Shown here piece by piece: positions 1 to 55,478 of a stretch of DNA of 55,478 nucleotides. Source of the DNA: a virus; IMG/VR virus record IMGVR_UViG_3300046007_008608, positions 1 through 55,478 of that record; one strand, written 5' to 3'. The translations under genes were made by a program, and so were the position numbers. Positions within the stretch are counted from its first letter, which is position 1. Every line of letters begins with the position of its first letter. The notes beneath the pieces are model-generated. The model ran no database searches. It was not told the DNA's origin and worked only from the letters and a program-made list of their open reading frames with translations.

Positions 1-387
1 TAATATAGCTCCACCTTTGCTTAATTTAAAATGCTTATAAGGGCCTGTAAATGAAACACACATATGAGTTCCAGCCATATACATGTCTGCTGTGAATTTT
101 AAAGCACTATCCCAAACATTAGTAGGTATTAATTGGTATGCTCCTTTAATTGTTTTTCCTTTTACAGGTGAAAATTTAACTTTAGCACCAGCGTGAATAA
201 TCTCACACGGTACAGAAGGATAAGTACGAGCAGGAATAGTAATTTCCATTCCTTTAACATTTTCGTACATTAATGATAAGAATAAAGCGTTTGATTGATT
301 ATCTACAGTTACAACATAAGGTGCTCCTGTATAGTCGCCTAATGCTTTTTCAAAGTCTTCAGTGATTTTGTATATTCCGTTTGCCAT
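1..387 (-). CDS. DegT/DnrJ/EryC1-type sugar aminotransferase, N-terminal part (runs off the left edge)
   Basis: The first 129 codons are in the window and the C-terminal part lies beyond position 1. The N-terminus has the family pattern: a helix with a YTGAPYVVTVDN segment where the NTP-sugar aminotransferases have their cofactor-binding Ser/Thr region, then ITIPARTYPSVPCEIIHAGA, matching the 'IvPa.Tf.at..aI..aGA' signature. At about residues 114-129 a GPYKHFKLSKGGA segment matches the 'K.l..geGGa' block holding the PLP lysine. Such enzymes aminate keto-sugar nucleotides in the cytoplasm. It is the last visible gene of a cluster with two methyltransferases, a nucleotidyltransferase and a GT2 enzyme, so a role in making an amino-sugar for glycan decoration is plausible. 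The start is preceded by GTTATG, the common start context here. The substrate cannot be told. Confidence 0.75.
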   Translation of the reverse strand, partial: MANGIYKITEDFEKALGDYTGAPYVVTVDNQSNALFLSLMYENVKGMEITIPARTYPSVPCEIIHAGAKVKFSPVKGKTIKGAYQLIPTNVWDSALKFTADMYMAGTHMCVSFTGPYKHFKLSKGGAIL

Positions 388-390
388 AAC

Positions 391-969
391 TTATTTTCTT
401 TTTAAAATAATTAATCCATTATTATTTGTAAACACTTCATGTGTTGTCCATTCTTCATTTCCTTCTAGAAATTCATTTAGAGCAGGCATTAATCCTTTTT
501 GTTCAAATCCATTAAACCATCCAAAAGCATCATAACTGTTAAGTTCATCTTGTGTTCCGAATAAAACAGTATCATGTACTATAATATATTTTCTTACTTT
601 TGAAGCATGTAATTCTAACTCGGATTTAAGTTGTTTATATGAATGCCATGTATCAATGAATAATAAATCTGTTTCTTCAATTTCTATTTCTAAATTATTT
701 GCTTGCCAGAATTTATATTTGCAATTTATTTCATTAGCATAATTTTCAACATCTTCTATACTAGCCTTCCACTTAGATGGGTGTTGCATATCGATTGAAA
801 CCATTGTTTCAGGTCTAGCTGCTAGGAATGCATATGTTGATACAATCCATCTTACTCCCATCTCTGTTACGTGAGTACATTCCTCAGCATATTTCTTTAA
901 TGTTGGTAAATGCTCATTAATGTCTGATATGGTGTCTGCTAAATGTTGGTATTTTTCGTCTAATGTCAT
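391..969 (-). CDS. Class I SAM-dependent methyltransferase-like protein (Methyltransf_24/CmcI type)
   Basis: A 192-aa protein with a Rossmann-like order. The motif I region (about residues 34-55) reads HVTEMGVRWIVSTYAFLAA, in place of the usual E.G...G.S. The acidic strand end is VSIDMQHPS and motif IV is DLLFIDTWHSYKQLKSEL, close to the 'D.vfIDgdHsye.v..Dl' motif of the Methyltransf_24/cephalosporin-hydroxylase group. Motif I lacks the normal glycine-rich loop, so SAM binding is not certain. It overlaps the nucleotidyltransferase upstream by an ATGA junction and sits just before the aminotransferase, so it belongs to the same sugar/glycan operon. Methyltransferase is the best reading. The acceptor is unknown. 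Confidence 0.65.
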   Translation of the reverse strand: MTLDEKYQHLADTISDINEHLPTLKKYAEECTHVTEMGVRWIVSTYAFLAARPETMVSIDMQHPSKWKASIEDVENYANEINCKYKFWQANNLEIEIEETDLLFIDTWHSYKQLKSELELHASKVRKYIIVHDTVLFGTQDELNSYDAFGWFNGFEQKGLMPALNEFLEGNEEWTTHEVFTNNNGLIILKRK

Positions 970-1586
970 ACTGTGTATTTTCTGCTTATATCTTTAAAAT
1001 TTTCTATAAACAAGTAGCCGGGATTGTTTAATTTAAGAGGTTCAGATATCAAGTTATAACTACTTAATAAGGTTTCCCCATATTCTTTTCTAAATCCTAT
1101 AATACCCCAAGCGTATGCTTTATCTTTACTAGTAAATTCACGTTGTGGTTTTTCATAGAATGTATTATCGCATATTACTCCCCAATTTTTATGGTCAGTA
1201 ACGTTAAATAAAGCAAATATACAGTCATTACCTACTTCCATACATTTAGGTATGTCAGTAAATAAGTTTTCGGGATAATCGAATCTAGTATCAGGAAGTA
1301 TCATTATATTATAATCATCCCAATATTCCTTAGCGTTTAATAGTGTTTCACCAGTAGAATCACCTCCACCAATTATGTAAGTTATATTATTGTCCTTTAA
1401 ATATTGATTGAATTCTACTTTTTCTTCTCTAGTAATAACTACAGGTTCAATGTTGTATTTTCTACAAATATCTAAAGACCACTCAATTGTAGGACGTCCA
1501 CTATCATCTAATAGTAGTTCCTTAGCTTCATGGGGTTGCATTCTCATTCTAGTTCCGTAACCAGCACATGGTATTAATGCTTTCAT
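966..1586 (-). CDS. Sugar-phosphate nucleotidyltransferase-like protein
   Basis: The 206-aa protein starts with the nucleotidyltransferase signature: MKALIPCAGYGTRM at residues 1-14 is the G.GtRl nucleotide-binding loop, followed by KELLLDDSGRPTIEWSLD in the position of the 'K.ll...gkpii.~~l~' block. An IMILPDTRFDYP segment holds the metal-binding Asp equivalent. Family members transfer NMP to sugar-1-phosphates to make NDP-sugars in the cytoplasm. At 206 aa it is shorter than RmlA (about 290 aa), resembling the short single-domain nucleotidyltransferases of capsule and phage glycan clusters. It overlaps the methyltransferase downstream by 4 nt. A TATATTTA box ends only 3 nt before the ATG. 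The nucleotide and sugar used cannot be inferred. Confidence 0.75.
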   Translation of the reverse strand: MKALIPCAGYGTRMRMQPHEAKELLLDDSGRPTIEWSLDICRKYNIEPVVITREEKVEFNQYLKDNNITYIIGGGDSTGETLLNAKEYWDDYNIMILPDTRFDYPENLFTDIPKCMEVGNDCIFALFNVTDHKNWGVICDNTFYEKPQREFTSKDKAYAWGIIGFRKEYGETLLSSYNLISEPLKLNNPGYLFIENFKDISRKYTV

Positions 1587-1608
1587 AGCTAAATATAATT
1601 AATTTTTT

Positions 1609-2223
1609 TTATACTTTATAATAATTTGCTACTAAATCTGAATTTTTTATATAACTTATTTTTTTCATAATAACCTGATACCCGTTATGTACTATATCTA
1701 AGTATTTGTGGTAACCATGATAAAATGAGTCCGCACCTGTTTTTACTTGTAGATATTGTTCTTGCTCAAGACCTCCTCCGTAATCGTCAAAGATAATATA
1801 ACCATTATCTTTCAAACAGTAAAATGCATTTACAGCATCTTCTAAAACATATTTTGACATATGATTACCGTCTATGTAAACAAAGTCCAAGAATTCTTTT
1901 GTTTTACCTTCATGTTGAAAAGTTTTAAAACTATCGGCAGATTCACCTAAAATATATGTTACCTTGTCTTCATATGGTTTAACGTTATTCTCAATAAATT
2001 TGTTAGTGTTGATATCCATAATATAGTGATGTGAACCTTCTTTACTACAAAATTTATCTAATATGTAAACAGATGATCCACCATATAGCGCACCAATTTC
2101 TAAACACACTCTTGGTTCATCGCCATAATTAGGTAAAAAATGTTTCCACGTATCTACGTGGTCTAAAAAGAAATAACGTTCTCCATCAGGATACTTAAAA
2201 TGTTCAGGGTATTGATAACTCAT
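1609..2223 (-). CDS. Class I SAM-dependent methyltransferase (Methyltransf_24)
   Basis: A 204-aa protein with a complete class I fold signature. Motif I is VCLEIGALYGGSSVYI (about residues 39-54), the acidic second strand is HHYIMDINTNKF, and motif IV is LDFVYIDGNHMSKYVLEDAVN, the hallmark 'fvyIDG.H.y..v..D...' of Methyltransf_24. LKDNGYIIFDDYGGG follows as the strand-5 motif. This is a better family match than the neighbouring 192-aa protein. It overlaps the start of the GT2 gene upstream by 4 nt, so it is translated from the same message. Methylation of a sugar or glycan is the likely role given the cluster. Confidence 0.8.
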   Translation of the reverse strand: MSYQYPEHFKYPDGERYFFLDHVDTWKHFLPNYGDEPRVCLEIGALYGGSSVYILDKFCSKEGSHHYIMDINTNKFIENNVKPYEDKVTYILGESADSFKTFQHEGKTKEFLDFVYIDGNHMSKYVLEDAVNAFYCLKDNGYIIFDDYGGGLEQEQYLQVKTGADSFYHGYHKYLDIVHNGYQVIMKKISYIKNSDLVANYYKV

Positions 2224-2861
2224 AATGTATTGTAATAATTGTTTTGTTTTTCTTGTCTATCTATTGTTTTGGGATGTATCAACTCTAAATCATATCCTGT
2301 AGGGAGGAAAGATACGTTTGCATTGAACCCATCGTCTCCTATTATTCGTTCATGTACTTTACCTACCCACTTAAATTGTGGAATGTTTTTACATAATCTA
2401 ACTTGATAATCAGGATAATTAACCCATCCTTTTTCATCTAATCTCCATCCCCATTTTTGAATATGTTCTTGAGTTAATCCTTCTACTGTATTAATTCGAG
2501 GCACTGCATATATATCTATTTCAGGATTTATCTCTAGTATGTCTGGTAGATTTAATATGAGTGTATCTGATAGATACTCATCAGCATCAATTTGAAATAT
2601 ATAATCTCGTGAGCATATGCTTTTAAGATGATTTTTAAATGATGCAAAGTCATTATTTAGTGGATACCATATTCTATGATATTCATAGTCAGTACCTATA
2701 TTATACTTTACTGCTACTTTTTTAACTTCTTCAGTAGCATTACTATCTAACTGAAGCATTATTTCATCTTCAGGACGTAAATGTTTATTTAATTGGTCTA
2801 ATAAACGTTCTAACTCAACATGCTCATTGCATGCCGTTATTGCATAACTTATTGAAGGCAT
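2220..2861 (-). CDS. Glycosyltransferase family 2-like protein
   Basis: A 213-aa GT-A-type domain. The first strand and helix read SISYAITACNEHVELERLLDQ, the usual 'isv.i.~~NE...l...l' start of GT2. DEIMLQLDSNATEE gives the nucleotide-contacting Asp, and DYIFQIDADEYLS (near residues 87-99) contains the metal-binding DXD motif. The length is short for GT2 (usually 250-350 aa) but the catalytic core is present. WVGKVHERI near the C-terminus matches the 'f.g.vHE.i' segment of the WaaE/GT2 group. It should use an NDP-sugar made by the neighbouring cluster. The acceptor is unknown. Confidence 0.78.
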   Translation of the reverse strand: MPSISYAITACNEHVELERLLDQLNKHLRPEDEIMLQLDSNATEEVKKVAVKYNIGTDYEYHRIWYPLNNDFASFKNHLKSICSRDYIFQIDADEYLSDTLILNLPDILEINPEIDIYAVPRINTVEGLTQEHIQKWGWRLDEKGWVNYPDYQVRLCKNIPQFKWVGKVHERIIGDDGFNANVSFLPTGYDLELIHPKTIDRQEKQNNYYNTL

Positions 2862-2863
2862 AA

Positions 2864-3193
2864 CTAGTCTTTTAACAGTTGTTTTCCTGTATTTGTTGAG
2901 GTCCAGTAATGAGTTCCCTCATTACCATTTTGACCTATAACATCCATTCTTTTATTAATTTCTTCCTCATCGCTTTCTAAAGCATGACCAACGCATGGTG
3001 GTACTCTTTTATCATAATCATCCACTTCATATCCAAAGAAATCATTTTCTAATTCGTCATCACTTTCATATTCATCATCCTTAACTTGAGCTAATTCATC
3101 TTTCAATGTATCCCATTGTTCTGGTGTTAATGTAAAGTTATTAGCTGCTGCTGTAAACCCTCTAAGCCAAATTACGAAATTTTTACTTGTCAT
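2864..3193 (-). CDS. Acidic hypothetical protein, T4-like phage type
   Basis: A 109-aa soluble, acidic protein with no membrane segment. The N-terminus FVIWLRGFTAAANNFTLTPEQWDTLKDEL is reminiscent of small conserved proteins of unknown role in T4-like marine phages ('FV.WL.GF..A......eqW..i...L'). That resemblance is from memory and not checked. An Asp/Glu-rich stretch follows (about residues 38-58), and the C-terminus has a Gly/Asn/Thr-rich end. It abuts the zinc-ribbon gene upstream (1-nt overlap) and lies before the GT2 gene. I cannot assign a function. Confidence 0.7.
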   Translation of the reverse strand: MTSKNFVIWLRGFTAAANNFTLTPEQWDTLKDELAQVKDDEYESDDELENDFFGYEVDDYDKRVPPCVGHALESDEEEINKRMDVIGQNGNEGTHYWTSTNTGKQLLKD

Positions 3194-3624
3194 TATAATG
3201 AATTTAATTTTGTAACAGCTGAGGCGAATGATTCTTTAGGGAAATATTCTATTTTACCTAAATCAACTTTGTGTGTTTGATTTTTAGGAAAACGTGGTTT
3301 TTCTTCTTCTGTTATTTCAGTTAATGGTGCAACTGACCATCCCCAAGCGTTTTTGCTTCCGCCATTTGGGAATAATATTCCTTTTTCAGGAACATTAACA
3401 GTGCTCGGATACCATACTATACCATCTTCATCTATAAATTCTAAATCCTTAATTAATTCAGGAAGTGATTCTTTGGAATTTTTTACAAAGTCACTGTCTT
3501 GAACCATATGTGAAGTACTCCCATACCCACAATTAAAACACATCCACTGTATGTACTGTGGGTGGTGGTATTCGTAGCACATTTCCGCCTCGCAATGAGG
3601 ACATTTTACTAAATTATCTGTCAT
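3193..3624 (-). CDS. Zinc-ribbon hypothetical protein
   Basis: A 143-aa protein with an N-terminal zinc ribbon. CPHCEAEM at residues 8-15 and CFNCGYGS at about 29-36 give two CXXC knuckles about 18 residues apart. The remainder is unremarkable, with a Trp-rich middle and a basic C-terminus, and I do not recognise it. The ATG is preceded by GTT and lies only 4 nt after a TAAATTTA box with a TTTGG box 20 nt further upstream. The gene therefore begins a transcript whose leader may be nearly absent. It is co-transcribed with the 109-aa gene and the GT2/methyltransferase genes after it. Confidence 0.75.
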   Translation of the reverse strand: MTDNLVKCPHCEAEMCYEYHHPQYIQWMCFNCGYGSTSHMVQDSDFVKNSKESLPELIKDLEFIDEDGIVWYPSTVNVPEKGILFPNGGSKNAWGWSVAPLTEITEEEKPRFPKNQTHKVDLGKIEYFPKESFASAVTKLNSL

Positions 3625-3628
3625 AACT

Positions 3629-3660
3629 TAAATTTACGAAGTATTATATTATAATCCAAA
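3629..3660 (-). promoter_or_regulatory. Class 1 promoter candidate (TTTG - 20 nt - TAAATTTA)
   Basis: On the minus strand TTTG (3657-3660) is followed by exactly 20 nt and then TAAATTTA (3629-3636). The same spacing recurs at seven other gene starts in the window. Only 4 nt (AGTT) separate the downstream box from the ATG at 3624, so the transcript may be leaderless or nearly so. The upstream box lies inside the last codons of the preceding 62-aa gene. The boxes resemble the Bacteroidota housekeeping promoter (TTTG and TAnnTTTG) with the final G changed to A. Confidence 0.6.
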
Positions 3661-3837
3661 GAATTTTTTAATCTTATCTAGGATTGTTGTTTTTGTTTCA
3701 TCAACAGGTTCAATACTAACACCCGCAATATATGGTGTTGCTTCTGGAGCTAATTTAGCTTCTTCTGCTTTTTTAGTTGATTTTTTCTTTGAAGCTGTTT
3801 TAGTTACTGCTTTGGTTGCTGTTTTTTTAGTTGCCAT
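3649..3837 (-). CDS. Small lysine-rich hypothetical protein
   Basis: A 62-aa protein whose first 30 residues are almost only Lys, Thr, Ala, Ser and Val (ATKKTATKAVTKTASKKK), like histone H1/HU tails. An acidic/neutral middle follows, and then TTILDKIKKFFGL, a short amphipathic C-terminal helix. A basic tail like this could bind nucleic acid or polyanionic glycan, but no domain is recognisable. It stands alone between two promoter candidates: a TATATTTATA element 15 nt before its ATG, and the class 1 promoter of the next gene embedded at its 3' end. The function is unknown. Confidence 0.65.
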   Translation of the reverse strand: MATKKTATKAVTKTASKKKSTKKAEEAKLAPEATPYIAGVSIEPVDETKTTILDKIKKFFGL

Positions 3838-3852
3838 AGTGTTTGTTTTGTA

Positions 3853-3862
3853 TATAAATATA
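3853..3862 (-). promoter_or_regulatory. Class 2 (late-type) promoter candidate TATATTTATA
   Basis: The minus strand reads TATATTTATA here with no TTTG box 20 nt upstream. The same 10-mer is present before the genes starting at 6833, 11559, 24935 and 35246. It precedes the small lysine-rich gene. Lack of an upstream box is like T4 late promoters. The reverse complement contains the T4 late octamer TATAAATA, but transcription in that direction would be antisense to all genes. Confidence 0.45.
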
Positions 3863-3864
3863 TG

Positions 3865-5163
3865 TTATCCTACTCTCTTTAATTTAGGTAATTTAAGTTC
3901 GACTTGCTTTGGAAAATCTGGTACATATTTAGTTAATAACTCACCCAATACTTCTGTCATTTTTTCAAATGAAAAGTTTTGTTTATTTTTATAAGCTAAA
4001 CGTTTTGCCTTTTCAGCATAATCTTTATAATTTTCATAAATATCTACAAAGGCATGTCCTACTTGATTATCATCTGGTTTAAACCATTGTGCTTCAGTAA
4101 GTAACATATTGGGAGCATGAGCACTTGGGTGTACATTTTGTAATGTTCCTCCTACTAATCCACTGAATTCTGGATTTAGAAAATCTAAATGTCCGCTCCA
4201 TCCACTAGCTATGATTGGTTTTCCAACAACGCTAAATTCAAGTAATGGTCTTCCAAATCCTTCACCTTTAGTAAGTGACACCATAGCCTTTACTTTTGGG
4301 TGATTATACATACAGTTTATATCTTCATCTTCTAAATCACCATGAATAAAATACACATTGGGTATATCTTTACCAGATACTGTTTTTCTAATACTTTCTA
4401 TTTTTCTAAGTATTCTGTCTCTATCTAGGATTGAAGCAGCACCTTGTGATGTTTTTAAAATTAATGCCGGTTTTGATTTTTTATTTTTAAACACTTCTAA
4501 AAATGCTTTAATCATATATCCTACATTTTTTCTATCTTCATTAAAATCACCTTGTAACCAGTGACCTACGAATAAGTAACAGAAATCTTCTTTAATAGTA
4601 CTGATGTCATCATAAATGTTAAAGTCTTTAAGTTCATCTGATTTGAAGTATTTATTTAGATCTGCCCCTTCAAGTAGTACTTCAAGTGGTTTTTTCAACT
4701 CAATTTTTTCAACTGTTTGTCCCATTTGATTTTTCTTTTCAAAAGCGCTACTGTGAAATACTTTTTTAGAATGTTCTGATGAGACTAGGTTTAAATCCAT
4801 TCTGTTTAATCCTTCAATCCAAGAAGCATCACATAATGTAGTTTCAATACCTGCTGTCATTCCTATATTGAATTTTCCTAGTGGTTGAAATTCATTAGGT
4901 ACTGTGATTTGGATCCAAACATCAGGTTGTCTAGGTACATTCATTGTTAATGTGCCTATAACTCTGCTTTTTAAATCAGTATCACTTTCATGACCTGTAT
5001 TTAAAGCACCAAATGGTGTTTGTCCCCATCTTTGGGATAACAATTGAATATCCCATTCTTCACCTTTTAATTTAATAAGTGATTTTACAAAATCACGTGA
5101 TCTAGCTCCGTATCCACTAACTGTGTCGATAGGGCAGCTTACTATACAAACTAGTTTACTCAT
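3865..5163 (-). CDS. Glycosyltransferase family 4-like protein (GT-B fold)
   Basis: A 432-aa protein. The N-terminal half starts KLVCIVSCPIDTVSGYGARSRD, the acceptor-side Rossmann domain with the GYG loop typical of GT4. The C-terminal donor domain has CYLFVGHWLQ, PALILKTSQGAASI, VYFIHGDLEDEDINCMYNHPKVKAMVSLTKGEGFGRPLLEF and GKPIIASGWSGHLDFL. The GEGFGRPLLEF segment is the EX7E motif that binds the nucleotide sugar. It overlaps the preceding GT4 gene by an ATGA junction and the two form a pair. They probably transfer successive sugars to a phage or cell-surface glycan. The substrates are unknown. Confidence 0.88.
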   Translation of the reverse strand: MSKLVCIVSCPIDTVSGYGARSRDFVKSLIKLKGEEWDIQLLSQRWGQTPFGALNTGHESDTDLKSRVIGTLTMNVPRQPDVWIQITVPNEFQPLGKFNIGMTAGIETTLCDASWIEGLNRMDLNLVSSEHSKKVFHSSAFEKKNQMGQTVEKIELKKPLEVLLEGADLNKYFKSDELKDFNIYDDISTIKEDFCYLFVGHWLQGDFNEDRKNVGYMIKAFLEVFKNKKSKPALILKTSQGAASILDRDRILRKIESIRKTVSGKDIPNVYFIHGDLEDEDINCMYNHPKVKAMVSLTKGEGFGRPLLEFSVVGKPIIASGWSGHLDFLNPEFSGLVGGTLQNVHPSAHAPNMLLTEAQWFKPDDNQVGHAFVDIYENYKDYAEKAKRLAYKNKQNFSFEKMTEVLGELLTKYVPDFPKQVELKLPKLKRVG

Positions 5164-6614
5164 AACGAAATTGGAAATTTATTTTGTTTTGCTGGTAATT
5201 CTTTTATTTTAATGAAATCATATGCTGCTCTAGGCTCCCATGTATCAAACATAACGTCTGTATACTTAATAAAGTTTTTAGACATGTTTTTAGATGACAT
5301 CATTGATTCATCTGATGTAACCCATTCACGAGCGGCCTTGCTTATTTCTTTATATCCTTCAGGATTTGATATTTTCAAATTGTAAAGATTCATAATTTGA
5401 TTTGCTGCATCTCTAAAGTCAGCTCTGTCATCAAAGATGTAAGGTGTAGGAACAGATCCAACTATACTTAAGTTACTAGGGAATACTGGATAAGCCCACT
5501 TGCCACATTTCTTATATTTACCGAAATGATTTGATCCGAATTCTTCAGTGAATTTAATCCACTCACCGTTTTCATCTTCAAAACGCATTTGATCTTGCAT
5601 ACCACCTGTTACGTTAGCAATAATAGGTCTTCCAACCATCATTGCTTCTGTTAAACTTAATCCCCACCCTTCGTTAGATGAAATTAAAATACCGGCATCT
5701 GCACAGTTGTATAATAAGTTCATTTGTTCAGGAATAAATCTATTAACACCTGTAATGAATACATTTGGTGGTGTCATTCCCCAAAGCATTTCCATTACAG
5801 CAGGAATATCAGTTCCATTTTCATCTACAGGTTGTGTATGTGCTATAAATGCAACTTTATCCTTTTTATCTTCAGGAAGTGCATCTACGAATACTTTCCA
5901 TGCTAGTAGAGTATCTGGGAAACATTTACGTCTAATGTTTCTGGAATTGAATATTAATACAAACTCATATTCTTTATCTTTGAATATTTGTTTTTTAAAG
6001 TCTTGAAGTTTTTTATCTTCATCAGTTCCTGCTTCGATAGGGAAGAATATATCTTCATTAATACCATGAGGAACATAAGCTATAACTTTATCTTTAGCTA
6101 CTTCAGGTCCTAATACAGCGCGATTTAAATTTTCTGTTTGCTTACTAATTGCTAATAAAGAATCACATGATTCATAATACGCTCTGTTGTACAATGGGTA
6201 AGGAAGTGAATCCCAAATGTTTAAATAAATAATTGGAATTTGAGAACGAATCTCTCTTTCATGTATCCATAACCACTCCCAGTAACGAGGATCAGTAAAT
6301 AACATGATTGCATCTGGTTTTTCTATCTGTATCATCTCTCTGATTCTCTCAATAGTACCATATCCTGAATTTGGGTATAGAAACACACTAGCATCTTCAA
6401 TTCCATTAAATCTATTGGAATCTATACTCATGTCAAATTTTTTCCCTTCATCCGGATTTTTAATTACTGCTCCTAAATTTACCCAATTGTAACGGTGGCA
6501 TGTACCTAATACTATCTCTCTAGCCATTGTTGCTATACCAGATGTTGTTCTGATGTCATCAGATAGTAATAGAATTTTTTTGCGTTGTTCTTGCGGAATG
6601 TAACCTTCTTTCAT
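5160..6614 (-). CDS. Glycosyltransferase family 4-like protein (GT-B fold)
   Basis: A 484-aa GT-B enzyme. The N-terminus has KILLLSDDIRTTSGIATMARE, the acceptor domain with its Gly loop. The donor domain contains VLIFNSRNIRRKCFPDTLLAW, NVFITGVNRFIPEQMNLLYNCADAGILISSNEGWGLSLTEAMMVGRPIIANVTGGMQDQ. The NEGWGLSLTEAMM part supplies the EX7E catalytic/donor-binding motif. It is followed after 4 nt of overlap by a second GT4, and preceded by the small ribbon-helix-helix-like gene with its TATATTTATA element. GT4 assignment is secure. The sugar and acceptor are unknown. Confidence 0.88.
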   Translation of the reverse strand: MKEGYIPQEQRKKILLLSDDIRTTSGIATMAREIVLGTCHRYNWVNLGAVIKNPDEGKKFDMSIDSNRFNGIEDASVFLYPNSGYGTIERIREMIQIEKPDAIMLFTDPRYWEWLWIHEREIRSQIPIIYLNIWDSLPYPLYNRAYYESCDSLLAISKQTENLNRAVLGPEVAKDKVIAYVPHGINEDIFFPIEAGTDEDKKLQDFKKQIFKDKEYEFVLIFNSRNIRRKCFPDTLLAWKVFVDALPEDKKDKVAFIAHTQPVDENGTDIPAVMEMLWGMTPPNVFITGVNRFIPEQMNLLYNCADAGILISSNEGWGLSLTEAMMVGRPIIANVTGGMQDQMRFEDENGEWIKFTEEFGSNHFGKYKKCGKWAYPVFPSNLSIVGSVPTPYIFDDRADFRDAANQIMNLYNLKISNPEGYKEISKAAREWVTSDESMMSSKNMSKNFIKYTDVMFDTWEPRAAYDFIKIKELPAKQNKFPISL

Positions 6615-6629
6615 AACTGAATTTAAATT

Positions 6630-6833
6630 TTAAAGACTGCCACTTAATATTAAATCTGTGTGGTTGTGTAACTGTTTGCGAAATTCATCATCGCTTAAAT
6701 AAAGATGCATTGCTCTATTTGTAAGTTTCTGTAAGTTAAACTTATTTTTAATGCTAGCAACTTTGAATTCTTCGAATAGCTCTCCGTGTACTTTTACACT
6801 TGTAAGCGTTAATTTTTCATTTTTACCTGCCAT
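6630..6833 (-). CDS. Small ribbon-helix-helix-like protein
   Basis: A 67-aa protein. Residues about 8-45 (LTLTSVKVHGELFEEFKVAS then KFNLQKLTNRAMHLYLSD) follow the ribbon-helix-helix layout: a short strand, helix A, a turn and helix B, as in CopG/Arc repressors. RHH proteins bind DNA as dimers and often regulate their own operon. It is the first gene of a unit containing two GT4 genes and sits 16 nt after a TATATTTATA element, so a regulator of this operon is possible. The match is to the pattern only. Confidence 0.6.
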   Translation of the reverse strand: MAGKNEKLTLTSVKVHGELFEEFKVASIKNKFNLQKLTNRAMHLYLSDDEFRKQLHNHTDLILSGSL

Positions 6834-6849
6834 AAACTATATATTTTGA

Positions 6850-6859
6850 TATAAATATA
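6850..6859 (-). promoter_or_regulatory. Class 2 (late-type) promoter candidate TATATTTATA
   Basis: The minus strand carries TATATTTATA 16 nt before the ATG at 6833, with no TTTG box at the class 1 distance. It would drive the RHH-like gene and the two GT4 genes. Confidence 0.45.
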
Positions 6860-6866
6860 TACCAAG

Positions 6867-7808
6867 TTAGAAAGAATTAACCTTATTGCAAAGAGAGGGA
6901 TTATTATTGAATTGACACCAATTGCATAAAGGACTAGGTTGTTTCATGTATTCTTTAATTAATGGTTTTCCGTCTTTATCAAAACATTCCTCTATAAATG
7001 TACGAAAGGATTCTATAGTAGCCGAACGTTTTCTGGAGCCTGATGCAGGAATAAATGATTGTATACGAGGAATAGGATATTCACTGTCTTCCCATATCTT
7101 GCGCTTTACAATAAAGAATTCAACTTCAATTTTATCTACGTCCCAATTGAATATTTTACTGAAGTATTCCTTGTATAATAATATTTGAGCACTTTTGGTT
7201 TCATCTTTTTTCTCTTTATCCTTCCATCCGCGTTTAGATGTTTTAATGTCATAGATATAGATCTTGTCTGTATTTTCATTGTATAGGACAAAGTCAATAT
7301 ATCCCTTTAATTTAACATTTGGATACTGTTCGTGTGGGGTAAATGATATTGGAAATTCAATTCCTATAAGATGTGTTTTACGAGTTGAAAAGTATTCGCC
7401 TCGTTTTTTAAGGAAGAAATCTAATATTGCTCTTCCATCTTCAAAATACTCTGCCATTTCAACTGCTGAAGAGAAATGTACTTTATTATTTTGTTCAAAT
7501 CCAGATTTATATTCTGTTCTAAAGTTATCTTCGAAAATACCAATAATATCTTCTTTATCAGCGGCTGCTCCACTTTGTTCATACATTATTTTTAAATAAT
7601 GCTGAAGTGCAGTATGCATTGCTTTTCCAAATATAAGTTCGATGCCTGGAGGAGATTTAAGTTTGTCTACGCTTTGAAGCTTCCACTTATGTGGGCACTG
7701 TTTCCAAGTTGAAAACTGTGAATATGACACAACCTTTTCTTTACTCCAATCTATCTCTGTCTCTTTATGCTCCAGTAGAGGTTTTAGATGTTTTGGTAGT
7801 TTTTTCAT
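6867..7808 (-). CDS. PD-(D/E)XK nuclease, Cas4/RecB-like, with probable Fe-S cluster
   Basis: A 313-aa protein. The start SYSQFSTWKQCPHKWK (residues 28-43) is the typical PDDEXK_1 N-terminal motif, and GIELIFGKAMHTALQHYL gives the conserved 'G...H..l' helix. LKGYIDFVLYN and IYIYDIKTSKRG supply the GxxD and DxK catalytic elements, and an SAQILLYKEYF (QxxxY) motif follows. Four cysteines, C38, C295, C298 and C307, are placed as in the [4Fe-4S] clamp of Cas4/AddB nucleases. Such enzymes resect DNA ends. It lies right after the clamp-loader genes, overlapping gp62 by 44 nt, so it probably acts in replication or recombination. The metal and polarity are unverified. Confidence 0.85.
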   Translation of the reverse strand: MKKLPKHLKPLLEHKETEIDWSKEKVVSYSQFSTWKQCPHKWKLQSVDKLKSPPGIELIFGKAMHTALQHYLKIMYEQSGAAADKEDIIGIFEDNFRTEYKSGFEQNNKVHFSSAVEMAEYFEDGRAILDFFLKKRGEYFSTRKTHLIGIEFPISFTPHEQYPNVKLKGYIDFVLYNENTDKIYIYDIKTSKRGWKDKEKKDETKSAQILLYKEYFSKIFNWDVDKIEVEFFIVKRKIWEDSEYPIPRIQSFIPASGSRKRSATIESFRTFIEECFDKDGKPLIKEYMKQPSPLCNWCQFNNNPSLCNKVNSF

Positions 7809-8217
7809 TTTTAAATAACTTCTTTATTTCATCGTCATCTATTCCTCGGCTACTTAGAACATTTTTAATAGTATCTTCACTTAACATATTGATGTATGTT
7901 CTTGCTTCACGTGTTGATACCTTATAGTGATCTGCTATTATGACTACTAAGTCATTATTTGCCTTTGGTGTAGTTGACTTAATATATTTTGCAAATATTT
8001 TATTTTCAGGTAAGTAACTACAGTAAATTAAATATAATTGCTCGTGTGTTAATTGCCAAAATTGTTGTAAATAATTTGCTAACTCAATATATGGTTCATG
8101 CATTGATAAAAATCGATGCAACATATAAGGGTTAAAAGTAGCCTTATCCTCATCGCTAAACGAGGACCAAGGATCTTTTATGTATGTAACTTGTTTTATC
8201 CAGTCAAATACGTTCAT
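7765..8217 (-). CDS. 62: Clamp loader small subunit (T4 gp62-like)
   Basis: A 150-aa protein. The N-terminus VFDWIKQVTYIKDPWSSFSD, then FNPYMLHRFLSM and a later LPENKIFAKYIKS, match the pattern of gp62-like proteins in T4-like marine phages. The C-terminus has a short Lys/Thr-rich tail (EKTTKTSKTSTGA). gp62 pairs with the gp44 ATPase to load the gp45 clamp. The position supports this: it follows gp44 by one small gene, with the gp45 clamp and gp43 polymerase further upstream. The call rests on recalled family features plus synteny, since gp62 is poorly conserved. Confidence 0.75.
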   Translation of the reverse strand: MNVFDWIKQVTYIKDPWSSFSDEDKATFNPYMLHRFLSMHEPYIELANYLQQFWQLTHEQLYLIYCSYLPENKIFAKYIKSTTPKANNDLVVIIADHYKVSTREARTYINMLSEDTIKNVLSSRGIDDDEIKKLFKNEKTTKTSKTSTGA

Positions 8218-8219
8218 TA

Positions 8220-8441
8220 TTACTTATCTTTAGGCATAAAGTCAGCATTCACATGTCCACATTTAATACAAGCGAATACTGGAATAGGCATAAGTGCGTC
8301 TTGTGCTGTGCCTGTTACGAAACGAGATATTTTACGTAGTAATACTCCTTCTTTAAATACTTCACTTTGACACTCTTCACATGCGATTGGTGTAGTTTCT
8401 TTCAACGCTACATTCATGTTGATTTCTTGTTGTTTTGCCAT
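8220..8441 (-). CDS. Small zinc-ribbon protein between gp44 and gp62
   Basis: A 73-aa protein with two CXXC knuckles: CEECQSEVF (C21/C24) and CIKCGHVNADF (C58/C61). The 33 residues between them include ISRFVTGTAQDALMPIPVF. This is a zinc-ribbon layout. It sits between the two clamp-loader subunits with 1-2 nt spacing, so it is translationally coupled to them and may assist replication or late transcription. I do not know a characterised homologue. Confidence 0.72.
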   Translation of the reverse strand: MAKQQEINMNVALKETTPIACEECQSEVFKEGVLLRKISRFVTGTAQDALMPIPVFACIKCGHVNADFMPKDK

Positions 8442-8442
8442 T

Positions 8443-9354
8443 TTATTTTATTTTAATTATTTGAGATATAAATGCCATAAAGTTAATTTCTTTATCAGCT
8501 ATAGTATTATTTTGCCATAGGTATTGAGCTGAATGGATAGCCACATCAGCAGGTGATTTAGTGTATTCGTTAGCACGTTCATATAATCCCGTGTATAATG
8601 GCACGAAATCATTGATATCTGCGTCGGCAATTGCTTGTCTGACATCTGTCCATGATGTTGGTTTTTTCGCTTTTAAATGCGCTATAATCGCAGATAATAC
8701 GCCTTCAACATTAGGAACTAACGCACCTGGATTTAAAATATTATTGTCATCTATTGACTGCTGTGTTGCATTTATAATCTTTCTGATGTCAGGATAATAT
8801 GTCTTTACTAATGAAGCTATATCTTTTAATTCATATTTAATTTCCTCTTGATCTAATATCCAAGCTAAATGTTTTGCAACATCTCCCTTAGCAGGTGGTT
8901 CAATATGGAATGTTTGACATCTACTCTTAAGTGGATCAATAATACGTTCAGCATAATTAGCTGTTAATATAAAGCGTGTTTTAGCTGAATATGTTTCCAT
9001 CACATTACGCAATGCAGCTTGTGCTTGTGCTGTAATATAGTCAGATTCATCTAAAATAATTACTTTAAGTGGATTAAAGCTATTTACAGAAGCGAAGTCA
9101 ACAATTTTATCTCTAATAGTATCAATACCTCTCTCATCAGATGCATTAATATACATTACATCGCATTTGATGTTCTTAGTAATTAACTTAGCTAATGTGG
9201 TTTTACCTGTACCAGGCTTTCCGTATAATAATAAGTGAGGTATATCGTTATTAGTGATACACTTAGAAATGAAGGCTTTTACACCCTCATTTCCAACGTA
9301 TGTATCTAAATTTTGACTACGATATTTCTCAACCCATAGGGTATTGTTCGTCAT
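8443..9354 (-). CDS. 44: Clamp loader large subunit, AAA+ ATPase (T4 gp44-like)
   Basis: A 303-aa RFC/gp44-type AAA+ protein. WVEKYRSQNLDTYVG at residues 7-21 is the RFC box, and LLLYGKPGTGKTTLAK (residues 41-56) contains Walker A. VIILDESD at 98-105 is the Walker B (DExD) motif. TRFILTANYAERI is the sensor 1 region, and PLKSRCQTFHI holds the SRC arginine finger. Length equals the usual gp44 (about 320 aa). It opens and loads the sliding clamp at primer ends with gp62. Its start overlaps the 3' end of groEL by 26 nt, so chaperonin and clamp loader are on one message. Confidence 0.93.
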   Translation of the reverse strand: MTNNTLWVEKYRSQNLDTYVGNEGVKAFISKCITNNDIPHLLLYGKPGTGKTTLAKLITKNIKCDVMYINASDERGIDTIRDKIVDFASVNSFNPLKVIILDESDYITAQAQAALRNVMETYSAKTRFILTANYAERIIDPLKSRCQTFHIEPPAKGDVAKHLAWILDQEEIKYELKDIASLVKTYYPDIRKIINATQQSIDDNNILNPGALVPNVEGVLSAIIAHLKAKKPTSWTDVRQAIADADINDFVPLYTGLYERANEYTKSPADVAIHSAQYLWQNNTIADKEINFMAFISQIIKIK

Positions 9355-10960
9355 TTTTATCTTTTTTAGGTTCGTTATAAATTACACACTCAGTTAATAA
9401 TACTGTTCCTGCAACTGCAACGGCATTTTCTAAGGCTGTACGAGCAACTTTCATTGGATCGATAATACCAGCTTCAAACATGTCTCTTGCAGTTTCGGTT
9501 TTAATATCATACCCAAATGTACGACCATTTTCTGGGTTACTCTCTCTTGCTGATCTAAGAGTATAGATAATATCTGTGGTATTTTCAATACCAGCGTTTG
9601 ATAAGATTTTCAAGAATGGAGCGCCACATGCTGTATATGCTATTCTCTTTCCTAAATTAAAATCTTCACCGTCTTCTTTATTAAGTGTGATTTTTTCTCT
9701 AGCTTCAAGTAACGCTACACCACCACCTGGAAGTAATCCTTCTTCAAGTGCTGCTTTGGTTGCTTGTAAAGCATCATCGATACGATCTTTCTTCTCTTTG
9801 ATTTCAGTTTCAGTAGCACCACCGATATTAATTACGGCAACACCACCTACTAATTTACCTAAACGCTCTTGTAAGTGTTCTTTTTCAAACGCTGATTGTG
9901 ACTTTCCAATTTGGTCTTTAAGTTCAGTAATACGAGCTTGGATTGCATCTTCATCACCAACACCATCTACAATTGTAGTAGTGTCTTTAGTTACTGTTAC
10001 TACTCTTGCTTTACCGAACCAATCTGAATTAAAGCGCTCTAATTTCATTCCTTTTTCAGGTGAAATTACAGTACCGCCTGTTACTGTAGCGATATCTTCT
10101 AATACTGCTAAACGACGATCTCCAAAGTCAGGAGCTTTAACAGCAACTGCTTTTAACATACCTCTCATTTTGTTAACGATTAAGGTAGATAATGCTTCAC
10201 CATCAATATCTTCAGCGATAATCAATAATGAGCTATCTGTTTGTGAAGTACCTTCAAGTACTGGGAGTAATTCTTTAACTGATGTTAAACGTCCATTATA
10301 GATTAAAATTAATGGATCTTTTAATGCAGCAGACATTGTATTATTATCTGTTGTAAAATACATTGATTTATATCCTCTATCGAATTGAATACCTTCTACT
10401 GTTTCTAATGATGTTTCACCTGTTTTACTTTCTTCAACAGTAACAACACCATCTTGACCTACCATTTTCATAGCTTCAGCTACTAATGCACCAATTTCTT
10501 CGTCATTGTTTGCTGAAATGGTAGCTACTTGCTTAATTTGATCTTCAGAATTAATTTCGCGTTTAATTTCTCTTAAACCTTCAATTACTTCTCTAGATGC
10601 TGCTTCGATACCTTTTTTAACTAATACTACATTTGTATTTGCGTTAATAGATGCAAATGATTTTTGAATTAATACATTTGCTAGTACAGTCGATGTTGTA
10701 GTACCATCACCTGCTTTATCTGCTGTTTTAATAGATGCTTGCTTTACCATTTGAGCACCTATGTTCTCAATTGGATCTTCAAAATCTTTTAATGTTTTTG
10801 CTACAGTAACACCATCTTTAGTGCTACGTACTGTGTTATACTCATCAATGAATACTACGTTACGTCCGTAAGGTCCAAGGGTTGAGCCAACGGCGTCGGC
10901 TACTTGTCTAATACCTTTTGCTAGTTTGTTTTTTGCTTCTTGGTTGAATGCTGTTTTCAT
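9329..10960 (-). CDS. groL: Chaperonin GroEL (Hsp60), phage-encoded
   Basis: A full-length 543-aa group I chaperonin. Visible are LGPYGRNV (nucleotide-binding loop), KDGVTVAK (D52-equivalent), GDGTTTSTVLA (D87-equivalent) and DDALQATKAALEEGLLPGGGVAL (D398-equivalent), so the ATPase residues are intact. The apical domain is complete. The C-terminus ends EQYPMG rather than a long GGM-repeat tail, so the in-cavity tail is short. It follows groES by 9 nt, the usual groESL order. Phage GroEL is likely to help fold phage capsid or replication proteins in the cytoplasm. Most tailed phages rely on host GroEL, and T4 brings only a GroES analogue (gp31). Confidence 0.97.
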   Translation of the reverse strand: MKTAFNQEAKNKLAKGIRQVADAVGSTLGPYGRNVVFIDEYNTVRSTKDGVTVAKTLKDFEDPIENIGAQMVKQASIKTADKAGDGTTTSTVLANVLIQKSFASINANTNVVLVKKGIEAASREVIEGLREIKREINSEDQIKQVATISANNDEEIGALVAEAMKMVGQDGVVTVEESKTGETSLETVEGIQFDRGYKSMYFTTDNNTMSAALKDPLILIYNGRLTSVKELLPVLEGTSQTDSSLLIIAEDIDGEALSTLIVNKMRGMLKAVAVKAPDFGDRRLAVLEDIATVTGGTVISPEKGMKLERFNSDWFGKARVVTVTKDTTTIVDGVGDEDAIQARITELKDQIGKSQSAFEKEHLQERLGKLVGGVAVINIGGATETEIKEKKDRIDDALQATKAALEEGLLPGGGVALLEAREKITLNKEDGEDFNLGKRIAYTACGAPFLKILSNAGIENTTDIIYTLRSARESNPENGRTFGYDIKTETARDMFEAGIIDPMKVARTALENAVAVAGTVLLTECVIYNEPKKDKNDEQYPMG

Positions 10961-10969
10961 ATTTTATTT

Positions 10970-11260
10970 TTAGTCTTCAATTAATGCTAATACATTTGCT
11001 TCTGATACGGCGATGTATTCTACACCTTCCCATTCTAACTTTGTAGGACCTACTTGAGGTAATACTACTTTTTGTCCTACACTGAATGACATTGGGATAC
11101 GTGTATCTCCAGCTGCATTCCATCTTCCTGGTCCGACATCAACAATTGTTCCAATAATTGCTTTTTCTTGTGTTAAATCGGGAACAATAAATTTCCCATG
11201 CATTTTTTCTGTTTTCTCGTCTGCCTTTACTATAATGGCATCCCATACTGCTTTTATCAT
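10970..11260 (-). CDS. groS: Co-chaperonin GroES, phage-encoded
   Basis: A 96-aa protein with the GroES order. AVWDAIIVKADEKTEK is the first strand block, and MHGKFIVPDLTQEK is the mobile-loop region that docks on GroEL. It is short and lacks the usual 'GGI' triplet. GTIVDVGPGRW and VGQKVVLPQVGPTKLEWEGVEYIAVSEANVLALIED complete the beta-barrel. It caps the GroEL folding chamber. It is closer to bacterial GroES than to the diverged T4 gp31. It overlaps the 100-aa gene upstream by 4 nt and precedes groEL by 9 nt. The altered mobile loop may be tuned to the phage GroEL. Confidence 0.93.
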   Translation of the reverse strand: MIKAVWDAIIVKADEKTEKMHGKFIVPDLTQEKAIIGTIVDVGPGRWNAAGDTRIPMSFSVGQKVVLPQVGPTKLEWEGVEYIAVSEANVLALIED

Positions 11261-11559
11261 ATATTTAGTGCTTGTTTTAAATTATTAACTGTTTGTTTAT
11301 GTTCTTCAACATATTCTTTAAAGGTATAAATACCCTTTTTATCTACGATACAATTGCGAATTAGTCTATGCATAACTGCTTCTAATGAGTTAAAGTAACC
11401 AACAGTTACCATACCATCATTGTAGCCAGGTTCTACTAGTGTGTAGCAATTTTTATCTTCATGGATTTCATAAGGAGCAAATAAAGGATCTTTGATAATA
11501 ACAACATCCTTAACTTGGCCTTTTTGGCGTCCGCGACGCCCATTAAATGGATCACTCAT
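11257..11559 (-). CDS. Hypothetical protein leading the groES-groEL operon
   Basis: A 100-aa protein. The N-terminus is basic (SDPFNGRRGRQKGQVKD). The rest (VVIIKDPLFAPYEIHEDKNC, VEPGYNDGMVTVGYF, then a helical C-terminus with LEAVMHRLIRN and VEEHKQTVNNLKQAL) looks like a small alpha/beta domain. It resembles small conserved proteins near replication genes in T4-like phages, but I cannot name a function. It overlaps groES by an ATGA junction and is the first gene after a combined class 1/class 2 promoter region. The start is preceded by AAAAGTTATG. Confidence 0.72.
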   Translation of the reverse strand: MSDPFNGRRGRQKGQVKDVVIIKDPLFAPYEIHEDKNCYTLVEPGYNDGMVTVGYFNSLEAVMHRLIRNCIVDKKGIYTFKEYVEEHKQTVNNLKQALNI

Positions 11560-11579
11560 AACTTTTATTTTTATTTATA

Positions 11580-11613
11580 TATAAATATACACTAGATAAT
11601 TGGGTTATCCACA
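11580..11613 (-). promoter_or_regulatory. Composite class 1 and class 2 promoter of the groESL operon
   Basis: The minus strand has TGTG (11610-11613, one mismatch to TTTG), 20 nt, then TATATTTA (11582-11589). The latter is also part of the class 2 10-mer TATATTTATA (11580-11589). A second AT-rich TATAAATA octamer (11573-11580) lies directly downstream on the coding strand. The ATG is 20 nt away. It is the only site seen with both classes, which suggests expression in both early and late phases. Confidence 0.55.
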
Positions 11614-11795
11614 TTTTCATCAATAATGGCCTCTTCTATTAATTCGCAAAAGTACATTTTACTGTCCCTTTTAAACGTTTTATTTAATTCACTCATTTTG
11701 TTCCATTCCTGAGCTACTGCGTCATAGTCTTCACTTAAAATGTATCTTACTAGGTATAAACTATCTCCTATCTTTAACATTCCCTTATGTATCAT
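11592..11795 (-). CDS. Small hypothetical protein next to the sliding clamp
   Basis: A 67-aa soluble protein (MIHKGMLKIGDSLYLVRYIL, then a charged helix with AQEWNKMSELNKTFKRDSKM and an acidic end). It overlaps the stop of the sliding-clamp gene by 1 nt, so it is co-translated with it. Its 3' end holds the upstream box of the groESL promoter. No family is recognised. Confidence 0.6.
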   Translation of the reverse strand: MIHKGMLKIGDSLYLVRYILSEDYDAVAQEWNKMSELNKTFKRDSKMYFCELIEEAIIDENVDNPII

Positions 11796-12535
11796 TATAC
11801 TATTTGTATTTCCGGTAAGTAATATATTGATTTTCCAGATTCAGTTGTAAATTCTAATTTTAGTAATCCTTGAGTGCTTAAGTATCCTTTAGCATCTACA
11901 ATTCCATCTTTATTAGCGTTAAGTATTTCTTTAACGTATGCTGAATTGAATGGTGTTTGTTTAGAATCACCTATGTCAAATTTAGCGCTTGTTGTGAATT
12001 CAATTTTATTTGAATGTGATGTTGGTTCTCCTAATATTAATTTAACTTCTTTATTTCCATCATTGTTTACTAAACTTGATATTCTAAATACATCTCTAGT
12101 ATTTGTTCCTAATGCACTTTTAGCTTTAGAAAAACGCATAATGAATTCAGAATCAATAATGAATTCAACATCGTAAGTAGGCTCCGTAATAGATGGTGTT
12201 AGTGAAATAATATAAGGATCAGCTAATGAGTACTGTAATGAGAAATTAGAATCTTCAATAAGTAATTTAGTTGGTACTTTATGTGTTTTTTCAATATCAA
12301 TTAAAACATCCATCTCTAGTATACTTAACATTTTAAGTAATCCACTAGTGTTAAAGATACCTATTGTTCCATCTTCTAATGTAACATCACTTTCAACACT
12401 ACCTACTAAGTCTTGATTAGGTGATACAAACGAAACATTCAATTTATTATTTGATATGCTCCATTTAACACTCTCAACTGTACCGTTAAGATAGTATTTT
12501 TCGATAGTTGATACTAAATGTAGTTTATTGATCAT
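11795..12535 (-). CDS. 45: DNA polymerase sliding clamp (T4 gp45-like)
   Basis: A 246-aa protein, near the gp45 length of 228. It shows the two-domain clamp pattern: MINKLHLVSTIEKYYLNGTV at the start, GIFNTSGLLKMLSILEMD in the first domain, and IDSEFIMRFSKAKSALGTNTRD opening the second. TPFNSAYVKEILNANKDG and a C-terminal strand pair (GLLKLEFTTESGKSIYYLPEIQIV) close it. Clamps form a trimeric ring that holds the polymerase on DNA, and in T4 gp45 also activates late transcription. It is followed by groESL and gp44/62 and preceded by the polymerase, the T4 core order. Sequence identity to gp45 looks low, so synteny adds weight. Confidence 0.85.
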   Translation of the reverse strand: MINKLHLVSTIEKYYLNGTVESVKWSISNNKLNVSFVSPNQDLVGSVESDVTLEDGTIGIFNTSGLLKMLSILEMDVLIDIEKTHKVPTKLLIEDSNFSLQYSLADPYIISLTPSITEPTYDVEFIIDSEFIMRFSKAKSALGTNTRDVFRISSLVNNDGNKEVKLILGEPTSHSNKIEFTTSAKFDIGDSKQTPFNSAYVKEILNANKDGIVDAKGYLSTQGLLKLEFTTESGKSIYYLPEIQIV

Positions 12536-12732
12536 AATGCTTCTATTTCTTGTTTTACTTCAATCCAATATTCTAATTCCATATATGTTTCATCTCTTCT
12601 AAATGAAGCAATTTTAGGCATGTTTAATATCTCATCTACTGCTACTAATGCTGCTATTCTAGCGGCTGCTGGTAAGAAGCCTTCATCTATAAATGCTTGA
12701 ACGAGTGCTACTGCTTTTTCTTTTGGTGCCAT
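12532..12732 (-). CDS. Small helical hypothetical protein
   Basis: A 66-aa Ala/Glu-rich helical protein (APKEKAVALVQAFIDEGFLP, then AAARIAALVAVDEILNMPKI and ELEYWIEVKQEIEAL). It overlaps the clamp gene by 4 nt. The only in-frame ATG lies 4 nt after a TATATTTA box with a TTTGG box 20 nt upstream of that, so the message may start at or next to the start codon. Function unknown. Confidence 0.65.
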   Translation of the reverse strand: MAPKEKAVALVQAFIDEGFLPAAARIAALVAVDEILNMPKIASFRRDETYMELEYWIEVKQEIEAL

Positions 12733-12736
12733 AGTG

Positions 12737-12768
12737 TAAATATAATAACTTTTATTCGGTTATCCAAA
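12737..12768 (-). promoter_or_regulatory. Class 1 promoter candidate (TTTG - 20 nt - TATATTTA)
   Basis: On the minus strand TTTG (12765-12768) followed by GATAACC, with 20 nt in total to TATATTTA (12737-12744). The upstream box lies within the last codons of the DNA polymerase gene. Only CACT separates the downstream box from the ATG at 12732, so any transcript from here would have almost no leader. It would drive the 66-aa gene, the clamp and possibly groESL. Confidence 0.65.
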
Positions 12769-15342
12769 TGTAAAGAATTTGTTTATGCTGCTGTTGAATA
12801 TTGGTCTTCCCCATTTTAAATCTTCATACAGTGTTTCTAATTTGTTTCGTAATATTGAATCGAATAACTGTACTTTATCGAGATATTTTTCAATAAACTC
12901 TGTAATGAATGGAGGGTCATCATATCCATTAAATCCAATCACATCAATTCGATATGGATTGTCTTTTAAATATGCAATAAACATTTTATCTCCAATCTGG
13001 AGTGTATTGTGTTTTTTATCTAATTTTTTAAAGCGTATTAAATCGTTATAATAAATTGCTGCTTTAGTGTTGATAGGACATTTTAATTCTAATTTAGAAA
13101 ATATCTCACCTGCTGTTGGTCTTGATGCTACATATCCTTCTAGATTTTTAATTCCTGTAGGTTTTAATAGTAATCTCCAATCTACAGTATTGATACTTTC
13201 TCTAAACGCTAATATCTTTTTATCTATTTCAGGTTTAGGTTTACCGAACATAATGTCTTGAAGTAACTGCTTACTAAACGTTCTAAAGTAAGGGGGGAAA
13301 TTTGATTTCATCAGGTCTAATCCTTTAATATCTAATTCCTCTACAGGTACACCTTCCTTATTTACAATGAATTGAGCGTAACGTCTTTTGCCTGCAAAGT
13401 ATCCTCGTTCAAGTACAACCTCTTGCTTTAAATCAAAATAGTGAGGCATGTCATGTAGGTTAAATAATTCAACTACTAAACTGTGTAAATTATTATTAGC
13501 GGCTGCTTGGATTTCACTAGCAATTCCTAAAACATACTTTACTGTTTCCTCTCTATTATTTAAATTTAATTCAGGATGTCTTTTCTGTAGTAAATCTTTT
13601 ACTTGAATGAATAATGAATCAGTATCTGATGTTACGATATAATCAATACCCTCAGTATTCATTTCATTATTTACCCATCTATTTACATACTTAATAGAGT
13701 CCTGGATTAAACGTTGTCCTGTAAGTGTAATTGCTTTTGAGATGAATTTATGCCCATCGGTGTATCTCCATCCATTAATAGCATAACATCCGTAAACGTC
13801 ATTCAATTTAATTTTGTAGGCGTGTTGTCGTCTATTATAGAATTCGCCTTTAACAGCATCACCTGCTTTATAGGCTTTCTTCATTAAGTTTTTATATTCA
13901 ACACGTTTATTGAACCAGTCAGTTAATACCTCACATGCAATACTTGATTTGTCTTTACGGAATATAACTCCAGGTGCAGATACAACCCAGTTTTCATTTT
14001 TAATTAATTGAAGTATCTTTTCTACTGTTATAACAGAACGAGATATACTTTTATTAGGATTAACTCGTTCAATAGTAACTTCAGTAGATGGATTTAGTAG
14101 CTTTAATTCTTTTAAAGACCATTGATTATCGTATTTGTCTTTATTTACAATACGCCCAACTAATGTTTCAATACCTATGTTAAGTGAACGTATAATTGAT
14201 GGATATAGCGATGTAAAATCTAAGTCAATCACCCACTCATATAGTCCTGGTACTGGGTCTTTTAAGTATCCACCTGCATATTCTTCCTTAATATCTTTTA
14301 ATGTAGGATTGTATGTAGTAGGTTTATTAGGTGAAACTATGTTTTTACGTTTCAAATATGTCAATATAGCACCTTCATTAAGCGCTGTAGACATATAAAT
14401 TTGTTCATATGGTACATGGCATAAGTGACTAATGATAACTGTTAAGTCAATAAATTTAAGTTTATCCTCTAATGCAACTATAATTTCAACGTCTCTAATA
14501 TTGTAATCAATGAATTTATTTATGTCTTCTTTAAATAATTTATCTAATGAGCCTAAATAATCTACTTTACCTAATTCAACATATTTTTCTCCAACATTGC
14601 CTAATGCATAAGATGGTTCTTGAGCTGTAATGTATTTTTTAAATAGCAACATATAGTCAAGATGGTTTATTCCTGCTATTGTAGTATATTTAACACCCAT
14701 AAATTCACTTTCATCTACACATTTAAGTGGAGATAAACGTACAGCTTCACTTTGTCCTAAAACATTTGCAATACGATTGTATAAGTAAGGAATATCAAAG
14801 AATTCGCTGTTCCATCCTGTTATAATAGTAGGATCTAATTCTTCCCATTTATCTAAGAACTTGTACATTAATTCCTTTTCTGTAGCACAAGGTACAATAA
14901 CTTTGTTTTCTGATTCAGATAGAGTCATTGTTCGTGCTTCATCTAAGATATAACAATAGTACATTTTAGTACTATTATCGTATAAAGCAATTGCTGTTAA
15001 TTTACCTTGAGGACTTCTAACACTGTCTTGTGTAAGTGCCCCTGCGATTTCACACTCAATATCTAGATAAACTATATTTTGAAATTCGGGTGTGTCGTCT
15101 TGCTCATAGTAGGCATCTACTAATACACGAGTAAACTTATCAACATCGCTTTCGTATGCGTTTGGGTCTTTCCAGTTATATTGCTTAGTTGGAGCTACTC
15201 TAACACCATCTAGTGTTTCGTAGTTGCCTTTTTCATCAGCCATATAGCAGGTAGCTCGATATGGAAATTCGAGCCACCCCTTTTTATCATCTCTTAAATG
15301 GTACGTCTTGGTACTTCTATTGTAGTAAATTGCTTGATACAT
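12760..15342 (-). CDS. 43: Replicative DNA polymerase, family B (T4 gp43-like)
   Basis: An 860-aa polymerase, close to T4 gp43 (898 aa). Exonuclease motifs: VYLDIECE (D94, E96), TGWNSEFFDIPYL (D183) and YNIRD (280-284). Polymerase motifs: DFTSLYPSI at 375-383 (motif A), KLNDVYG at 512-518 (motif B) and SDTDS at 572-576 (motif C). All catalytic Asp residues are present, so both 3'-5' proofreading and synthesis should work. The C-terminus (ending ...INKFFTFG) could hold a clamp-binding peptide. It is transcribed before the clamp and clamp loader. A TACATTTA box lies 7 nt before the ATG, and the leader reads AAAAGGTTATG. Confidence 0.97.
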   Translation of the reverse strand: MYQAIYYNRSTKTYHLRDDKKGWLEFPYRATCYMADEKGNYETLDGVRVAPTKQYNWKDPNAYESDVDKFTRVLVDAYYEQDDTPEFQNIVYLDIECEIAGALTQDSVRSPQGKLTAIALYDNSTKMYYCYILDEARTMTLSESENKVIVPCATEKELMYKFLDKWEELDPTIITGWNSEFFDIPYLYNRIANVLGQSEAVRLSPLKCVDESEFMGVKYTTIAGINHLDYMLLFKKYITAQEPSYALGNVGEKYVELGKVDYLGSLDKLFKEDINKFIDYNIRDVEIIVALEDKLKFIDLTVIISHLCHVPYEQIYMSTALNEGAILTYLKRKNIVSPNKPTTYNPTLKDIKEEYAGGYLKDPVPGLYEWVIDLDFTSLYPSIIRSLNIGIETLVGRIVNKDKYDNQWSLKELKLLNPSTEVTIERVNPNKSISRSVITVEKILQLIKNENWVVSAPGVIFRKDKSSIACEVLTDWFNKRVEYKNLMKKAYKAGDAVKGEFYNRRQHAYKIKLNDVYGCYAINGWRYTDGHKFISKAITLTGQRLIQDSIKYVNRWVNNEMNTEGIDYIVTSDTDSLFIQVKDLLQKRHPELNLNNREETVKYVLGIASEIQAAANNNLHSLVVELFNLHDMPHYFDLKQEVVLERGYFAGKRRYAQFIVNKEGVPVEELDIKGLDLMKSNFPPYFRTFSKQLLQDIMFGKPKPEIDKKILAFRESINTVDWRLLLKPTGIKNLEGYVASRPTAGEIFSKLELKCPINTKAAIYYNDLIRFKKLDKKHNTLQIGDKMFIAYLKDNPYRIDVIGFNGYDDPPFITEFIEKYLDKVQLFDSILRNKLETLYEDLKWGRPIFNSSINKFFTFG

Positions 15343-15349
15343 AACCTTT

Positions 15350-15357
15350 TAAATGTA
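15350..15357 (-). promoter_or_regulatory. Isolated TACATTTA box before the DNA polymerase gene
   Basis: The minus strand has TACATTTA 7 nt before the polymerase ATG, preceded by GTTCG as in the SSB promoter. At the class 1 distance the upstream sequence is ACGT, not TTTG. A weak GAGA/TCTC inverted repeat lies between. It may be a weaker or regulated version of the class 1 promoter. Confidence 0.35.
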
Positions 15358-15368
15358 CGAACGAGAGT

Positions 15369-17156
15369 TTAGTTCTCACGTCTTTCTTCTGGTTTATAAT
15401 AAATTATTCTATTGTGCCATACTGGTGCTGCGAGTAGTATTGCTGGTTTTATATTCTTTTTAAGTGTTTCTTGGAATATATAGCTCATCCAAGTTTGTTC
15501 ATAAGGATGATCCCATTTAACATCTAAGAACATTTTTCTATTGCCTGTTTTATTTACGATCATAGGCCAGTTTGCATAGTAAATGTCACCACTGATGTAA
15601 GATAATTCATTGTATACTTCAATTCTATCAAACTGTGTTCGTGGAGCATATGGATCCAATCCATTTACAGGTAATTGGTTATAATCAGGCCATACTGAAC
15701 TTCTAATAGATTGTGGCACATTATACCATGATACCTGAATGTTATTATCCATATAAACTTCAGTGTATGATAATTTAAGGAAATCAAATTCCTCACGAGC
15801 CATTATTTCATGTGCTGTTTTATATAAATTAGGAACGTATTTCTTAAATCCATTTCTACAGAATCCAGTTTCAGTTGATGGATAGAACCCCATATCATCT
15901 TCAAAGAAGAAATAGTAGTCGCTATCGGATTGGTCAAAGTGCTCTGCAGCAAATAGTCTTCCACCGTTAATGCCTTTGTTTTCATTCATTGCAATGTATT
16001 CAAAGCCGTATTTACTTGCTACTTCTTTGTTACCTATTTTAGCATTTTCATCTGTTGAATTATCAATTAATACTTTTCTAGGCTTAGATAACCAGTCAGG
16101 TGAATTTGCTTCCCAAGTAGCTAATGTGTGTTCTATCTGTTGTGGGAAATTAAACGTAAGCATATACAGCGTTGTCTTGTCTGTGCTTTCATTATAAGTT
16201 CCTTTAGGTAACACATGAGAACGAGTACCATTATCTGCTAATTCAACTGTATCATCTAATAATGCTTGTATAAATTTAACTATTAATCCGTTTTCATCTA
16301 AAGCATAACGTCTATAAATGTGCGGTTCTAAATGAGACATAATACTGAAGATGCTTTCCTCAGTACCCATACACCCTTCATTTAGTGTGTCCTGTAGTAA
16401 AGAATAATATGTTGGGTTTGCTTGTGAAATAAAGTCTCTATGTCCTCCAAATAATCCACCTCTACAAACATATGTTACTTTTTCACGAGCATATCTATTG
16501 ATTGCTTCAAAGTTAAAACCATGTATTTCATCTTTTGCTTCATATGAATAACTTAAGAATAAAAATGTTTTTAAATGTGGGGTTATTTTATCAAAACACC
16601 TATCATCGGTAAACATTTTCTCATATACTGTATTTGTAATACCAGCATCAAGCCACATAAGATATTCATCGTCAAATATATTCATTATTTTTGCATCGTG
16701 CAACATGAACATTTTAGATTGTACGATTGGATTATACCACTCAAGTGATGCTTGAGGACTAGACTTAAGCCACCCATGTTCTCCTGTTTGATTAGCCCAT
16801 TTGTCACTTGTTCTTATTTCTTGAGTTTTATCCCAAAACGGAGAATATAAATTTTTTACATCATCTAATTCAAATACTCTAACATAAGTATTTTTTTTAC
16901 TACGTTTTTTCCATACAAGATGTTCTAACTCTTTAGGAACATATATGAACATATTGACAGGTATTTCTAAAAATTTATCAAAATTTTCTAAGTAATGACT
17001 AAAATCTCGGCCTGGTCTTCCTATGTTCCACAATCCTGTAACTATGGTTAAATTAGGAGTAACATCTAGTTGTGGGTTATTTAAATGTTCACGAATGTTT
17101 TCTTGTTCTTCTTTAGATAACGATTTAATACGTTCAATTATTTCTTTGTACTCCAT
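15369..17156 (-). CDS. Two-domain protein: HtrL/YibB-like domain fused to a glycosyltransferase domain
   Basis: A 595-aa protein. The N-terminal half (about 35-300) has TIVTGLWNIGRPGRDFSHYL, VYVFELDD-like segments, NPIVQSKMFMLHDA and EYLMWLDAGITNTV. This is the pattern of the HtrL/YibB (WlaTC) family found in surface-glycan clusters. The second half (from about residue 325) reads LYMLTFNFPQQIEHTLATWE, KVLIDNSTDE and DSDYYFFFEDDMGF. The last has the acidic metal-binding motif of a GT-A glycosyltransferase. The fusion suggests two consecutive steps on one glycan. Its ATG overlaps the stop of the carbamoyltransferase gene upstream. Substrates unknown. Confidence 0.75.
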   Translation of the reverse strand: MEYKEIIERIKSLSKEEQENIREHLNNPQLDVTPNLTIVTGLWNIGRPGRDFSHYLENFDKFLEIPVNMFIYVPKELEHLVWKKRSKKNTYVRVFELDDVKNLYSPFWDKTQEIRTSDKWANQTGEHGWLKSSPQASLEWYNPIVQSKMFMLHDAKIMNIFDDEYLMWLDAGITNTVYEKMFTDDRCFDKITPHLKTFLFLSYSYEAKDEIHGFNFEAINRYAREKVTYVCRGGLFGGHRDFISQANPTYYSLLQDTLNEGCMGTEESIFSIMSHLEPHIYRRYALDENGLIVKFIQALLDDTVELADNGTRSHVLPKGTYNESTDKTTLYMLTFNFPQQIEHTLATWEANSPDWLSKPRKVLIDNSTDENAKIGNKEVASKYGFEYIAMNENKGINGGRLFAAEHFDQSDSDYYFFFEDDMGFYPSTETGFCRNGFKKYVPNLYKTAHEIMAREEFDFLKLSYTEVYMDNNIQVSWYNVPQSIRSSVWPDYNQLPVNGLDPYAPRTQFDRIEVYNELSYISGDIYYANWPMIVNKTGNRKMFLDVKWDHPYEQTWMSYIFQETLKKNIKPAILLAAPVWHNRIIYYKPEERREN

Positions 17157-18802
17157 TATTTTTTAATATAAGTGTTTTCTAAAACTAATCCGTCCATTTG
17201 TGTTGTTTCTAATATTGTAAAAGCATCTTTAACAGTAGATAATATTGGTTTTCCATCCATATTAAATGAAGTATTTAATACAACACCAACACCTGTTTCT
17301 TTTTCAAATTCAGTTATTAGATCGTATAACCATTTATTTTGTTCTTTAGTTACTGTTTGTACACGAGCTGTATTATCAACGTGTGTAATAGATGCTAGTT
17401 TATCCCTCCATTTTTTCTTTACTTTAGGACAAAATGTCATCCATCTTGATTCACGATCCCATTCAAAGTACTTATTTACGTCCTCTAAACGTACGACAGG
17501 AGCAAATGGTCTATACCATTCTCTATGCTTTACTTTAGCATTAAGAATATCTTTCATTTCTGGAAGTGATGGGTTGCAGATAATGCTTCTGTTTCCTAGT
17601 GCTCTAGCTCCGTGTTCTGCTCTTCCTCTAGCTACTCCTATTATTTTTCCATCTGCTATATCCTTAGCTAATTCAGAAATATCAGCTGTATGAGATGTAA
17701 ATTGAACAGTTGAATTTTGTATGTATTGTCCTAGTGAATCTATATCTAGTAAATTTAATCCGGAGTATGTAATATCGACTGGTTCTTGTGGGCGTATTTG
17801 ATCTAACATTAATCCTAAAGCAATTCCACAGTCATTTGGGTTAGGACCTACAAATACTTCTTGTTTAAATTCTTCTACTAATCTAGTATTTAATATAATA
17901 TTCAAACCACAACCTCCTGTTATACAAATAGGCATATCGGGAAATAAATCAAAGTATGGTTTTGCAATTTCTAAAAAACACTCTTCAAATGCACGTTGAG
18001 AAGTAGCGGACACATCATAAGCAACTTGATTAGAAAGTCTATTTTTAGTATCAAACTTTACCCCAATTTGCTCTCCTAATTTATTTATTTTTGGTTCAAA
18101 ATCATAATATCCTGTATCATCCCATTCTCCGCGGTGTGATCCATCAGGATTACTTTTATAAAATTCAATAAAATGTGGGAGCCATTCTTCATTTACGTTT
18201 CCGTAAGAAGCCAATCCCATTATCTTTCCTGGGTATACTAGATTTCCCATTCCTAATCCTTCATACTTAATGTCTGCTAAATATTCCCCGAATACCATGT
18301 ATGGAAATCCTAAATCATAGTATGTGTGATTGTTATCAGCATTTGGGTTAAAAATAGTTTCTAATAATTGAACTGAATTTTTTCTGCTAGCGTGATATAT
18401 GTTGAACTTTCCGTCATCTCCACCTCCATCAAATGAAAATATTAATGCTTCATCATATGGTGATTGATAAAATGTACTTGTAGCATGTGATCTATGATGA
18501 TGCCCGTATATATATCTTTTAGCAGGAATGTTTTTTTCTAAATGATGGTGTCCATTTATTATAACGTCAGTATTAAGTGCATAACAGTTTTCAAACTTGT
18601 CTATCCCTAATTTACCCATTATAAACTGAGGGATGTATTTTGATAGATAAACTAGATCAGGAACTTTAGGACATAAATACTGAGCGAGTCCGCTGTTTTT
18701 ATAGTTTAAAAATCTTTCAACTTCTAATACTAGTAGTATTTTTCCGTTTTCTTCTACCACATAAGCAGCGTTATGTGATCCATAAAATGATATATTTGCC
18801 AT
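17156..18802 (-). CDS. O-carbamoyltransferase, NodU/CmcH/TobZ family
   Basis: A 548-aa protein with both family domains. The N-terminal Kae1-like part has HHRSHATSTFY (102-112), the metal-binding HxxxH motif, and ALIFSFDGGGDDG. Further on, PICITGGCGLNIILNTRL and GVARGRAEHGARALGNRSI give the nucleotide-binding signatures. The C-terminal YrdC-like part includes REWYRPFAPVV and TSFNMDGKPI (about 511-520). These enzymes make carbamoyl-AMP from carbamoyl phosphate and ATP, then carbamoylate a sugar hydroxyl. It is inside the glycosyltransferase cluster, so sugar carbamoylation of a surface or virion glycan is most likely. DNA-base carbamoylation cannot be excluded. Confidence 0.92.
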   Translation of the reverse strand: MANISFYGSHNAAYVVEENGKILLVLEVERFLNYKNSGLAQYLCPKVPDLVYLSKYIPQFIMGKLGIDKFENCYALNTDVIINGHHHLEKNIPAKRYIYGHHHRSHATSTFYQSPYDEALIFSFDGGGDDGKFNIYHASRKNSVQLLETIFNPNADNNHTYYDLGFPYMVFGEYLADIKYEGLGMGNLVYPGKIMGLASYGNVNEEWLPHFIEFYKSNPDGSHRGEWDDTGYYDFEPKINKLGEQIGVKFDTKNRLSNQVAYDVSATSQRAFEECFLEIAKPYFDLFPDMPICITGGCGLNIILNTRLVEEFKQEVFVGPNPNDCGIALGLMLDQIRPQEPVDITYSGLNLLDIDSLGQYIQNSTVQFTSHTADISELAKDIADGKIIGVARGRAEHGARALGNRSIICNPSLPEMKDILNAKVKHREWYRPFAPVVRLEDVNKYFEWDRESRWMTFCPKVKKKWRDKLASITHVDNTARVQTVTKEQNKWLYDLITEFEKETGVGVVLNTSFNMDGKPILSTVKDAFTILETTQMDGLVLENTYIKK

Positions 18803-18806
18803 TGTA

Positions 18807-19808
18807 TTAATTTATCCAGTCGTGTATTACTTCGTTTATCCTTTCTTTAGGGATACCGTTTTGGTTTTCAAAAAATATTATTAATTTATCTTTATTTTCT
18901 TTTATAAATTCACTTCTAGATTCAAATTGTTCTAAGCCGTATCCTCCTTGTTCTACGGGGCTAGAATATAAACCATGATGTAAATAAAAATAATAGTTTT
19001 CAGGATGGTAGATATGTTTTACTATTCTGCTCCCATGGAAAAACAGATCATCAATTTTTACATTTTTGGCCTGGCTTAGAATATACGATACCAAACCATG
19101 AAGCCACTCGTCTGCTACTATGTGGCGGCTCATTTTTAGTAAATCGCTATCTTTTTCATATGCTTCTTTTAAAATTTCATCCCATAACTTATAGAATAAA
19201 ATTACGTCTTCAGTGTTATTAAACCAAAATCCTCTTAAATAACCATCTAAAACCCCGTATGTTGGTGGTATTGATTCTATAACTGATGTAGGTATATTGT
19301 ATTTTGAGAGTATATCTGATGATAGTCTTAAGAATTCGTCTTTATGAGAAGCCCAATGCATTACTGGGCCGAATATAAATTGATCATCTTGGCAATGTTC
19401 TTCTAGAGTATTCATTACTAGTTCTAATTCATTGTTAAAATTGATCAAACAATCAGCATCCAATATAGCAAATTTAGTTATATTTCTTTCAACTAACCAA
19501 GGAATGATACATCTATGGAGTGCATATGGGAATCTAGTTCCATTTTTTTGGAATTCAAAAAATTTATCTCTATATGCTTGTGCTTCAATATCATATATCA
19601 CTATTTCATTTTCTTTAGACCATTCATCTCTTAAATCATCTAAATTTAATACTATAAGATTAAAATCAACCTTAACATTTTTTAAAGTTTCAGGATGATT
19701 AGTTACTACAATAATATTTGCTTCTTTAGGAACATGCTTAAATGTTACCATCATTGTTTGGATAAAATCATATCCTATTGGGCAGTATACAAAGTAAAAA
19801 TCTTTCAT
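18807..19808 (-). CDS. Probable glycosyltransferase (GT-A fold, GT8-like layout)
   Basis: A 333-aa protein. The start FYFVYCPIGYDFIQTMMVTFKHVP, then ANIIVVTNHPETL, resembles GT-A enzymes that track donors with a DXD motif. The DXD is found in KFAILDADCLINFNNELELV. FIFGPVMHWASHKDEF and RHIVADEWLHGLVSYIL follow as helical parts near the active site. The acceptor is unknown. It is 4 nt upstream of the carbamoyltransferase and 20 nt downstream of an FkbM methyltransferase, in an uninterrupted operon. Confidence 0.7.
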   Translation of the reverse strand: MKDFYFVYCPIGYDFIQTMMVTFKHVPKEANIIVVTNHPETLKNVKVDFNLIVLNLDDLRDEWSKENEIVIYDIEAQAYRDKFFEFQKNGTRFPYALHRCIIPWLVERNITKFAILDADCLINFNNELELVMNTLEEHCQDDQFIFGPVMHWASHKDEFLRLSSDILSKYNIPTSVIESIPPTYGVLDGYLRGFWFNNTEDVILFYKLWDEILKEAYEKDSDLLKMSRHIVADEWLHGLVSYILSQAKNVKIDDLFFHGSRIVKHIYHPENYYFYLHHGLYSSPVEQGGYGLEQFESRSEFIKENKDKLIIFFENQNGIPKERINEVIHDWIN

Positions 19809-19828
19809 TATTTGTTTAATTTAATTTG

Positions 19829-20443
19829 TTATTTTAATATTCCTATTATATCTGTTCCGTTTTCATCTAAAAAACATTCATATCCTTGTTCTGTTAAAAA
19901 TGATTCCATTTCTTCTATAGTATCATTGTTATGAAAAATATGTGTATGTTCTGCTCTAACTAACTTAGGCTTTATTATATGATACGGGAAAATTTTTAAT
20001 AAAGCAGCATCATATCCTTCAACATCAATCATTAATAAATCTACTTTATTAACATTATGTTTTTTTAACAAACTATCAAATGTTAAACTTAATGTAGGTA
20101 CTGCTTTTGCTGCTGCTCTAAAATGCATATTAGCATAACTTTCACATAGAGTATTATGAAGTGTAGTATTATTATCTCCATTGTAATAAAAATCAATAAT
20201 ACCATCTTTTTCAGATATTAAGCACTCTTCAATTATTAAATTAGTATTATTAACATAAGTGTTTTTTAATGCTCCTACCATAAGTGGATTTGGCTCTATT
20301 AATATACCATTCCATCTATATTTTATTATTAATTCATATAAAGGATCTACAGTAATACCATCGTTAGCTCCTACTTCAATAAAAAATAAATCAGGTATGT
20401 TTATGGCTATATTTGCAAACTCTGTTTCTAAAAGATTTTTCAT
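19829..20443 (-). CDS. FkbM-family SAM-dependent methyltransferase
   Basis: A 204-aa methyltransferase. LFFIEVGANDGITVDPLYELI (about 19-39) is the FkbM motif I, GILIEPNPLMVGALKNTY the acidic strand 2, and KVDLLMIDVEGYDAALLKIF motif IV with the conserved D.EG. FkbM proteins O-methylate sugars or polyketides, and are common in surface-polysaccharide clusters. The N-terminal extension is minimal. It lies between two glycosyltransferases. Confidence 0.87.
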   Translation of the reverse strand: MKNLLETEFANIAINIPDLFFIEVGANDGITVDPLYELIIKYRWNGILIEPNPLMVGALKNTYVNNTNLIIEECLISEKDGIIDFYYNGDNNTTLHNTLCESYANMHFRAAAKAVPTLSLTFDSLLKKHNVNKVDLLMIDVEGYDAALLKIFPYHIIKPKLVRAEHTHIFHNNDTIEEMESFLTEQGYECFLDENGTDIIGILK

Positions 20444-20456
20444 ATCTATTATTTGT

Positions 20457-21371
20457 TTAATTTAATTCTAAAAGGCTTACAACATGTTTTACTCTAGTGT
20501 CTGGGTGTAAATATGTTTCATAATATTTTCTAGCATTATCTGATATGAAATTTAAAAAAGTAGTATCATCTTTAACTTCTTTAAATCTTTTTAAATAAGC
20601 ATCAGCATGTCTTTGTTCTGCTTCTCTTTCTCTAGCTAATGCTCCTCCCATACTATTATGATCTTCAGCAGTATCTATTCTAGGGATACTAATGTAATGA
20701 TAATTAGGAATTAAAGGTGGATTCAGGTGTGTTATGTATTCAAATTTCATTAGTGGGACTCCTATAGCCATGTATTCAATATCTCTATAACATAATTCAC
20801 CCATTCCTGGTATGGATAGTCCTACTTTATGTTTTATTACCTCATCAAAATAGTTGTCAATATATCCTCCACCAGCAAATAGATTTTCATTTTGTAGTAA
20901 TTCTACTGCTTTTCTGTTCATATGTTTATAATTTCCCCAAAATATAAATTTATCTATATAGTTAGTAAGCATTTTTCTTTTTTCATAGTATGGTTCAAGA
21001 GAAATATTATGAAATGAAGGAGTATAAATTGAATTTTTTGCTTTAAACTTATGACCATCTGGTTTTTGATATAGTGTAGTCATTGCAAATTGAGAATATA
21101 ATAATATATCGTTTGGATTATTTCTTAAATAAAACAATTCAACAAGTCTGGATTGGTTGTCTGTAAAGTCTATTCCTATGAATTTGTTTTGTTCAGGGAT
21201 GTAAATCAATAGTTGTGGGTCTGTTAATGTGAATTCAACATTATTGTGTTTTACAGTGTTATATTTTTTTTCTATTAATGTTGCATTAAAATGTTTTTCT
21301 AAGTATAATGCTATATCTGTTAACACTATATGTATATCTTTAGAGTCATTGTCTGAGTAGTATACTATCAT
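20457..21371 (-). CDS. Glycosyltransferase-like protein (GT-B type, tentative)
   Basis: A 304-aa protein. The N-terminus (MIVYYSDNDSKDIHIVLTDI) is not diagnostic. The C-terminal half has KFIFWGNYKHMNRKAVELL, then VGLSIPGMGELCYRDIEYMAIGVPLM and FISDNARKYYETYL. This resembles the donor-binding 'G.~~~R~~E~~a~G~P~i' segment of GT-B/exostosin-like transferases. It is 5 nt downstream of an epimerase gene, in the glycan operon. The family assignment is tentative. Confidence 0.6.
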   Translation of the reverse strand: MIVYYSDNDSKDIHIVLTDIALYLEKHFNATLIEKKYNTVKHNNVEFTLTDPQLLIYIPEQNKFIGIDFTDNQSRLVELFYLRNNPNDILLYSQFAMTTLYQKPDGHKFKAKNSIYTPSFHNISLEPYYEKRKMLTNYIDKFIFWGNYKHMNRKAVELLQNENLFAGGGYIDNYFDEVIKHKVGLSIPGMGELCYRDIEYMAIGVPLMKFEYITHLNPPLIPNYHYISIPRIDTAEDHNSMGGALAREREAEQRHADAYLKRFKEVKDDTTFLNFISDNARKYYETYLHPDTRVKHVVSLLELN

Positions 21372-21376
21372 TTTAA

Positions 21377-22372
21377 TTATTTATTTTTCCAGAATGAATA
21401 TATATTTTTTTCTATTTCGTAATCTTCCCATATAAATCTTTCACGTTTAGGTTGTTTTTGTACCCACTTCCACATCTGCTCTAGTCCATCATGTAGATGA
21501 GTTTTATGTTCAAATCCTAATATATCAATTGATTTTTGAAAAGTAGGTATTGCATGTTTTACTTCATATCTAGCTTCTTTATACACAACCTCTTCTGCCC
21601 CTATAATATTTCTTAACACAGCATTTGCTTCATTAATAGTATATCCAACAATACCGCCTAAATTAATAATTTGTTTTGATGCTTCTAGTTTTATAGCGGC
21701 ATTCCATAATGGTTCTAAACTATCATCAATATAGCTAAATGCTCTTTCTTGCATTCCATCACCAAATATAGTCATTGGTTCTCCGTTTAAATGTTGGAAC
21801 ATCCAAATGCCTAAAACGTTTCTGTACTTATCCCAAATATTTTGGTTTTTACCATACACATTATGAGGGCGTATAATACAGTAGTCTAGTCCGTGTTGTT
21901 CATTTGCTATTTCAATATCTCTTTCACAAGCTGCTTTAGCTACTCCGTATGGATCTATTGGGTTACGTAACATATCTTCATGAAATAATTCTCCATCTCC
22001 ATGTCCATACACAGCCATAGTAGAAGTAAATATTAGTCTCTTAACGTTATATTTAATGCACATATTTACAACTTTAGCAGTAGCTACTAAGTTATTTTGG
22101 TAGTTATAAGTTCTAATAAATGGAGATAATCCTTCAGCTGCATATGCTGCAAAATGAAAAACATAATCAATTTGTTCATTATTAAATATTGGGTCTAGTT
22201 CAGAATCTACTAGGTTGCGTTTCCAAAATTCTACTTTTGGATTAATATTTTCTATATAACCACCACTTAAATCATCTATACCAATTACTTTTACATTTGG
22301 TACATTTTCTATAATCCAATCTGCTAATCTACTTCCCAATAATCCAGCTACTCCTGTAATTAGTATTTTCAT
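21377..22372 (-). CDS. NAD-dependent sugar epimerase/dehydratase (extended SDR)
   Basis: A 331-aa extended short-chain dehydrogenase. KILITGVAGLLGSRLADWI carries the GxxGxxG NAD-binding loop at residues 7-13, VIGIDDLSGGYIENI the adenosine-binding Asp, VFHFAAYAAEG the active-site strand, FTSTMAVYGHGDG the Ser/Thr of the triad, and PYGVAKAACE the YxxxK. It resembles UDP-glucose 4-epimerases and related GDP/dTDP-sugar enzymes. It makes a sugar nucleotide for the adjacent transferases. It overlaps the GT gene upstream by 4 nt. Which sugar is used cannot be told. Confidence 0.88.
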   Translation of the reverse strand: MKILITGVAGLLGSRLADWIIENVPNVKVIGIDDLSGGYIENINPKVEFWKRNLVDSELDPIFNNEQIDYVFHFAAYAAEGLSPFIRTYNYQNNLVATAKVVNMCIKYNVKRLIFTSTMAVYGHGDGELFHEDMLRNPIDPYGVAKAACERDIEIANEQHGLDYCIIRPHNVYGKNQNIWDKYRNVLGIWMFQHLNGEPMTIFGDGMQERAFSYIDDSLEPLWNAAIKLEASKQIINLGGIVGYTINEANAVLRNIIGAEEVVYKEARYEVKHAIPTFQKSIDILGFEHKTHLHDGLEQMWKWVQKQPKRERFIWEDYEIEKNIYSFWKNK

Positions 22373-23655
22373 TTTTTATAATTAATCTGTGTTTCAATTC
22401 GTTCAGCCCATTCTTGGGATTTACTATGTGCCCATATTACTAAACGAGATGGTATTTTATCTATTAGGAAGAATTTTTCTTCACTGTACCAGTCACCTTG
22501 ACATGCTAGTATTCTTTTTATTTGATCTTCATTATAATCTTCTCTCCATATTTGATTTCCATTTTCATCATCAAAAGCACAAACCCAGAAATCATAATCG
22601 TCTAATACAAACGCATTTTTATTAATTTGTACTAAGTGATAGAATGAAAACATGAATGAATTTTCCCACTCTTCTTCATTTTCAATAATTGGATTTGGTG
22701 GGTAATTGTTATCGTACGTAAATCGCTGTACTGAACGTTTTTTAAAGTTAATACCTGCGTATTTTTCATAATCACGAAGTGTACGTTCAGTTCCTAAATC
22801 ATATCCTGTTAAATCAAATCCGTTATCTTCTGTGCGTAGTAATTGTCTTATTTTAGAACGTGCAATATCTTGTTGTGTCCACCAATCTTCACCACGTTTA
22901 GATTGATCATCCCATACTAATATGCCATCTCTTTCTTCACGCATTGTAGCATGCCATACTACTAACTTATGTGGATGAAACATATCATATCCGTGAGTGT
23001 ATGAACGTACTGTTAAGTTTAATTCTTCACCACTAAAGTAAATATCTGAATCATGTAGTATAGTTTTAGCCCAATGTCCATCTGCAAAGCAGAAATGTCC
23101 TGATAGAAATCTTGATGGTGGTGGTTCAGTCATATCTTTCCATCCTGTTAATAATCCTGGTCTAATGAAAATTGTACCGTGTGGGTAGAAACAAGCAAAT
23201 GTTTGTTGCCAAGGTTCCATCGTTCTTCCAGCAGGGTCATTAAATGGGTTGTAATATGGTAAGTAAGCTGCTAATATTGGTTTTTTATGTCCTTTATCTT
23301 TTAATTGATCATGCATCTCAATCAACGTAACATCCCAACCTTCAGCAAATCTATGGTGTGAATCTAATTGACAAATATATTCTTCATCCTTTAACATTGT
23401 ATTAATCTGATAACGAGCATAAGGCAATCCTTTAGCTTCAGTATGTGGAATATCTATTATTCTAAAGCGAGGATCTTCTCTAAATTCATCTACATTATCA
23501 AATCCATCTTCAGGATTAAATTGTCTACAAATACCAAATACTAATCTATCAGGATATGTAGCATTTTCCAATGCAGATTTAATTGTAGGAACTAATTCTG
23601 GTTCTCTATATGCTGGAAGATGTATGAATATTTTTCTTGATTTTGCTTTTTTCAT
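22369..23655 (-). CDS. GlcNAc-transferase-like glycosyltransferase (PF11397 type), copy 2
   Basis: A 428-aa protein starting MKKAKSRK; the reading frame extends 13 codons upstream, but this ATG makes a TAATG overlap with the stop of its paralogue. KIFIHLPAYREPELVPTIKS and FGICRQFNPEDG are the N-terminal signature of the Skp1-type GlcNAc-transferase family, and EYICQLDSHHRFAEGWD contains the DSH metal-binding triplet. FLSGHFCFADGHWAKTI and DIYFSGEELNLTVRSYTHG follow. The same order occurs in the gene before it, so the pair is a tandem duplication. It probably adds HexNAc to a protein or glycan. Confidence 0.82.
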   Translation of the reverse strand: MKKAKSRKIFIHLPAYREPELVPTIKSALENATYPDRLVFGICRQFNPEDGFDNVDEFREDPRFRIIDIPHTEAKGLPYARYQINTMLKDEEYICQLDSHHRFAEGWDVTLIEMHDQLKDKGHKKPILAAYLPYYNPFNDPAGRTMEPWQQTFACFYPHGTIFIRPGLLTGWKDMTEPPPSRFLSGHFCFADGHWAKTILHDSDIYFSGEELNLTVRSYTHGYDMFHPHKLVVWHATMREERDGILVWDDQSKRGEDWWTQQDIARSKIRQLLRTEDNGFDLTGYDLGTERTLRDYEKYAGINFKKRSVQRFTYDNNYPPNPIIENEEEWENSFMFSFYHLVQINKNAFVLDDYDFWVCAFDDENGNQIWREDYNEDQIKRILACQGDWYSEEKFFLIDKIPSRLVIWAHSKSQEWAERIETQINYKK

Positions 23656-24935
23656 TATTGTTGAATTTCTTGTTCGATAACTTCGTGATTCCAATCTTTA
23701 GATTTGCTGTGTGGCCATAATAACCATTTAGCCGGAGTGCCACTATATTCAAATTCTCTCCATATAGTATAAAAATGTCCAGGTGTGTTATTTGATTTAA
23801 TTGATCTTACTTCATGTTCGTCTGCATCCATCCTGCATATTTCTTTTCCATCTTTATCTTTAAATGCTATTACCCAACAGTCATAATCATCATCTGGTAC
23901 AGATTGTTTATAAACATTTATACAGTATCTAAAACGACTAGCCATTGATTTTTCCCATTCTTCATCTGTCATTGAAGGTATAGGAAGTAATTTACGGTCC
24001 AAAGTATGTTGGTGTATTCTTTTACCTCTAAAATCAAGACCAATATGGCGTTCAAATTCTTCTAATGTACGTTCTTTACCTAAATCAAATCCCACAAAGT
24101 CAAATTCGCTTCTATCTTGACCATCCATGCCGAATAATGCTTTGTATTTTCTAAATGAACGTTTATCTAATGGAGAGAAATCATGATCATCCCAGTGGCG
24201 TTTTTTTCCTTCTCTAGTGTATTCATGCCATATAACAGGAATGTGAGGGTGGAATAAATCATATCCGTGAGTAAATGCTCGAGCAGATATTGATGTTTCT
24301 TCACCATGGAAGTAAAGATCAGGATCGTGAGGAATATCATGCACAAATGAACCTAAACTAAAACCAAAATGTCCTGAGTAGAATCTAGCTGGTATTGGTT
24401 CTTTGTATTGTTGCCAATTATTAACATAATTAGGAGCAATAAATACAGGACCTTCAGGCATGTATCTATCAATGCTTGTGTGCCATATTTCAATATTGCG
24501 TCCTGCGGGGTCATTATTTGGAAAGTATCCTGGGAGATATGCTGTTAGTAATGGTTTTTTGTATTTTTTCTTTTGAAGGTGCTTTACCATATTGATTAAA
24601 GTCTCATCCCAATCCTTAGAGAATCGGTGATGAGAGTCTAATTGTAATGTGTATGTTTCTCCGTTATAATAACGTTGTAATTTATTTCGTGCCCAACATA
24701 CTCCTTTAGCATCCTTATAATGAATGTCTATGATTTTAAATCTAGAGTCGTTCTTATACTCATCTAAAGTATCCCATGTATCTTCTTCATTGTGTTGCCA
24801 TGCAATACAAATTCGAAGATTTTCAGGCCATTTGGCATTAGCCAGCATGTCTTTAAGTGTAGGAAGTAATTCAGGATCTCTGTAAGATGCTATTTGTACG
24901 AATATGGTATCGTTTGAAACCTTTTTTCTTGGCAT
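23655..24935 (-). CDS. GlcNAc-transferase-like glycosyltransferase (PF11397 type), copy 1
   Basis: A 426-aa paralogue of the next gene, collinear over its full length. It has FVQIASYRDPELLPTLKDML, ICIAWQHNEEDTWD, TYTLQLDSHHRFSKDWDET, FYSGHFGFSLGSFVH, DLYFHGEETSISARAFTHGYDLFHPH and a C-terminal HSKSKDWNHEVIEQEIQQ, all with counterparts in the other copy. The DSHHR motif is the DXD-like site. It is the first gene after a TATATTTATA element and begins the 9-kb glycan operon. Start context is GTTATG. Two diverged copies suggest different acceptors or linkages. Confidence 0.82.
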   Translation of the reverse strand: MPRKKVSNDTIFVQIASYRDPELLPTLKDMLANAKWPENLRICIAWQHNEEDTWDTLDEYKNDSRFKIIDIHYKDAKGVCWARNKLQRYYNGETYTLQLDSHHRFSKDWDETLINMVKHLQKKKYKKPLLTAYLPGYFPNNDPAGRNIEIWHTSIDRYMPEGPVFIAPNYVNNWQQYKEPIPARFYSGHFGFSLGSFVHDIPHDPDLYFHGEETSISARAFTHGYDLFHPHIPVIWHEYTREGKKRHWDDHDFSPLDKRSFRKYKALFGMDGQDRSEFDFVGFDLGKERTLEEFERHIGLDFRGKRIHQHTLDRKLLPIPSMTDEEWEKSMASRFRYCINVYKQSVPDDDYDCWVIAFKDKDGKEICRMDADEHEVRSIKSNNTPGHFYTIWREFEYSGTPAKWLLWPHSKSKDWNHEVIEQEIQQ

Positions 24936-24958
24936 AACTATTAATATAACTTATTTGG

Positions 24959-24968
24959 TATAAATATA
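24959..24968 (-). promoter_or_regulatory. Class 2 (late-type) promoter candidate TATATTTATA
   Basis: The minus strand carries TATATTTATA 23 nt before the ATG at 24935 and directly after the stop of the dCTP deaminase-like gene. No TTTG box is found 20 nt upstream. It would start the glycosyltransferase/carbamoyltransferase operon. Confidence 0.45.
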
Positions 24969-25496
24969 TTACTGTTGTGTTCTTTGTTTATCTCCTTGCC
25001 ATTGTCCGTCATATTTTTCTGCAGGCTCACATTCGTGGAAATAGATTTGTGCTACACGAGCATCTTTTTCAATAAAAAGTGTTTCATGAACATATAATAA
25101 TGTGCCCATATTTTGTGTTTCAAATCCTGGATCAAATACTGGGCTGTTAATTATAGCACCATTGCGATATAGAGATGAACGTTGTTTGATAAATGCCACA
25201 CGATTTTCTGGTAGTTTGCAACCTTCATTAAATGTAATATCATATACACCTTCATGTAATAACCAACCTTCAGCACCGTCTAACATGATGGTATTTTCTG
25301 GAGTGTAAGTAGTTAATTCTGTTTTGTCTTTTAATACTTTACCAATTCTACCTTCCTTAAACATATTACCACCTATTCTATTACCTATTTTATTTACTGC
25401 TTTTAAGGTAATATCATAACCAACTTGTGCTGGTTTGCCTTTAGCGTTTTCTAATAATAATAGACCTTCGTCTACAATTTGTTTTGCGTTTAACAT
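24969..25496 (-). CDS. dcd: dCTP deaminase/dUTPase-fold enzyme
   Basis: A 175-aa protein of the trimeric dUTPase superfamily. The diagnostic block is VAFIKQRSSLYRNGAIINSP followed by VFDPGFETQNMGTLLYVHE, matching the 'R.SSlgR.G....' and 'dPGf.G.lt' motifs. The N-terminal part has TPENTIMLDGAEGWLLHEGVYDITF, and the C-terminus is short. dCTP deaminase makes dUTP from dCTP; dUTPase removes it. The length and motif order favour the Dcd side, but the catalytic Glu is not fully clear, so the reaction is unproven. It is the last gene of the FolE-IscU-IscA unit and feeds dNTP metabolism. Confidence 0.8.
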   Translation of the reverse strand: MLNAKQIVDEGLLLLENAKGKPAQVGYDITLKAVNKIGNRIGGNMFKEGRIGKVLKDKTELTTYTPENTIMLDGAEGWLLHEGVYDITFNEGCKLPENRVAFIKQRSSLYRNGAIINSPVFDPGFETQNMGTLLYVHETLFIEKDARVAQIYFHECEPAEKYDGQWQGDKQRTQQ

Positions 25497-25508
25497 AAAT
25501 TTTATTTT

Positions 25509-25841
25509 TTATAATGCAAATGATTCACCACACCCACAGGTACGAGATGCATTTGGGTTTATCCATTGAAATCCTTTACCGTTTAATCCATCAGAATATT
25601 GTAATTCTGTTCCATATAAATAAAGCATAGATTTTCTATCTATAGCTATCTTTAACCCTTCATCAAATTCAAACCAATCATCTGTTGGTTCTATTTTACT
25701 ATCGAAATCCATAGTATACGTTAAGCCAGAACATCCACCACCTTTTACACCAACTCTTAAATAATGTGTATTAGGTGTTACTTCTGCCTCGTTCATTAAT
25801 TGCAGAATATGGCTGTGAGCTTTTTCTGTAATTGTTATCAT
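25509..25841 (-). CDS. iscA: A-type iron-sulfur carrier, IscA/ErpA/HesB family
   Basis: A 110-aa protein. ITITEKAHSHILQLMNEA starts the domain, LRVGVKGGGCSGLTYTM (C37) is the first signature, and TCGCGESFAL at the C-terminus gives C102 and C104. All three cluster-binding cysteines of the family are present, so it should carry an Fe-S cluster. It abuts IscU (1-nt overlap), so scaffold and carrier are made together. Possible clients in this genome are QueE and the Cas4-like nuclease. It is uncommon in tailed phages. Confidence 0.93.
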   Translation of the reverse strand: MITITEKAHSHILQLMNEAEVTPNTHYLRVGVKGGGCSGLTYTMDFDSKIEPTDDWFEFDEGLKIAIDRKSMLYLYGTELQYSDGLNGKGFQWINPNASRTCGCGESFAL

Positions 25842-26251
25842 TAGTGTATTCTCTCTTCAAATATCAATTGTTCTAAACCATTTTTAGTACGGTAATCATT
25901 AATAGCAGCTTTGATAGCATCTTCTGCTAATACTGAACAGTGAATTTTAACTGGAGGTAGATTTAATTCTTCTACTAAATCCATGTTATCAATAGTAACG
26001 GCTTCATCTAATGATTTGCCTTTTAACCATTCAGTAGCTAAAGAACTAGCTGCGATTGCTGATCCACATCCAAATGTTTTAAATTTAGCATCAACAATAA
26101 CATCATTTTCTACTTCAATCTGTAGTCTCATTACATCACCACATTCAGGTGCTCCTACTAAACCTGTACCAACGTTAGATTTAGATTTATCTAATGTACC
26201 TACATTACGTGGAGATTCATAATGTGATATTACTTTATCTGAGTATGCCAT
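25841..26251 (-). CDS. iscU: Iron-sulfur cluster scaffold IscU/NifU-N
   Basis: A 136-aa IscU. YSDKVISHYESPRNVG is the family start. GAPECGD gives C37 and D39, FKTFGCGSAIAASS gives C62, and KIHCSVLAEDAI gives C105, so the three cysteine ligands and the Asp are all there. LPPVK at 98-102 is the peptide recognised by HscA/DnaK chaperones in cellular IscU. The protein thus looks able to use host IscS and chaperones. It lies between a 53-aa membrane protein and IscA. An AATATTTA box ends 5 nt before the ATG, resembling a weak downstream promoter element. No cysteine desulfurase is in the window. Confidence 0.95.
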   Translation of the reverse strand: MAYSDKVISHYESPRNVGTLDKSKSNVGTGLVGAPECGDVMRLQIEVENDVIVDAKFKTFGCGSAIAASSLATEWLKGKSLDEAVTIDNMDLVEELNLPPVKIHCSVLAEDAIKAAINDYRTKNGLEQLIFEERIH

Positions 26252-26263
26252 ATCAATAAATAT

Positions 26264-26425
26264 TTAAATTTCTTCAGCTATTCCTAATAATTCAGCTATA
26301 ATTAGTAAAGCACCAGCTAGTGGTAATTTACCAAATATTAAAGCAAATCCAGCTCCAAATCTGAAGCCGGATTTAACTAAGCTAATATAAAAGTGCCAAT
26401 TTGTATTTGATTCTTTTTCTTGCAT
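26264..26425 (-). CDS. Small membrane protein (53 aa)
   Basis: A short frame between folE and iscU, read from ATG at 26423-26425 to TAA at 26264-26266. The N-terminus is polar (MQEKESNTNWHFYISL), then FRFGAGFALIFGKLPLAGAL and LIIAELLGIAEEI make a Gly/Ala/Leu-rich hydrophobic region long enough for one or two membrane segments. It fills the 176-nt gap exactly with tight spacing on both sides, which supports a real gene. Function unknown; a phage membrane peptide of the FolE/Isc unit. Confidence 0.6.
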   Translation of the reverse strand: MQEKESNTNWHFYISLVKSGFRFGAGFALIFGKLPLAGALLIIAELLGIAEEI

Positions 26426-26427
26426 AA

Positions 26428-27060
26428 TTAGAATTTTGTTCCATTTACTTCAATCGCGTGTAAGAATTCTTCACGAATTAAATTATCTTTTTCCATAAAC
26501 ACACCACTAAATTTGTTTGTAGTCATTACAGAGCCATGTTTGATACCTCTATGTGAGCAACATGTATGCTTACAAGCAATACTAACTGCTACTGAATCAC
26601 ATACCATTTTATTAGCAATATAATCATGAATTTGTGTTGTTAATGATTCTTGCATTTGTGGTCTACGTCCAAACCATTCAACAATACGATTTAATTTACT
26701 TAAACCAATAACGTTTTCTGCTGGTACATAAGCTACTGTAGCATAACCTGTAAATGCTAAGTTGTGGTGAGCACACATACTAACAATAGGAATACCTGAT
26801 TGAATTACTAGTCCATCATATCCTTCATCATTAGGGAATACTGTAATGTTTGGTTCATCAGTAACAGAACCTACGATTAAGTCTTTTAACCATGCTTTAG
26901 CTACACGTCTTGGTGTATCTACTGTTTGTCTATCAGCTGTGTAGTCAAATCCTACTGCATTAAGGAAATTTCCATATGCTTTAGCTGCTTTATCAATCAT
27001 CTGCTCAATCTCTTTTGGTGTACGAGCCATACTACCATTTGATTTTTTTAATAACTCCAT
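26428..27060 (-). CDS. folE: GTP cyclohydrolase I
   Basis: A 210-aa FolE. VDTPRRVAKAWL is the substrate-entry motif, SMCAHHNLAFTGYATVAYVP contains C96 and H98/H99, SKLNRIVEWFGRRPQMQESL the characteristic central helix, and CKHTCCSHRGIKHGSVMTT the second zinc cysteine region. Active-site and zinc residues are present. The enzyme converts GTP to dihydroneopterin triphosphate, the first step of the 7-deazaguanine route. QueD, QueC, QueE and the DpdA-like protein are encoded at 36-40.5 kb, so this completes the set. It leads an operon with class 1 promoter boxes upstream. Confidence 0.95.
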   Translation of the reverse strand: MELLKKSNGSMARTPKEIEQMIDKAAKAYGNFLNAVGFDYTADRQTVDTPRRVAKAWLKDLIVGSVTDEPNITVFPNDEGYDGLVIQSGIPIVSMCAHHNLAFTGYATVAYVPAENVIGLSKLNRIVEWFGRRPQMQESLTTQIHDYIANKMVCDSVAVSIACKHTCCSHRGIKHGSVMTTNKFSGVFMEKDNLIREEFLHAIEVNGTKF

Positions 27061-27077
27061 ATATTTTATTTTATGGT

Positions 27078-27109
27078 TAAATGTACGATAACTTATTTAG
27101 TCTACCAAA
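27078..27109 (-). promoter_or_regulatory. Class 1 promoter candidate (TTTG - 20 nt - TACATTTA)
   Basis: Minus strand TTTG (27106-27109) then 20 nt then TACATTTA (27078-27085), 17 nt before the folE ATG. It starts the folE, small membrane protein, iscU, iscA, dcd unit and lies in the 51-nt gap after the exported-protein gene. Confidence 0.6.
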
Positions 27110-27111
27110 TT

Positions 27112-28440
27112 TTATAAATTCATTCTTGAACCTATTAGGAAAAAATTCATCAGCGGCATTGATGTGTTTGTAGAACCATTTAATTTATAGTTAAATGCAG
27201 CCGCAAAGCGTTTCGATATTTTATAATTTATCGATGTTCCCAATATAATACCAACATTTTTGTCTTTAGCTAATATATTTGTTTGTATATTATATGTTAT
27301 AGGAGAACTCATAACGAATATTTCAGGCGATAACGCTAATTTTTTATTTATCTGGTATGGTTTCATCCAAAATCCAGTTAATGAATATGAAGTTAATGGA
27401 GTTGTTTGGGTTCCCTTAAGTAATAGTCCCAATACAGATAAATTATACCCCATTGTTCCGTACTTTGCTGTTGGTAAAATGTGGGTGTATCCCACCATTG
27501 TCATATAATTTCCATTCATATACGCATTTGTAAATGAATAGTTGTCTATTGACTCAATTTTGCCCTTATCAAAGTTCATCTTAGTATATGATGCGGATAT
27601 GGCAAATTGTTTTAAATTAGACCAAATCATAGTATTAGCGCTCCAACTTGATTCACCTGTCATAGATGATTGAGATATACCTAGTGATGCTATTCCTGTA
27701 TATTGCTTATCTGCTCCTTCCCCTACTGTCAAGTCAGAAGCAAACATTATAGGATTTATCCTTGCTTGCTCTTTTTTACTCCCCTTTTTATCTTCTTTCT
27801 TTTCTTCTTTTTTATCTTCTTTCTTTTCTTCTTTAGACTCAGATTTTTTTTCCTCCTTCGATTCGCTCTTGCTTTCGCTCTTGCTTTCGCTTGAACTGCT
27901 GCTTTCTGATTTGCTCTCGGATGAGGATGTACCCCCAGAAGACGAAGACGAAGATTCCGAAGATGAAGAAGATGAAGATGTTGATGCAGATGATGATGAA
28001 GCTGATGAAGCTGATGAAGATGCTGCGCTTGAAGCACTTGAACTTGCGGATGAAGCTGCTGAACTTGCTGCTGATGAAGCAGCGGATGAAGCTGCTGAAC
28101 TTGCTGCTGATGCCGCGGCTGATGCTGCTGCTGACGCTGCTTGACTTACCGTTTGCGTTATAGTCTGCTGAGTTGTTTGGCTTATAGGGCATGGGGTTGA
28201 AAATATTTCATTAATCCATTTAGTTACTGCTCCTGAAGCAAAATCGGCATAGGTAAATGTTTTAAACTTATTTCTAATAAGTACTACTACACCAGATTGA
28301 TTTGAAGCAATTGGAACTAATACTGTGTATACTTTGTTATCACATGGATCAATATATGTTTGAACAATACTTTGGCCGTTAGCCTTATTAGCTATTAAAA
28401 ACATAACTAATATAGTAAAAGCTAACGGCCATTTTTTCAT
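27112..28440 (-). CDS. Secreted, low-complexity protein with outer-membrane-like C-terminal domain
   Basis: A 442-aa protein. MKKWPLAFTILVMFLIANKA followed by NGQ is a clear signal peptide. Residues about 24-100 form a small globular part. Residues about 105-175 are almost pure Ala/Ser, and 175-235 are Lys/Glu/Ser/Asp repeats (SKEEKKEDKKEEKKEDKKG). The C-terminal 200 residues alternate polar and hydrophobic strands (QFAISASYTKMNF, FAAAFNYKLNG) and end NFFLIGSRMNL, like a beta-barrel. The likely site is the outer membrane, with the charged linker spanning the periplasm or cell wall. It sits beside a CsgG-like gene and a lipoprotein gene. No family is recognised. Confidence 0.72.
   Translation of the reverse strand: MKKWPLAFTILVMFLIANKANGQSIVQTYIDPCDNKVYTVLVPIASNQSGVVVLIRNKFKTFTYADFASGAVTKWINEIFSTPCPISQTTQQTITQTVSQAASAAASAAASAASSAASSAASSAASSAASSASSSASSAASSSASSASSSSASTSSSSSSSESSSSSSGGTSSSESKSESSSSSESKSESKSESKEEKKSESKEEKKEDKKEEKKEDKKGSKKEQARINPIMFASDLTVGEGADKQYTGIASLGISQSSMTGESSWSANTMIWSNLKQFAISASYTKMNFDKGKIESIDNYSFTNAYMNGNYMTMVGYTHILPTAKYGTMGYNLSVLGLLLKGTQTTPLTSYSLTGFWMKPYQINKKLALSPEIFVMSSPITYNIQTNILAKDKNVGIILGTSINYKISKRFAAAFNYKLNGSTNTSMPLMNFFLIGSRMNL
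27750..28140 (-). repeat. Low-complexity coding tract (Ala/Ser then Lys/Glu/Ser codons)
   Basis: Degenerate tandem triplets inside the exported-protein gene. On the plus strand it appears as GCTGATGAA-type repeats (about 27.95-28.14 kb) followed by CTTCTTTCTTTTC-type repeats (about 27.77-27.85 kb). They generate spurious open frames in all other frames. Copy number is likely to vary between relatives through slippage. Confidence 0.8.
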
Positions 28441-28544
28441 TAGTATTTTTTAAGAATCTCTAAATTAGCTTTAACTAATTCAGCTTTCTTCATCCCGGAA
28501 CGTCTACTACGCATTGGGCGTTTTTTCTTTGCTGCTGTTCCCAT
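28440..28544 (-). CDS. Very small basic protein (34 aa)
   Basis: ATG at 28542-28544 and TAA overlapping the next ATG as TAATG (28440-28442). The product is MGTAAKKKRPMRSRRSGMKK followed by AELVKANLEILKKY: a strongly basic N-terminus and an amphipathic helix. It fills the gap between the CsgG-like gene and the exported-protein gene, and the tight TAATG junction suggests translation coupling. It could bind nucleic acid or membrane lipids. Function unknown. Confidence 0.5.
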   Translation of the reverse strand: MGTAAKKKRPMRSRRSGMKKAELVKANLEILKKY

Positions 28545-28547
28545 TGT

Positions 28548-29270
28548 TTAGTTTTTAAATATTCCTTTTTTAACCATTCTATCTAAAATTCTAGCACACG
28601 CAATATCTAATGCTTTCTTAGTTGCGATAGAAATAGTTGATTGATTGAATTTAATTGGATCTATAGTTGCATCTGATAATAATGTTAATTGTCTATTTGT
28701 AGTTGCTTCACCTAAGCCACTTGCACCGAACACTACACCTGTTTCTGCATCTGTAAATCTAACTTGCAAACCTAATCTTGTTACCATGTTATCTTTAATA
28801 CCATCTTTTAGATTGATGGTTTCATCTTCTGATACTGAGTAGTCATATACTTCAATAGTTACAAAGTATTCTGCTAAATTGATTTTACCTCTACCATCTA
28901 GTTTATTTTCAGATATTCCAGCTTGTGATGCTTGAAATTGCTTAACCATTCTATTTTTAATTTCCGTTTTGTCTTCGGTGAATTTAAAACGATTAAGATT
29001 TTCTAAATATTCCATTGTGATATTAGCAACACCTAACCCAACACGTTTTTCTTTTAGTTCAGGATACATTTCATACATCTCGTCTGAAATGCCTGCTTTT
29101 AAAATTTGAATAGGAATTTGTGGGCCTTCATAATCTAAGAATTGAGAAATATCAATCTTAGTTTCAAATGATGCTTTATATTGTTCTGTTTTTGTTACTC
29201 CTATTGTTTGAGCAACAGCCACAACACTGCTTAGTAAAAATAAACTTAATAATATCAATAATTTTTTCAT
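28548..29270 (-). CDS. CsgG-like exported protein
   Basis: A 240-aa protein with signal peptide MKKLLILLSLFLLSSVVAVA before a Gln. The mature part follows the CsgG order. RVGLGVANITMEYL and NRFKFTEDKTEIKNRMVKQF correspond to the 'GrF.vvER..l..il.EQ' block. LAEYFVTIEVYDYSVS corresponds to the 'A.y.i.G.vt.f' strand, and LGLQVRFTDAETGVVFGASG to the 'l.lrlvd..TG.i' strand pair. STISIATKKALDIACARILD is the C-terminal helix. CsgG forms an outer-membrane secretion pore for curli. Unlike CsgG it has no lipobox Cys. It is located next to a lipoprotein gene and the lysis cassette. The match is to the pattern of the family, not a database hit. Confidence 0.65.
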   Translation of the reverse strand: MKKLLILLSLFLLSSVVAVAQTIGVTKTEQYKASFETKIDISQFLDYEGPQIPIQILKAGISDEMYEMYPELKEKRVGLGVANITMEYLENLNRFKFTEDKTEIKNRMVKQFQASQAGISENKLDGRGKINLAEYFVTIEVYDYSVSEDETINLKDGIKDNMVTRLGLQVRFTDAETGVVFGASGLGEATTNRQLTLLSDATIDPIKFNQSTISIATKKALDIACARILDRMVKKGIFKN

Positions 29271-29273
29271 ACA

Positions 29274-29567
29274 TTATCTGTTTCTTGGTTGTCTTGGTTG
29301 TCTTGGGGGTAAAGGACGATATTGTGGTCTCTGTGGGATTACAATAGGACGTCTTTGAGGTATAACTATTGGTCTTTGTCTTTGAATAATAATAGGATTG
29401 TAAAAAGGAACACCCCATCCATAATTGAAAAAGAATGGAGATGGGGTGTATATATTATCATATATTACTCTTTGTTTTTTTACAACTGAATCTTTCTGAT
29501 CAACGTAAACGTACTGTACAGGTGTACAGCTTGCTAATAATAGTATACCAAGTAATAACTTTTTCAT
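29274..29567 (-). CDS. Small proline/arginine-rich lipoprotein
   Basis: A 97-aa lipoprotein: MKKLLLGILLLASC ends in a lipobox Cys at residue 14. The mature part starts TPVQYVYVDQKDSVVKKQR and ends with Pro/Arg/Gln repeats (PIVIPQRRPIVIPQRPQYRP, then PRQPRQPRNR). The basic, extended tail could bind peptidoglycan or polysaccharide. It is 3 nt upstream of the CsgG-like gene, so the two are made together, as a partner pair. No family is recognised. Confidence 0.7.
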   Translation of the reverse strand: MKKLLLGILLLASCTPVQYVYVDQKDSVVKKQRVIYDNIYTPSPFFFNYGWGVPFYNPIIIQRQRPIVIPQRRPIVIPQRPQYRPLPPRQPRQPRNR

Positions 29568-29578
29568 GTGTTTAGATT

Positions 29579-30187
29579 TTAGTGTGTATCATCATGTGAT
29601 TCTTTTAATAAACCACATTTTTGGCATTCTAAATATCCGTCCCCATCTGCGTCTCCCCAAACGTGAACACATTGTCTGTGAGCTTTCATTTCATGCTCTA
29701 ATTTAAGCTTTTCCATTTCTTGCTCGTGCTCTTGTTCATCTACTTCAAGCATTTGTCTATGTTCTTGTTCGTCTTTAGTTAAGTCATAGTTTTGTTTATT
29801 TTCAACTACTGCTAATTCTCTTGCTGCTGCTGCACCTTGAACGAATGCATCTGGAATTAATGGAGTAAATGGTTTGTTACTTTCTTTAATGTCATTAACA
29901 CTACCTAAGCTAACACCATCTTCTTCATCCATTTTCTGTACTAACATCTTATCCTTATCAGTGTCACTAAACCAGTAATCTATGATTTTACCATAGCTAC
30001 CAATGAAGGCACCTAACAATAACATTAATAACTCTTTCCATGCTGCGGCCATTGGTGTTTGTAATGTAATTGCAATAAATATACCTGCAATAATGATTAA
30101 AAATCCACCTAATACCATTGCTGTGATGTACCATCTACGGGACATCATTTTATTTAATAATTCTTTAAATCCTGTTGGTTGTTGCAT
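29579..30187 (-). CDS. Membrane protein with two transmembrane segments and a C-terminal zinc knuckle
   Basis: A 202-aa protein. WYITAMVLGGFLIIIAGIFI (about 19-38) and WKELLMLLLGAFIGSYGKII (about 50-69) are two membrane segments. The following region is charged and coiled-coil-like, with a Glu-rich EQEHRQMLEVDEQEHEQEME run. The C-terminus has two Cys-His pairs: CVHVWGDADGDGYLECQKCG resembles a small zinc ribbon and also carries an Asp-rich DADGDG loop. It is adjacent to endolysin and holin candidates, so it may be a holin or spanin-like part of the lysis cassette. Confidence 0.6.
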   Translation of the reverse strand: MQQPTGFKELLNKMMSRRWYITAMVLGGFLIIIAGIFIAITLQTPMAAAWKELLMLLLGAFIGSYGKIIDYWFSDTDKDKMLVQKMDEEDGVSLGSVNDIKESNKPFTPLIPDAFVQGAAAARELAVVENKQNYDLTKDEQEHRQMLEVDEQEHEQEMEKLKLEHEMKAHRQCVHVWGDADGDGYLECQKCGLLKESHDDTH

Positions 30188-30207
30188 ACTTTATTTTTTA
30201 ATGTTTA

Positions 30208-30513
30208 TTACCACTGTGCTGGTTTCTCTTTAAACTCATCAGCTTCTTTCTTAGGTTTAGCTGGAGCTGCTGGTTTAGTTGCTGCTTCTTTCTCCTTAAT
30301 AATTACTGTTTTACCACCTGCAGCTTGAGACTGTTGGTTAGAGTTTGTAATATTAATTACTGGGGCAGCTGCTGCTGGAGTTGCTTCCTTATCATCACCA
30401 CCTGTTAATTTTGTTGTAAACCAACCACCTACACCTAAAGTGATAGTAGATACTAATCCGATAAGAATATTCTTAAGGGAAGTACCAGTGCTTTCTTTTT
30501 GTTCTTCTGACAT
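30208..30513 (-). CDS. Small single-span membrane protein in the lysis cassette
   Basis: A 101-aa protein. SLKNILIGLVSTITLGVGGW (about 12-31) is the single hydrophobic segment. The remainder is Ala/Lys/Pro/Glu-rich (AATPAAAAPVINITNSNQQS, EKEAATKPAAPAKPKKEADE), an extended periplasmic linker of the kind seen in spanins or TonB-like proteins. It lies 7 nt downstream of the endolysin gene. A role as a spanin or holin accessory is likely but not proven. Confidence 0.6.
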   Translation of the reverse strand: MSEEQKESTGTSLKNILIGLVSTITLGVGGWFTTKLTGGDDKEATPAAAAPVINITNSNQQSQAAGGKTVIIKEKEAATKPAAPAKPKKEADEFKEKPAQW

Positions 30514-30520
30514 TGTTTTA

Positions 30521-31120
30521 TTATTTTAATAGTTCGTAATATTCTTTAAAGTGTTTGATACGATCAGCTAAACCAATTGTACCTCCGTTAACACGTTTAG
30601 TAATCATTGTTACTACTGCGTCTGTTGATCCTTGATCTGCTAATTTGTGTAAGTTATTTTTAGTGAAAAACCATGCTGCTGAAAGTAAAGCATATTCATT
30701 TGCTACTTTTTCAGGAGCAGCAGTTAAATCTTCATTAATCGCTTTACCAAATGCGGTATAGTTATCTTTACCTGTTAACTGGATATACCCACGTCCACAA
30801 TATTTTGCTCCATCACCTGATGCTTCAGGTCCGTTACCCATTCTACCACCATATACTTTATTGGCAATTTTTTGTGGGTTTCTAGCGTAAGCGGCTGCTG
30901 CTGCTTCTGTTGGGAAATACTTTTTAAAGATACCATTTAAACCTTTTGCAGAGTAGTTTAAATTTTCTTTTGTTAAGCGGAAACCGCCACTTTCATGTCC
31001 ACACTGTGCTAAGAAATGAGCTAAACGCAATGGCGTATTAAGCTGAAATTTGGCTGCTGTGTCAGGGATCATTGCTAATACCTTATCAGGTATATGTCCT
31101 TTTAATTTGTCTAAATTCAT
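30521..31120 (-). CDS. Endolysin, GH19 chitinase-like muramidase fold
   Basis: A 199-aa GH19 domain. RLAHFLAQCGHESGGFRLTK contains the catalytic Glu at position 43. ENLNYSAKGLNGIFKKYFPT, then IANKVYGGRMGN and KYCGRGYIQLTGKDNYTAF, are the conserved GH19 substrate-groove motifs. It has no signal peptide or wall-binding domain, so it needs a holin to reach peptidoglycan. It is followed by a one-span membrane protein and preceded by a two-span holin candidate, giving a compact lysis cassette. Confidence 0.93.
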   Translation of the reverse strand: MNLDKLKGHIPDKVLAMIPDTAAKFQLNTPLRLAHFLAQCGHESGGFRLTKENLNYSAKGLNGIFKKYFPTEAAAAAYARNPQKIANKVYGGRMGNGPEASGDGAKYCGRGYIQLTGKDNYTAFGKAINEDLTAAPEKVANEYALLSAAWFFTKNNLHKLADQGSTDAVVTMITKRVNGGTIGLADRIKHFKEYYELLK

Positions 31121-31133
31121 AGTCTATTTAATT

Positions 31134-31373
31134 TTAATTATCACCTTTTTTGTTAATCCATTTGTCAACTGATGCTATACCAAAACAAGCAATTGTTAAC
31201 ATTTTAAATGAATCAAAGATAAATTCATTAACTAACAATGGCATGTTCATCCATCCTGTAACAATATCTGCTACAGCGAATATCACCATAATTACAAAAG
31301 ACGCAAAACCAATTACTGCTTTTTCATTGATAGAATTGCTATCATTGAATAAATCATAGAAGAATTTTTTCAT
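31134..31373 (-). CDS. Putative holin
   Basis: A 79-aa protein with two hydrophobic stretches, AVIGFASFVIMVIFAVADIV (about 19-38) and a weaker one around NEFIFDSFKMLTIACFGIAS (about 49-68). It has charged ends, including a basic C-terminus DKWINKKGDN. Size, topology and the position 13 nt before the endolysin gene fit a class II holin. Holins permeabilise the inner membrane to release endolysin. Supported by context and topology only. Confidence 0.7.
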   Translation of the reverse strand: MKKFFYDLFNDSNSINEKAVIGFASFVIMVIFAVADIVTGWMNMPLLVNEFIFDSFKMLTIACFGIASVDKWINKKGDN

Positions 31374-31379
31374 ACTTTT

Positions 31380-31763
31380 TTACTTTTTAATTGTTATAAA
31401 ACTTTTTATTTCAGTTCCTTTAACATCAATAAGAATCAATGCATAGTCACCGTTATTTAAATCTGATAAATTGTAATTTTTTGTTGTTATATTATTTTCT
31501 GCTGTAAATCCAAATACTTTAGATGGATCTTCACTACCAAATGGTACAATTTGTACTGAATATTTTGCATCAGGTGTTGTTGCAAATTCAACTGTTATGT
31601 TACCTGTTGTTAAGGCTGGTATTATTTTATTGATAGATGTAGATGTAGATTTTACTCCTAAATCTATTGTGTAAGGAGTATCAAATGTCTTTCTACAGCT
31701 AGTAGCTATTAGTACTGTTAAAAATGATAACCCTAGTAATCTTAATATTGTTTTTTGTTTCAT
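31380..31763 (-). CDS. Small lipoprotein
   Basis: A 127-aa lipoprotein. MKQKTILRLLGLSFLTVLIA then TSC gives a lipobox, with Cys at about residue 23 followed by RKTFDTPYTIDLGVKSTSTS. The mature domain is beta-rich (TVEFATTPDAKYSVQIVPFG, DYALILIDVKGTEIKSFITI), like a small Ig-type fold. It abuts the dockerin/cohesin-like gene upstream by 1 nt and is probably its partner. It lies before the holin gene, so an envelope role in late infection is suggested. No family is recognised. Confidence 0.68.
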   Translation of the reverse strand: MKQKTILRLLGLSFLTVLIATSCRKTFDTPYTIDLGVKSTSTSINKIIPALTTGNITVEFATTPDAKYSVQIVPFGSEDPSKVFGFTAENNITTKNYNLSDLNNGDYALILIDVKGTEIKSFITIKK

Positions 31764-31764
31764 T

Positions 31765-33513
31765 TTAAAAATTATTGTATCCTGTTAGTTTAATTGTTGT
31801 TGTATTTAAATTAATACCTAATTGACTTCCTTTATTATCACTAGCATCTAAGTTTTGTGTAATTTTAATTCTAGTATTTAAATCAACTCCTTCTCCTATT
31901 GATGAAAACTTTAATTTGAATGGTGCTGAAATGCCATTGATAGGAGTTTTTAATTCTTTATCAATCGCTCCAAAACGTAATACACCGTTCTTTAGATTAA
32001 CAAACACAAACCATGTATTAGGTACCTCAGACTTTATTTCTTCAAACTTTACTTTAGTAGGATCATATACTACTTCAAACTGTAAAGCAGATACATTATT
32101 GTTTTTAGCATCTATATTAAATGGTATCTCAATGTTATTTGATACTACTGTTAAATTATTTAAATTAACGTCAATTATAGGTAACGACGGGTTTACTGTA
32201 TTAACTGAAAGTGATTTAAATATTATATCGTTAATTGAATTTGTTTGAATTTGGTTATTTACTACAACTTGAGAACTATGTGATCTGTTTATGTCTCCAG
32301 GAATTACATACTTTAAATCTAAGTTAATAGCCGTATCTCTAGTTTTAAATTTAACTTTATGGTCATTCCAATCTAGAGGTAAAGCTAAGGTTGTAGCAGC
32401 AGTAGCAGTATCAAAAAATGCTTTTGTAAATGTAGGTATACCTGTTGTAGTAGAACCTACTTGAGGATTAACAACAGTATCAGCACCTACTGCTTGGGCA
32501 AACAATAAAGCTAAATCACCTCCATCAAACTTACCATTTCGATTAAGATCTGAGGCGAAATATCCCATACCTGTTTTCATAGAAGTATTAGTAAACGTGC
32601 CGTCTAAATTTTGTTTATTAAATTCAGTTTGTGCTGCTGTGTAGTCAGATACTGTTATTGCTTTATTTAAAGTTCCTGCTAATGTATCGCTAGGTAAATA
32701 AGCTAATGCATAGTATGTTGTATTAGGTAATACTTGACTACTTACATAAAATGAACCATCTTGTCTTATAGAAGGCCATGCTTTAACTTGAGAAGTAGCT
32801 GAGTCTATAATGGCAAGTACTGGATGGTATCCGGTAATTAGATTGGTATTGATTTGAAATGTGCCTTTAATTAATGCGTTAGTTGATGGATCTAAATCTA
32901 CCCAAGCCGAATTTGGTTTAGGCATTGTAACAGTTTTTACACTACCAACATTGTCCCAACCGTAAGCAAAGTTGTAATAGATAGAATCATAAGCAAATCC
33001 CGCCTGAACAGTTTCTACTTTAAACAATAACTGCGCTAGTAAACCATCATTCAAATCAGTTTGATTTCCATTAGGTGTAGCTATGTTGATGTTAATACGG
33101 TTAATTGCTCTAGATTGTCCTTGTATGTAATTATAACTAGCATACTGTGCATTCACAAGACCATCCTCAGTATTATTATTAGCGTTATCTATCCAGTTAT
33201 AGCCTGGGTAGTAGTTGTTAACAACGGATGTGGTAGCGCCTGTTGGTAAAGAAGCGCCTTGAGTACCGGCTGTTGGAAATCCTACTCCAATTAAGTTAAT
33301 AGCTGATATTTGGTGTTGGAAGTCTAAGTAGAAATTACGTAGACGAGATTGATTGTTCTTAAACATTAAGTTAAGAACTATGGTATCTCCTTTCTCAATT
33401 ACACCTCCATTTTTATCTGTAGTGATTGTGTTAGGGGATATCTTTAATTCAGCAATTTGAGCTTGTGCGCTCAGACTGATTACTGTCAGTAATACTGCTA
33501 ATATTTTATTCAT
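31765..33513 (-). CDS. Large secreted protein with dockerin-like and cohesin-like domains
   Basis: A 582-aa protein with signal peptide MNKILAVLLTVISLSAQAQ. Residues 321-340 (SDLNRNGKFDGGDLALLFAQ) fit the calcium-binding dockerin loop, and VIPGDINRSHSS near 410 may be its second half. Residues about 430-580 carry EIPFNIDAKNNNVSALQFEV, VVYDPTKVKFEEI and GISAPFKLKFSSIGEG. These are typical of cohesin-like beta-sandwiches. The N-terminal 300 residues may contain a second such sandwich (IVLNLMFKNNQSRLRNFYLD). A secreted Ca-dependent adhesion or scaffolding protein is suggested. Gene exchange with a Bacteroidota host is a plausible origin. Confidence 0.72.
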   Translation of the reverse strand: MNKILAVLLTVISLSAQAQIAELKISPNTITTDKNGGVIEKGDTIVLNLMFKNNQSRLRNFYLDFQHQISAINLIGVGFPTAGTQGASLPTGATTSVVNNYYPGYNWIDNANNNTEDGLVNAQYASYNYIQGQSRAINRININIATPNGNQTDLNDGLLAQLLFKVETVQAGFAYDSIYYNFAYGWDNVGSVKTVTMPKPNSAWVDLDPSTNALIKGTFQINTNLITGYHPVLAIIDSATSQVKAWPSIRQDGSFYVSSQVLPNTTYYALAYLPSDTLAGTLNKAITVSDYTAAQTEFNKQNLDGTFTNTSMKTGMGYFASDLNRNGKFDGGDLALLFAQAVGADTVVNPQVGSTTTGIPTFTKAFFDTATAATTLALPLDWNDHKVKFKTRDTAINLDLKYVIPGDINRSHSSQVVVNNQIQTNSINDIIFKSLSVNTVNPSLPIIDVNLNNLTVVSNNIEIPFNIDAKNNNVSALQFEVVYDPTKVKFEEIKSEVPNTWFVFVNLKNGVLRFGAIDKELKTPINGISAPFKLKFSSIGEGVDLNTRIKITQNLDASDNKGSQLGINLNTTTIKLTGYNNF

Positions 33514-34154
33514 TATTTACTCTCAAATAGTTTAGTGATTAGTTTATCACAACTTTTCTTAAGCGCATTGCTTAAACTTGTTTGATTGAACTTACCACCT
33601 TCATCTATTATGAGTGTAGACATAGAGATTTCAGATGATGATTCTTCAACTAAAACCTCTTTAACCTTTTTGTCATTCTTATATAAAATTCCTTTCATAC
33701 GAATAACAACTTCCTCTTCATTTTTGTGAAATACGGAGATATTCTTTTTTGTATTTAAAACGTCTAAATAGACGATTTGTACTTGCAATTTATACGGTGC
33801 ACTTGGTGCTAAATCGTATCCTTTTTCTTGTAAAAATTCTTCTAACACATTTTTTACACCAAATTCTAATTGTCTATTACCTGCTAAGGCACCTACTTTA
33901 ACGTTATTTGTTACACCATCAACCCAAATGTGTTCTTCGGCATTATACCAAACATTACCCGGTGAATTTTTGAATGTACCATTAAATTTCCAATCTAATT
34001 CATGTGCAATCTGTGATACTAATTTACTATGTCCACTAAATTCTAATGTAAGTGCTACAATCTGTATTAGTAAAGCTGAGATGACAAATACCACCACCAG
34101 TCTTAATGCAACTAGTGTAAGTTTTTCTTTTAAAAATGTTACAGCTTTTATCAT
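33513..34154 (-). CDS. Membrane-anchored envelope protein, unrecognised
   Basis: A 213-aa product from the ATG at 34154 (a TTG at 34211 would add 19 residues, and has no better start context). The N-terminus MIKAVTFLKEKLTLVALRLV leads into VVFVISALLIQIVALTL, one membrane anchor. The rest is periplasmic alpha/beta: FGVKNVLEEFLQEKGYDL, APYKLQVQIVYLDVLN, EEEVVIRMKGILYKN and a C-terminal LSNALKKSCDKLITKLF helix. This layout recalls small envelope lipoprotein-like folds such as YajG. It overlaps the dockerin/cohesin gene by 1 nt. Function unknown. Confidence 0.62.
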   Translation of the reverse strand: MIKAVTFLKEKLTLVALRLVVVFVISALLIQIVALTLEFSGHSKLVSQIAHELDWKFNGTFKNSPGNVWYNAEEHIWVDGVTNNVKVGALAGNRQLEFGVKNVLEEFLQEKGYDLAPSAPYKLQVQIVYLDVLNTKKNISVFHKNEEEVVIRMKGILYKNDKKVKEVLVEESSSEISMSTLIIDEGGKFNQTSLSNALKKSCDKLITKLFESK

Positions 34155-34171
34155 AAAATAAAATAAAATGA

Positions 34172-34203
34172 GGTCGGTGATAAATAATAAAATATCACTA
34201 ACC
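34172..34203 (-). terminator. Weak hairpin with T-rich tail after the membrane/coiled-coil gene
   Basis: On the minus strand GGT-TA-GTGATA pairs with TATCAC-CG-ACC across a 10-nt AT loop (6 bp, a 2-nt mismatch, 3 bp). It is followed by CATTTTATTTTATTTTATG. It follows the stop at 34227 and precedes the ATG at 34154, so it could be a weak terminator or a leader structure. Confidence 0.4.
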
Positions 34204-34226
34204 CCTTGCAATATATATGTATTTTT

Positions 34227-35246
34227 TTAGTCTAAGAATGCTTGCTGCATTAATTGTTTTGCTGTTTCATAATCAGTATTATATATTCTGCGGCGTTTTG
34301 TTTCAGCTTTAGTAATTTCTAATTCATCCATTAAACTATAGAAATCTTTAAGTGCTTTTTGAGTAATATTTAATTTTTGAGTTGATACGGTTGAATTAAG
34401 TTTTGTGATTGGTGTCAATGCATCGTTCTTTTTCTTTTTACCTTTAACATAAACAATGCTTAATAATGTAAGACATTCTTCAAGTTGTCTATATTTAGGA
34501 GTTCCAAATAAATCTTTAGTTTCTGTATAGGCGCCTATTGTATAGTATCCTCTAAATCCAACACCCACTAGTACTACTATTTCAAGAAAAAATGTTAAAA
34601 ATACAAGTAAAGTATTATTTTCTTTATTTTTTTCTAGCTGTGTTTGTGTAGATAGCCCTGTTTTACTTTCAATAGCTGCTAGTTTTGTGTCTTTAGTTGT
34701 TTGCAACACAGCAACAATTGAATCTCTATATTTTCTATCAGTTCTTGTACGTGCAACTTGATTTCTATAAAATTCTATCTCTTTATCGTAATATTTTGCT
34801 ACTGAATCTGATTTGGTATTAACATTTTGGTCTATAGTTGTAGCAATTTGTGTACTTCTATCTATCCAACGGTGTGATCCATTTAATGATAGATAAAATG
34901 AACCAGCAGTTAATGCTATTATAACAATAGCACCGCCAACTATACCGCCCGTTACTTTTTTATGTTTGAATATGCTGGTAATGAATTGCTCAAATGCAAA
35001 GCGTTTGAACAACTCATATCCAGTCATAATCAATATGGCAAAGATTAAGAATATAGTGGCTTTAATGCCTGCTAAATCAGGTATTGAGTTAACTACATCA
35101 GAAAAGAAGTAGTATGAAAAGTAAATAATTGCTATATTACCTAAGAATGAAAACCAATATAAGGTTTTATCTAAGGTACCGAAATTCAACTCAAAACTAT
35201 TCGTCTCGAGTTGTTTTTCTAGCTTTTTGTATTTTGAAAAATCCAT
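34227..35246 (-). CDS. Multi-span membrane protein with a coiled-coil loop
   Basis: A 339-aa protein. Hydrophobic segments lie at about 31-50 (YWFSFLGNIAIIYFSYYFFS), 62-78 (IKATIFLIFAILIMTGY), 98-118 (VTGGIVGGAIVIIALTAGSF) and about 211-231 (TLLVFLTFFLEIVVLVGVGF). Between the third and fourth is a charged coiled-coil-like region (VAKYYDKEIEFYRNQVARTR, DTKLAAIESKTGL). The C-terminus is soluble and basic. It starts 11 nt after a TATATTTATA element and heads the region of exported and lysis genes. A superinfection-exclusion or envelope role is possible. No family is recognised. Confidence 0.65.
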   Translation of the reverse strand: MDFSKYKKLEKQLETNSFELNFGTLDKTLYWFSFLGNIAIIYFSYYFFSDVVNSIPDLAGIKATIFLIFAILIMTGYELFKRFAFEQFITSIFKHKKVTGGIVGGAIVIIALTAGSFYLSLNGSHRWIDRSTQIATTIDQNVNTKSDSVAKYYDKEIEFYRNQVARTRTDRKYRDSIVAVLQTTKDTKLAAIESKTGLSTQTQLEKNKENNTLLVFLTFFLEIVVLVGVGFRGYYTIGAYTETKDLFGTPKYRQLEECLTLLSIVYVKGKKKKNDALTPITKLNSTVSTQKLNITQKALKDFYSLMDELEITKAETKRRRIYNTDYETAKQLMQQAFLD

Positions 35247-35257
35247 TTAATTTTGTA

Positions 35258-35267
35258 TATAAATATA
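35258..35267 (-). promoter_or_regulatory. Class 2 (late-type) promoter candidate TATATTTATA
   Basis: Minus strand TATATTTATA 11 nt before the ATG at 35246, without a TTTG box at the class 1 distance. It would start the membrane protein, exported-protein and lysis region (27.1-35.2 kb), as expected of a late promoter. Confidence 0.45.
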
Positions 35268-35272
35268 TTCTG

Positions 35273-35752
35273 TTATTTGTTTTCCCAGTATCTTCTTCGC
35301 ACTAATGCGCCCAAATCAGCGTCATTGGATGTATTTAAAATATCTTCTTCAGATACAGTAATTAATGTTGTTCTACGTCTCATTATTTCTTCGGTAGAAG
35401 TAGTTATAGTTTTGCCTTCATAGCAATCTTTACATAATTGTCCTGCTCCTTCTACATAACCATATCTCATATCAATATGTTCATTTAATCGATATACAGT
35501 ATCTATACCACACACTATACACTTTTCAATTGGGTTATCTTTTCTATACTCGGCAACATCTTTCATGTCCTGTCCTAATTGACAAGCTAGGTGATTTGTT
35601 CCTACTAAATAGTCATAATCTACATTTGAAGTGTCCTTACCACAGAATTGACAAGTCCACATTGTTGTTTGTTTAGTTTCCATGTTTGTTTTTTTACCGC
35701 TTTTTTCTCTAATCCAGTTGTACATAAAGTCTTGATCTGATTTATTAGCCAT
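35273..35752 (-). CDS. Zinc-finger hypothetical protein
   Basis: A 159-aa protein with CXXC knuckles: TCQFCGKDT (about 34-42), KCIVCGIDT (about 78-86) and LCKDCYEG (about 109-116). These make at least one treble-clef or ribbon-type zinc site, with a further Cys in NHLACQLGQD. The C-terminus is charged (EEIMRRRTTLITVSEEDILN). It overlaps the 82-aa gene upstream by 1 nt and follows queE in the operon. Function unknown; nucleic-acid binding is possible. Confidence 0.68.
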   Translation of the reverse strand: MANKSDQDFMYNWIREKSGKKTNMETKQTTMWTCQFCGKDTSNVDYDYLVGTNHLACQLGQDMKDVAEYRKDNPIEKCIVCGIDTVYRLNEHIDMRYGYVEGAGQLCKDCYEGKTITTSTEEIMRRRTTLITVSEEDILNTSNDADLGALVRRRYWENK

Positions 35753-36000
35753 TACTTTTTAGTTTTTTTCTTAGGTACTGCCTTTTTAGCTTTTGGTTTT
35801 GGTTCTTCAATTTCCTCTAGGAATGAAAACTCAGTATCATCTTGATAACACTGGTCATCTTGAAGGCGAGTAATACCATCACACATCCCATCAGGGCAGT
35901 CTTCAACCATTTCGATTGCTGTTTCATAATCATCAGCTTCAACTATATAAGTCCAAGCTTCTACAAGGGTACGTTCACCCATAATTTTGTACTTTGGCAT
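35752..36000 (-). CDS. Small acidic hypothetical protein with basic tail
   Basis: An 82-aa protein: YKIMGERTLVEAWTYIVEAD then YETAIEMVEDCPDGMCDGIT, with an acidic centre and a Lys/Pro tail (EEPKPKAKKAVPKKKTKK). The N-terminal half is like the small 'DpgA/DUF'-type alpha/beta folds that begin with YKV...YEVEA, but the family is not certain. It abuts queE by 1 nt. Function unknown. Confidence 0.6.
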   Translation of the reverse strand: MPKYKIMGERTLVEAWTYIVEADDYETAIEMVEDCPDGMCDGITRLQDDQCYQDDTEFSFLEEIEEPKPKAKKAVPKKKTKK

Positions 36001-36001
36001 A

Positions 36002-36850
36002 TTATACGTTTAATGTTTTATCCCACGCAGCAATATGCAAACGCGTTAATCCTCTAAATCTATATTTCTTAGCCATCTCCATTACGAATCGAGTACGCTC
36101 TTCAAAGTTAGCAGCATCGTCTAAACCTGGCATACAAACAACATTTTTAAGCGGTATTTCAAATGGTTCTACGAAGTCACGGAATAATTCTAATACATCA
36201 TCTTCTGTGCTGATAACGAACTTAAACTGGTAGTTCTTGTGTTGTTTAATACGCTCAATTGCCTCTGGTACAATACGTTGTTTAGCTGTCATACCTGAGT
36301 TAGCTAATTTAGGTGAGCAATTAATTTGGTCTAGTATATTAAATAAAGGTAAATCAATTACTATAGTACCATTAGTTTCAATTTCTTGGAATGGAGTAAA
36401 CTCATGCCAGCTAGTGCCTTGTGATATAACATTACCCCAATGGTTGTTAAAATTAACAATTGCTTCTTGATGACCTTTAATTGTTGGTTCACCACCTGTC
36501 CAAATAATATGAACAGTACCACGGTTTATATCATCATATACACCTTCCTCTTTCCATCTATCAATCAGATATTGAAATTCTTTATCTTCACCTCTCCATA
36601 ACCACTGAGATGTAGAGTCACAAGTCCATGTTGCTTTACCTTCTTTAACTAAATCACCTTCAAATATTTCACCATCTTCTAAAGATGCCTCTTTCATTAA
36701 AGCGTTAGTGAATGCACGAGACATACCACATGTTAGGTTACAAATACCTAAACGTACAAAATACGCAGGAATACCTGATGAAATACCTTCACCTTGAATC
36801 GTATAAAAGTCACTACTGATAAGTAGTTTATTTGGGTCAATTTTACTCAT
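36002..36850 (-). CDS. queE: 7-carboxy-7-deazaguanine synthase, radical SAM (QueE)
   Basis: A 282-aa enzyme. SSDFYTIQGEGISSGIPAYFVRLG at the N-terminus is the diagnostic QueE start and WTGGEPTIKG (117-126) the GGEP SAM-binding motif. Cysteines at 37, 41 and 77 form the cluster site. The usual CX3CX2C is changed: CNLTC is followed by a 35-residue insertion and then TCDST. The enzyme forms CDG from 6-carboxytetrahydropterin. QueE is usually 200-250 aa, so the extra length is explained by the insertion. It overlaps the 44-aa gene upstream by an ATGA junction. The Fe-S cluster could be supplied by the phage IscU/IscA. Confidence 0.88.
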   Translation of the reverse strand: MSKIDPNKLLISSDFYTIQGEGISSGIPAYFVRLGICNLTCGMSRAFTNALMKEASLEDGEIFEGDLVKEGKATWTCDSTSQWLWRGEDKEFQYLIDRWKEEGVYDDINRGTVHIIWTGGEPTIKGHQEAIVNFNNHWGNVISQGTSWHEFTPFQEIETNGTIVIDLPLFNILDQINCSPKLANSGMTAKQRIVPEAIERIKQHKNYQFKFVISTEDDVLELFRDFVEPFEIPLKNVVCMPGLDDAANFEERTRFVMEMAKKYRFRGLTRLHIAAWDKTLNV

Positions 36851-36981
36851 TTGAATATTGTTTTTATATAATTGAAGATAACACCAATATTTGGGTTCTC
36901 AACAAATATTATTAAAAGATTTATGTGTTTTTCTCCACATAATCCTATTGCGTGTTCAACTATGTGTACTAACTCGTGCAT
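36847..36981 (-). CDS. Small hypothetical protein (44 aa) before queE
   Basis: A short frame, ATG at 36979-36981 and TGA at 36847-36849, overlapping the queE ATG by 4 nt. The product starts MHELVHIVEHAIGLCGEKHI and continues NLLIIFVENPNIGVIFNYIK. His-rich N-terminus (HELVHIVEH) with an HExxH-like look but one residue off. The tight ATGA junction supports expression. Function unknown. Confidence 0.45.
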   Translation of the reverse strand: MHELVHIVEHAIGLCGEKHINLLIIFVENPNIGVIFNYIKTIFK

Positions 36982-36985
36982 AATT

Positions 36986-37246
36986 TTATTTTAATGCGTT
37001 ATCAGATGCAACTGCTTCACGTTGTTTTTCGCCTAGTTTTTTTCGGCGTAATGCTTTTTCGCTTATAGTTGTTTCTTTTTGTTCTTGATCTTCTACTTGT
37101 TTTTCAGAAACGGGTGGTCTTAATGCTTTCCACTCAGATTTAGGGCAGAACACCCATGTACGGCCAGACATGCTATCTGCTGTCTTGTTATCTACTCTAA
37201 TGATATTACCGTTTGTTGTATTTTTTAAACACTTCATTTTGTCCAT
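36986..37246 (-). CDS. Small basic hypothetical protein
   Basis: An 86-aa soluble protein. The N-terminal half is a small beta-like region (KCLKNTTNGNIIRVDNKTAD then GRTWVFCPKSEWKALRPP). The second half is highly charged (VEDQEQKETTISEKALRRKK). It follows a terminator, so it begins a new transcript that may extend through queE. No family recognised. Confidence 0.6.
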   Translation of the reverse strand: MDKMKCLKNTTNGNIIRVDNKTADSMSGRTWVFCPKSEWKALRPPVSEKQVEDQEQKETTISEKALRRKKLGEKQREAVASDNALK

Positions 37247-37269
37247 GTTTTAATAATTAATAAAAATAA

Positions 37270-37295
37270 AACATCCCCTTTTTTAAGGGGGATGT
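37270..37295 (-). terminator. Rho-independent terminator after the XRE-like gene
   Basis: On the minus strand AACATCCCC, a 9-nt CTTAAAAAA loop, GGGGATGTT, then TTATTTTTATTAATTA. The 9-bp stem with G/C-rich core and T-rich tail is a good terminator. It follows the stop at 37318. The plus direction lacks a T run. Confidence 0.8.
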
Positions 37296-37317
37296 TGGGG
37301 TTTAATAAACTAGTTTT

Positions 37318-37527
37318 TTAAGCTAATTCACTGTTTTTAACACGACGACGAGTTAAACTGTACATCGCATTTGCTAAAGTATCATTGATACTTCTTTCAC
37401 CTGCTAACACATAGTTTACAAAACGAGTTGTGTAACCTGTGTTTTCAGCTAAACGAGCTGTGTCGCCTTCGCGTTTGCGGGCTGTGTAGAATGCTAATTT
37501 AGCGGTTTTGTTTAGTTTGTTTGACAT
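37318..37527 (-). CDS. Small HTH DNA-binding protein (XRE-like)
   Basis: A 69-aa protein. TAKLAFYTARKREGDTARLA is helix 1, and ENTGYTTRFVNYVLAGERSI the helix-turn-helix with the 'G.s...vs.vl.GkR' pattern of XRE-type proteins, then NDTLANAMYSLTRRRV. A strongly basic single-domain DNA-binding protein, likely a transcriptional regulator. It is followed by a strong terminator and preceded by queC. Start context is GTTATG. Confidence 0.72.
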   Translation of the reverse strand: MSNKLNKTAKLAFYTARKREGDTARLAENTGYTTRFVNYVLAGERSINDTLANAMYSLTRRRVKNSELA

Positions 37528-37546
37528 AACTATATTGGGTTTTAAA

Positions 37547-38395
37547 TTACTTATTATGTGAATCTAATACTTTTTGTACTGATTCTTTTACTTCTTCCCA
37601 TTTAACAGTACGGATACCACCCTCTGGTAATTGTTCTCCGTATTGTACGGGATCAGGACGACCTAATTTGATAAACGCTTCTACACGTTCAACAGATGCT
37701 GCTGATTTATAATCAGATAACCAAATATCATCTGTTAATTTAATTGGTTTGTATGATGTATTTGTACGTTTGTATACTTCATCAAAGTCAAAACCTAATG
37801 TATTACATGATGCTAAACCATCTTTTAAAATATCATACTTATTTACTTCAAGGTATGGAGTATAATGATATACTAATTCGTAATCCCAATTACCTGCTTT
37901 AAATGCATCAAAATCAATATCTCTAAATTCTTGTCTGCAGTCAGGATAAATTGCATGATCACCAGCATGAATACCCATTGCAATAGCTACTTGTTGCTTT
38001 TCACCTCTAGTTGCAATTGATAATGCTACTGCTTGAATCAATGAAGAAAATATTTTGTTACGATTAGGTACAACTGTTTCTTTCATGTTATCTTGCTCGT
38101 AATGTCCTTCAGGAACATCAGCACCACCAGTTACTAAAGCTGAATTTAATAATTTAGATAAACCATCTAATTTAATAATTTGAAAATTTACTTTTTGATA
38201 TGGTATATTTTCTGCTTCAGAATCATAACCATCATTAATGTACTGTACTAATGATGCAGCACGCTCTAATTCTATTTTATGTTTTTGACCGTAGTCAAAA
38301 CCTAATGCTGTTACTTGATAGCCGTTAGCTAATAGGTGTAACAATAATGAACTACTGTCCATTCCACCTGATAATGATAAAACTGCTTGTTTCAT
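37547..38395 (-). CDS. queC: QueC-like 7-cyano-7-deazaguanine synthase without zinc cysteines
   Basis: A 282-aa protein from the ATG at 38395 (the frame continues 10 codons further upstream). KQAVLSLSGGMDSSSLLLHL is the PP-loop ATP pyrophosphatase motif and ALGFDYGQKHKIELERAA the QueC-specific second block. The C-terminal zinc region is changed. In the place of the usual 'SCY...CG.CdaC..R..AF' it reads TNTSYKP (S214) and LSDYKSAASVER (D228, S231, S234), so all four ligand cysteines are missing. QueC converts CDG to ADG (amide) and then preQ0 (nitrile). The loss may change stability or stop the reaction at ADG. Confidence 0.85.
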   Translation of the reverse strand: MKQAVLSLSGGMDSSSLLLHLLANGYQVTALGFDYGQKHKIELERAASLVQYINDGYDSEAENIPYQKVNFQIIKLDGLSKLLNSALVTGGADVPEGHYEQDNMKETVVPNRNKIFSSLIQAVALSIATRGEKQQVAIAMGIHAGDHAIYPDCRQEFRDIDFDAFKAGNWDYELVYHYTPYLEVNKYDILKDGLASCNTLGFDFDEVYKRTNTSYKPIKLTDDIWLSDYKSAASVERVEAFIKLGRPDPVQYGEQLPEGGIRTVKWEEVKESVQKVLDSHNK

Positions 38396-38396
38396 A

Positions 38397-38696
38397 TTAA
38401 TATATTCTTTTTTCTGCTTGTACAAAACTATCTTCCATTAATAAGGTATTTAACTCATTAATGTCCATTCCTTCAGTATTTAAATCAATAGTATCTGATT
38501 CATCATATGATGCTTCAAAAAAATCATCTAAAAATGCAGGGGGATATAATAAAACATCACCTTGGTATTTTTTGTTAGATACATAACGTTTTTGAGGTAT
38601 TACGTTTTTTGCTTTAGCATATTCAGCTACTTGTTTTCCTAAAATAGAACCTGCTGCTTCTCCTAAATAATCGTAAAGTGAAATGTAATCGGACAT
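38397..38696 (-). CDS. Hypothetical protein in the 7-deazaguanine operon
   Basis: A 99-aa protein from the ATG at 38696 (GTTATG context). The N-terminus SDYISLYDYLGEAAGSILGK then QVAEYAKAKNV is helical, and the second half is acidic (DFFEASYDESDTIDLNTEGM). Small proteins of this look occur near queuosine-type genes in T4-like phages (from memory, not checked). It lies between thioredoxin and queC. Function unknown. Confidence 0.65.
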   Translation of the reverse strand: MSDYISLYDYLGEAAGSILGKQVAEYAKAKNVIPQKRYVSNKKYQGDVLLYPPAFLDDFFEASYDESDTIDLNTEGMDINELNTLLMEDSFVQAEKRIY

Positions 38697-38715
38697 AACT
38701 TTTATTTTTTTAATT

Positions 38716-38958
38716 TTATTTGAATAATTGAAGGTAATAACTCTTTGGTTGGGCTCCCACCTTTCTTTCAATTTCCTTTCCATCAACTAATAAGATAGTA
38801 GTAGGAATAGATGAAATACTATACTCACGAGCTAGTTCTGATTGAGTATCAATGTTGATTTTTTTAATAGGATGTGTTTGTGCTAATTCTTCCATTATAG
38901 GAGCTAACATTTTGCACGGTCCGCACCACGGTGCGCTAAAATATAATAATTGTTTCAT
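38716..38958 (-). CDS. Small thioredoxin
   Basis: An 80-aa thioredoxin-fold protein. LLYFSAPWCGPCKMLAPIME contains the WCGPC active site (C12, C15), with KKINIDTQSELAREYSISSI and the cis-Pro in SSIPTTILLVDGKEI, then a VGAQPKSYYLQLF C-terminus. It is shorter than E. coli thioredoxin (108 aa) but complete in core motifs, like small phage thioredoxin/glutaredoxins. It can reduce the CX4C tail of the class II ribonucleotide reductase encoded 2 kb upstream. Confidence 0.92.
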   Translation of the reverse strand: MKQLLYFSAPWCGPCKMLAPIMEELAQTHPIKKINIDTQSELAREYSISSIPTTILLVDGKEIERKVGAQPKSYYLQLFK

Positions 38959-39233
38959 TATTGGTAGTGTTTTAATTTTTTTCTTAATATATCAATTCTA
39001 ATTTGGCAATACCATTTTCCCATATTGCCTGATGCATTAGCATATCTTTCTTGCCAGTATTCGATTGCTTTATTTGTTTTTTCGTTTGCTTTTTCAAGTA
39101 TATCGATATCATAGTAACTATGAGGTTCTAACATTGCTTCTTCCCATTCTTTTTGATCGATGGGTTTTGATTGTTCGTATTCTTCACGAAGTATTTTGCG
39201 ACGTGATTTTTCTTGATTTTTCTTAGAGCTCAT
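38958..39233 (-). CDS. Hypothetical charged protein
   Basis: A 91-aa protein from the ATG at 39233 (the frame can be extended 12 codons upstream with no better start). It is highly charged and helical: SSKKNQEKSRRKILREEYEQ, KEWEEAMLEPHSYYDIDILE, KANEKTNKAIEYWQERYANA. It overlaps queD upstream by 11 nt. No family recognised; coiled-coil or RNA binding is possible. Confidence 0.55.
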   Translation of the reverse strand: MSSKKNQEKSRRKILREEYEQSKPIDQKEWEEAMLEPHSYYDIDILEKANEKTNKAIEYWQERYANASGNMGKWYCQIRIDILRKKLKHYQ

Positions 39234-39687
39234 ATACAGCTGTATTTTTATTATGTTCGGCAAATTCAACGCGTATTACTTTAACTCTGCCGTTTGTTTC
39301 TTCTTGAACAAATATGTCTAATTTTTCAAAAATGTATTTTGCAAATTGTTCTGCTCCCACACTTGGTAAAATTCTAATTTGAGCAGCACCTGCATTTCCC
39401 ATTTCTATAAATGCATTTAAAAATGGATCATCTTCAGCGATTAATGTAGTATGATCAAACATGTAGTCCATCCATTCTTTAGGATTTTTACCATCGATAG
39501 TACCTTTAGCACGTTTCATTCCACCGAAATCCCATACCCAATTTTTTTCGTCTAAGTCACCTTCGAACCATACTTTAAATGATACTCCGTATCCATGAAG
39601 GAATTTACAATGAGTACCTTCTGCTTTCCACTGACGGAATACTGTACTGAAACCGTCAAATATTTTTGTTGATTGAAACTTTGGCAT
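39223..39687 (-). CDS. queD: 6-carboxytetrahydropterin synthase-like protein (QueD/PTPS family)
   Basis: A 154-aa QueD-type protein. FSTVFRQWKAEGTHCKFLHG (13-32) corresponds to the family start with catalytic Cys at 27 and one zinc His at 31. WVWDFGGMK and MFDHTTLIAEDD (D78/H79 dyad) follow, and VIRVEFAEHNKNTAVY is the C-terminal motif. Two of the three usual zinc His are changed: the 'AAH' position reads VFR, and the second His of HGH is Y33. It should turn dihydroneopterin triphosphate into CPH4. It lies next to the DpdA-like gene. Confidence 0.85.
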   Translation of the reverse strand: MPKFQSTKIFDGFSTVFRQWKAEGTHCKFLHGYGVSFKVWFEGDLDEKNWVWDFGGMKRAKGTIDGKNPKEWMDYMFDHTTLIAEDDPFLNAFIEMGNAGAAQIRILPSVGAEQFAKYIFEKLDIFVQEETNGRVKVIRVEFAEHNKNTAVYEL

Positions 39688-39692
39688 ATATT

Positions 39693-40481
39693 TTATTTTA
39701 TAAATTGTTTAAACATTTCGACGTTAAATTTAATATCTTCTATTTGGTCACTCAAATCCTTTTCAAAATAATGTTCAAGTTTTTCCTTTGGTTTCCATAA
39801 TATACCACTGTCAGTGTATCTTTGACTTTCAGCTCCAACTAAAATTGGATTAGACGTATCCACTGATTTAATGAATGGCCAATCTTTATATGACATAAAT
39901 TCTTGTGGTAATGAGCATCCTAATAAATGATGATAATGTGACTTTCTAATAGTACCAGATGCAACTAAACGTCTAATAAATTCCATTCTACCATACATTG
40001 ATGCTTTTAAATGATTCATTCCAGTATATTCGTGTTGATACGCAATACTAGAATGGTTAAATGCAATATGTGTATAACCTAAATCGACTAATGTTTGATA
40101 TGTAGTTGTTAGTTCAGTCATATCATTACCTTGACACACAGCCATTAAGTTAACACCTTCAGGTAAACCTGCTTTATAGTTAATCATCCAACTTTTAGCA
40201 TTTACTAAGGTTGTATTAGCATCATTCCAAGCGTCAGGAACAATGAATATATCAGGACGAACTAAGTTAATTTTTTCTAATAAATCTTCTGTTGTGTGTA
40301 GTACACCCTCGAATAAACCATTATCCATGATAATAAAGCGATTAGCATGTGTTCTTGAATAATAAAAGAATTCTTTATATTCTGAGTATTTGTCAATCAA
40401 ATGGGGAAGACAGTAATCATAGTCATTCCATGTATACGCATACTTCATTAAGTCTAAAGGTAGTTCATGACTAATTTTCAT
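39693..40481 (-). CDS. dpdA: DpdA-like DNA-guanine transglycosylase (TGT superfamily)
   Basis: A 262-aa protein from the ATG at 40481. RFIIMDNGLFEGV (D53) is like the 'ilDSGgf' base-binding motif of TGT enzymes. PDIFIVPDAWND (D83), LMAVCQGNDMTE and HHLLGCSLPQEF follow the TIM-barrel order, and IKSVDTSNPILVG (D208) matches the strand carrying the nucleophilic Asp. Phage DpdA proteins swap guanine in DNA for a 7-deazaguanine base. Its gene is beside queD and near queC and queE, which fits. Its small size is like short phage DpdA types. The assignment rests on the motif order and context. Confidence 0.75.
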   Translation of the reverse strand: MKISHELPLDLMKYAYTWNDYDYCLPHLIDKYSEYKEFFYYSRTHANRFIIMDNGLFEGVLHTTEDLLEKINLVRPDIFIVPDAWNDANTTLVNAKSWMINYKAGLPEGVNLMAVCQGNDMTELTTTYQTLVDLGYTHIAFNHSSIAYQHEYTGMNHLKASMYGRMEFIRRLVASGTIRKSHYHHLLGCSLPQEFMSYKDWPFIKSVDTSNPILVGAESQRYTDSGILWKPKEKLEHYFEKDLSDQIEDIKFNVEMFKQFIK

Positions 40482-40659
40482 CTTGTTCAATTGATTTAAT
40501 GTTCTCAAAATCACCCATTACTTTATCAAGAATTGCTAAAACACGATCAACATCAGCTTTTGTAGGGTCTGCAATCATTTGTTCTAGTTCTTCCTTTAAT
40601 TTAGGAAGATCATCTATTACTTTAGATAATTCTTCATCAGATAGTTCTTTATCGTCCAT
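40471..40659 (-). CDS. Small acidic hypothetical protein
   Basis: A 62-aa acidic helical protein (DDKELSDEELSKVIDDLPKL, KEELEQMIADPTKADVDRVL, ending ENIKSIEQDEN). It overlaps the DpdA-like gene by 11 nt. The ATG lies 5 nt after a TAAATTTA box with CTTGG 20 nt upstream of that. It may be an interaction partner of the modification enzymes. No family is recognised. Confidence 0.6.
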   Translation of the reverse strand: MDDKELSDEELSKVIDDLPKLKEELEQMIADPTKADVDRVLAILDKVMGDFENIKSIEQDEN

Positions 40660-40664
40660 ATTGT

Positions 40665-40696
40665 TAAATTTAAATTAATTATTTGGCTTTTCCAAG
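40665..40696 (-). promoter_or_regulatory. Class 1 promoter candidate (CTTG - 20 nt - TAAATTTA)
   Basis: Minus strand CTTG (40693-40696, one mismatch to TTTG) then 20 nt then TAAATTTA (40665-40672), 5 nt before the ATG at 40659. It would drive the 62-aa gene and the dpdA/queD/trx/queC unit. The weakest member of the class. Confidence 0.45.
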
Positions 40697-40869
40697 TATT
40701 TTTCTTGAAGTTTTACTTTACCTTTTGTGTGTTTTGGATCAAAGGGGCAATGGCGACAACCATTTCCACAACATTGACCTCTATTAATGTGGAAGAGCGC
40801 AGAAAAAATCACGCGCTCTCCCTCCATATAATAATGAATACCTTCTATAAAATCTTTAGACGACTTCAC
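40675..40869 (-). CDS. DUF5522-family Cys-rich small protein
   Basis: A product of about 64-69 aa. GIHYYMEGERVIFSALFHIN then RGQCCGNGCRHCPFDPKH is the DUF5522 signature ('G.yY.e.g..VFTa.yHl.RG.CCg.gCRHCPy'). Only GTG starts are available: at 40869, preceded by AGGAGG 5 nt upstream, or at 40884. I chose 40869 because of that sequence, though it also encodes the NrdJ tail. The CC...CRHC cluster should bind zinc or iron. The family is widespread in Bacteroidota. It overlaps nrdJ by 14 nt. Function unknown. Confidence 0.75.
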   Translation of the reverse strand: MKSSKDFIEGIHYYMEGERVIFSALFHINRGQCCGNGCRHCPFDPKHTKGKVKLQEKYLEKPNN

Positions 40870-42727
40870 AAGCACCTCCTGCACACGCTGCTTGGTCCAT
40901 TAAATTTGTTTCATCGTTAAATTCAACTACTTTAGTCAAATCTAAACCTTGTAAATGTGAAGCCATTTCATTGAATTGTTCTTCAGTAATGTCTTCAAAT
41001 GGAGCTTGAATGTAACTTCCTCCAAAGTAAGGTAATACTGATAATCCGTTAAATGTGTCTTTATTTTCCCACATCCACTTACCTACTTCTTCCCATTCAG
41101 TTTCAGTAATAGATACTGTAGCAGATACGTTATTTGTGTTTGCTCCTTTTCTATGTCCTTTTTTAACCCATTCTACATTATATTTGCGAACACGTTCTAA
41201 TAATTCAAGTGCAGATTCACTTCTTAAAATAGAACCTTCTGGTGCTTTTTGTGGAACTGAGATTACAGCTTGGATTGTTGGTTTAAAGTATTCGTCTTCT
41301 ACTAATTCAGGATGATTAATTGATAAGTAAGTATATAATGCTTCATTTTTACCTACTCTCATTCTACGAACGTAGTATGGAGCGTGCCAAGCGTGAATAC
41401 CACTTGATGTACCTAACACTAATGATGAAGTACCTGATGGTTTAACTGTAGTTACACGAGCTGCTTTGTTAATGCCGATAATTTCAGCAATACGAGCATT
41501 TTCTGCTTTAGCAACATCTGCTGCTTCTTTTAAGTTGTAATTTAATACAACACCAGATCCAATACCCGTTTGTCCTACACCGATTAATGCGTCTTTTTCA
41601 GTGGTTTTTCTCCATATATCACGTAAGTAATGGAAATCAGTATATGATGCTTGTAAAGTACCAATAAGTGCAGCTGCACGGGATCTTTCATTCAAATCTT
41701 CTTGTGATTCAACGTCTGAAGCGTTTAATTCACATAAGTTACAGAATTGATACGGGCGAAGTGCAATTTCACAACATGGGTTTGTTCCCCAATCTTTATC
41801 ATTGCTGAAGTATAGTCCTGGTTCTCCAGATCCACTTGCTTCAATTTTCTTCCATAATTTGAAGAATTCTTCTTCTGTAATTTTGTGGCGTAAGATAACT
41901 GCAGAGTTATTTGCTCTACCTCTTTGTGGATTTGCTTCCCACCAGCTTCCAAATTTACTTGTCAACATATCTTCATCATCTAAGTTGAATAATGAGATTA
42001 ATGCTGCTCTTCTAATACCACCACTTAATACTGCATCTGCAATATGGCAAACAATATCGTGTGCCTCAAGTGATGATAATTTATCTCCATTTTTCTTGCG
42101 ATCAAAAATCTTTTGGATTTGGAATAAACATTCTTTTAATGGTTCCGGACCAGGTGCTTTACCACCAGCTGTAATTAAACGAGCTCCTTTTGGTCTGATG
42201 TCTCTAAAATCAAATAACGGTAATGGTGATCCTGTAAAATATGCTTTAACTAATATTTTAACGGCATCAGCCCAACCTTCAATACTATCACTAACTAAAT
42301 AGCGCTTTTGTTTTGTTGGCAATTTAATCTCAGGTAATTCTCCAATGTGATGTTGTTGAACACTAAATCCAACTCCCGTTCCCGATAATAATAGGAACAT
42401 CGTTTCACTAAATGAACGATAATCATCAATTGGTAAATAAGCACAGTTATATATACGTGTGTTATTTATTTCAATTGGTTTTCCTGCGAATTGTAACGAA
42501 CGCATTGACGGTAGTATCTTTTTATCGTAAACTAACTCATATGCTTTTGTGATTTCGTCTTTTAATTGTGGGAACTTAGATATATGCATATCTCTGTTTC
42601 TTGTAACAATTTCTTCCCATGTCTCTCTTCTCTGTAACTCTGGATTGAATTTAGCATATTTGTTATATACTGTAATATCTGAAAGAATACTCACCGAAGG
42701 ATGAACAGATTGTTTTCCTTTACTCAT
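40856..42727 (-). CDS. nrdJ: Adenosylcobalamin-dependent ribonucleotide reductase, monomeric class II
   Basis: A 623-aa reductase. RIYNCAYLPIDDYRSFSETM (C95) and LSGTGVGFSVQ form the N-terminal substrate block, and AVLSGGIRRAALISLFN the 'GGiRRSA' motif. NPCCEIALRPYQFCNLCELN (316-335) is the finger loop with the radical cysteine and NxCxE. The C-terminus ends ACAGGACEVV, where C615 and C620 are the redox tail. There is no NrdB-type gene or flavodoxin beside it, which supports class II. It reduces NTPs with B12 and needs thioredoxin (38.7 kb). Shorter than Lactobacillus RTPR (739 aa). Confidence 0.9.
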   Translation of the reverse strand: MSKGKQSVHPSVSILSDITVYNKYAKFNPELQRRETWEEIVTRNRDMHISKFPQLKDEITKAYELVYDKKILPSMRSLQFAGKPIEINNTRIYNCAYLPIDDYRSFSETMFLLLSGTGVGFSVQQHHIGELPEIKLPTKQKRYLVSDSIEGWADAVKILVKAYFTGSPLPLFDFRDIRPKGARLITAGGKAPGPEPLKECLFQIQKIFDRKKNGDKLSSLEAHDIVCHIADAVLSGGIRRAALISLFNLDDEDMLTSKFGSWWEANPQRGRANNSAVILRHKITEEEFFKLWKKIEASGSGEPGLYFSNDKDWGTNPCCEIALRPYQFCNLCELNASDVESQEDLNERSRAAALIGTLQASYTDFHYLRDIWRKTTEKDALIGVGQTGIGSGVVLNYNLKEAADVAKAENARIAEIIGINKAARVTTVKPSGTSSLVLGTSSGIHAWHAPYYVRRMRVGKNEALYTYLSINHPELVEDEYFKPTIQAVISVPQKAPEGSILRSESALELLERVRKYNVEWVKKGHRKGANTNNVSATVSITETEWEEVGKWMWENKDTFNGLSVLPYFGGSYIQAPFEDITEEQFNEMASHLQGLDLTKVVEFNDETNLMDQAACAGGACEVV

Positions 42728-42769
42728 AGCGTAATTAAATTTTTAAATTGGTTTTTCTGAATGTGTTTA

Positions 42770-42777
42770 TAAATACA
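42770..42777 (-). promoter_or_regulatory. TGTATTTA(TA) element before nrdJ
   Basis: The minus strand reads TGTATTTATAAA 42 nt before the nrdJ ATG. It is a variant of the class 2 element (TATATTTATA) with one change. There is no TTTG box 20 nt upstream. It falls in the 62-nt gap after the helicase stop. Confidence 0.3.
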
Positions 42778-42789
42778 ATATATACAATG

Positions 42790-44157
42790 CTAATCTGAAC
42801 TAGTGATAAAGTTTTTTAAGAAGTCTTTTTCATCTTTATCTAATGCATTGTAGTCATTTGGTTTCTTAGGAGAACCGTTTTGAGGCGTGTCTATATTTAA
42901 GAAATCTTCATATATCTCTATATGTCCTGTTGATGTATCTATTTTAGAATCAAACGTCATACCGTCAGCACCTAATCTATTCTTCATAACGTGCCAACGT
43001 CCTGTTCCGTTTAATTTATCGTTTCTGTTTCTAGCTAAAGATACGACAATATCTCCAATCATCAACTTAGAATAAGAACCAGCAATATTACTTCCTTCAA
43101 TAATCTCACTATTAGCTCCTGTTCTATTTGCTTGTGAAGGAGTAACAATAGGTAATCCTAATTCTCTAGCTAAACCTCTAATACTTGTATATATGTCTTC
43201 TGTTCCTTCTAATCTATCTCTAGCTGAATTTTTTAATAAGTCGATATAGTCAATAAAGATAATATCGGGCATGAATTCATATTGTGTTTTTAACTGTTCA
43301 ATATGTTGTTCAATAGTATCTAATGTTGTTTTACCTGATGGGAATTCTTTTACTTTAATTTTACCAGGTAAATTTTCAACTAATTGTTCAATTTCAGCTC
43401 TATGTGTTAATATTTTATCTACAGGCACATTAAGTAAATTAGCGTCAATACGTCTTGCAACATATGTTTCACTTAATTCTAGTGTGTAGTATAATACATT
43501 AAATCCTAATTTAGCGGCGTGAGCAGCCATAGCAATAATTGCCCAAGATTTACCACCACCTGGATTTCCAAATACAATACCTAATTCACCTTTACCAATA
43601 CCACCTTGTGTAATATCATTAAATACAGGCCAAGGGAATGGAATAGGTCCTCTATTATCTTCGCGGTAACGCGTTTCAACATCCTTTTCATACTCGTGGC
43701 CAATTGATCGTACTTCGCCGATTTTCAACGCATTAAGAATGATTTGACGTATAGAATCAAAATCGTTTGTGCTTAATAAATCTGCAGACGTAACAATAGC
43801 TTTCTTCATTTGTTGATTCTTACAGAAACCTAAAAATTCATCCTTAATATACTGAATATCTGTTTGTTCTGATTCACGATATGCTTGTGCTAGTTGTTCT
43901 TTAATAGCGATTTTTAATACATCGTTATCTATTTTTTGTACTTCAACCTTAATAGCATCCATTGAAGGAACAGTATGGTATTTGTTAAAGTATTTAAGAA
44001 TTTCTTTAATAATCCATTGGTGTGATGTGTTTTCAAAAAACTCATCGCTTAGTGATTCTGAAATTGTAATTAAGAAGTCCCTATCTGTTAGTAGGGCACC
44101 CATTACTTTTACTTGGAAAGTGGGGCCGTATTGGCTCAATTTGCTCAACGTTGTCAT
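42790..44157 (-). CDS. 41: Replicative DNA helicase (DnaB family, T4 gp41-like)
   Basis: A 455-aa hexameric helicase. The N-terminal domain (about 1-150) is helical. ELGIVFGNPGGGKSWAIIAM holds Walker A at 197-204, LGFNVLYYTLELSETYVARR is motif H1a, PDIIFIDYIDLLKN Walker B, and LPIVTPSQANRTG the sensor region (H3). It unwinds DNA 5'-3' ahead of the fork with the gp43 polymerase. Similar to gp41 (475 aa). It follows RNase H and UvsX in the T4 order. A class 1 promoter precedes it. Confidence 0.93.
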   Translation of the reverse strand: MTTLSKLSQYGPTFQVKVMGALLTDRDFLITISESLSDEFFENTSHQWIIKEILKYFNKYHTVPSMDAIKVEVQKIDNDVLKIAIKEQLAQAYRESEQTDIQYIKDEFLGFCKNQQMKKAIVTSADLLSTNDFDSIRQIILNALKIGEVRSIGHEYEKDVETRYREDNRGPIPFPWPVFNDITQGGIGKGELGIVFGNPGGGKSWAIIAMAAHAAKLGFNVLYYTLELSETYVARRIDANLLNVPVDKILTHRAEIEQLVENLPGKIKVKEFPSGKTTLDTIEQHIEQLKTQYEFMPDIIFIDYIDLLKNSARDRLEGTEDIYTSIRGLARELGLPIVTPSQANRTGANSEIIEGSNIAGSYSKLMIGDIVVSLARNRNDKLNGTGRWHVMKNRLGADGMTFDSKIDTSTGHIEIYEDFLNIDTPQNGSPKKPNDYNALDKDEKDFLKNFITSSD

Positions 44158-44175
44158 TCGTAACTTTTATTTTTG

Positions 44176-44207
44176 TAAATGTACTATCTTAGTATAAGGG
44201 ATCCAAA
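44176..44207 (-). promoter_or_regulatory. Class 1 promoter candidate (TTTG - 20 nt - TACATTTA)
   Basis: Minus strand TTTG (44204-44207), 20 nt, TACATTTA (44176-44183), 18 nt before the helicase ATG. The upstream box lies in the 3' end of the RNase H gene. Confidence 0.65.
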
Positions 44208-45209
44208 GGTTTCTGATAGCCAAGAATGGGTATTCCCTATTGAATTTTTCAAACCATCCGCTTCATAAAGCATCATAAATGCTCCTATATTTAGTGTGTT
44301 GATATCTTCATTCAATAATGATGTGATTTCCTCTTTATTAGGATCTGAAATGTTTGGTTGTCTTAGATCCATTAATTGATAATTGATATCTAATTGGTGT
44401 TTGAATTCTAAAACACTACCATACATTTTATTTCCATCAATGTTATCTTCACATATACTATATATTTCTTTTAAAGTATGTTCTTTTTCATCTTCTAGTG
44501 GAAATAATTTAACTATTTTTTTAGGACCTAATCCTTTAATTCCTGGAAGGTTATCAGATGAATCACCCATTAATGTTTTGTATAATAGGTAATTATTTGG
44601 GTGAACACTATATTCATCTAGTACATCTTGTGTTTTGTATGTTTTCTTCTTAGTAGGTGAATATACGTTAACTTTATCAGATACTAATTGTAAAAAGTCT
44701 TTGTCGGCTGACATGATTGTAACTTCTTTACATTCTTTATTCTCTTCAAAATGTTTAGCAATATATCCCATACTATCATCCGCTTCTATTTTATCAACTG
44801 ATATTAAGGTAACAGGTAATTGTTGTAGGTACTGGATAAGGCGAGACATTTGATCAATCATTGCTTGACTTTCATCAACTTTGGTGTCAAATACATCCCA
44901 ATTAGTAATACGAGTAGTATTTCTATTAGCCTTGTATTCAGGATACAAATTTTTCTTATTATTACTGTTACCTAGGCCATCAAATACTAAAATAACTCTT
45001 GTAGGGCGAAATGTTTTAACGGCATAACCAACACTTCTTAAATACCCGACAAGGCCACCAATATGGTGGCCTGCGGGATTCATGAAATTGACAGTAGAAA
45101 AACTACGAATAAACGTATTCATAGAATCTACTACTAGTATTCTGCTATTACGTGTAGGCTTTTCCCCTAACGAGTTTATTATCTGGTTTAAGAATACTTT
45201 ATCAAACAT
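44184..45209 (-). CDS. rnh: 5'-3' exonuclease / RNase H (T4 rnh-like FEN family)
   Basis: A 341-aa flap-nuclease-family protein. NSRILVVDSMNTFIRSF gives D28 and RVILVFDGLGNSNNKK D77, both metal ligands. VTIMSADKDFLQLV is the acidic second site, and GDSSDNLPGIKGLGPKKIVK the H3TH DNA-binding motif. T4 RNase H (305 aa) removes Okazaki primers. The C-terminal part has a putative SSB-interaction region. It overlaps UvsX by 1 nt. Confidence 0.92.
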   Translation of the reverse strand: MFDKVFLNQIINSLGEKPTRNSRILVVDSMNTFIRSFSTVNFMNPAGHHIGGLVGYLRSVGYAVKTFRPTRVILVFDGLGNSNNKKNLYPEYKANRNTTRITNWDVFDTKVDESQAMIDQMSRLIQYLQQLPVTLISVDKIEADDSMGYIAKHFEENKECKEVTIMSADKDFLQLVSDKVNVYSPTKKKTYKTQDVLDEYSVHPNNYLLYKTLMGDSSDNLPGIKGLGPKKIVKLFPLEDEKEHTLKEIYSICEDNIDGNKMYGSVLEFKHQLDINYQLMDLRQPNISDPNKEEITSLLNEDINTLNIGAFMMLYEADGLKNSIGNTHSWLSETFGSLILR

Positions 45210-46294
45210 TATTCTGGTTCTTGTTTAAATCCGATGTCATCGATTAAATCATCTCTTTCTATAACAATATCAAAGTCAGATTCACCTAATTTTTCTAACC
45301 ATTCTTTAGAATGTAATTTCTTATAATCGTCAATAGCTTTTTTATCGTCTTCAATAAAGCCATGAACAGTCATAATAATAGATCCTTTAGATGAAACACC
45401 ATTTACGTGGTTTTTCTCAACTTGAATTTTAGTACGTTTAGCGAACTCAACGTCTTTACCATTCTTAGTTGCTTTAATTTTGTTTGTACCAGCATTTGAT
45501 ACATTACCAAAGGTAATGATACAAGTAGCATCATACCACATAGCCATTCCACCTTTATTCATCATCTTAGGTTGTGACATTGGTGTTTCTGCTTTCTGTG
45601 TCCAAACTTTATTAACACAAACTAATGTGTTTGTATAAGGATAAGATTCTTTACGTGATAATAGAATCTTTTGGTTTACACCATTAGCAAATTGAGTTGA
45701 CATTGCACCTGCAATCCACTCGTTATTGTTTTTTCCTGAGTTTAAAGACATATTACAAGTAATACTACCGATTGAGTCCCATAAAAATAATAGGTCATGT
45801 GGTAAGTTTCCTGATTTTTGTTCATCTAACAAATCAGAAATAAATGCAGATACATCTTCAACTGAGTTTAAATTGCTTCTATCAGCAAATAGGAAAAATC
45901 CATTAAAATCAACTACTTCACCTGTATCAGGATCTGCTATTTCGTTGAATTCTAAACCCATTTCTCTAGCGTGTTCCCAATTCCATTTCATCTCAGTAAT
46001 AAGAAACACAGGTAATATGCCCATTTTTTGGGCATTAACTGCTGCTTCAAGCATTGCTGTTGACTTACCTGTATCCGAGTGGCCACGTAACAAAGTTATG
46101 TGGCCCATTGGAATACCGGGTATTGAAGTAACATTCTGGAATGCATCTGATAGAGGAATCCATTTTTGTTCTTTAAATTTAACAGCTGTAGTTAAGTACT
46201 TAGATTTTTTAAAGGAATCTAGATCAAACGCCTTTGATGCTCCCGTTTTAATAGCAGAGGAGGCTGCTTCGTTTAAACTTTTACCTTTAGCCAT
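45209..46294 (-). CDS. uvsX: Recombinase UvsX (RecA family)
   Basis: A 361-aa RecA-like protein. PMGHITLLRGHSDTGKSTAM carries Walker A at 71-79, DLLFLWDSIGSITCN Walker B, and the L1/L2 DNA-binding loops lie around MNKGGMAMWYDATCIITFGN. The C-terminus is acidic (DLIDDIGFKQEPE). It catalyses strand exchange in recombination-dependent replication on SSB-coated DNA. It lies 2 nt after the SSB gene. Confidence 0.93.
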   Translation of the reverse strand: MAKGKSLNEAASSAIKTGASKAFDLDSFKKSKYLTTAVKFKEQKWIPLSDAFQNVTSIPGIPMGHITLLRGHSDTGKSTAMLEAAVNAQKMGILPVFLITEMKWNWEHAREMGLEFNEIADPDTGEVVDFNGFFLFADRSNLNSVEDVSAFISDLLDEQKSGNLPHDLLFLWDSIGSITCNMSLNSGKNNNEWIAGAMSTQFANGVNQKILLSRKESYPYTNTLVCVNKVWTQKAETPMSQPKMMNKGGMAMWYDATCIITFGNVSNAGTNKIKATKNGKDVEFAKRTKIQVEKNHVNGVSSKGSIIMTVHGFIEDDKKAIDDYKKLHSKEWLEKLGESDFDIVIERDDLIDDIGFKQEPE

Positions 46295-46296
46295 AA

Positions 46297-47100
46297 TTAT
46301 TCTTCGTTAAATAAGTCGTTAAATTTGTCTACTTTAGACTGTTTTGCAGGGACTGCTGCTTCAGTTTTCTTTTCCCAAGGTAAGTCACCTTCTTCTTCCT
46401 CATCTTTAGTGATGATTGGTTCTTCAGTGTCTTCTTCAGGATTAGCCCATTTTTGGAAGATTTCATTTAAGCTTTCATAAGTATGATGCTTATTGATTGC
46501 TAAAATGTCTGGTTGTTCTTCCAACCATGTGTTTACTACGTCAGCTTCATCAGTAAGTGGTGTTGTTTTAACACGTGGTGTTAAATTACACTTAATACCT
46601 TTGCGACCTGCAACTTCTGCTTCAACGGCTTCAATAACGAAGTCACGGCCATCCTGAATATCGGTATAGTCACCGTAATCTTCATTCATGGCAATGTTCA
46701 TAAGTTGAGTGTAAATTTCCTTTCCAAATTCCCACAAGCGAACACCTACGCCTTCTTCACCACGAACAATAACAGGTGCAAATACTCTCATTTTTGGAGT
46801 AATTTTCTTTGCCATCTGCCAATGGTCAGGATTGTCTGATTTGCGTAATTTCTGTGCTGCTTCTACAATTGGATCAGCTTCACCCCAGTTAGTTAACGCA
46901 AGGATTGGTCCTTTTGTGTAACCATAGTGAAAATAAATTTCACGGAATGGAGTTGACTTGTTGAACTTAGAAGGAACGATACGAATCTGGTGTTTACCAG
47001 GTTTTGGTTTCCAGAAAATCTTCGTGTAGTCGATTTTCTCTTTAGCTTGGCCCTTGCTCTGGAAGGAGTCAAGCTTGTTTTTGATTAATGATAAATCCAT
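46297..47100 (-). CDS. 32: Single-stranded DNA-binding protein (T4 gp32-like)
   Basis: A 267-aa protein from ATG at 47100 (the frame continues 21 codons upstream across the promoter, which is unlikely). MDLSLIKNKLDSFQSK is a basic N-terminus like the gp32 B-domain. FWKPKPGKHQIRIVPSKFNK and REIYFHYGYTKGPILALTNW form the OB-fold core with aromatic residues. The acidic C-terminus is EEEEGDLPWEKK ending FNDLFNEE. No zinc cysteines as in T4 gp32. It binds ssDNA and loads UvsX and helicase. Confidence 0.88.
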   Translation of the reverse strand: MDLSLIKNKLDSFQSKGQAKEKIDYTKIFWKPKPGKHQIRIVPSKFNKSTPFREIYFHYGYTKGPILALTNWGEADPIVEAAQKLRKSDNPDHWQMAKKITPKMRVFAPVIVRGEEGVGVRLWEFGKEIYTQLMNIAMNEDYGDYTDIQDGRDFVIEAVEAEVAGRKGIKCNLTPRVKTTPLTDEADVVNTWLEEQPDILAINKHHTYESLNEIFQKWANPEEDTEEPIITKDEEEEGDLPWEKKTEAAVPAKQSKVDKFNDLFNEE

Positions 47101-47123
47101 AACAGTTTTTATTTTATGTAATG

Positions 47124-47155
47124 TAAATATACGAACGTATAATTGGGTATCCAAA
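47124..47155 (-). promoter_or_regulatory. Class 1 promoter candidate (TTTG - 20 nt - TATATTTA)
   Basis: Minus strand TTTGGATACCC (TTTG at 47152-47155), 20 nt, TATATTTA (47124-47131), 23 nt before the SSB ATG. It lies between a terminator and the SSB gene, so it is the clearest isolated promoter of the window. It drives SSB, uvsX and rnh. Confidence 0.75.
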
Positions 47156-47164
47156 GACAACAAA

Positions 47165-47183
47165 AGCCTTCTTTTGGAAGGCT
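47165..47183 (-). terminator. Rho-independent terminator upstream of the SSB gene
   Basis: On the minus strand AGCCTTC, CAAAA loop, GAAGGCT, then TTTTGTTG. A 7-bp G/C-containing stem with a T-rich tail, 25 nt after the stop at 47208. It ends the upstream transcript and separates it from the SSB promoter. Confidence 0.75.
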
Positions 47184-47207
47184 CTTATTATTTTAATTAT
47201 GTTTTTA

Positions 47208-47867
47208 TTAACCAGGATATACATCATTATATATATCTCTAACTTGATTTTTATAATCTTCATAGTTTTCAGCATCTATGTCCATTACTTCTTCAGCAAA
47301 TTTTCGTTGCCATTGTTCATCATATGAATCTATATAGCTTTCAATATCATCGTCAAATCCTAAATCTAATTCTTTATTAGCTTTATCCCACCAGTTATTT
47401 TCTACTTCATCCTCTTCACTTAAGGTTTTTTTTTGACCTTCTTCGATATCTAAATCACCTAATACAGCGTTGATGTCAGGTCTTGGTCTAGACGTTTTAG
47501 GTTCTTGTTGTTTTGATGTGTATCCTTCTCTAGCAACTAATTCTTTAGCTTCTAAGCTATTGAATATAGGATTAACTGCTGGTTGAGGTACGTTTCTTTC
47601 TACAGCGTAGTCAATTTTTTGTACTCTTTTACCGTCTTTTTTAGCCTTAAATAAGAATACTAAAGCAGCAATTTCGCTATTTTTAATACCTTCAGGTGCT
47701 TTACCTGCAGCTTTGGTTTGCTTTAAAATTTCTTCACCTTTTTCAGTGATTGTATATGCACCACCTGTACCAGCTGTACGTGCCATTTCTGGAAGAGCCA
47801 TTTCACTAATAGGTATACCAGCTAATTTTTGCATTCTTTGTGCTTCAGATATAAATTGTTTTCCCAT
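47208..47867 (-). CDS. Hypothetical protein with a phage-type RMQKLAGI N-terminus
   Basis: A 219-aa protein. The first 25 residues (GKQFISEAQRMQKLAGIPIS) resemble a short 'a.RmQkLAGI' segment at the start of several proteins in large T4-like phages (from memory). A middle region ITEKGEEILKQTKAAGKAPE then AERNVPQPAVNPIFNSLEAK and KELVAREGYTSK looks like a winged helix. The C-terminus is acidic (DDDIESYIDSYDEQWQRKFA). Function unknown; DNA binding or assembly is possible. It is followed by a terminator. Confidence 0.6.
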   Translation of the reverse strand: MGKQFISEAQRMQKLAGIPISEMALPEMARTAGTGGAYTITEKGEEILKQTKAAGKAPEGIKNSEIAALVFLFKAKKDGKRVQKIDYAVERNVPQPAVNPIFNSLEAKELVAREGYTSKQQEPKTSRPRPDINAVLGDLDIEEGQKKTLSEEDEVENNWWDKANKELDLGFDDDIESYIDSYDEQWQRKFAEEVMDIDAENYEDYKNQVRDIYNDVYPG

Positions 47868-47887
47868 GTGTTTTTTTATTGTGGTAA

Positions 47888-47895
47888 TAAATATT
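47888..47895 (-). promoter_or_regulatory. AATATTTA element before the 219-aa gene
   Basis: Minus strand TAATATTTATT 20 nt before the ATG at 47867. It differs from the class 2 10-mer and has no TTTG box at 20 nt. It is weakly supported. Confidence 0.25.
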
Positions 47896-48349
47896 AGAGT
47901 TCTACAATAGTATGAATTTTGGTATGTACTTTTCTTAAACCACCGTCTTGTGTTAACAATATAGTGTTTCTAAAATCAGTCCATGCTACTTTGTAGTTAG
48001 TATCTAATACTCCTCCGTTTAATTCACGGATTAATGTGTTAAGAGCATTAATTGTGTATAAGGTGTTTGATTCCTTTTTGCGATGTAGTAAAATTGTGCT
48101 TGGAAGCGCATTTTTTGAACTAGTGTTCATTACATCAATGTTATAAGTCAATATTAGCTCATCAGTATCTGGTGATTCTAATACAAATATTTTATTATAT
48201 AAGATAGCGTAGCGTTGGGTAAGAGTACCAATTACTTCCGTTAGTCTATCATGTTCTATAAAAGTGCAAAATAATTTATTTCCTGCCATGTCGTCAATAA
48301 CAATATTATCGAAATTATAACTGGTCATAAATATGGATGATTGGGGCAT
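47894..48349 (-). CDS. Hypothetical protein in the replication region
   Basis: A 151-aa protein from the ATG at 48349 (preceded by GTT; a second Met at residue 8 is possible). Beta-rich: DNIVIDDMAGNKLFCTFIEH, LYNKIFVLESPDTDELILTY, then YTINALNTLIRELNGGVLDT and AWTDFRNTILLTQDGGLRKV. It is between the polA-like gene and the 219-aa gene. No family is recognised. Confidence 0.65.
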   Translation of the reverse strand: MPQSSIFMTSYNFDNIVIDDMAGNKLFCTFIEHDRLTEVIGTLTQRYAILYNKIFVLESPDTDELILTYNIDVMNTSSKNALPSTILLHRKKESNTLYTINALNTLIRELNGGVLDTNYKVAWTDFRNTILLTQDGGLRKVHTKIHTIVEL

Positions 48350-48358
48350 AACTGTGTT

Positions 48359-49636
48359 TTATTTTAATTCGTTGTAGTTTAATCCGGTTTTTATACGTAC
48401 AGGGTATTGTAATCGGGCGATTACCTCGCGTATTACTGGCAATTCTTCGCGTGACGCGTCAACTAATATGGAATCATATGTGTATAGCACAATGCGAGAT
48501 TTCAGCGGTTTAAATGCGCTAAATATAGAATCTAATTGCATTGTATTCTGCGATGTCTCGAAATTCTGTATGTAGTAGTTTAATAGTTTTTGTGGCGTAG
48601 GATTATCAATATCCTTTAATCTAAATACCTTACCTGATGGTGTTTCGATACGTCCACTGTGTTGGATTGTATTCCATAAATCCTCAGTAAATAAATGTAC
48701 CTGTTTAAAGAATAGTTTATCTTGCAATTCAGGTTTTATACCTCCATATAAGTTCTGGAATGTTGTTTCCTTAACTTTAGGTACATCTTTAACCTTTAAT
48801 ATTTTAGCTATTTGCTCATATACGTTAGTTTCATAATCAAAATTATATCCAACTATTGTACCTAATAAACGCGGATGATATCCGTTAAAATCAAATTCAA
48901 TAAACACATCATTACGTGGAACATAACATGATCTTTCCCCGTTATCTTTGTTTAATGCTGCGTAGTTTATACTGTTAAAGGCGTTAGAAGGGCGACCAGT
49001 AAGAGTATATAAATTATAAGAAGTATAAGCAACTCCCTGTTTGATCGAAAAATGCGGCGTACGATGTTCTTCATGATATTTAATAAAACATTCTTTATCT
49101 AATTTAATTCCTTCTCTTTCTATTTTATAAAACACATTAACTAATTTATTAATGTATTCTGTATTAGTAGCAAGATATGGTTTTACTATATTATAAATAT
49201 TCTCACAATATTCATAATGTTTAGAAATCGGTATTAATTCATTAACGTTCTTTGAAGATCCGTAATCGCGGTAAAAATTAGAAATAATATTAGATTCGCA
49301 TTCGCTAAAATCAAATTTATCTCCCCCCTGCGCAATACGATTAAACGTTCCATCATGAATTGGGCCTTTAAAAAAATATCTTGTGTATTTTGAATCGATA
49401 GCATATAGTTCTTTTTCAGATAAATATTTGCGGACTGTTTGCCATTTAAGACTTAATGATTCGTTATGATTGATACATAACATGTATCCCTTGCCTGTAA
49501 ACGGTTTCACATATACAAGCGAAACTGTAGCAATAGCGGGATGATAATTATTATTGTTTGTAATTACATGAACAAAACATTTATCAAACTCAGGTAAATT
49601 GTGTAGTTGAGATTCTTTCTCGATTAGGTAAAACAT
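48359..49636 (-). CDS. Reduced family A (Pol I-like) DNA polymerase
   Basis: A 425-aa protein. TGRPSNAFNSINYAALN (213-229) is the thumb/palm 'GR.ss..pNlQ' block. FIEFDFNGYHPRLLG (motif A, D249) and K289, F293, Y297 (motif B; same spacing as E. coli K758, F762, Y766) follow, with YTYDSILVD (motif C, D388). Both catalytic Asp are kept, but the motif C HDE is changed to YDS and the motif B Arg is absent. The N-terminal 160 residues look like a worn exonuclease domain without its acidic residues. Full Pol I is about 600-900 aa. A gap-filling or other accessory role beside gp43 is possible. A class 1 promoter precedes it. Confidence 0.82.
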   Translation of the reverse strand: MFYLIEKESQLHNLPEFDKCFVHVITNNNNYHPAIATVSLVYVKPFTGKGYMLCINHNESLSLKWQTVRKYLSEKELYAIDSKYTRYFFKGPIHDGTFNRIAQGGDKFDFSECESNIISNFYRDYGSSKNVNELIPISKHYEYCENIYNIVKPYLATNTEYINKLVNVFYKIEREGIKLDKECFIKYHEEHRTPHFSIKQGVAYTSYNLYTLTGRPSNAFNSINYAALNKDNGERSCYVPRNDVFIEFDFNGYHPRLLGTIVGYNFDYETNVYEQIAKILKVKDVPKVKETTFQNLYGGIKPELQDKLFFKQVHLFTEDLWNTIQHSGRIETPSGKVFRLKDIDNPTPQKLLNYYIQNFETSQNTMQLDSIFSAFKPLKSRIVLYTYDSILVDASREELPVIREVIARLQYPVRIKTGLNYNELK

Positions 49637-49653
49637 AACCTTTGATTTGTACG

Positions 49654-49685
49654 TAAATATACGTTTAAATCTTTAGGTTACCAAA
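49654..49685 (-). promoter_or_regulatory. Class 1 promoter candidate (TTTG - 20 nt - TATATTTA)
   Basis: Minus strand TTTGGTAACC (TTTG at 49682-49685), 20 nt, TATATTTA (49654-49661), 17 nt before the ATG at 49636. The upstream box overlaps the 3' end of the 153-aa gene. Confidence 0.65.
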
Positions 49686-50134
49686 AAGGCTCTTAATCCA
49701 GGCATTTGTTTATCAACTTCCTCTAGTGATTGAGTTGCTGAGTTGTAAGATATGACTTGATAATTTGGAGATAAAGTTCCAGCTAATTTATCATATGCTG
49801 CTTTATCTATTTCTTTTATAGAAATATCTTTAACAGTTAAATCTTTATAGAAATAACGAACAACATTTTTACTAGATAAAGAATTTGCTTTAGTAGCTAT
49901 ACTTCCAGCAGCAGCAACCACAAATGCAGCGGCAGCTAGTATGTTGTATTTTTCTAAGGGTTTAGATTTATCACTATATGCTCTACCTGTAAAATATTTG
50001 TTACCATTGATTATAACATAGTATCCTATATATGGTATTTTAGATCTAACAAAACGCAAAGCAAGATTTTTGCCAATACCAGTTCCGTTGGTATATTGAT
50101 TTTCTAGTATTCTACTTTTAGGTATTTGTATCAT
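49673..50134 (-). CDS. Hypothetical protein after the baseplate hub gene
   Basis: A 153-aa protein. IPKSRILENQYTNGTGIGKN, SKIPYIGYYVIINGNKYFTG and a hydrophobic Ala/Val stretch (NILAAAAFVVAAAGSIATKA, about 64-83) lead into a helical/strand C-terminus. The hydrophobic piece could be a single membrane segment or a buried helix. It overlaps the hub gene by 1 nt, so it is likely a virion or tail-assembly protein. No family is recognised. Confidence 0.62.
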   Translation of the reverse strand: MIQIPKSRILENQYTNGTGIGKNLALRFVRSKIPYIGYYVIINGNKYFTGRAYSDKSKPLEKYNILAAAAFVVAAAGSIATKANSLSSKNVVRYFYKDLTVKDISIKEIDKAAYDKLAGTLSPNYQVISYNSATQSLEEVDKQMPGLRAFLVT

Positions 50135-53100
50135 TATTTAAAATCGCCTTTTTGTATACGTATTAAAAGATCCTTAGCGTATCCTATTCTACTCTTTGTT
50201 TCATCAGCAAATAATACTTCTTCGTATGTAACACCATCTCCTGCCGTTATACCGCCATATCTTTCATATAATGCAGATGCTGCTATTGCTTCTTCTAATG
50301 TTTTAGATGATTTTAATTTATTACCTGCTACTTTTTCGTCTCCCTTAAATTCACTTATTATAAATTCTAATTGTGTGTCTAATCTATTCCAAGCATTTCT
50401 TGTTTTTAATAATTTAAGTCTATTACCTAACCACTGAGCGATACCATATGCCCCAATGCTGTTTGTTAAATTATTATTTAATCCAGATTCTTGAAGTAAA
50501 CCACCAACAAATGCTGCTATTTGAAAATCACTATATCCTTTACTTGTAAAGAATTGTATTGCGGCTTTTAAATTGTTTTGATTAAACCCAACTGTATCTT
50601 TTGCAGCTTCTGAATTGGCGCTACCTAATGTAATGTTGGTTCCTCCTGCTGTGATAAGTGTAGTATTTGGGTATTTGTTTTTATCCCATTTTTTCCAAAC
50701 ATTTGTTGCTTTAGATGTTTCTAAAATAATAGGATATGCCTGTAATGTAGTAGTCCAATCATTACTTTGTATGTTGTGTCCTATACTAGTAACAATGTAC
50801 GCTACATTTCTTCCAGGTACTGTTTTGTACCCTTTGGGTATAATGTCTTGATTAATTTGGAATAAATTACCTATAATAATACCCCCAATACCATCTAAAG
50901 TAACAGTTAATTCTGTTGGTATAATAGATTTATATGCATTTTGAGGATCATATCTGTCTAAAACTGATAAGAAATCTCTATATGCAAAATCTAAACCACC
51001 GTATAGGTAGTTTGGATTACTAGTTCCGTCACCAGATAATGCTTCAAAATATGCAAATATTTTAGTTAAGAAAGGTAATATAAATGAACTTGGCTTAGCT
51101 TCTTCATCTATTTTTATATTAGTAGAAAATGTCTTTTTAGGTATTAATCTATCTGTTATACCATCATTCCATGCAACTAAAGTAGCATTATCATATCCTA
51201 ATTTACCAATACCAGTAGCATCTTGAGCACTAATTGCTATTATAGATCCCATTTCAGGAAATATTTTTGAATTAAAGCTGTATGTTCTTGCAGATGAGTT
51301 TAAATTGTGTATTTGTAAAGTAAAAGGATTTATAGATGGATCTCCAGTATAATTAATGTCTATGATTCTACCAATAGCATTTCTGCTGTCTACTTGCAGG
51401 TCAAAATTATTTACATTACCTAAACTATTTTGAACATTTCTTAAAATGTTTTGAATATATTCTCTAATAGCAATTGTGTTTTTGCTTTGAGTATCGTTTG
51501 ATGCTATATTTTTAGAAACAGCTTGATCATATAAAAGATCTAAGTTAATATATATATTCTCAATATACCCTAATGATTTACTATTTGTAGATGAATTTGG
51601 CAATAAAAATTGTAATGCTGCTTTAAAACCAGGTACATCAAAAGCTGCTTCAGCAACAGCACTAGCGGCGGTTGATGTTTGTTCAGCAATTTGTTTTGAT
51701 AATAAATCAGATAAAGGATAGTTAGAAAATATTTCTTTTATTTTTGCTATAACAGCAACCTTAGTCCATATTTTCCCTGTTATATCTGTGAAAGTTCCGT
51801 CTGTAAAAGGATCTACAAAATTTAAACCTCCATATTTTGATACAAATAAAGATGAAAATGCAACACCTGCCGGGTCAGATTGTCCTTGAAAAAAATAATC
51901 AAAGAAATTAACAAATGATGATGGGTTGCTGTTAGTTGAATTAAATGATTCTCCGCTACTAAATGTGAATTGAGGTTTTAAGTCGTTTTCTTTTTTTATT
52001 TCAACTTTAGAAATAGAAGTTAATAATTTATTAGCAATGTCTTTTAAATCATTTTCTAAATTTCCTGAATATTTGTAATATATTTGGTTCAATAATCCAA
52101 AATCAGGTATAAGAGTAAGATCAATATCTATTTCGGTTTTTGTTACTTTATTGGTAATAAAATCACTTAAGATTGGACTAAAACTTCTTTTTTGAATAGC
52201 ATCAGTAATATATGCTGGTGTAGCAGTTGCTGCAGCGCCTGTAAGTGCATTATCTTCGCTAGTATCACTTTTTACTTCTTGAACACTTAGTGATTTCCAG
52301 TTATCATTTCTAACAAAACAAATACCATAGTTAGTTGATAATGATAACGGACTAGCTATACATTCTAGTGGTTTAGTTTTATCTATATTTCCGTTTTCAT
52401 CAGTATCGTATGTTGTTATTTGTGAAATTGGACTATTATTTCCATCTTTTAATAGAACATAATTGTTAATCAATTCACATAAACTACCTAATGTTATATA
52501 TCCTTCTGTTCTAGCATCACCTTTACCTAAGTATTTACTTAATCCTCCTCTATTTATTTTACTTATATCTCCTGTTCTTTTAGACATGTACAGGTTATAC
52601 TTAGTACCAGAGAAGTTAGGATCTTTAAATTCTCTAGAATAATTTAAATTGCTACCGCTGTTTGCTTTTTTATCCATGTAGAAAAACAATTCAGAAAGCA
52701 ATCCAGGTATTATACCTCTTTCATAATGTACTATTGGATTAAAATCCTGTTGAGGTCCATATCCTAACAATCCACTTTTTTCAAATGCCCTTGTTTCCAT
52801 TGGCACCCAATTAACTTTTAGTGATTCTAATACCTCACCTAAAGAAATGATTGTTGTTGTACAATCATACCCACCATCTTCACGAGCACTCCAGTTATAA
52901 TTTTTTACATATCCTAATAATGCATTATAGTTTCCATTACTGCTACTTATGTTTTGATATAATTTTTTAAAAGCATCATTTAATGAAATACCTTCACCAG
53001 CAGCAATATCTAATATATTATATCTTGGAATTGGGTTTACATAATTCCATCCAAATTCTAAAAGCACAGTATATCCTGGGCGCATGTATAGTAATTCTAG

Positions 53101-53529
53101 ATCTTCTAATTGTTTTATATCCCAAGCAATAAATGATACTGTTGCTTCTTGTAGTGATCCATATGCGCTTTTAGATTGAACACTTACATTTGTAATACCA
53201 GGCATTGGGCGAATACCTAATCTGTTTGTAGTACCTCCAGGAGTTTTTAAATCATAAGCAGAGGTTCCACTACCTCCTAGTCCTGATTTTAAAAAATTTC
53301 CTAAAGCTCCTGTACCTAAAGTACCACCTTGTAAAACATATTGTTTAGCTAGTTCATTAGTTACTTGACCTTTGCTATCAGTATAATTAACACCAGACGT
53401 CATCCTTACCCAGGATGATCTAGTATTTAATTGGTGTAGAAAAGATGGTGTACGAGTAGCCATTCCATCTTGTCGACGATTTATTTCGTTAATAACAAAT
53501 TGAGGAAAAGTCTGTTTAAAAATAGACAT
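50134..53529 (-). CDS. Baseplate hub-type protein with C-terminal tail lysozyme
   Basis: A 1131-aa structural protein. The N-terminal part (NRLGIRPMPGITNVSVQSKS, WDIKQLEDLELLYMRPGYTV) is like baseplate components of large T4-like phages. The middle is beta-rich and contains Ala/Ser-rich linkers. The last about 130 residues (NNLKAAIQFFTSKGYSDFQI, AAFVGGLLQESGLNN, NSIGAYGIAQWLGNRLKLLK) are a tail-lysozyme domain of the Phage_lysozyme2 type, with the catalytic Glu in LQESGL. It should puncture the cell wall on injection. Fusion of hub and lysozyme is the same arrangement as T4 gp5 in concept, not necessarily in fold. Confidence 0.8.
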   Translation of the reverse strand: MSIFKQTFPQFVINEINRRQDGMATRTPSFLHQLNTRSSWVRMTSGVNYTDSKGQVTNELAKQYVLQGGTLGTGALGNFLKSGLGGSGTSAYDLKTPGGTTNRLGIRPMPGITNVSVQSKSAYGSLQEATVSFIAWDIKQLEDLELLYMRPGYTVLLEFGWNYVNPIPRYNILDIAAGEGISLNDAFKKLYQNISSSNGNYNALLGYVKNYNWSAREDGGYDCTTTIISLGEVLESLKVNWVPMETRAFEKSGLLGYGPQQDFNPIVHYERGIIPGLLSELFFYMDKKANSGSNLNYSREFKDPNFSGTKYNLYMSKRTGDISKINRGGLSKYLGKGDARTEGYITLGSLCELINNYVLLKDGNNSPISQITTYDTDENGNIDKTKPLECIASPLSLSTNYGICFVRNDNWKSLSVQEVKSDTSEDNALTGAAATATPAYITDAIQKRSFSPILSDFITNKVTKTEIDIDLTLIPDFGLLNQIYYKYSGNLENDLKDIANKLLTSISKVEIKKENDLKPQFTFSSGESFNSTNSNPSSFVNFFDYFFQGQSDPAGVAFSSLFVSKYGGLNFVDPFTDGTFTDITGKIWTKVAVIAKIKEIFSNYPLSDLLSKQIAEQTSTAASAVAEAAFDVPGFKAALQFLLPNSSTNSKSLGYIENIYINLDLLYDQAVSKNIASNDTQSKNTIAIREYIQNILRNVQNSLGNVNNFDLQVDSRNAIGRIIDINYTGDPSINPFTLQIHNLNSSARTYSFNSKIFPEMGSIIAISAQDATGIGKLGYDNATLVAWNDGITDRLIPKKTFSTNIKIDEEAKPSSFILPFLTKIFAYFEALSGDGTSNPNYLYGGLDFAYRDFLSVLDRYDPQNAYKSIIPTELTVTLDGIGGIIIGNLFQINQDIIPKGYKTVPGRNVAYIVTSIGHNIQSNDWTTTLQAYPIILETSKATNVWKKWDKNKYPNTTLITAGGTNITLGSANSEAAKDTVGFNQNNLKAAIQFFTSKGYSDFQIAAFVGGLLQESGLNNNLTNSIGAYGIAQWLGNRLKLLKTRNAWNRLDTQLEFIISEFKGDEKVAGNKLKSSKTLEEAIAASALYERYGGITAGDGVTYEEVLFADETKSRIGYAKDLLIRIQKGDFK

Positions 53530-53537
53530 AATAACAT

Positions 53538-53840
53538 TTATTTCGTTTGATTTTCAGCATTAAATAAATCCATAACAGCTGTTAAATTAGTTGGTATTCT
53601 TAATTGAATACCAGGCTCAGGAAACATAGACCCTAAAGTTATGTTGCTATTAGCCATTGGTATAATCCACCATAAAGTTGGATCTTTATAGTAATTATAC
53701 GCTATTAAATCTAGCCTATCACCTTGTACTGTAACAATGTAAATATCGTTTTCAGTAGGTGGAATAGGTGGATACTTTCTAGCTTTGTAGTATTGTTTAC
53801 CTGTAGATGTAGTTAATATGTCTGAATTGTTATATCTCAT
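53538..53840 (-). CDS. gp53/LysM-like baseplate wedge protein
   Basis: A 100-aa protein. YYKARKYPPIPPTENDIYIV then VQGDRLDLIAYNYYKDPTLW and WIIPMANSNITLG, PGIQLRIPTNL follow the LysM-type pattern ('v..gDrld.ia..yy.dp.lWwii..aN') seen in T4 gp53-like wedge proteins and phage tail protein X. It should bridge baseplate wedges or bind peptidoglycan. It lies between the partial virion protein and the hub gene in the expected tail order. Confidence 0.8.
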   Translation of the reverse strand: MRYNNSDILTTSTGKQYYKARKYPPIPPTENDIYIVTVQGDRLDLIAYNYYKDPTLWWIIPMANSNITLGSMFPEPGIQLRIPTNLTAVMDLFNAENQTK

Positions 53841-55478
53841 TAGTTAATACCTGTTGTTATTGGTGTTCCTTCTGGTATTTTTCTGTTAGTAAATATATTG
53901 GTTAACCAAGGATTGTTTTCTGTTTCTCTATCTGTAACAAATGCTGGTAGAATTCCATTATTATTAGTTGGGAATTTGCGAGGTAAGAAATCATGGATTG
54001 GGGCAAATGTCATTGAAACATTTAACACGTGAGGTAATTCATATAAATTTCCTCTTTGTTCAGGATCTGTTATTGCAATCTCCCAAGGTGAATCGTTACC
54101 AATAGTATAATTCATTGATTTGATAATGCCTGGTTGTCTATACATGTAATTACCTATAGTTAATTTCATATACGGTGCTCTCATTATATTATTTGAGTAA
54201 TCAGGCATTACGTTTGAGTATAGATAATTTAATTTTTGCCACATTGGTTGAAGCTCAGCTTCAGACATTGCTGCTACTTGGAAATTAAATGAAATATTTC
54301 TTTCAAATCCATTGTAAATGTAAAATGGTTCTCCTCTACCAACATAATTAACTGTACTCCATGATGGGTTAGGATTGTCATTAATATCTTTTAAATATGC
54401 TCTAAATATCATCCAAGTACTTTGGTTAGGAGCATCATTATTTACAGCTTCAATTCTAAATTTAATTAAGTCTCTTACATTATAACTTTTTCCTTTTATA
54501 AGAATATTAGTGCCTGGAGGTACATTTGATAGATATAATGGTGTTAGGTTAATTTGGTCTTGTTGTCCATTAGAACCACCTAATCCTAATCTACGTTCAA
54601 TATTATACCCTTGAGGACCTCCTAAATCTAAAGTTTTATTTGTACCACTGTATGCTTTACCTGTATAAGTAAATGATATTGAACCTGAAACTATTCCGTT
54701 TGTGTTTTTAACTATGTTAGCAGTACCAACTTTTGATCCTGAAATTTGAGTATCAATAGTTGTTTTTAACTTATTGTATGTTTTTCCCGTAGCAGCATAA
54801 CTAATAACATTTTGATCAATTTGAGATGGAACTGTAGTTAAAGAACCAGTAGTTATGTTATTATTAGATGCTATTTCTGCTACACTTTCAAAATATTGTT
54901 CTGATAATCCTTGTGCTAAAAAGTAATCAACATCTGGTATTGGGCGTTTATATAATTCAGCTGAATTAGTAGTTAGGTTAGTTGTTGTTGTTGGAGTTGT
55001 TGGTGTTCCAAATTGTCCTATACCAAAATTACCAGATATTAATCTTACCTCGTTTTGTACAGTTGTAGAAACATATCTGTTATATGGGGTATTACTTAAT
55101 GTATTATTGTATCGTCTAATTGTAGTAGTACCTATACCATCTATAGAGCCAGGACCACTAACATATTGGTTAATGTTAGAATCCGGGTATTCTAATAGTT
55201 TTGCTTTTAAAGCAACTAATCTATTGTTACCTGATATGTTATTTGCTACTACTACTCTAGAATAGGTTTGTCCTTCATTTAATATAGGAAGTAAACCATG
55301 TCTTGTAATGTGACCACCAAAAGCCGTTAATGGTACTTGGGCTAACGTGTTAAGACCTAAATTGTAAATACGAGTAGAACCTACAGCTCCTAATAATTTA
55401 CCTAAAGCATCAGTTCTAGTTTCTAATTTAGGATTGGATAATTGTAATCCAACTTGTTTTGCAATAAACAAAGGGCCT
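53840..55478 (-). CDS. Virion (baseplate/tail) protein, 5' end outside the window
   Basis: At least 545 codons; the frame stays open to the right edge (the residues before FIAKQVGLQL read GPL), so the start is beyond 55478. The N-terminal visible part FIAKQVGLQLSNPKLETRTD is followed by beta-rich, Thr/Asn-rich segments, then SWSTVNYVGRGEPFYIYNGF, RNISFNFQVAAMSEAELQPM and a C-terminal MTFAPIHDFLPRKFPTNNNG. The last part (about 370-500) resembles the conserved 'R...f.F.l.a.s..el...w.kln.L' block of large phage baseplate proteins. It overlaps the gp53-like gene by 1 nt. Role in the baseplate is likely. Confidence 0.72.
   Translation of the reverse strand, partial: GPLFIAKQVGLQLSNPKLETRTDALGKLLGAVGSTRIYNLGLNTLAQVPLTAFGGHITRHGLLPILNEGQTYSRVVVANNISGNNRLVALKAKLLEYPDSNINQYVSGPGSIDGIGTTTIRRYNNTLSNTPYNRYVSTTVQNEVRLISGNFGIGQFGTPTTPTTTTNLTTNSAELYKRPIPDVDYFLAQGLSEQYFESVAEIASNNNITTGSLTTVPSQIDQNVISYAATGKTYNKLKTTIDTQISGSKVGTANIVKNTNGIVSGSISFTYTGKAYSGTNKTLDLGGPQGYNIERRLGLGGSNGQQDQINLTPLYLSNVPPGTNILIKGKSYNVRDLIKFRIEAVNNDAPNQSTWMIFRAYLKDINDNPNPSWSTVNYVGRGEPFYIYNGFERNISFNFQVAAMSEAELQPMWQKLNYLYSNVMPDYSNNIMRAPYMKLTIGNYMYRQPGIIKSMNYTIGNDSPWEIAITDPEQRGNLYELPHVLNVSMTFAPIHDFLPRKFPTNNNGILPAFVTDRETENNPWLTNIFTNRKIPEGTPITTGIN

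Follow-up and report, generated by a model that had tools for sequence, protein, structure and literature searches.

The locus raises the question of why a phage should carry a cluster of genes for exported proteins, one of them resembling the curli secretion pore CsgG, around its endolysin and holin candidates. The window, that is, the whole stretch of DNA that was analysed, covers 55,478 nt (positions 1-55,478 of the IMG/VR virus record IMGVR_UViG_3300046007_008608). Its island consists of ten genes at 27112-34211, named A to J here by ascending coordinate, all on the minus strand and all intact open frames at the coordinates first assigned to them. Folds, export signals, gene order and conservation were computed, and the island is read here as encoding a phage-made trans-envelope complex that would export or anchor a cohesin/lectin adhesin on the infected Bacteroidota cell, a reading to which a rough probability of 45% is given.

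A cleavable signal peptide or lipobox was found in five genes: A (27112..28440), B (28548..29270), C (29274..29567; lipobox LLASC), H (31380..31763; lipobox IATSC) and I (31765..33513). J (33513..34211; TTG start, with an ATG at 34154 also possible) begins with an N-terminal membrane helix that is uncleaved. By a simple home-made signal/anchor score, seven of the ten island genes were flagged against one of the 58 remaining genes of the window (Fisher p = 9e-7); two of these seven, D and J, are membrane-helix proteins, which leaves five with a cleavable signal. The island is a real cluster of exported proteins, and the six genes with a signal peptide, lipobox or anchor counted by the first-pass annotation were recovered as the five plus J, enriched against the rest of the window.

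B is the gene that had been likened to CsgG. Single-sequence searches with B against the PDB and Pfam found no match, and window B did not reach the Pfam CsgG family (PF03783) on its own, so the link to CsgG had to be drawn from relatives and structure. Relatives of B were found in 501 stretches in one scan of viral contigs and 526 in a second, in only two bacterial genome contigs, and, among sequenced phage records, only in isolates of Flavobacterium phage immuto (54% identity). Pfam CsgG was reached by three of 54 relatives (best 8.5e-5), and a profile comparison aligned B residues 75-183 with bacterial CsgG (hhalign, E 1e-4). An AlphaFold model of fair quality (pLDDT 75.5), built from the alignment of 54 relatives, had CsgG and the PelC ring as its best 29 matches in the PDB (Foldseek E 1.6e-6, prob 1.00), with FlgT, LptE and other folds of periplasmic proteins and lipoproteins next in line. 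TM-scores of the model against CsgG were only 0.31-0.50, so the hairpins of B are differently placed or poorly modelled. By profile and model B is a CsgG-fold protein with a putative pore role, and the early likening to CsgG was right at the level of the fold. Bacterial CsgG uses two membrane-spanning hairpins to build a 36-strand barrel, whereas in B the tip of the first hairpin is an acidic Glu-Asp-Glu (148-150), nearly invariant in at least 50 of the 54 sequences, and the second hairpin is not predicted, its region being about 10 residues shorter than that of CsgG as counted by eye; thus B may stay outside the membrane. A lipobox is missing from window B, whose signal peptide ends AVAQ with no Cys; among relatives, 29 of 147 fit a loose lipobox pattern. 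J matches Pfam Lipoprotein_16 (E 3.4e-4). By hhalign it groups with immuto gp19 (prob 99.9), whose family is in turn homologous to B (prob 97.4, E 1.3e-11) and has a similar terminal FNQ/FNK-type helix motif. As judged from these alignments, J is a shortened, inner-membrane-anchored paralogue of B with a CsgG-like/YajG-like periplasmic domain, so that the island holds two related CsgG-like domains, one of them tied to the inner membrane.

The barrel-like end noted earlier in A was borne out, as the last 217 residues (27115..27765) were modelled as a 12-stranded outer-membrane barrel with high confidence (AlphaFold pLDDT 91.9, pTM 0.81). No Pfam barrel family matched A. Behind the signal peptide of A comes a short N-terminal stretch bearing a Cys pair, present in 110 of 124 relatives, and then a disordered linker, about 150 residues long, in which Ser, Gly, Thr and Ala are abundant. 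At 27766-28155 (minus strand) the linker is long, repetitive and of low complexity, Ser/Ala-rich and then Lys/Glu-rich, and Ser-rich linkers recur across 124 relatives. Among PDB matches of the barrel, FapF, the channel for functional amyloid in Pseudomonas, takes the top seven places (best E 3.6e-7), with the autotransporter barrels NalP, EspP and BrkA close behind. FapF has the same layout of a periplasmic N-terminal part, a disordered linker and a 12-stranded barrel (PMC5557850), but its identity to A is 8%, A has no demonstrated coiled coil, the Cys pair sits in its N-terminal part, and no Fap operon partners of A were seen. At such an identity, the resemblance is a likeness rather than evidence of kinship. 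With a CsgG/PelC fold in B and a FapF-type barrel behind a linker in A, both proteins resemble parts of amyloid or polysaccharide export. It could be argued from the PelC and lipoprotein folds among the best matches of B, from its acidic hairpin, and from NalP, EspP and BrkA among the matches of A that B and J, as periplasmic CsgG-fold proteins of the kind of LpoB, YajG and PelC, act on the machinery of the cell wall or of polysaccharides and play no part in secretion, A being an independent autotransporter-like protein. Such an arrangement is improbable, given the strict linkage of B to A, E and the adhesin in 68 of 69 loci.

Whether these genes belong to a lysis cassette was examined by synteny. 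F (30521..31120) is, from its profile matches, a true endolysin of GH19 type (phrog_181, E 2.9e-71; PF00182, 4.6e-9), as first proposed. D (29579..30187), with two membrane helices and a C-terminal CxxC-type tail, and the small membrane protein G (31134..31373) are holin candidates by topology only, to which extent their first assignment holds. In homologues of D, the holin-like two-helix part is often followed by DxDGDG repeats and a CxxC-type, zinc-ribbon-like tail, an odd combination. C is a Pro/Arg-rich lipoprotein, o-spanin-like by composition only. E (30208..30513) has a single inner-membrane helix, a variable Pro/Gln-rich tail (Pro/Gln/Asn-rich in the window) and a C-terminal Trp that is present in 151 of 151 homologues, a constancy that points to a docking end.

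For synteny, 72 non-redundant, well-flanked relatives were gathered via the B gene, and the counts therefore describe what travels with B. E, B and A were each present in 72/72, a J-type gene in 71/72 and a cohesin adhesin in 69/72, with the order adhesin-E-B-A kept in 68/69 loci. B is the most conserved gene of the island, with a median identity within the clade of 87% versus 48-52% for A and E. The other genes are less constant (D 51/72, G 30/72, H 10/72, C 7/72), and those window genes flanking the island that were tested recur in at most 5 of 81 loci. An endolysin was found in 38/72 relatives, a lower bound because endolysins of other families would escape detection; in eight it was encoded on the other strand, in only 1/69 did it fall within the span from the adhesin to A, and in the cultured phage immuto it is about 8 kb from the unit. 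The interleaving of F, G, D and C with the unit in this window is thus an exception, and the placement of the unit within a lysis cassette was not supported. Nor was the pairing of the basic lipoprotein C with the CsgG-like gene, C being found in only seven of the 72 relatives.

In a lysis or egress module, E, B, C and A would stand in for spanins by bridging the outer membrane and disrupting it, beside the holins D and G and the endolysin F. This would agree with the interleaving of F, G, D and C with E, B and A in the window, with the frequent presence of D (51/72 relatives) and G (30/72) close to B, with the pelagiphage CsgG likewise following two small membrane proteins, with the lysis role proposed for phage CsgG (PMC9004378), and with the fact that no other spanin was recognised in the window. 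It is nevertheless unlikely, both because of the endolysin counts and its distance in immuto and because the conserved partner is an adhesin, which is unnecessary for lysis. The fibre and superinfection-exclusion readings fit a conserved adhesin better than lysis does. Of the phage-made pore or fibre system proposed at first, the CsgG fold, the barrel and their exported partners stand as one unit, and its membership of the lysis cassette is not supported.

The adhesin-like protein I carries a signal peptide, a dockerin-like motif and a C-terminal cohesin (residues 459-524, 31942..32139). The cohesin match (E 8.5e-5, 23.2 bits) is just below the Pfam cut-off of 24.1, which close relatives exceed, and dockerin evidence in the window consists of an EF-hand-like motif only. 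Among 57 relatives, Cohesin was found on the adhesin in 40, the T9SS sorting domain in 32, Lectin_C in 12 and Dockerin_1 in 3. I changes fast, at a median identity of 27%. Such a fast-changing surface protein beside a constant core, together with its lectin and cohesin domains, could be taken to mean that superinfection exclusion is the sole purpose of the island, the adhesin displayed via the complex masking the receptor and blocking adsorption of other phages; rapid change equally fits adhesion, however, and exclusion as the only purpose is quite unlikely.

The T9SS sorting signal (TIGR04183) is absent from I of the window and present on the adhesin in a sister clade. By curated models, the T9SS domain was above cut-off in 15 of 28 whole records, with at most one match per record, and those match positions that were compared with the locus ranges fell inside the island cohesin adhesin gene adjoining E-B-A; counts from a home-made T9SS profile were discarded because the profile mixed in cohesin ends. 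In the window clade, the adhesin has no T9SS signal and some members possess the lipoprotein H, part of which resembles the C-terminal sorting domain of T9SS cargo (PF18962, E 0.021 in the window and 4.3e-4 in the homologue of locus L073). H as a split-off T9SS domain was considered and rejected as weak (hhalign prob 9%). A small frame in the record of locus L077 matches TIGR04183 (1.7e-4).

Promoter scans revealed little about the island. T4 late promoters (TATAAATA) were not above chance in number and none lay on the island coding strand, a Bacteroidota promoter pattern occurred at chance level, and sigma-70 and terminator scans were uninformative. Several further genes of the window were noted. 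GTP cyclohydrolase I (26428-27060, minus strand; PF01227, E 6.5e-47) directly follows the island, and a gene at 36002-36850, with no Pfam match, resembles QueE as judged by eye; the two together suggest 7-deazaguanine DNA modification. Iron-sulphur cluster genes, IscA-like (PF01521, E 1.7e-16) and IscU/NifU-like (PF01592, E 1.6e-49), overlap by one base at 25509-26251 (minus strand), the IscU-like gene occurring in the window and, of 27 other records searched, in three. At 21377-24935 (minus strand) lie two GlcNAc-type glycosyltransferases together with an NAD-dependent epimerase, which possibly concern surface-sugar changes, and at 9329-11260 (minus strand) a phage GroEL (phrog_5725, E 3.3e-149) adjoins a GroES-like gene (PF00166, E 2.6e-18).

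Based on the finding that the unit of J, adhesin, E, B and A is conserved while its flanks are not, a model was proposed for how the trans-envelope complex may be assembled, what its substrate and timing may be, and what function and benefit it may have. J and E would be anchored in the inner membrane and extend into the periplasm, B would oligomerise into a collar, either periplasmic or at the outer membrane, and A would be an outer-membrane channel with a long periplasmic linker. The surface product would be I, with its cohesin and dockerin-like parts and, in relatives, a C-type lectin, and in the sister clade the adhesin may leave via the host T9SS. The outcome would be a sticky or masked cell, aggregating with its neighbours or no longer adsorbing other phages. 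The island probably serves to remodel the host cell surface during infection, not just to burst the cell. Counting against this surface complex are the holin-like D, often near the unit (51/72), the acidic first and short second hairpins of B, the missing CsgF and CsgA/B, and the lack of a T9SS signal on I in the window. A bolder version, in which J and E in the inner membrane, the B collar and the A channel constitute a new phage secretion system that equips infected Bacteroidota with a lectin coat or fibre linked by cohesin and dockerin, and draws in part on host type IX secretion, is rather doubtful.

Islands of CsgG with a secreted repeat protein are known in SAR11 and OM43 phages (PMC7029224, PMC9599517, PMC9004378), for which sibling capture (PMC7029224), aggregation (PMC9599517) and lysis timing (PMC9004378) have been put forward, all as proposals. 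What the first-pass annotation described as CsgG near lysis genes in T4-like phages corresponds to these pelagimyophage and OM43-phage curli islands; phage CsgG does exist there, beside CsgF and curlin-repeat genes, and its lysis role is a hypothesis (PMC9004378). The curli islands of HTVC008M and Melnitz carry CsgF, a canonical lipoprotein CsgG and curlin repeats, and such type VIII islands in pelagiphages and the OM43 phage Melnitz (CsgF-CsgG-curlin repeat-FecR) resemble the window island as multigene sets of a CsgG-fold protein with secreted surface proteins. A further likeness is that pelagiphage CsgG follows two small membrane proteins. Their CsgG is a lipoprotein matchable by BLAST, whereas B is matched by profile and fold only and has no lipobox in the window. 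Searches for CsgF and the curlin-repeat subunits CsgA/B in the window and the records of 27 relatives, some of them fragments, were negative with a positive HTVC008M control, and beyond these no obvious alternative substrate was seen in the same records. In their place the window island combines E with a FapF-like barrel, a paralogue of B and a cohesin adhesin, which bears a T9SS signal in relatives; the two kinds of island share fold and plan, not gene set. Phage-encoded T9SS sorting domains were described in Cryophage on enzymes and a PA14 protein and called a unique occurrence (PMC7468147); such domains are common to both, but in the window relatives they belong to a cohesin adhesin at a fixed place in many phages. 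No published description of this island was found, and searches of named phages starting from A, I, D or J were negative. The same gene set occurs as gp13-gp19 of Flavobacterium phage immuto (NC_055915), annotated merely as lectin, cohesin and hypothetical proteins, where B is 54% identical and the adhesin, with a T9SS signal, is split over several genes. In the literature found, surface remodelling by phage-made secretion parts has so far been proposed for SAR11 and OM43 phages, whose curli genes are borrowed; the present island has folds of the same kinds in a different gene set and is found in hundreds of contigs of uncultivated phages of freshwater and marine Bacteroidota and in one cultured example, so that the use of phage CsgG-like proteins becomes testable in the pair of immuto and Flavobacterium sp. 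LMO8. In conclusion, the best reading of the island is that it is parallel to, and distinct from, the curli islands of pelagiphages.
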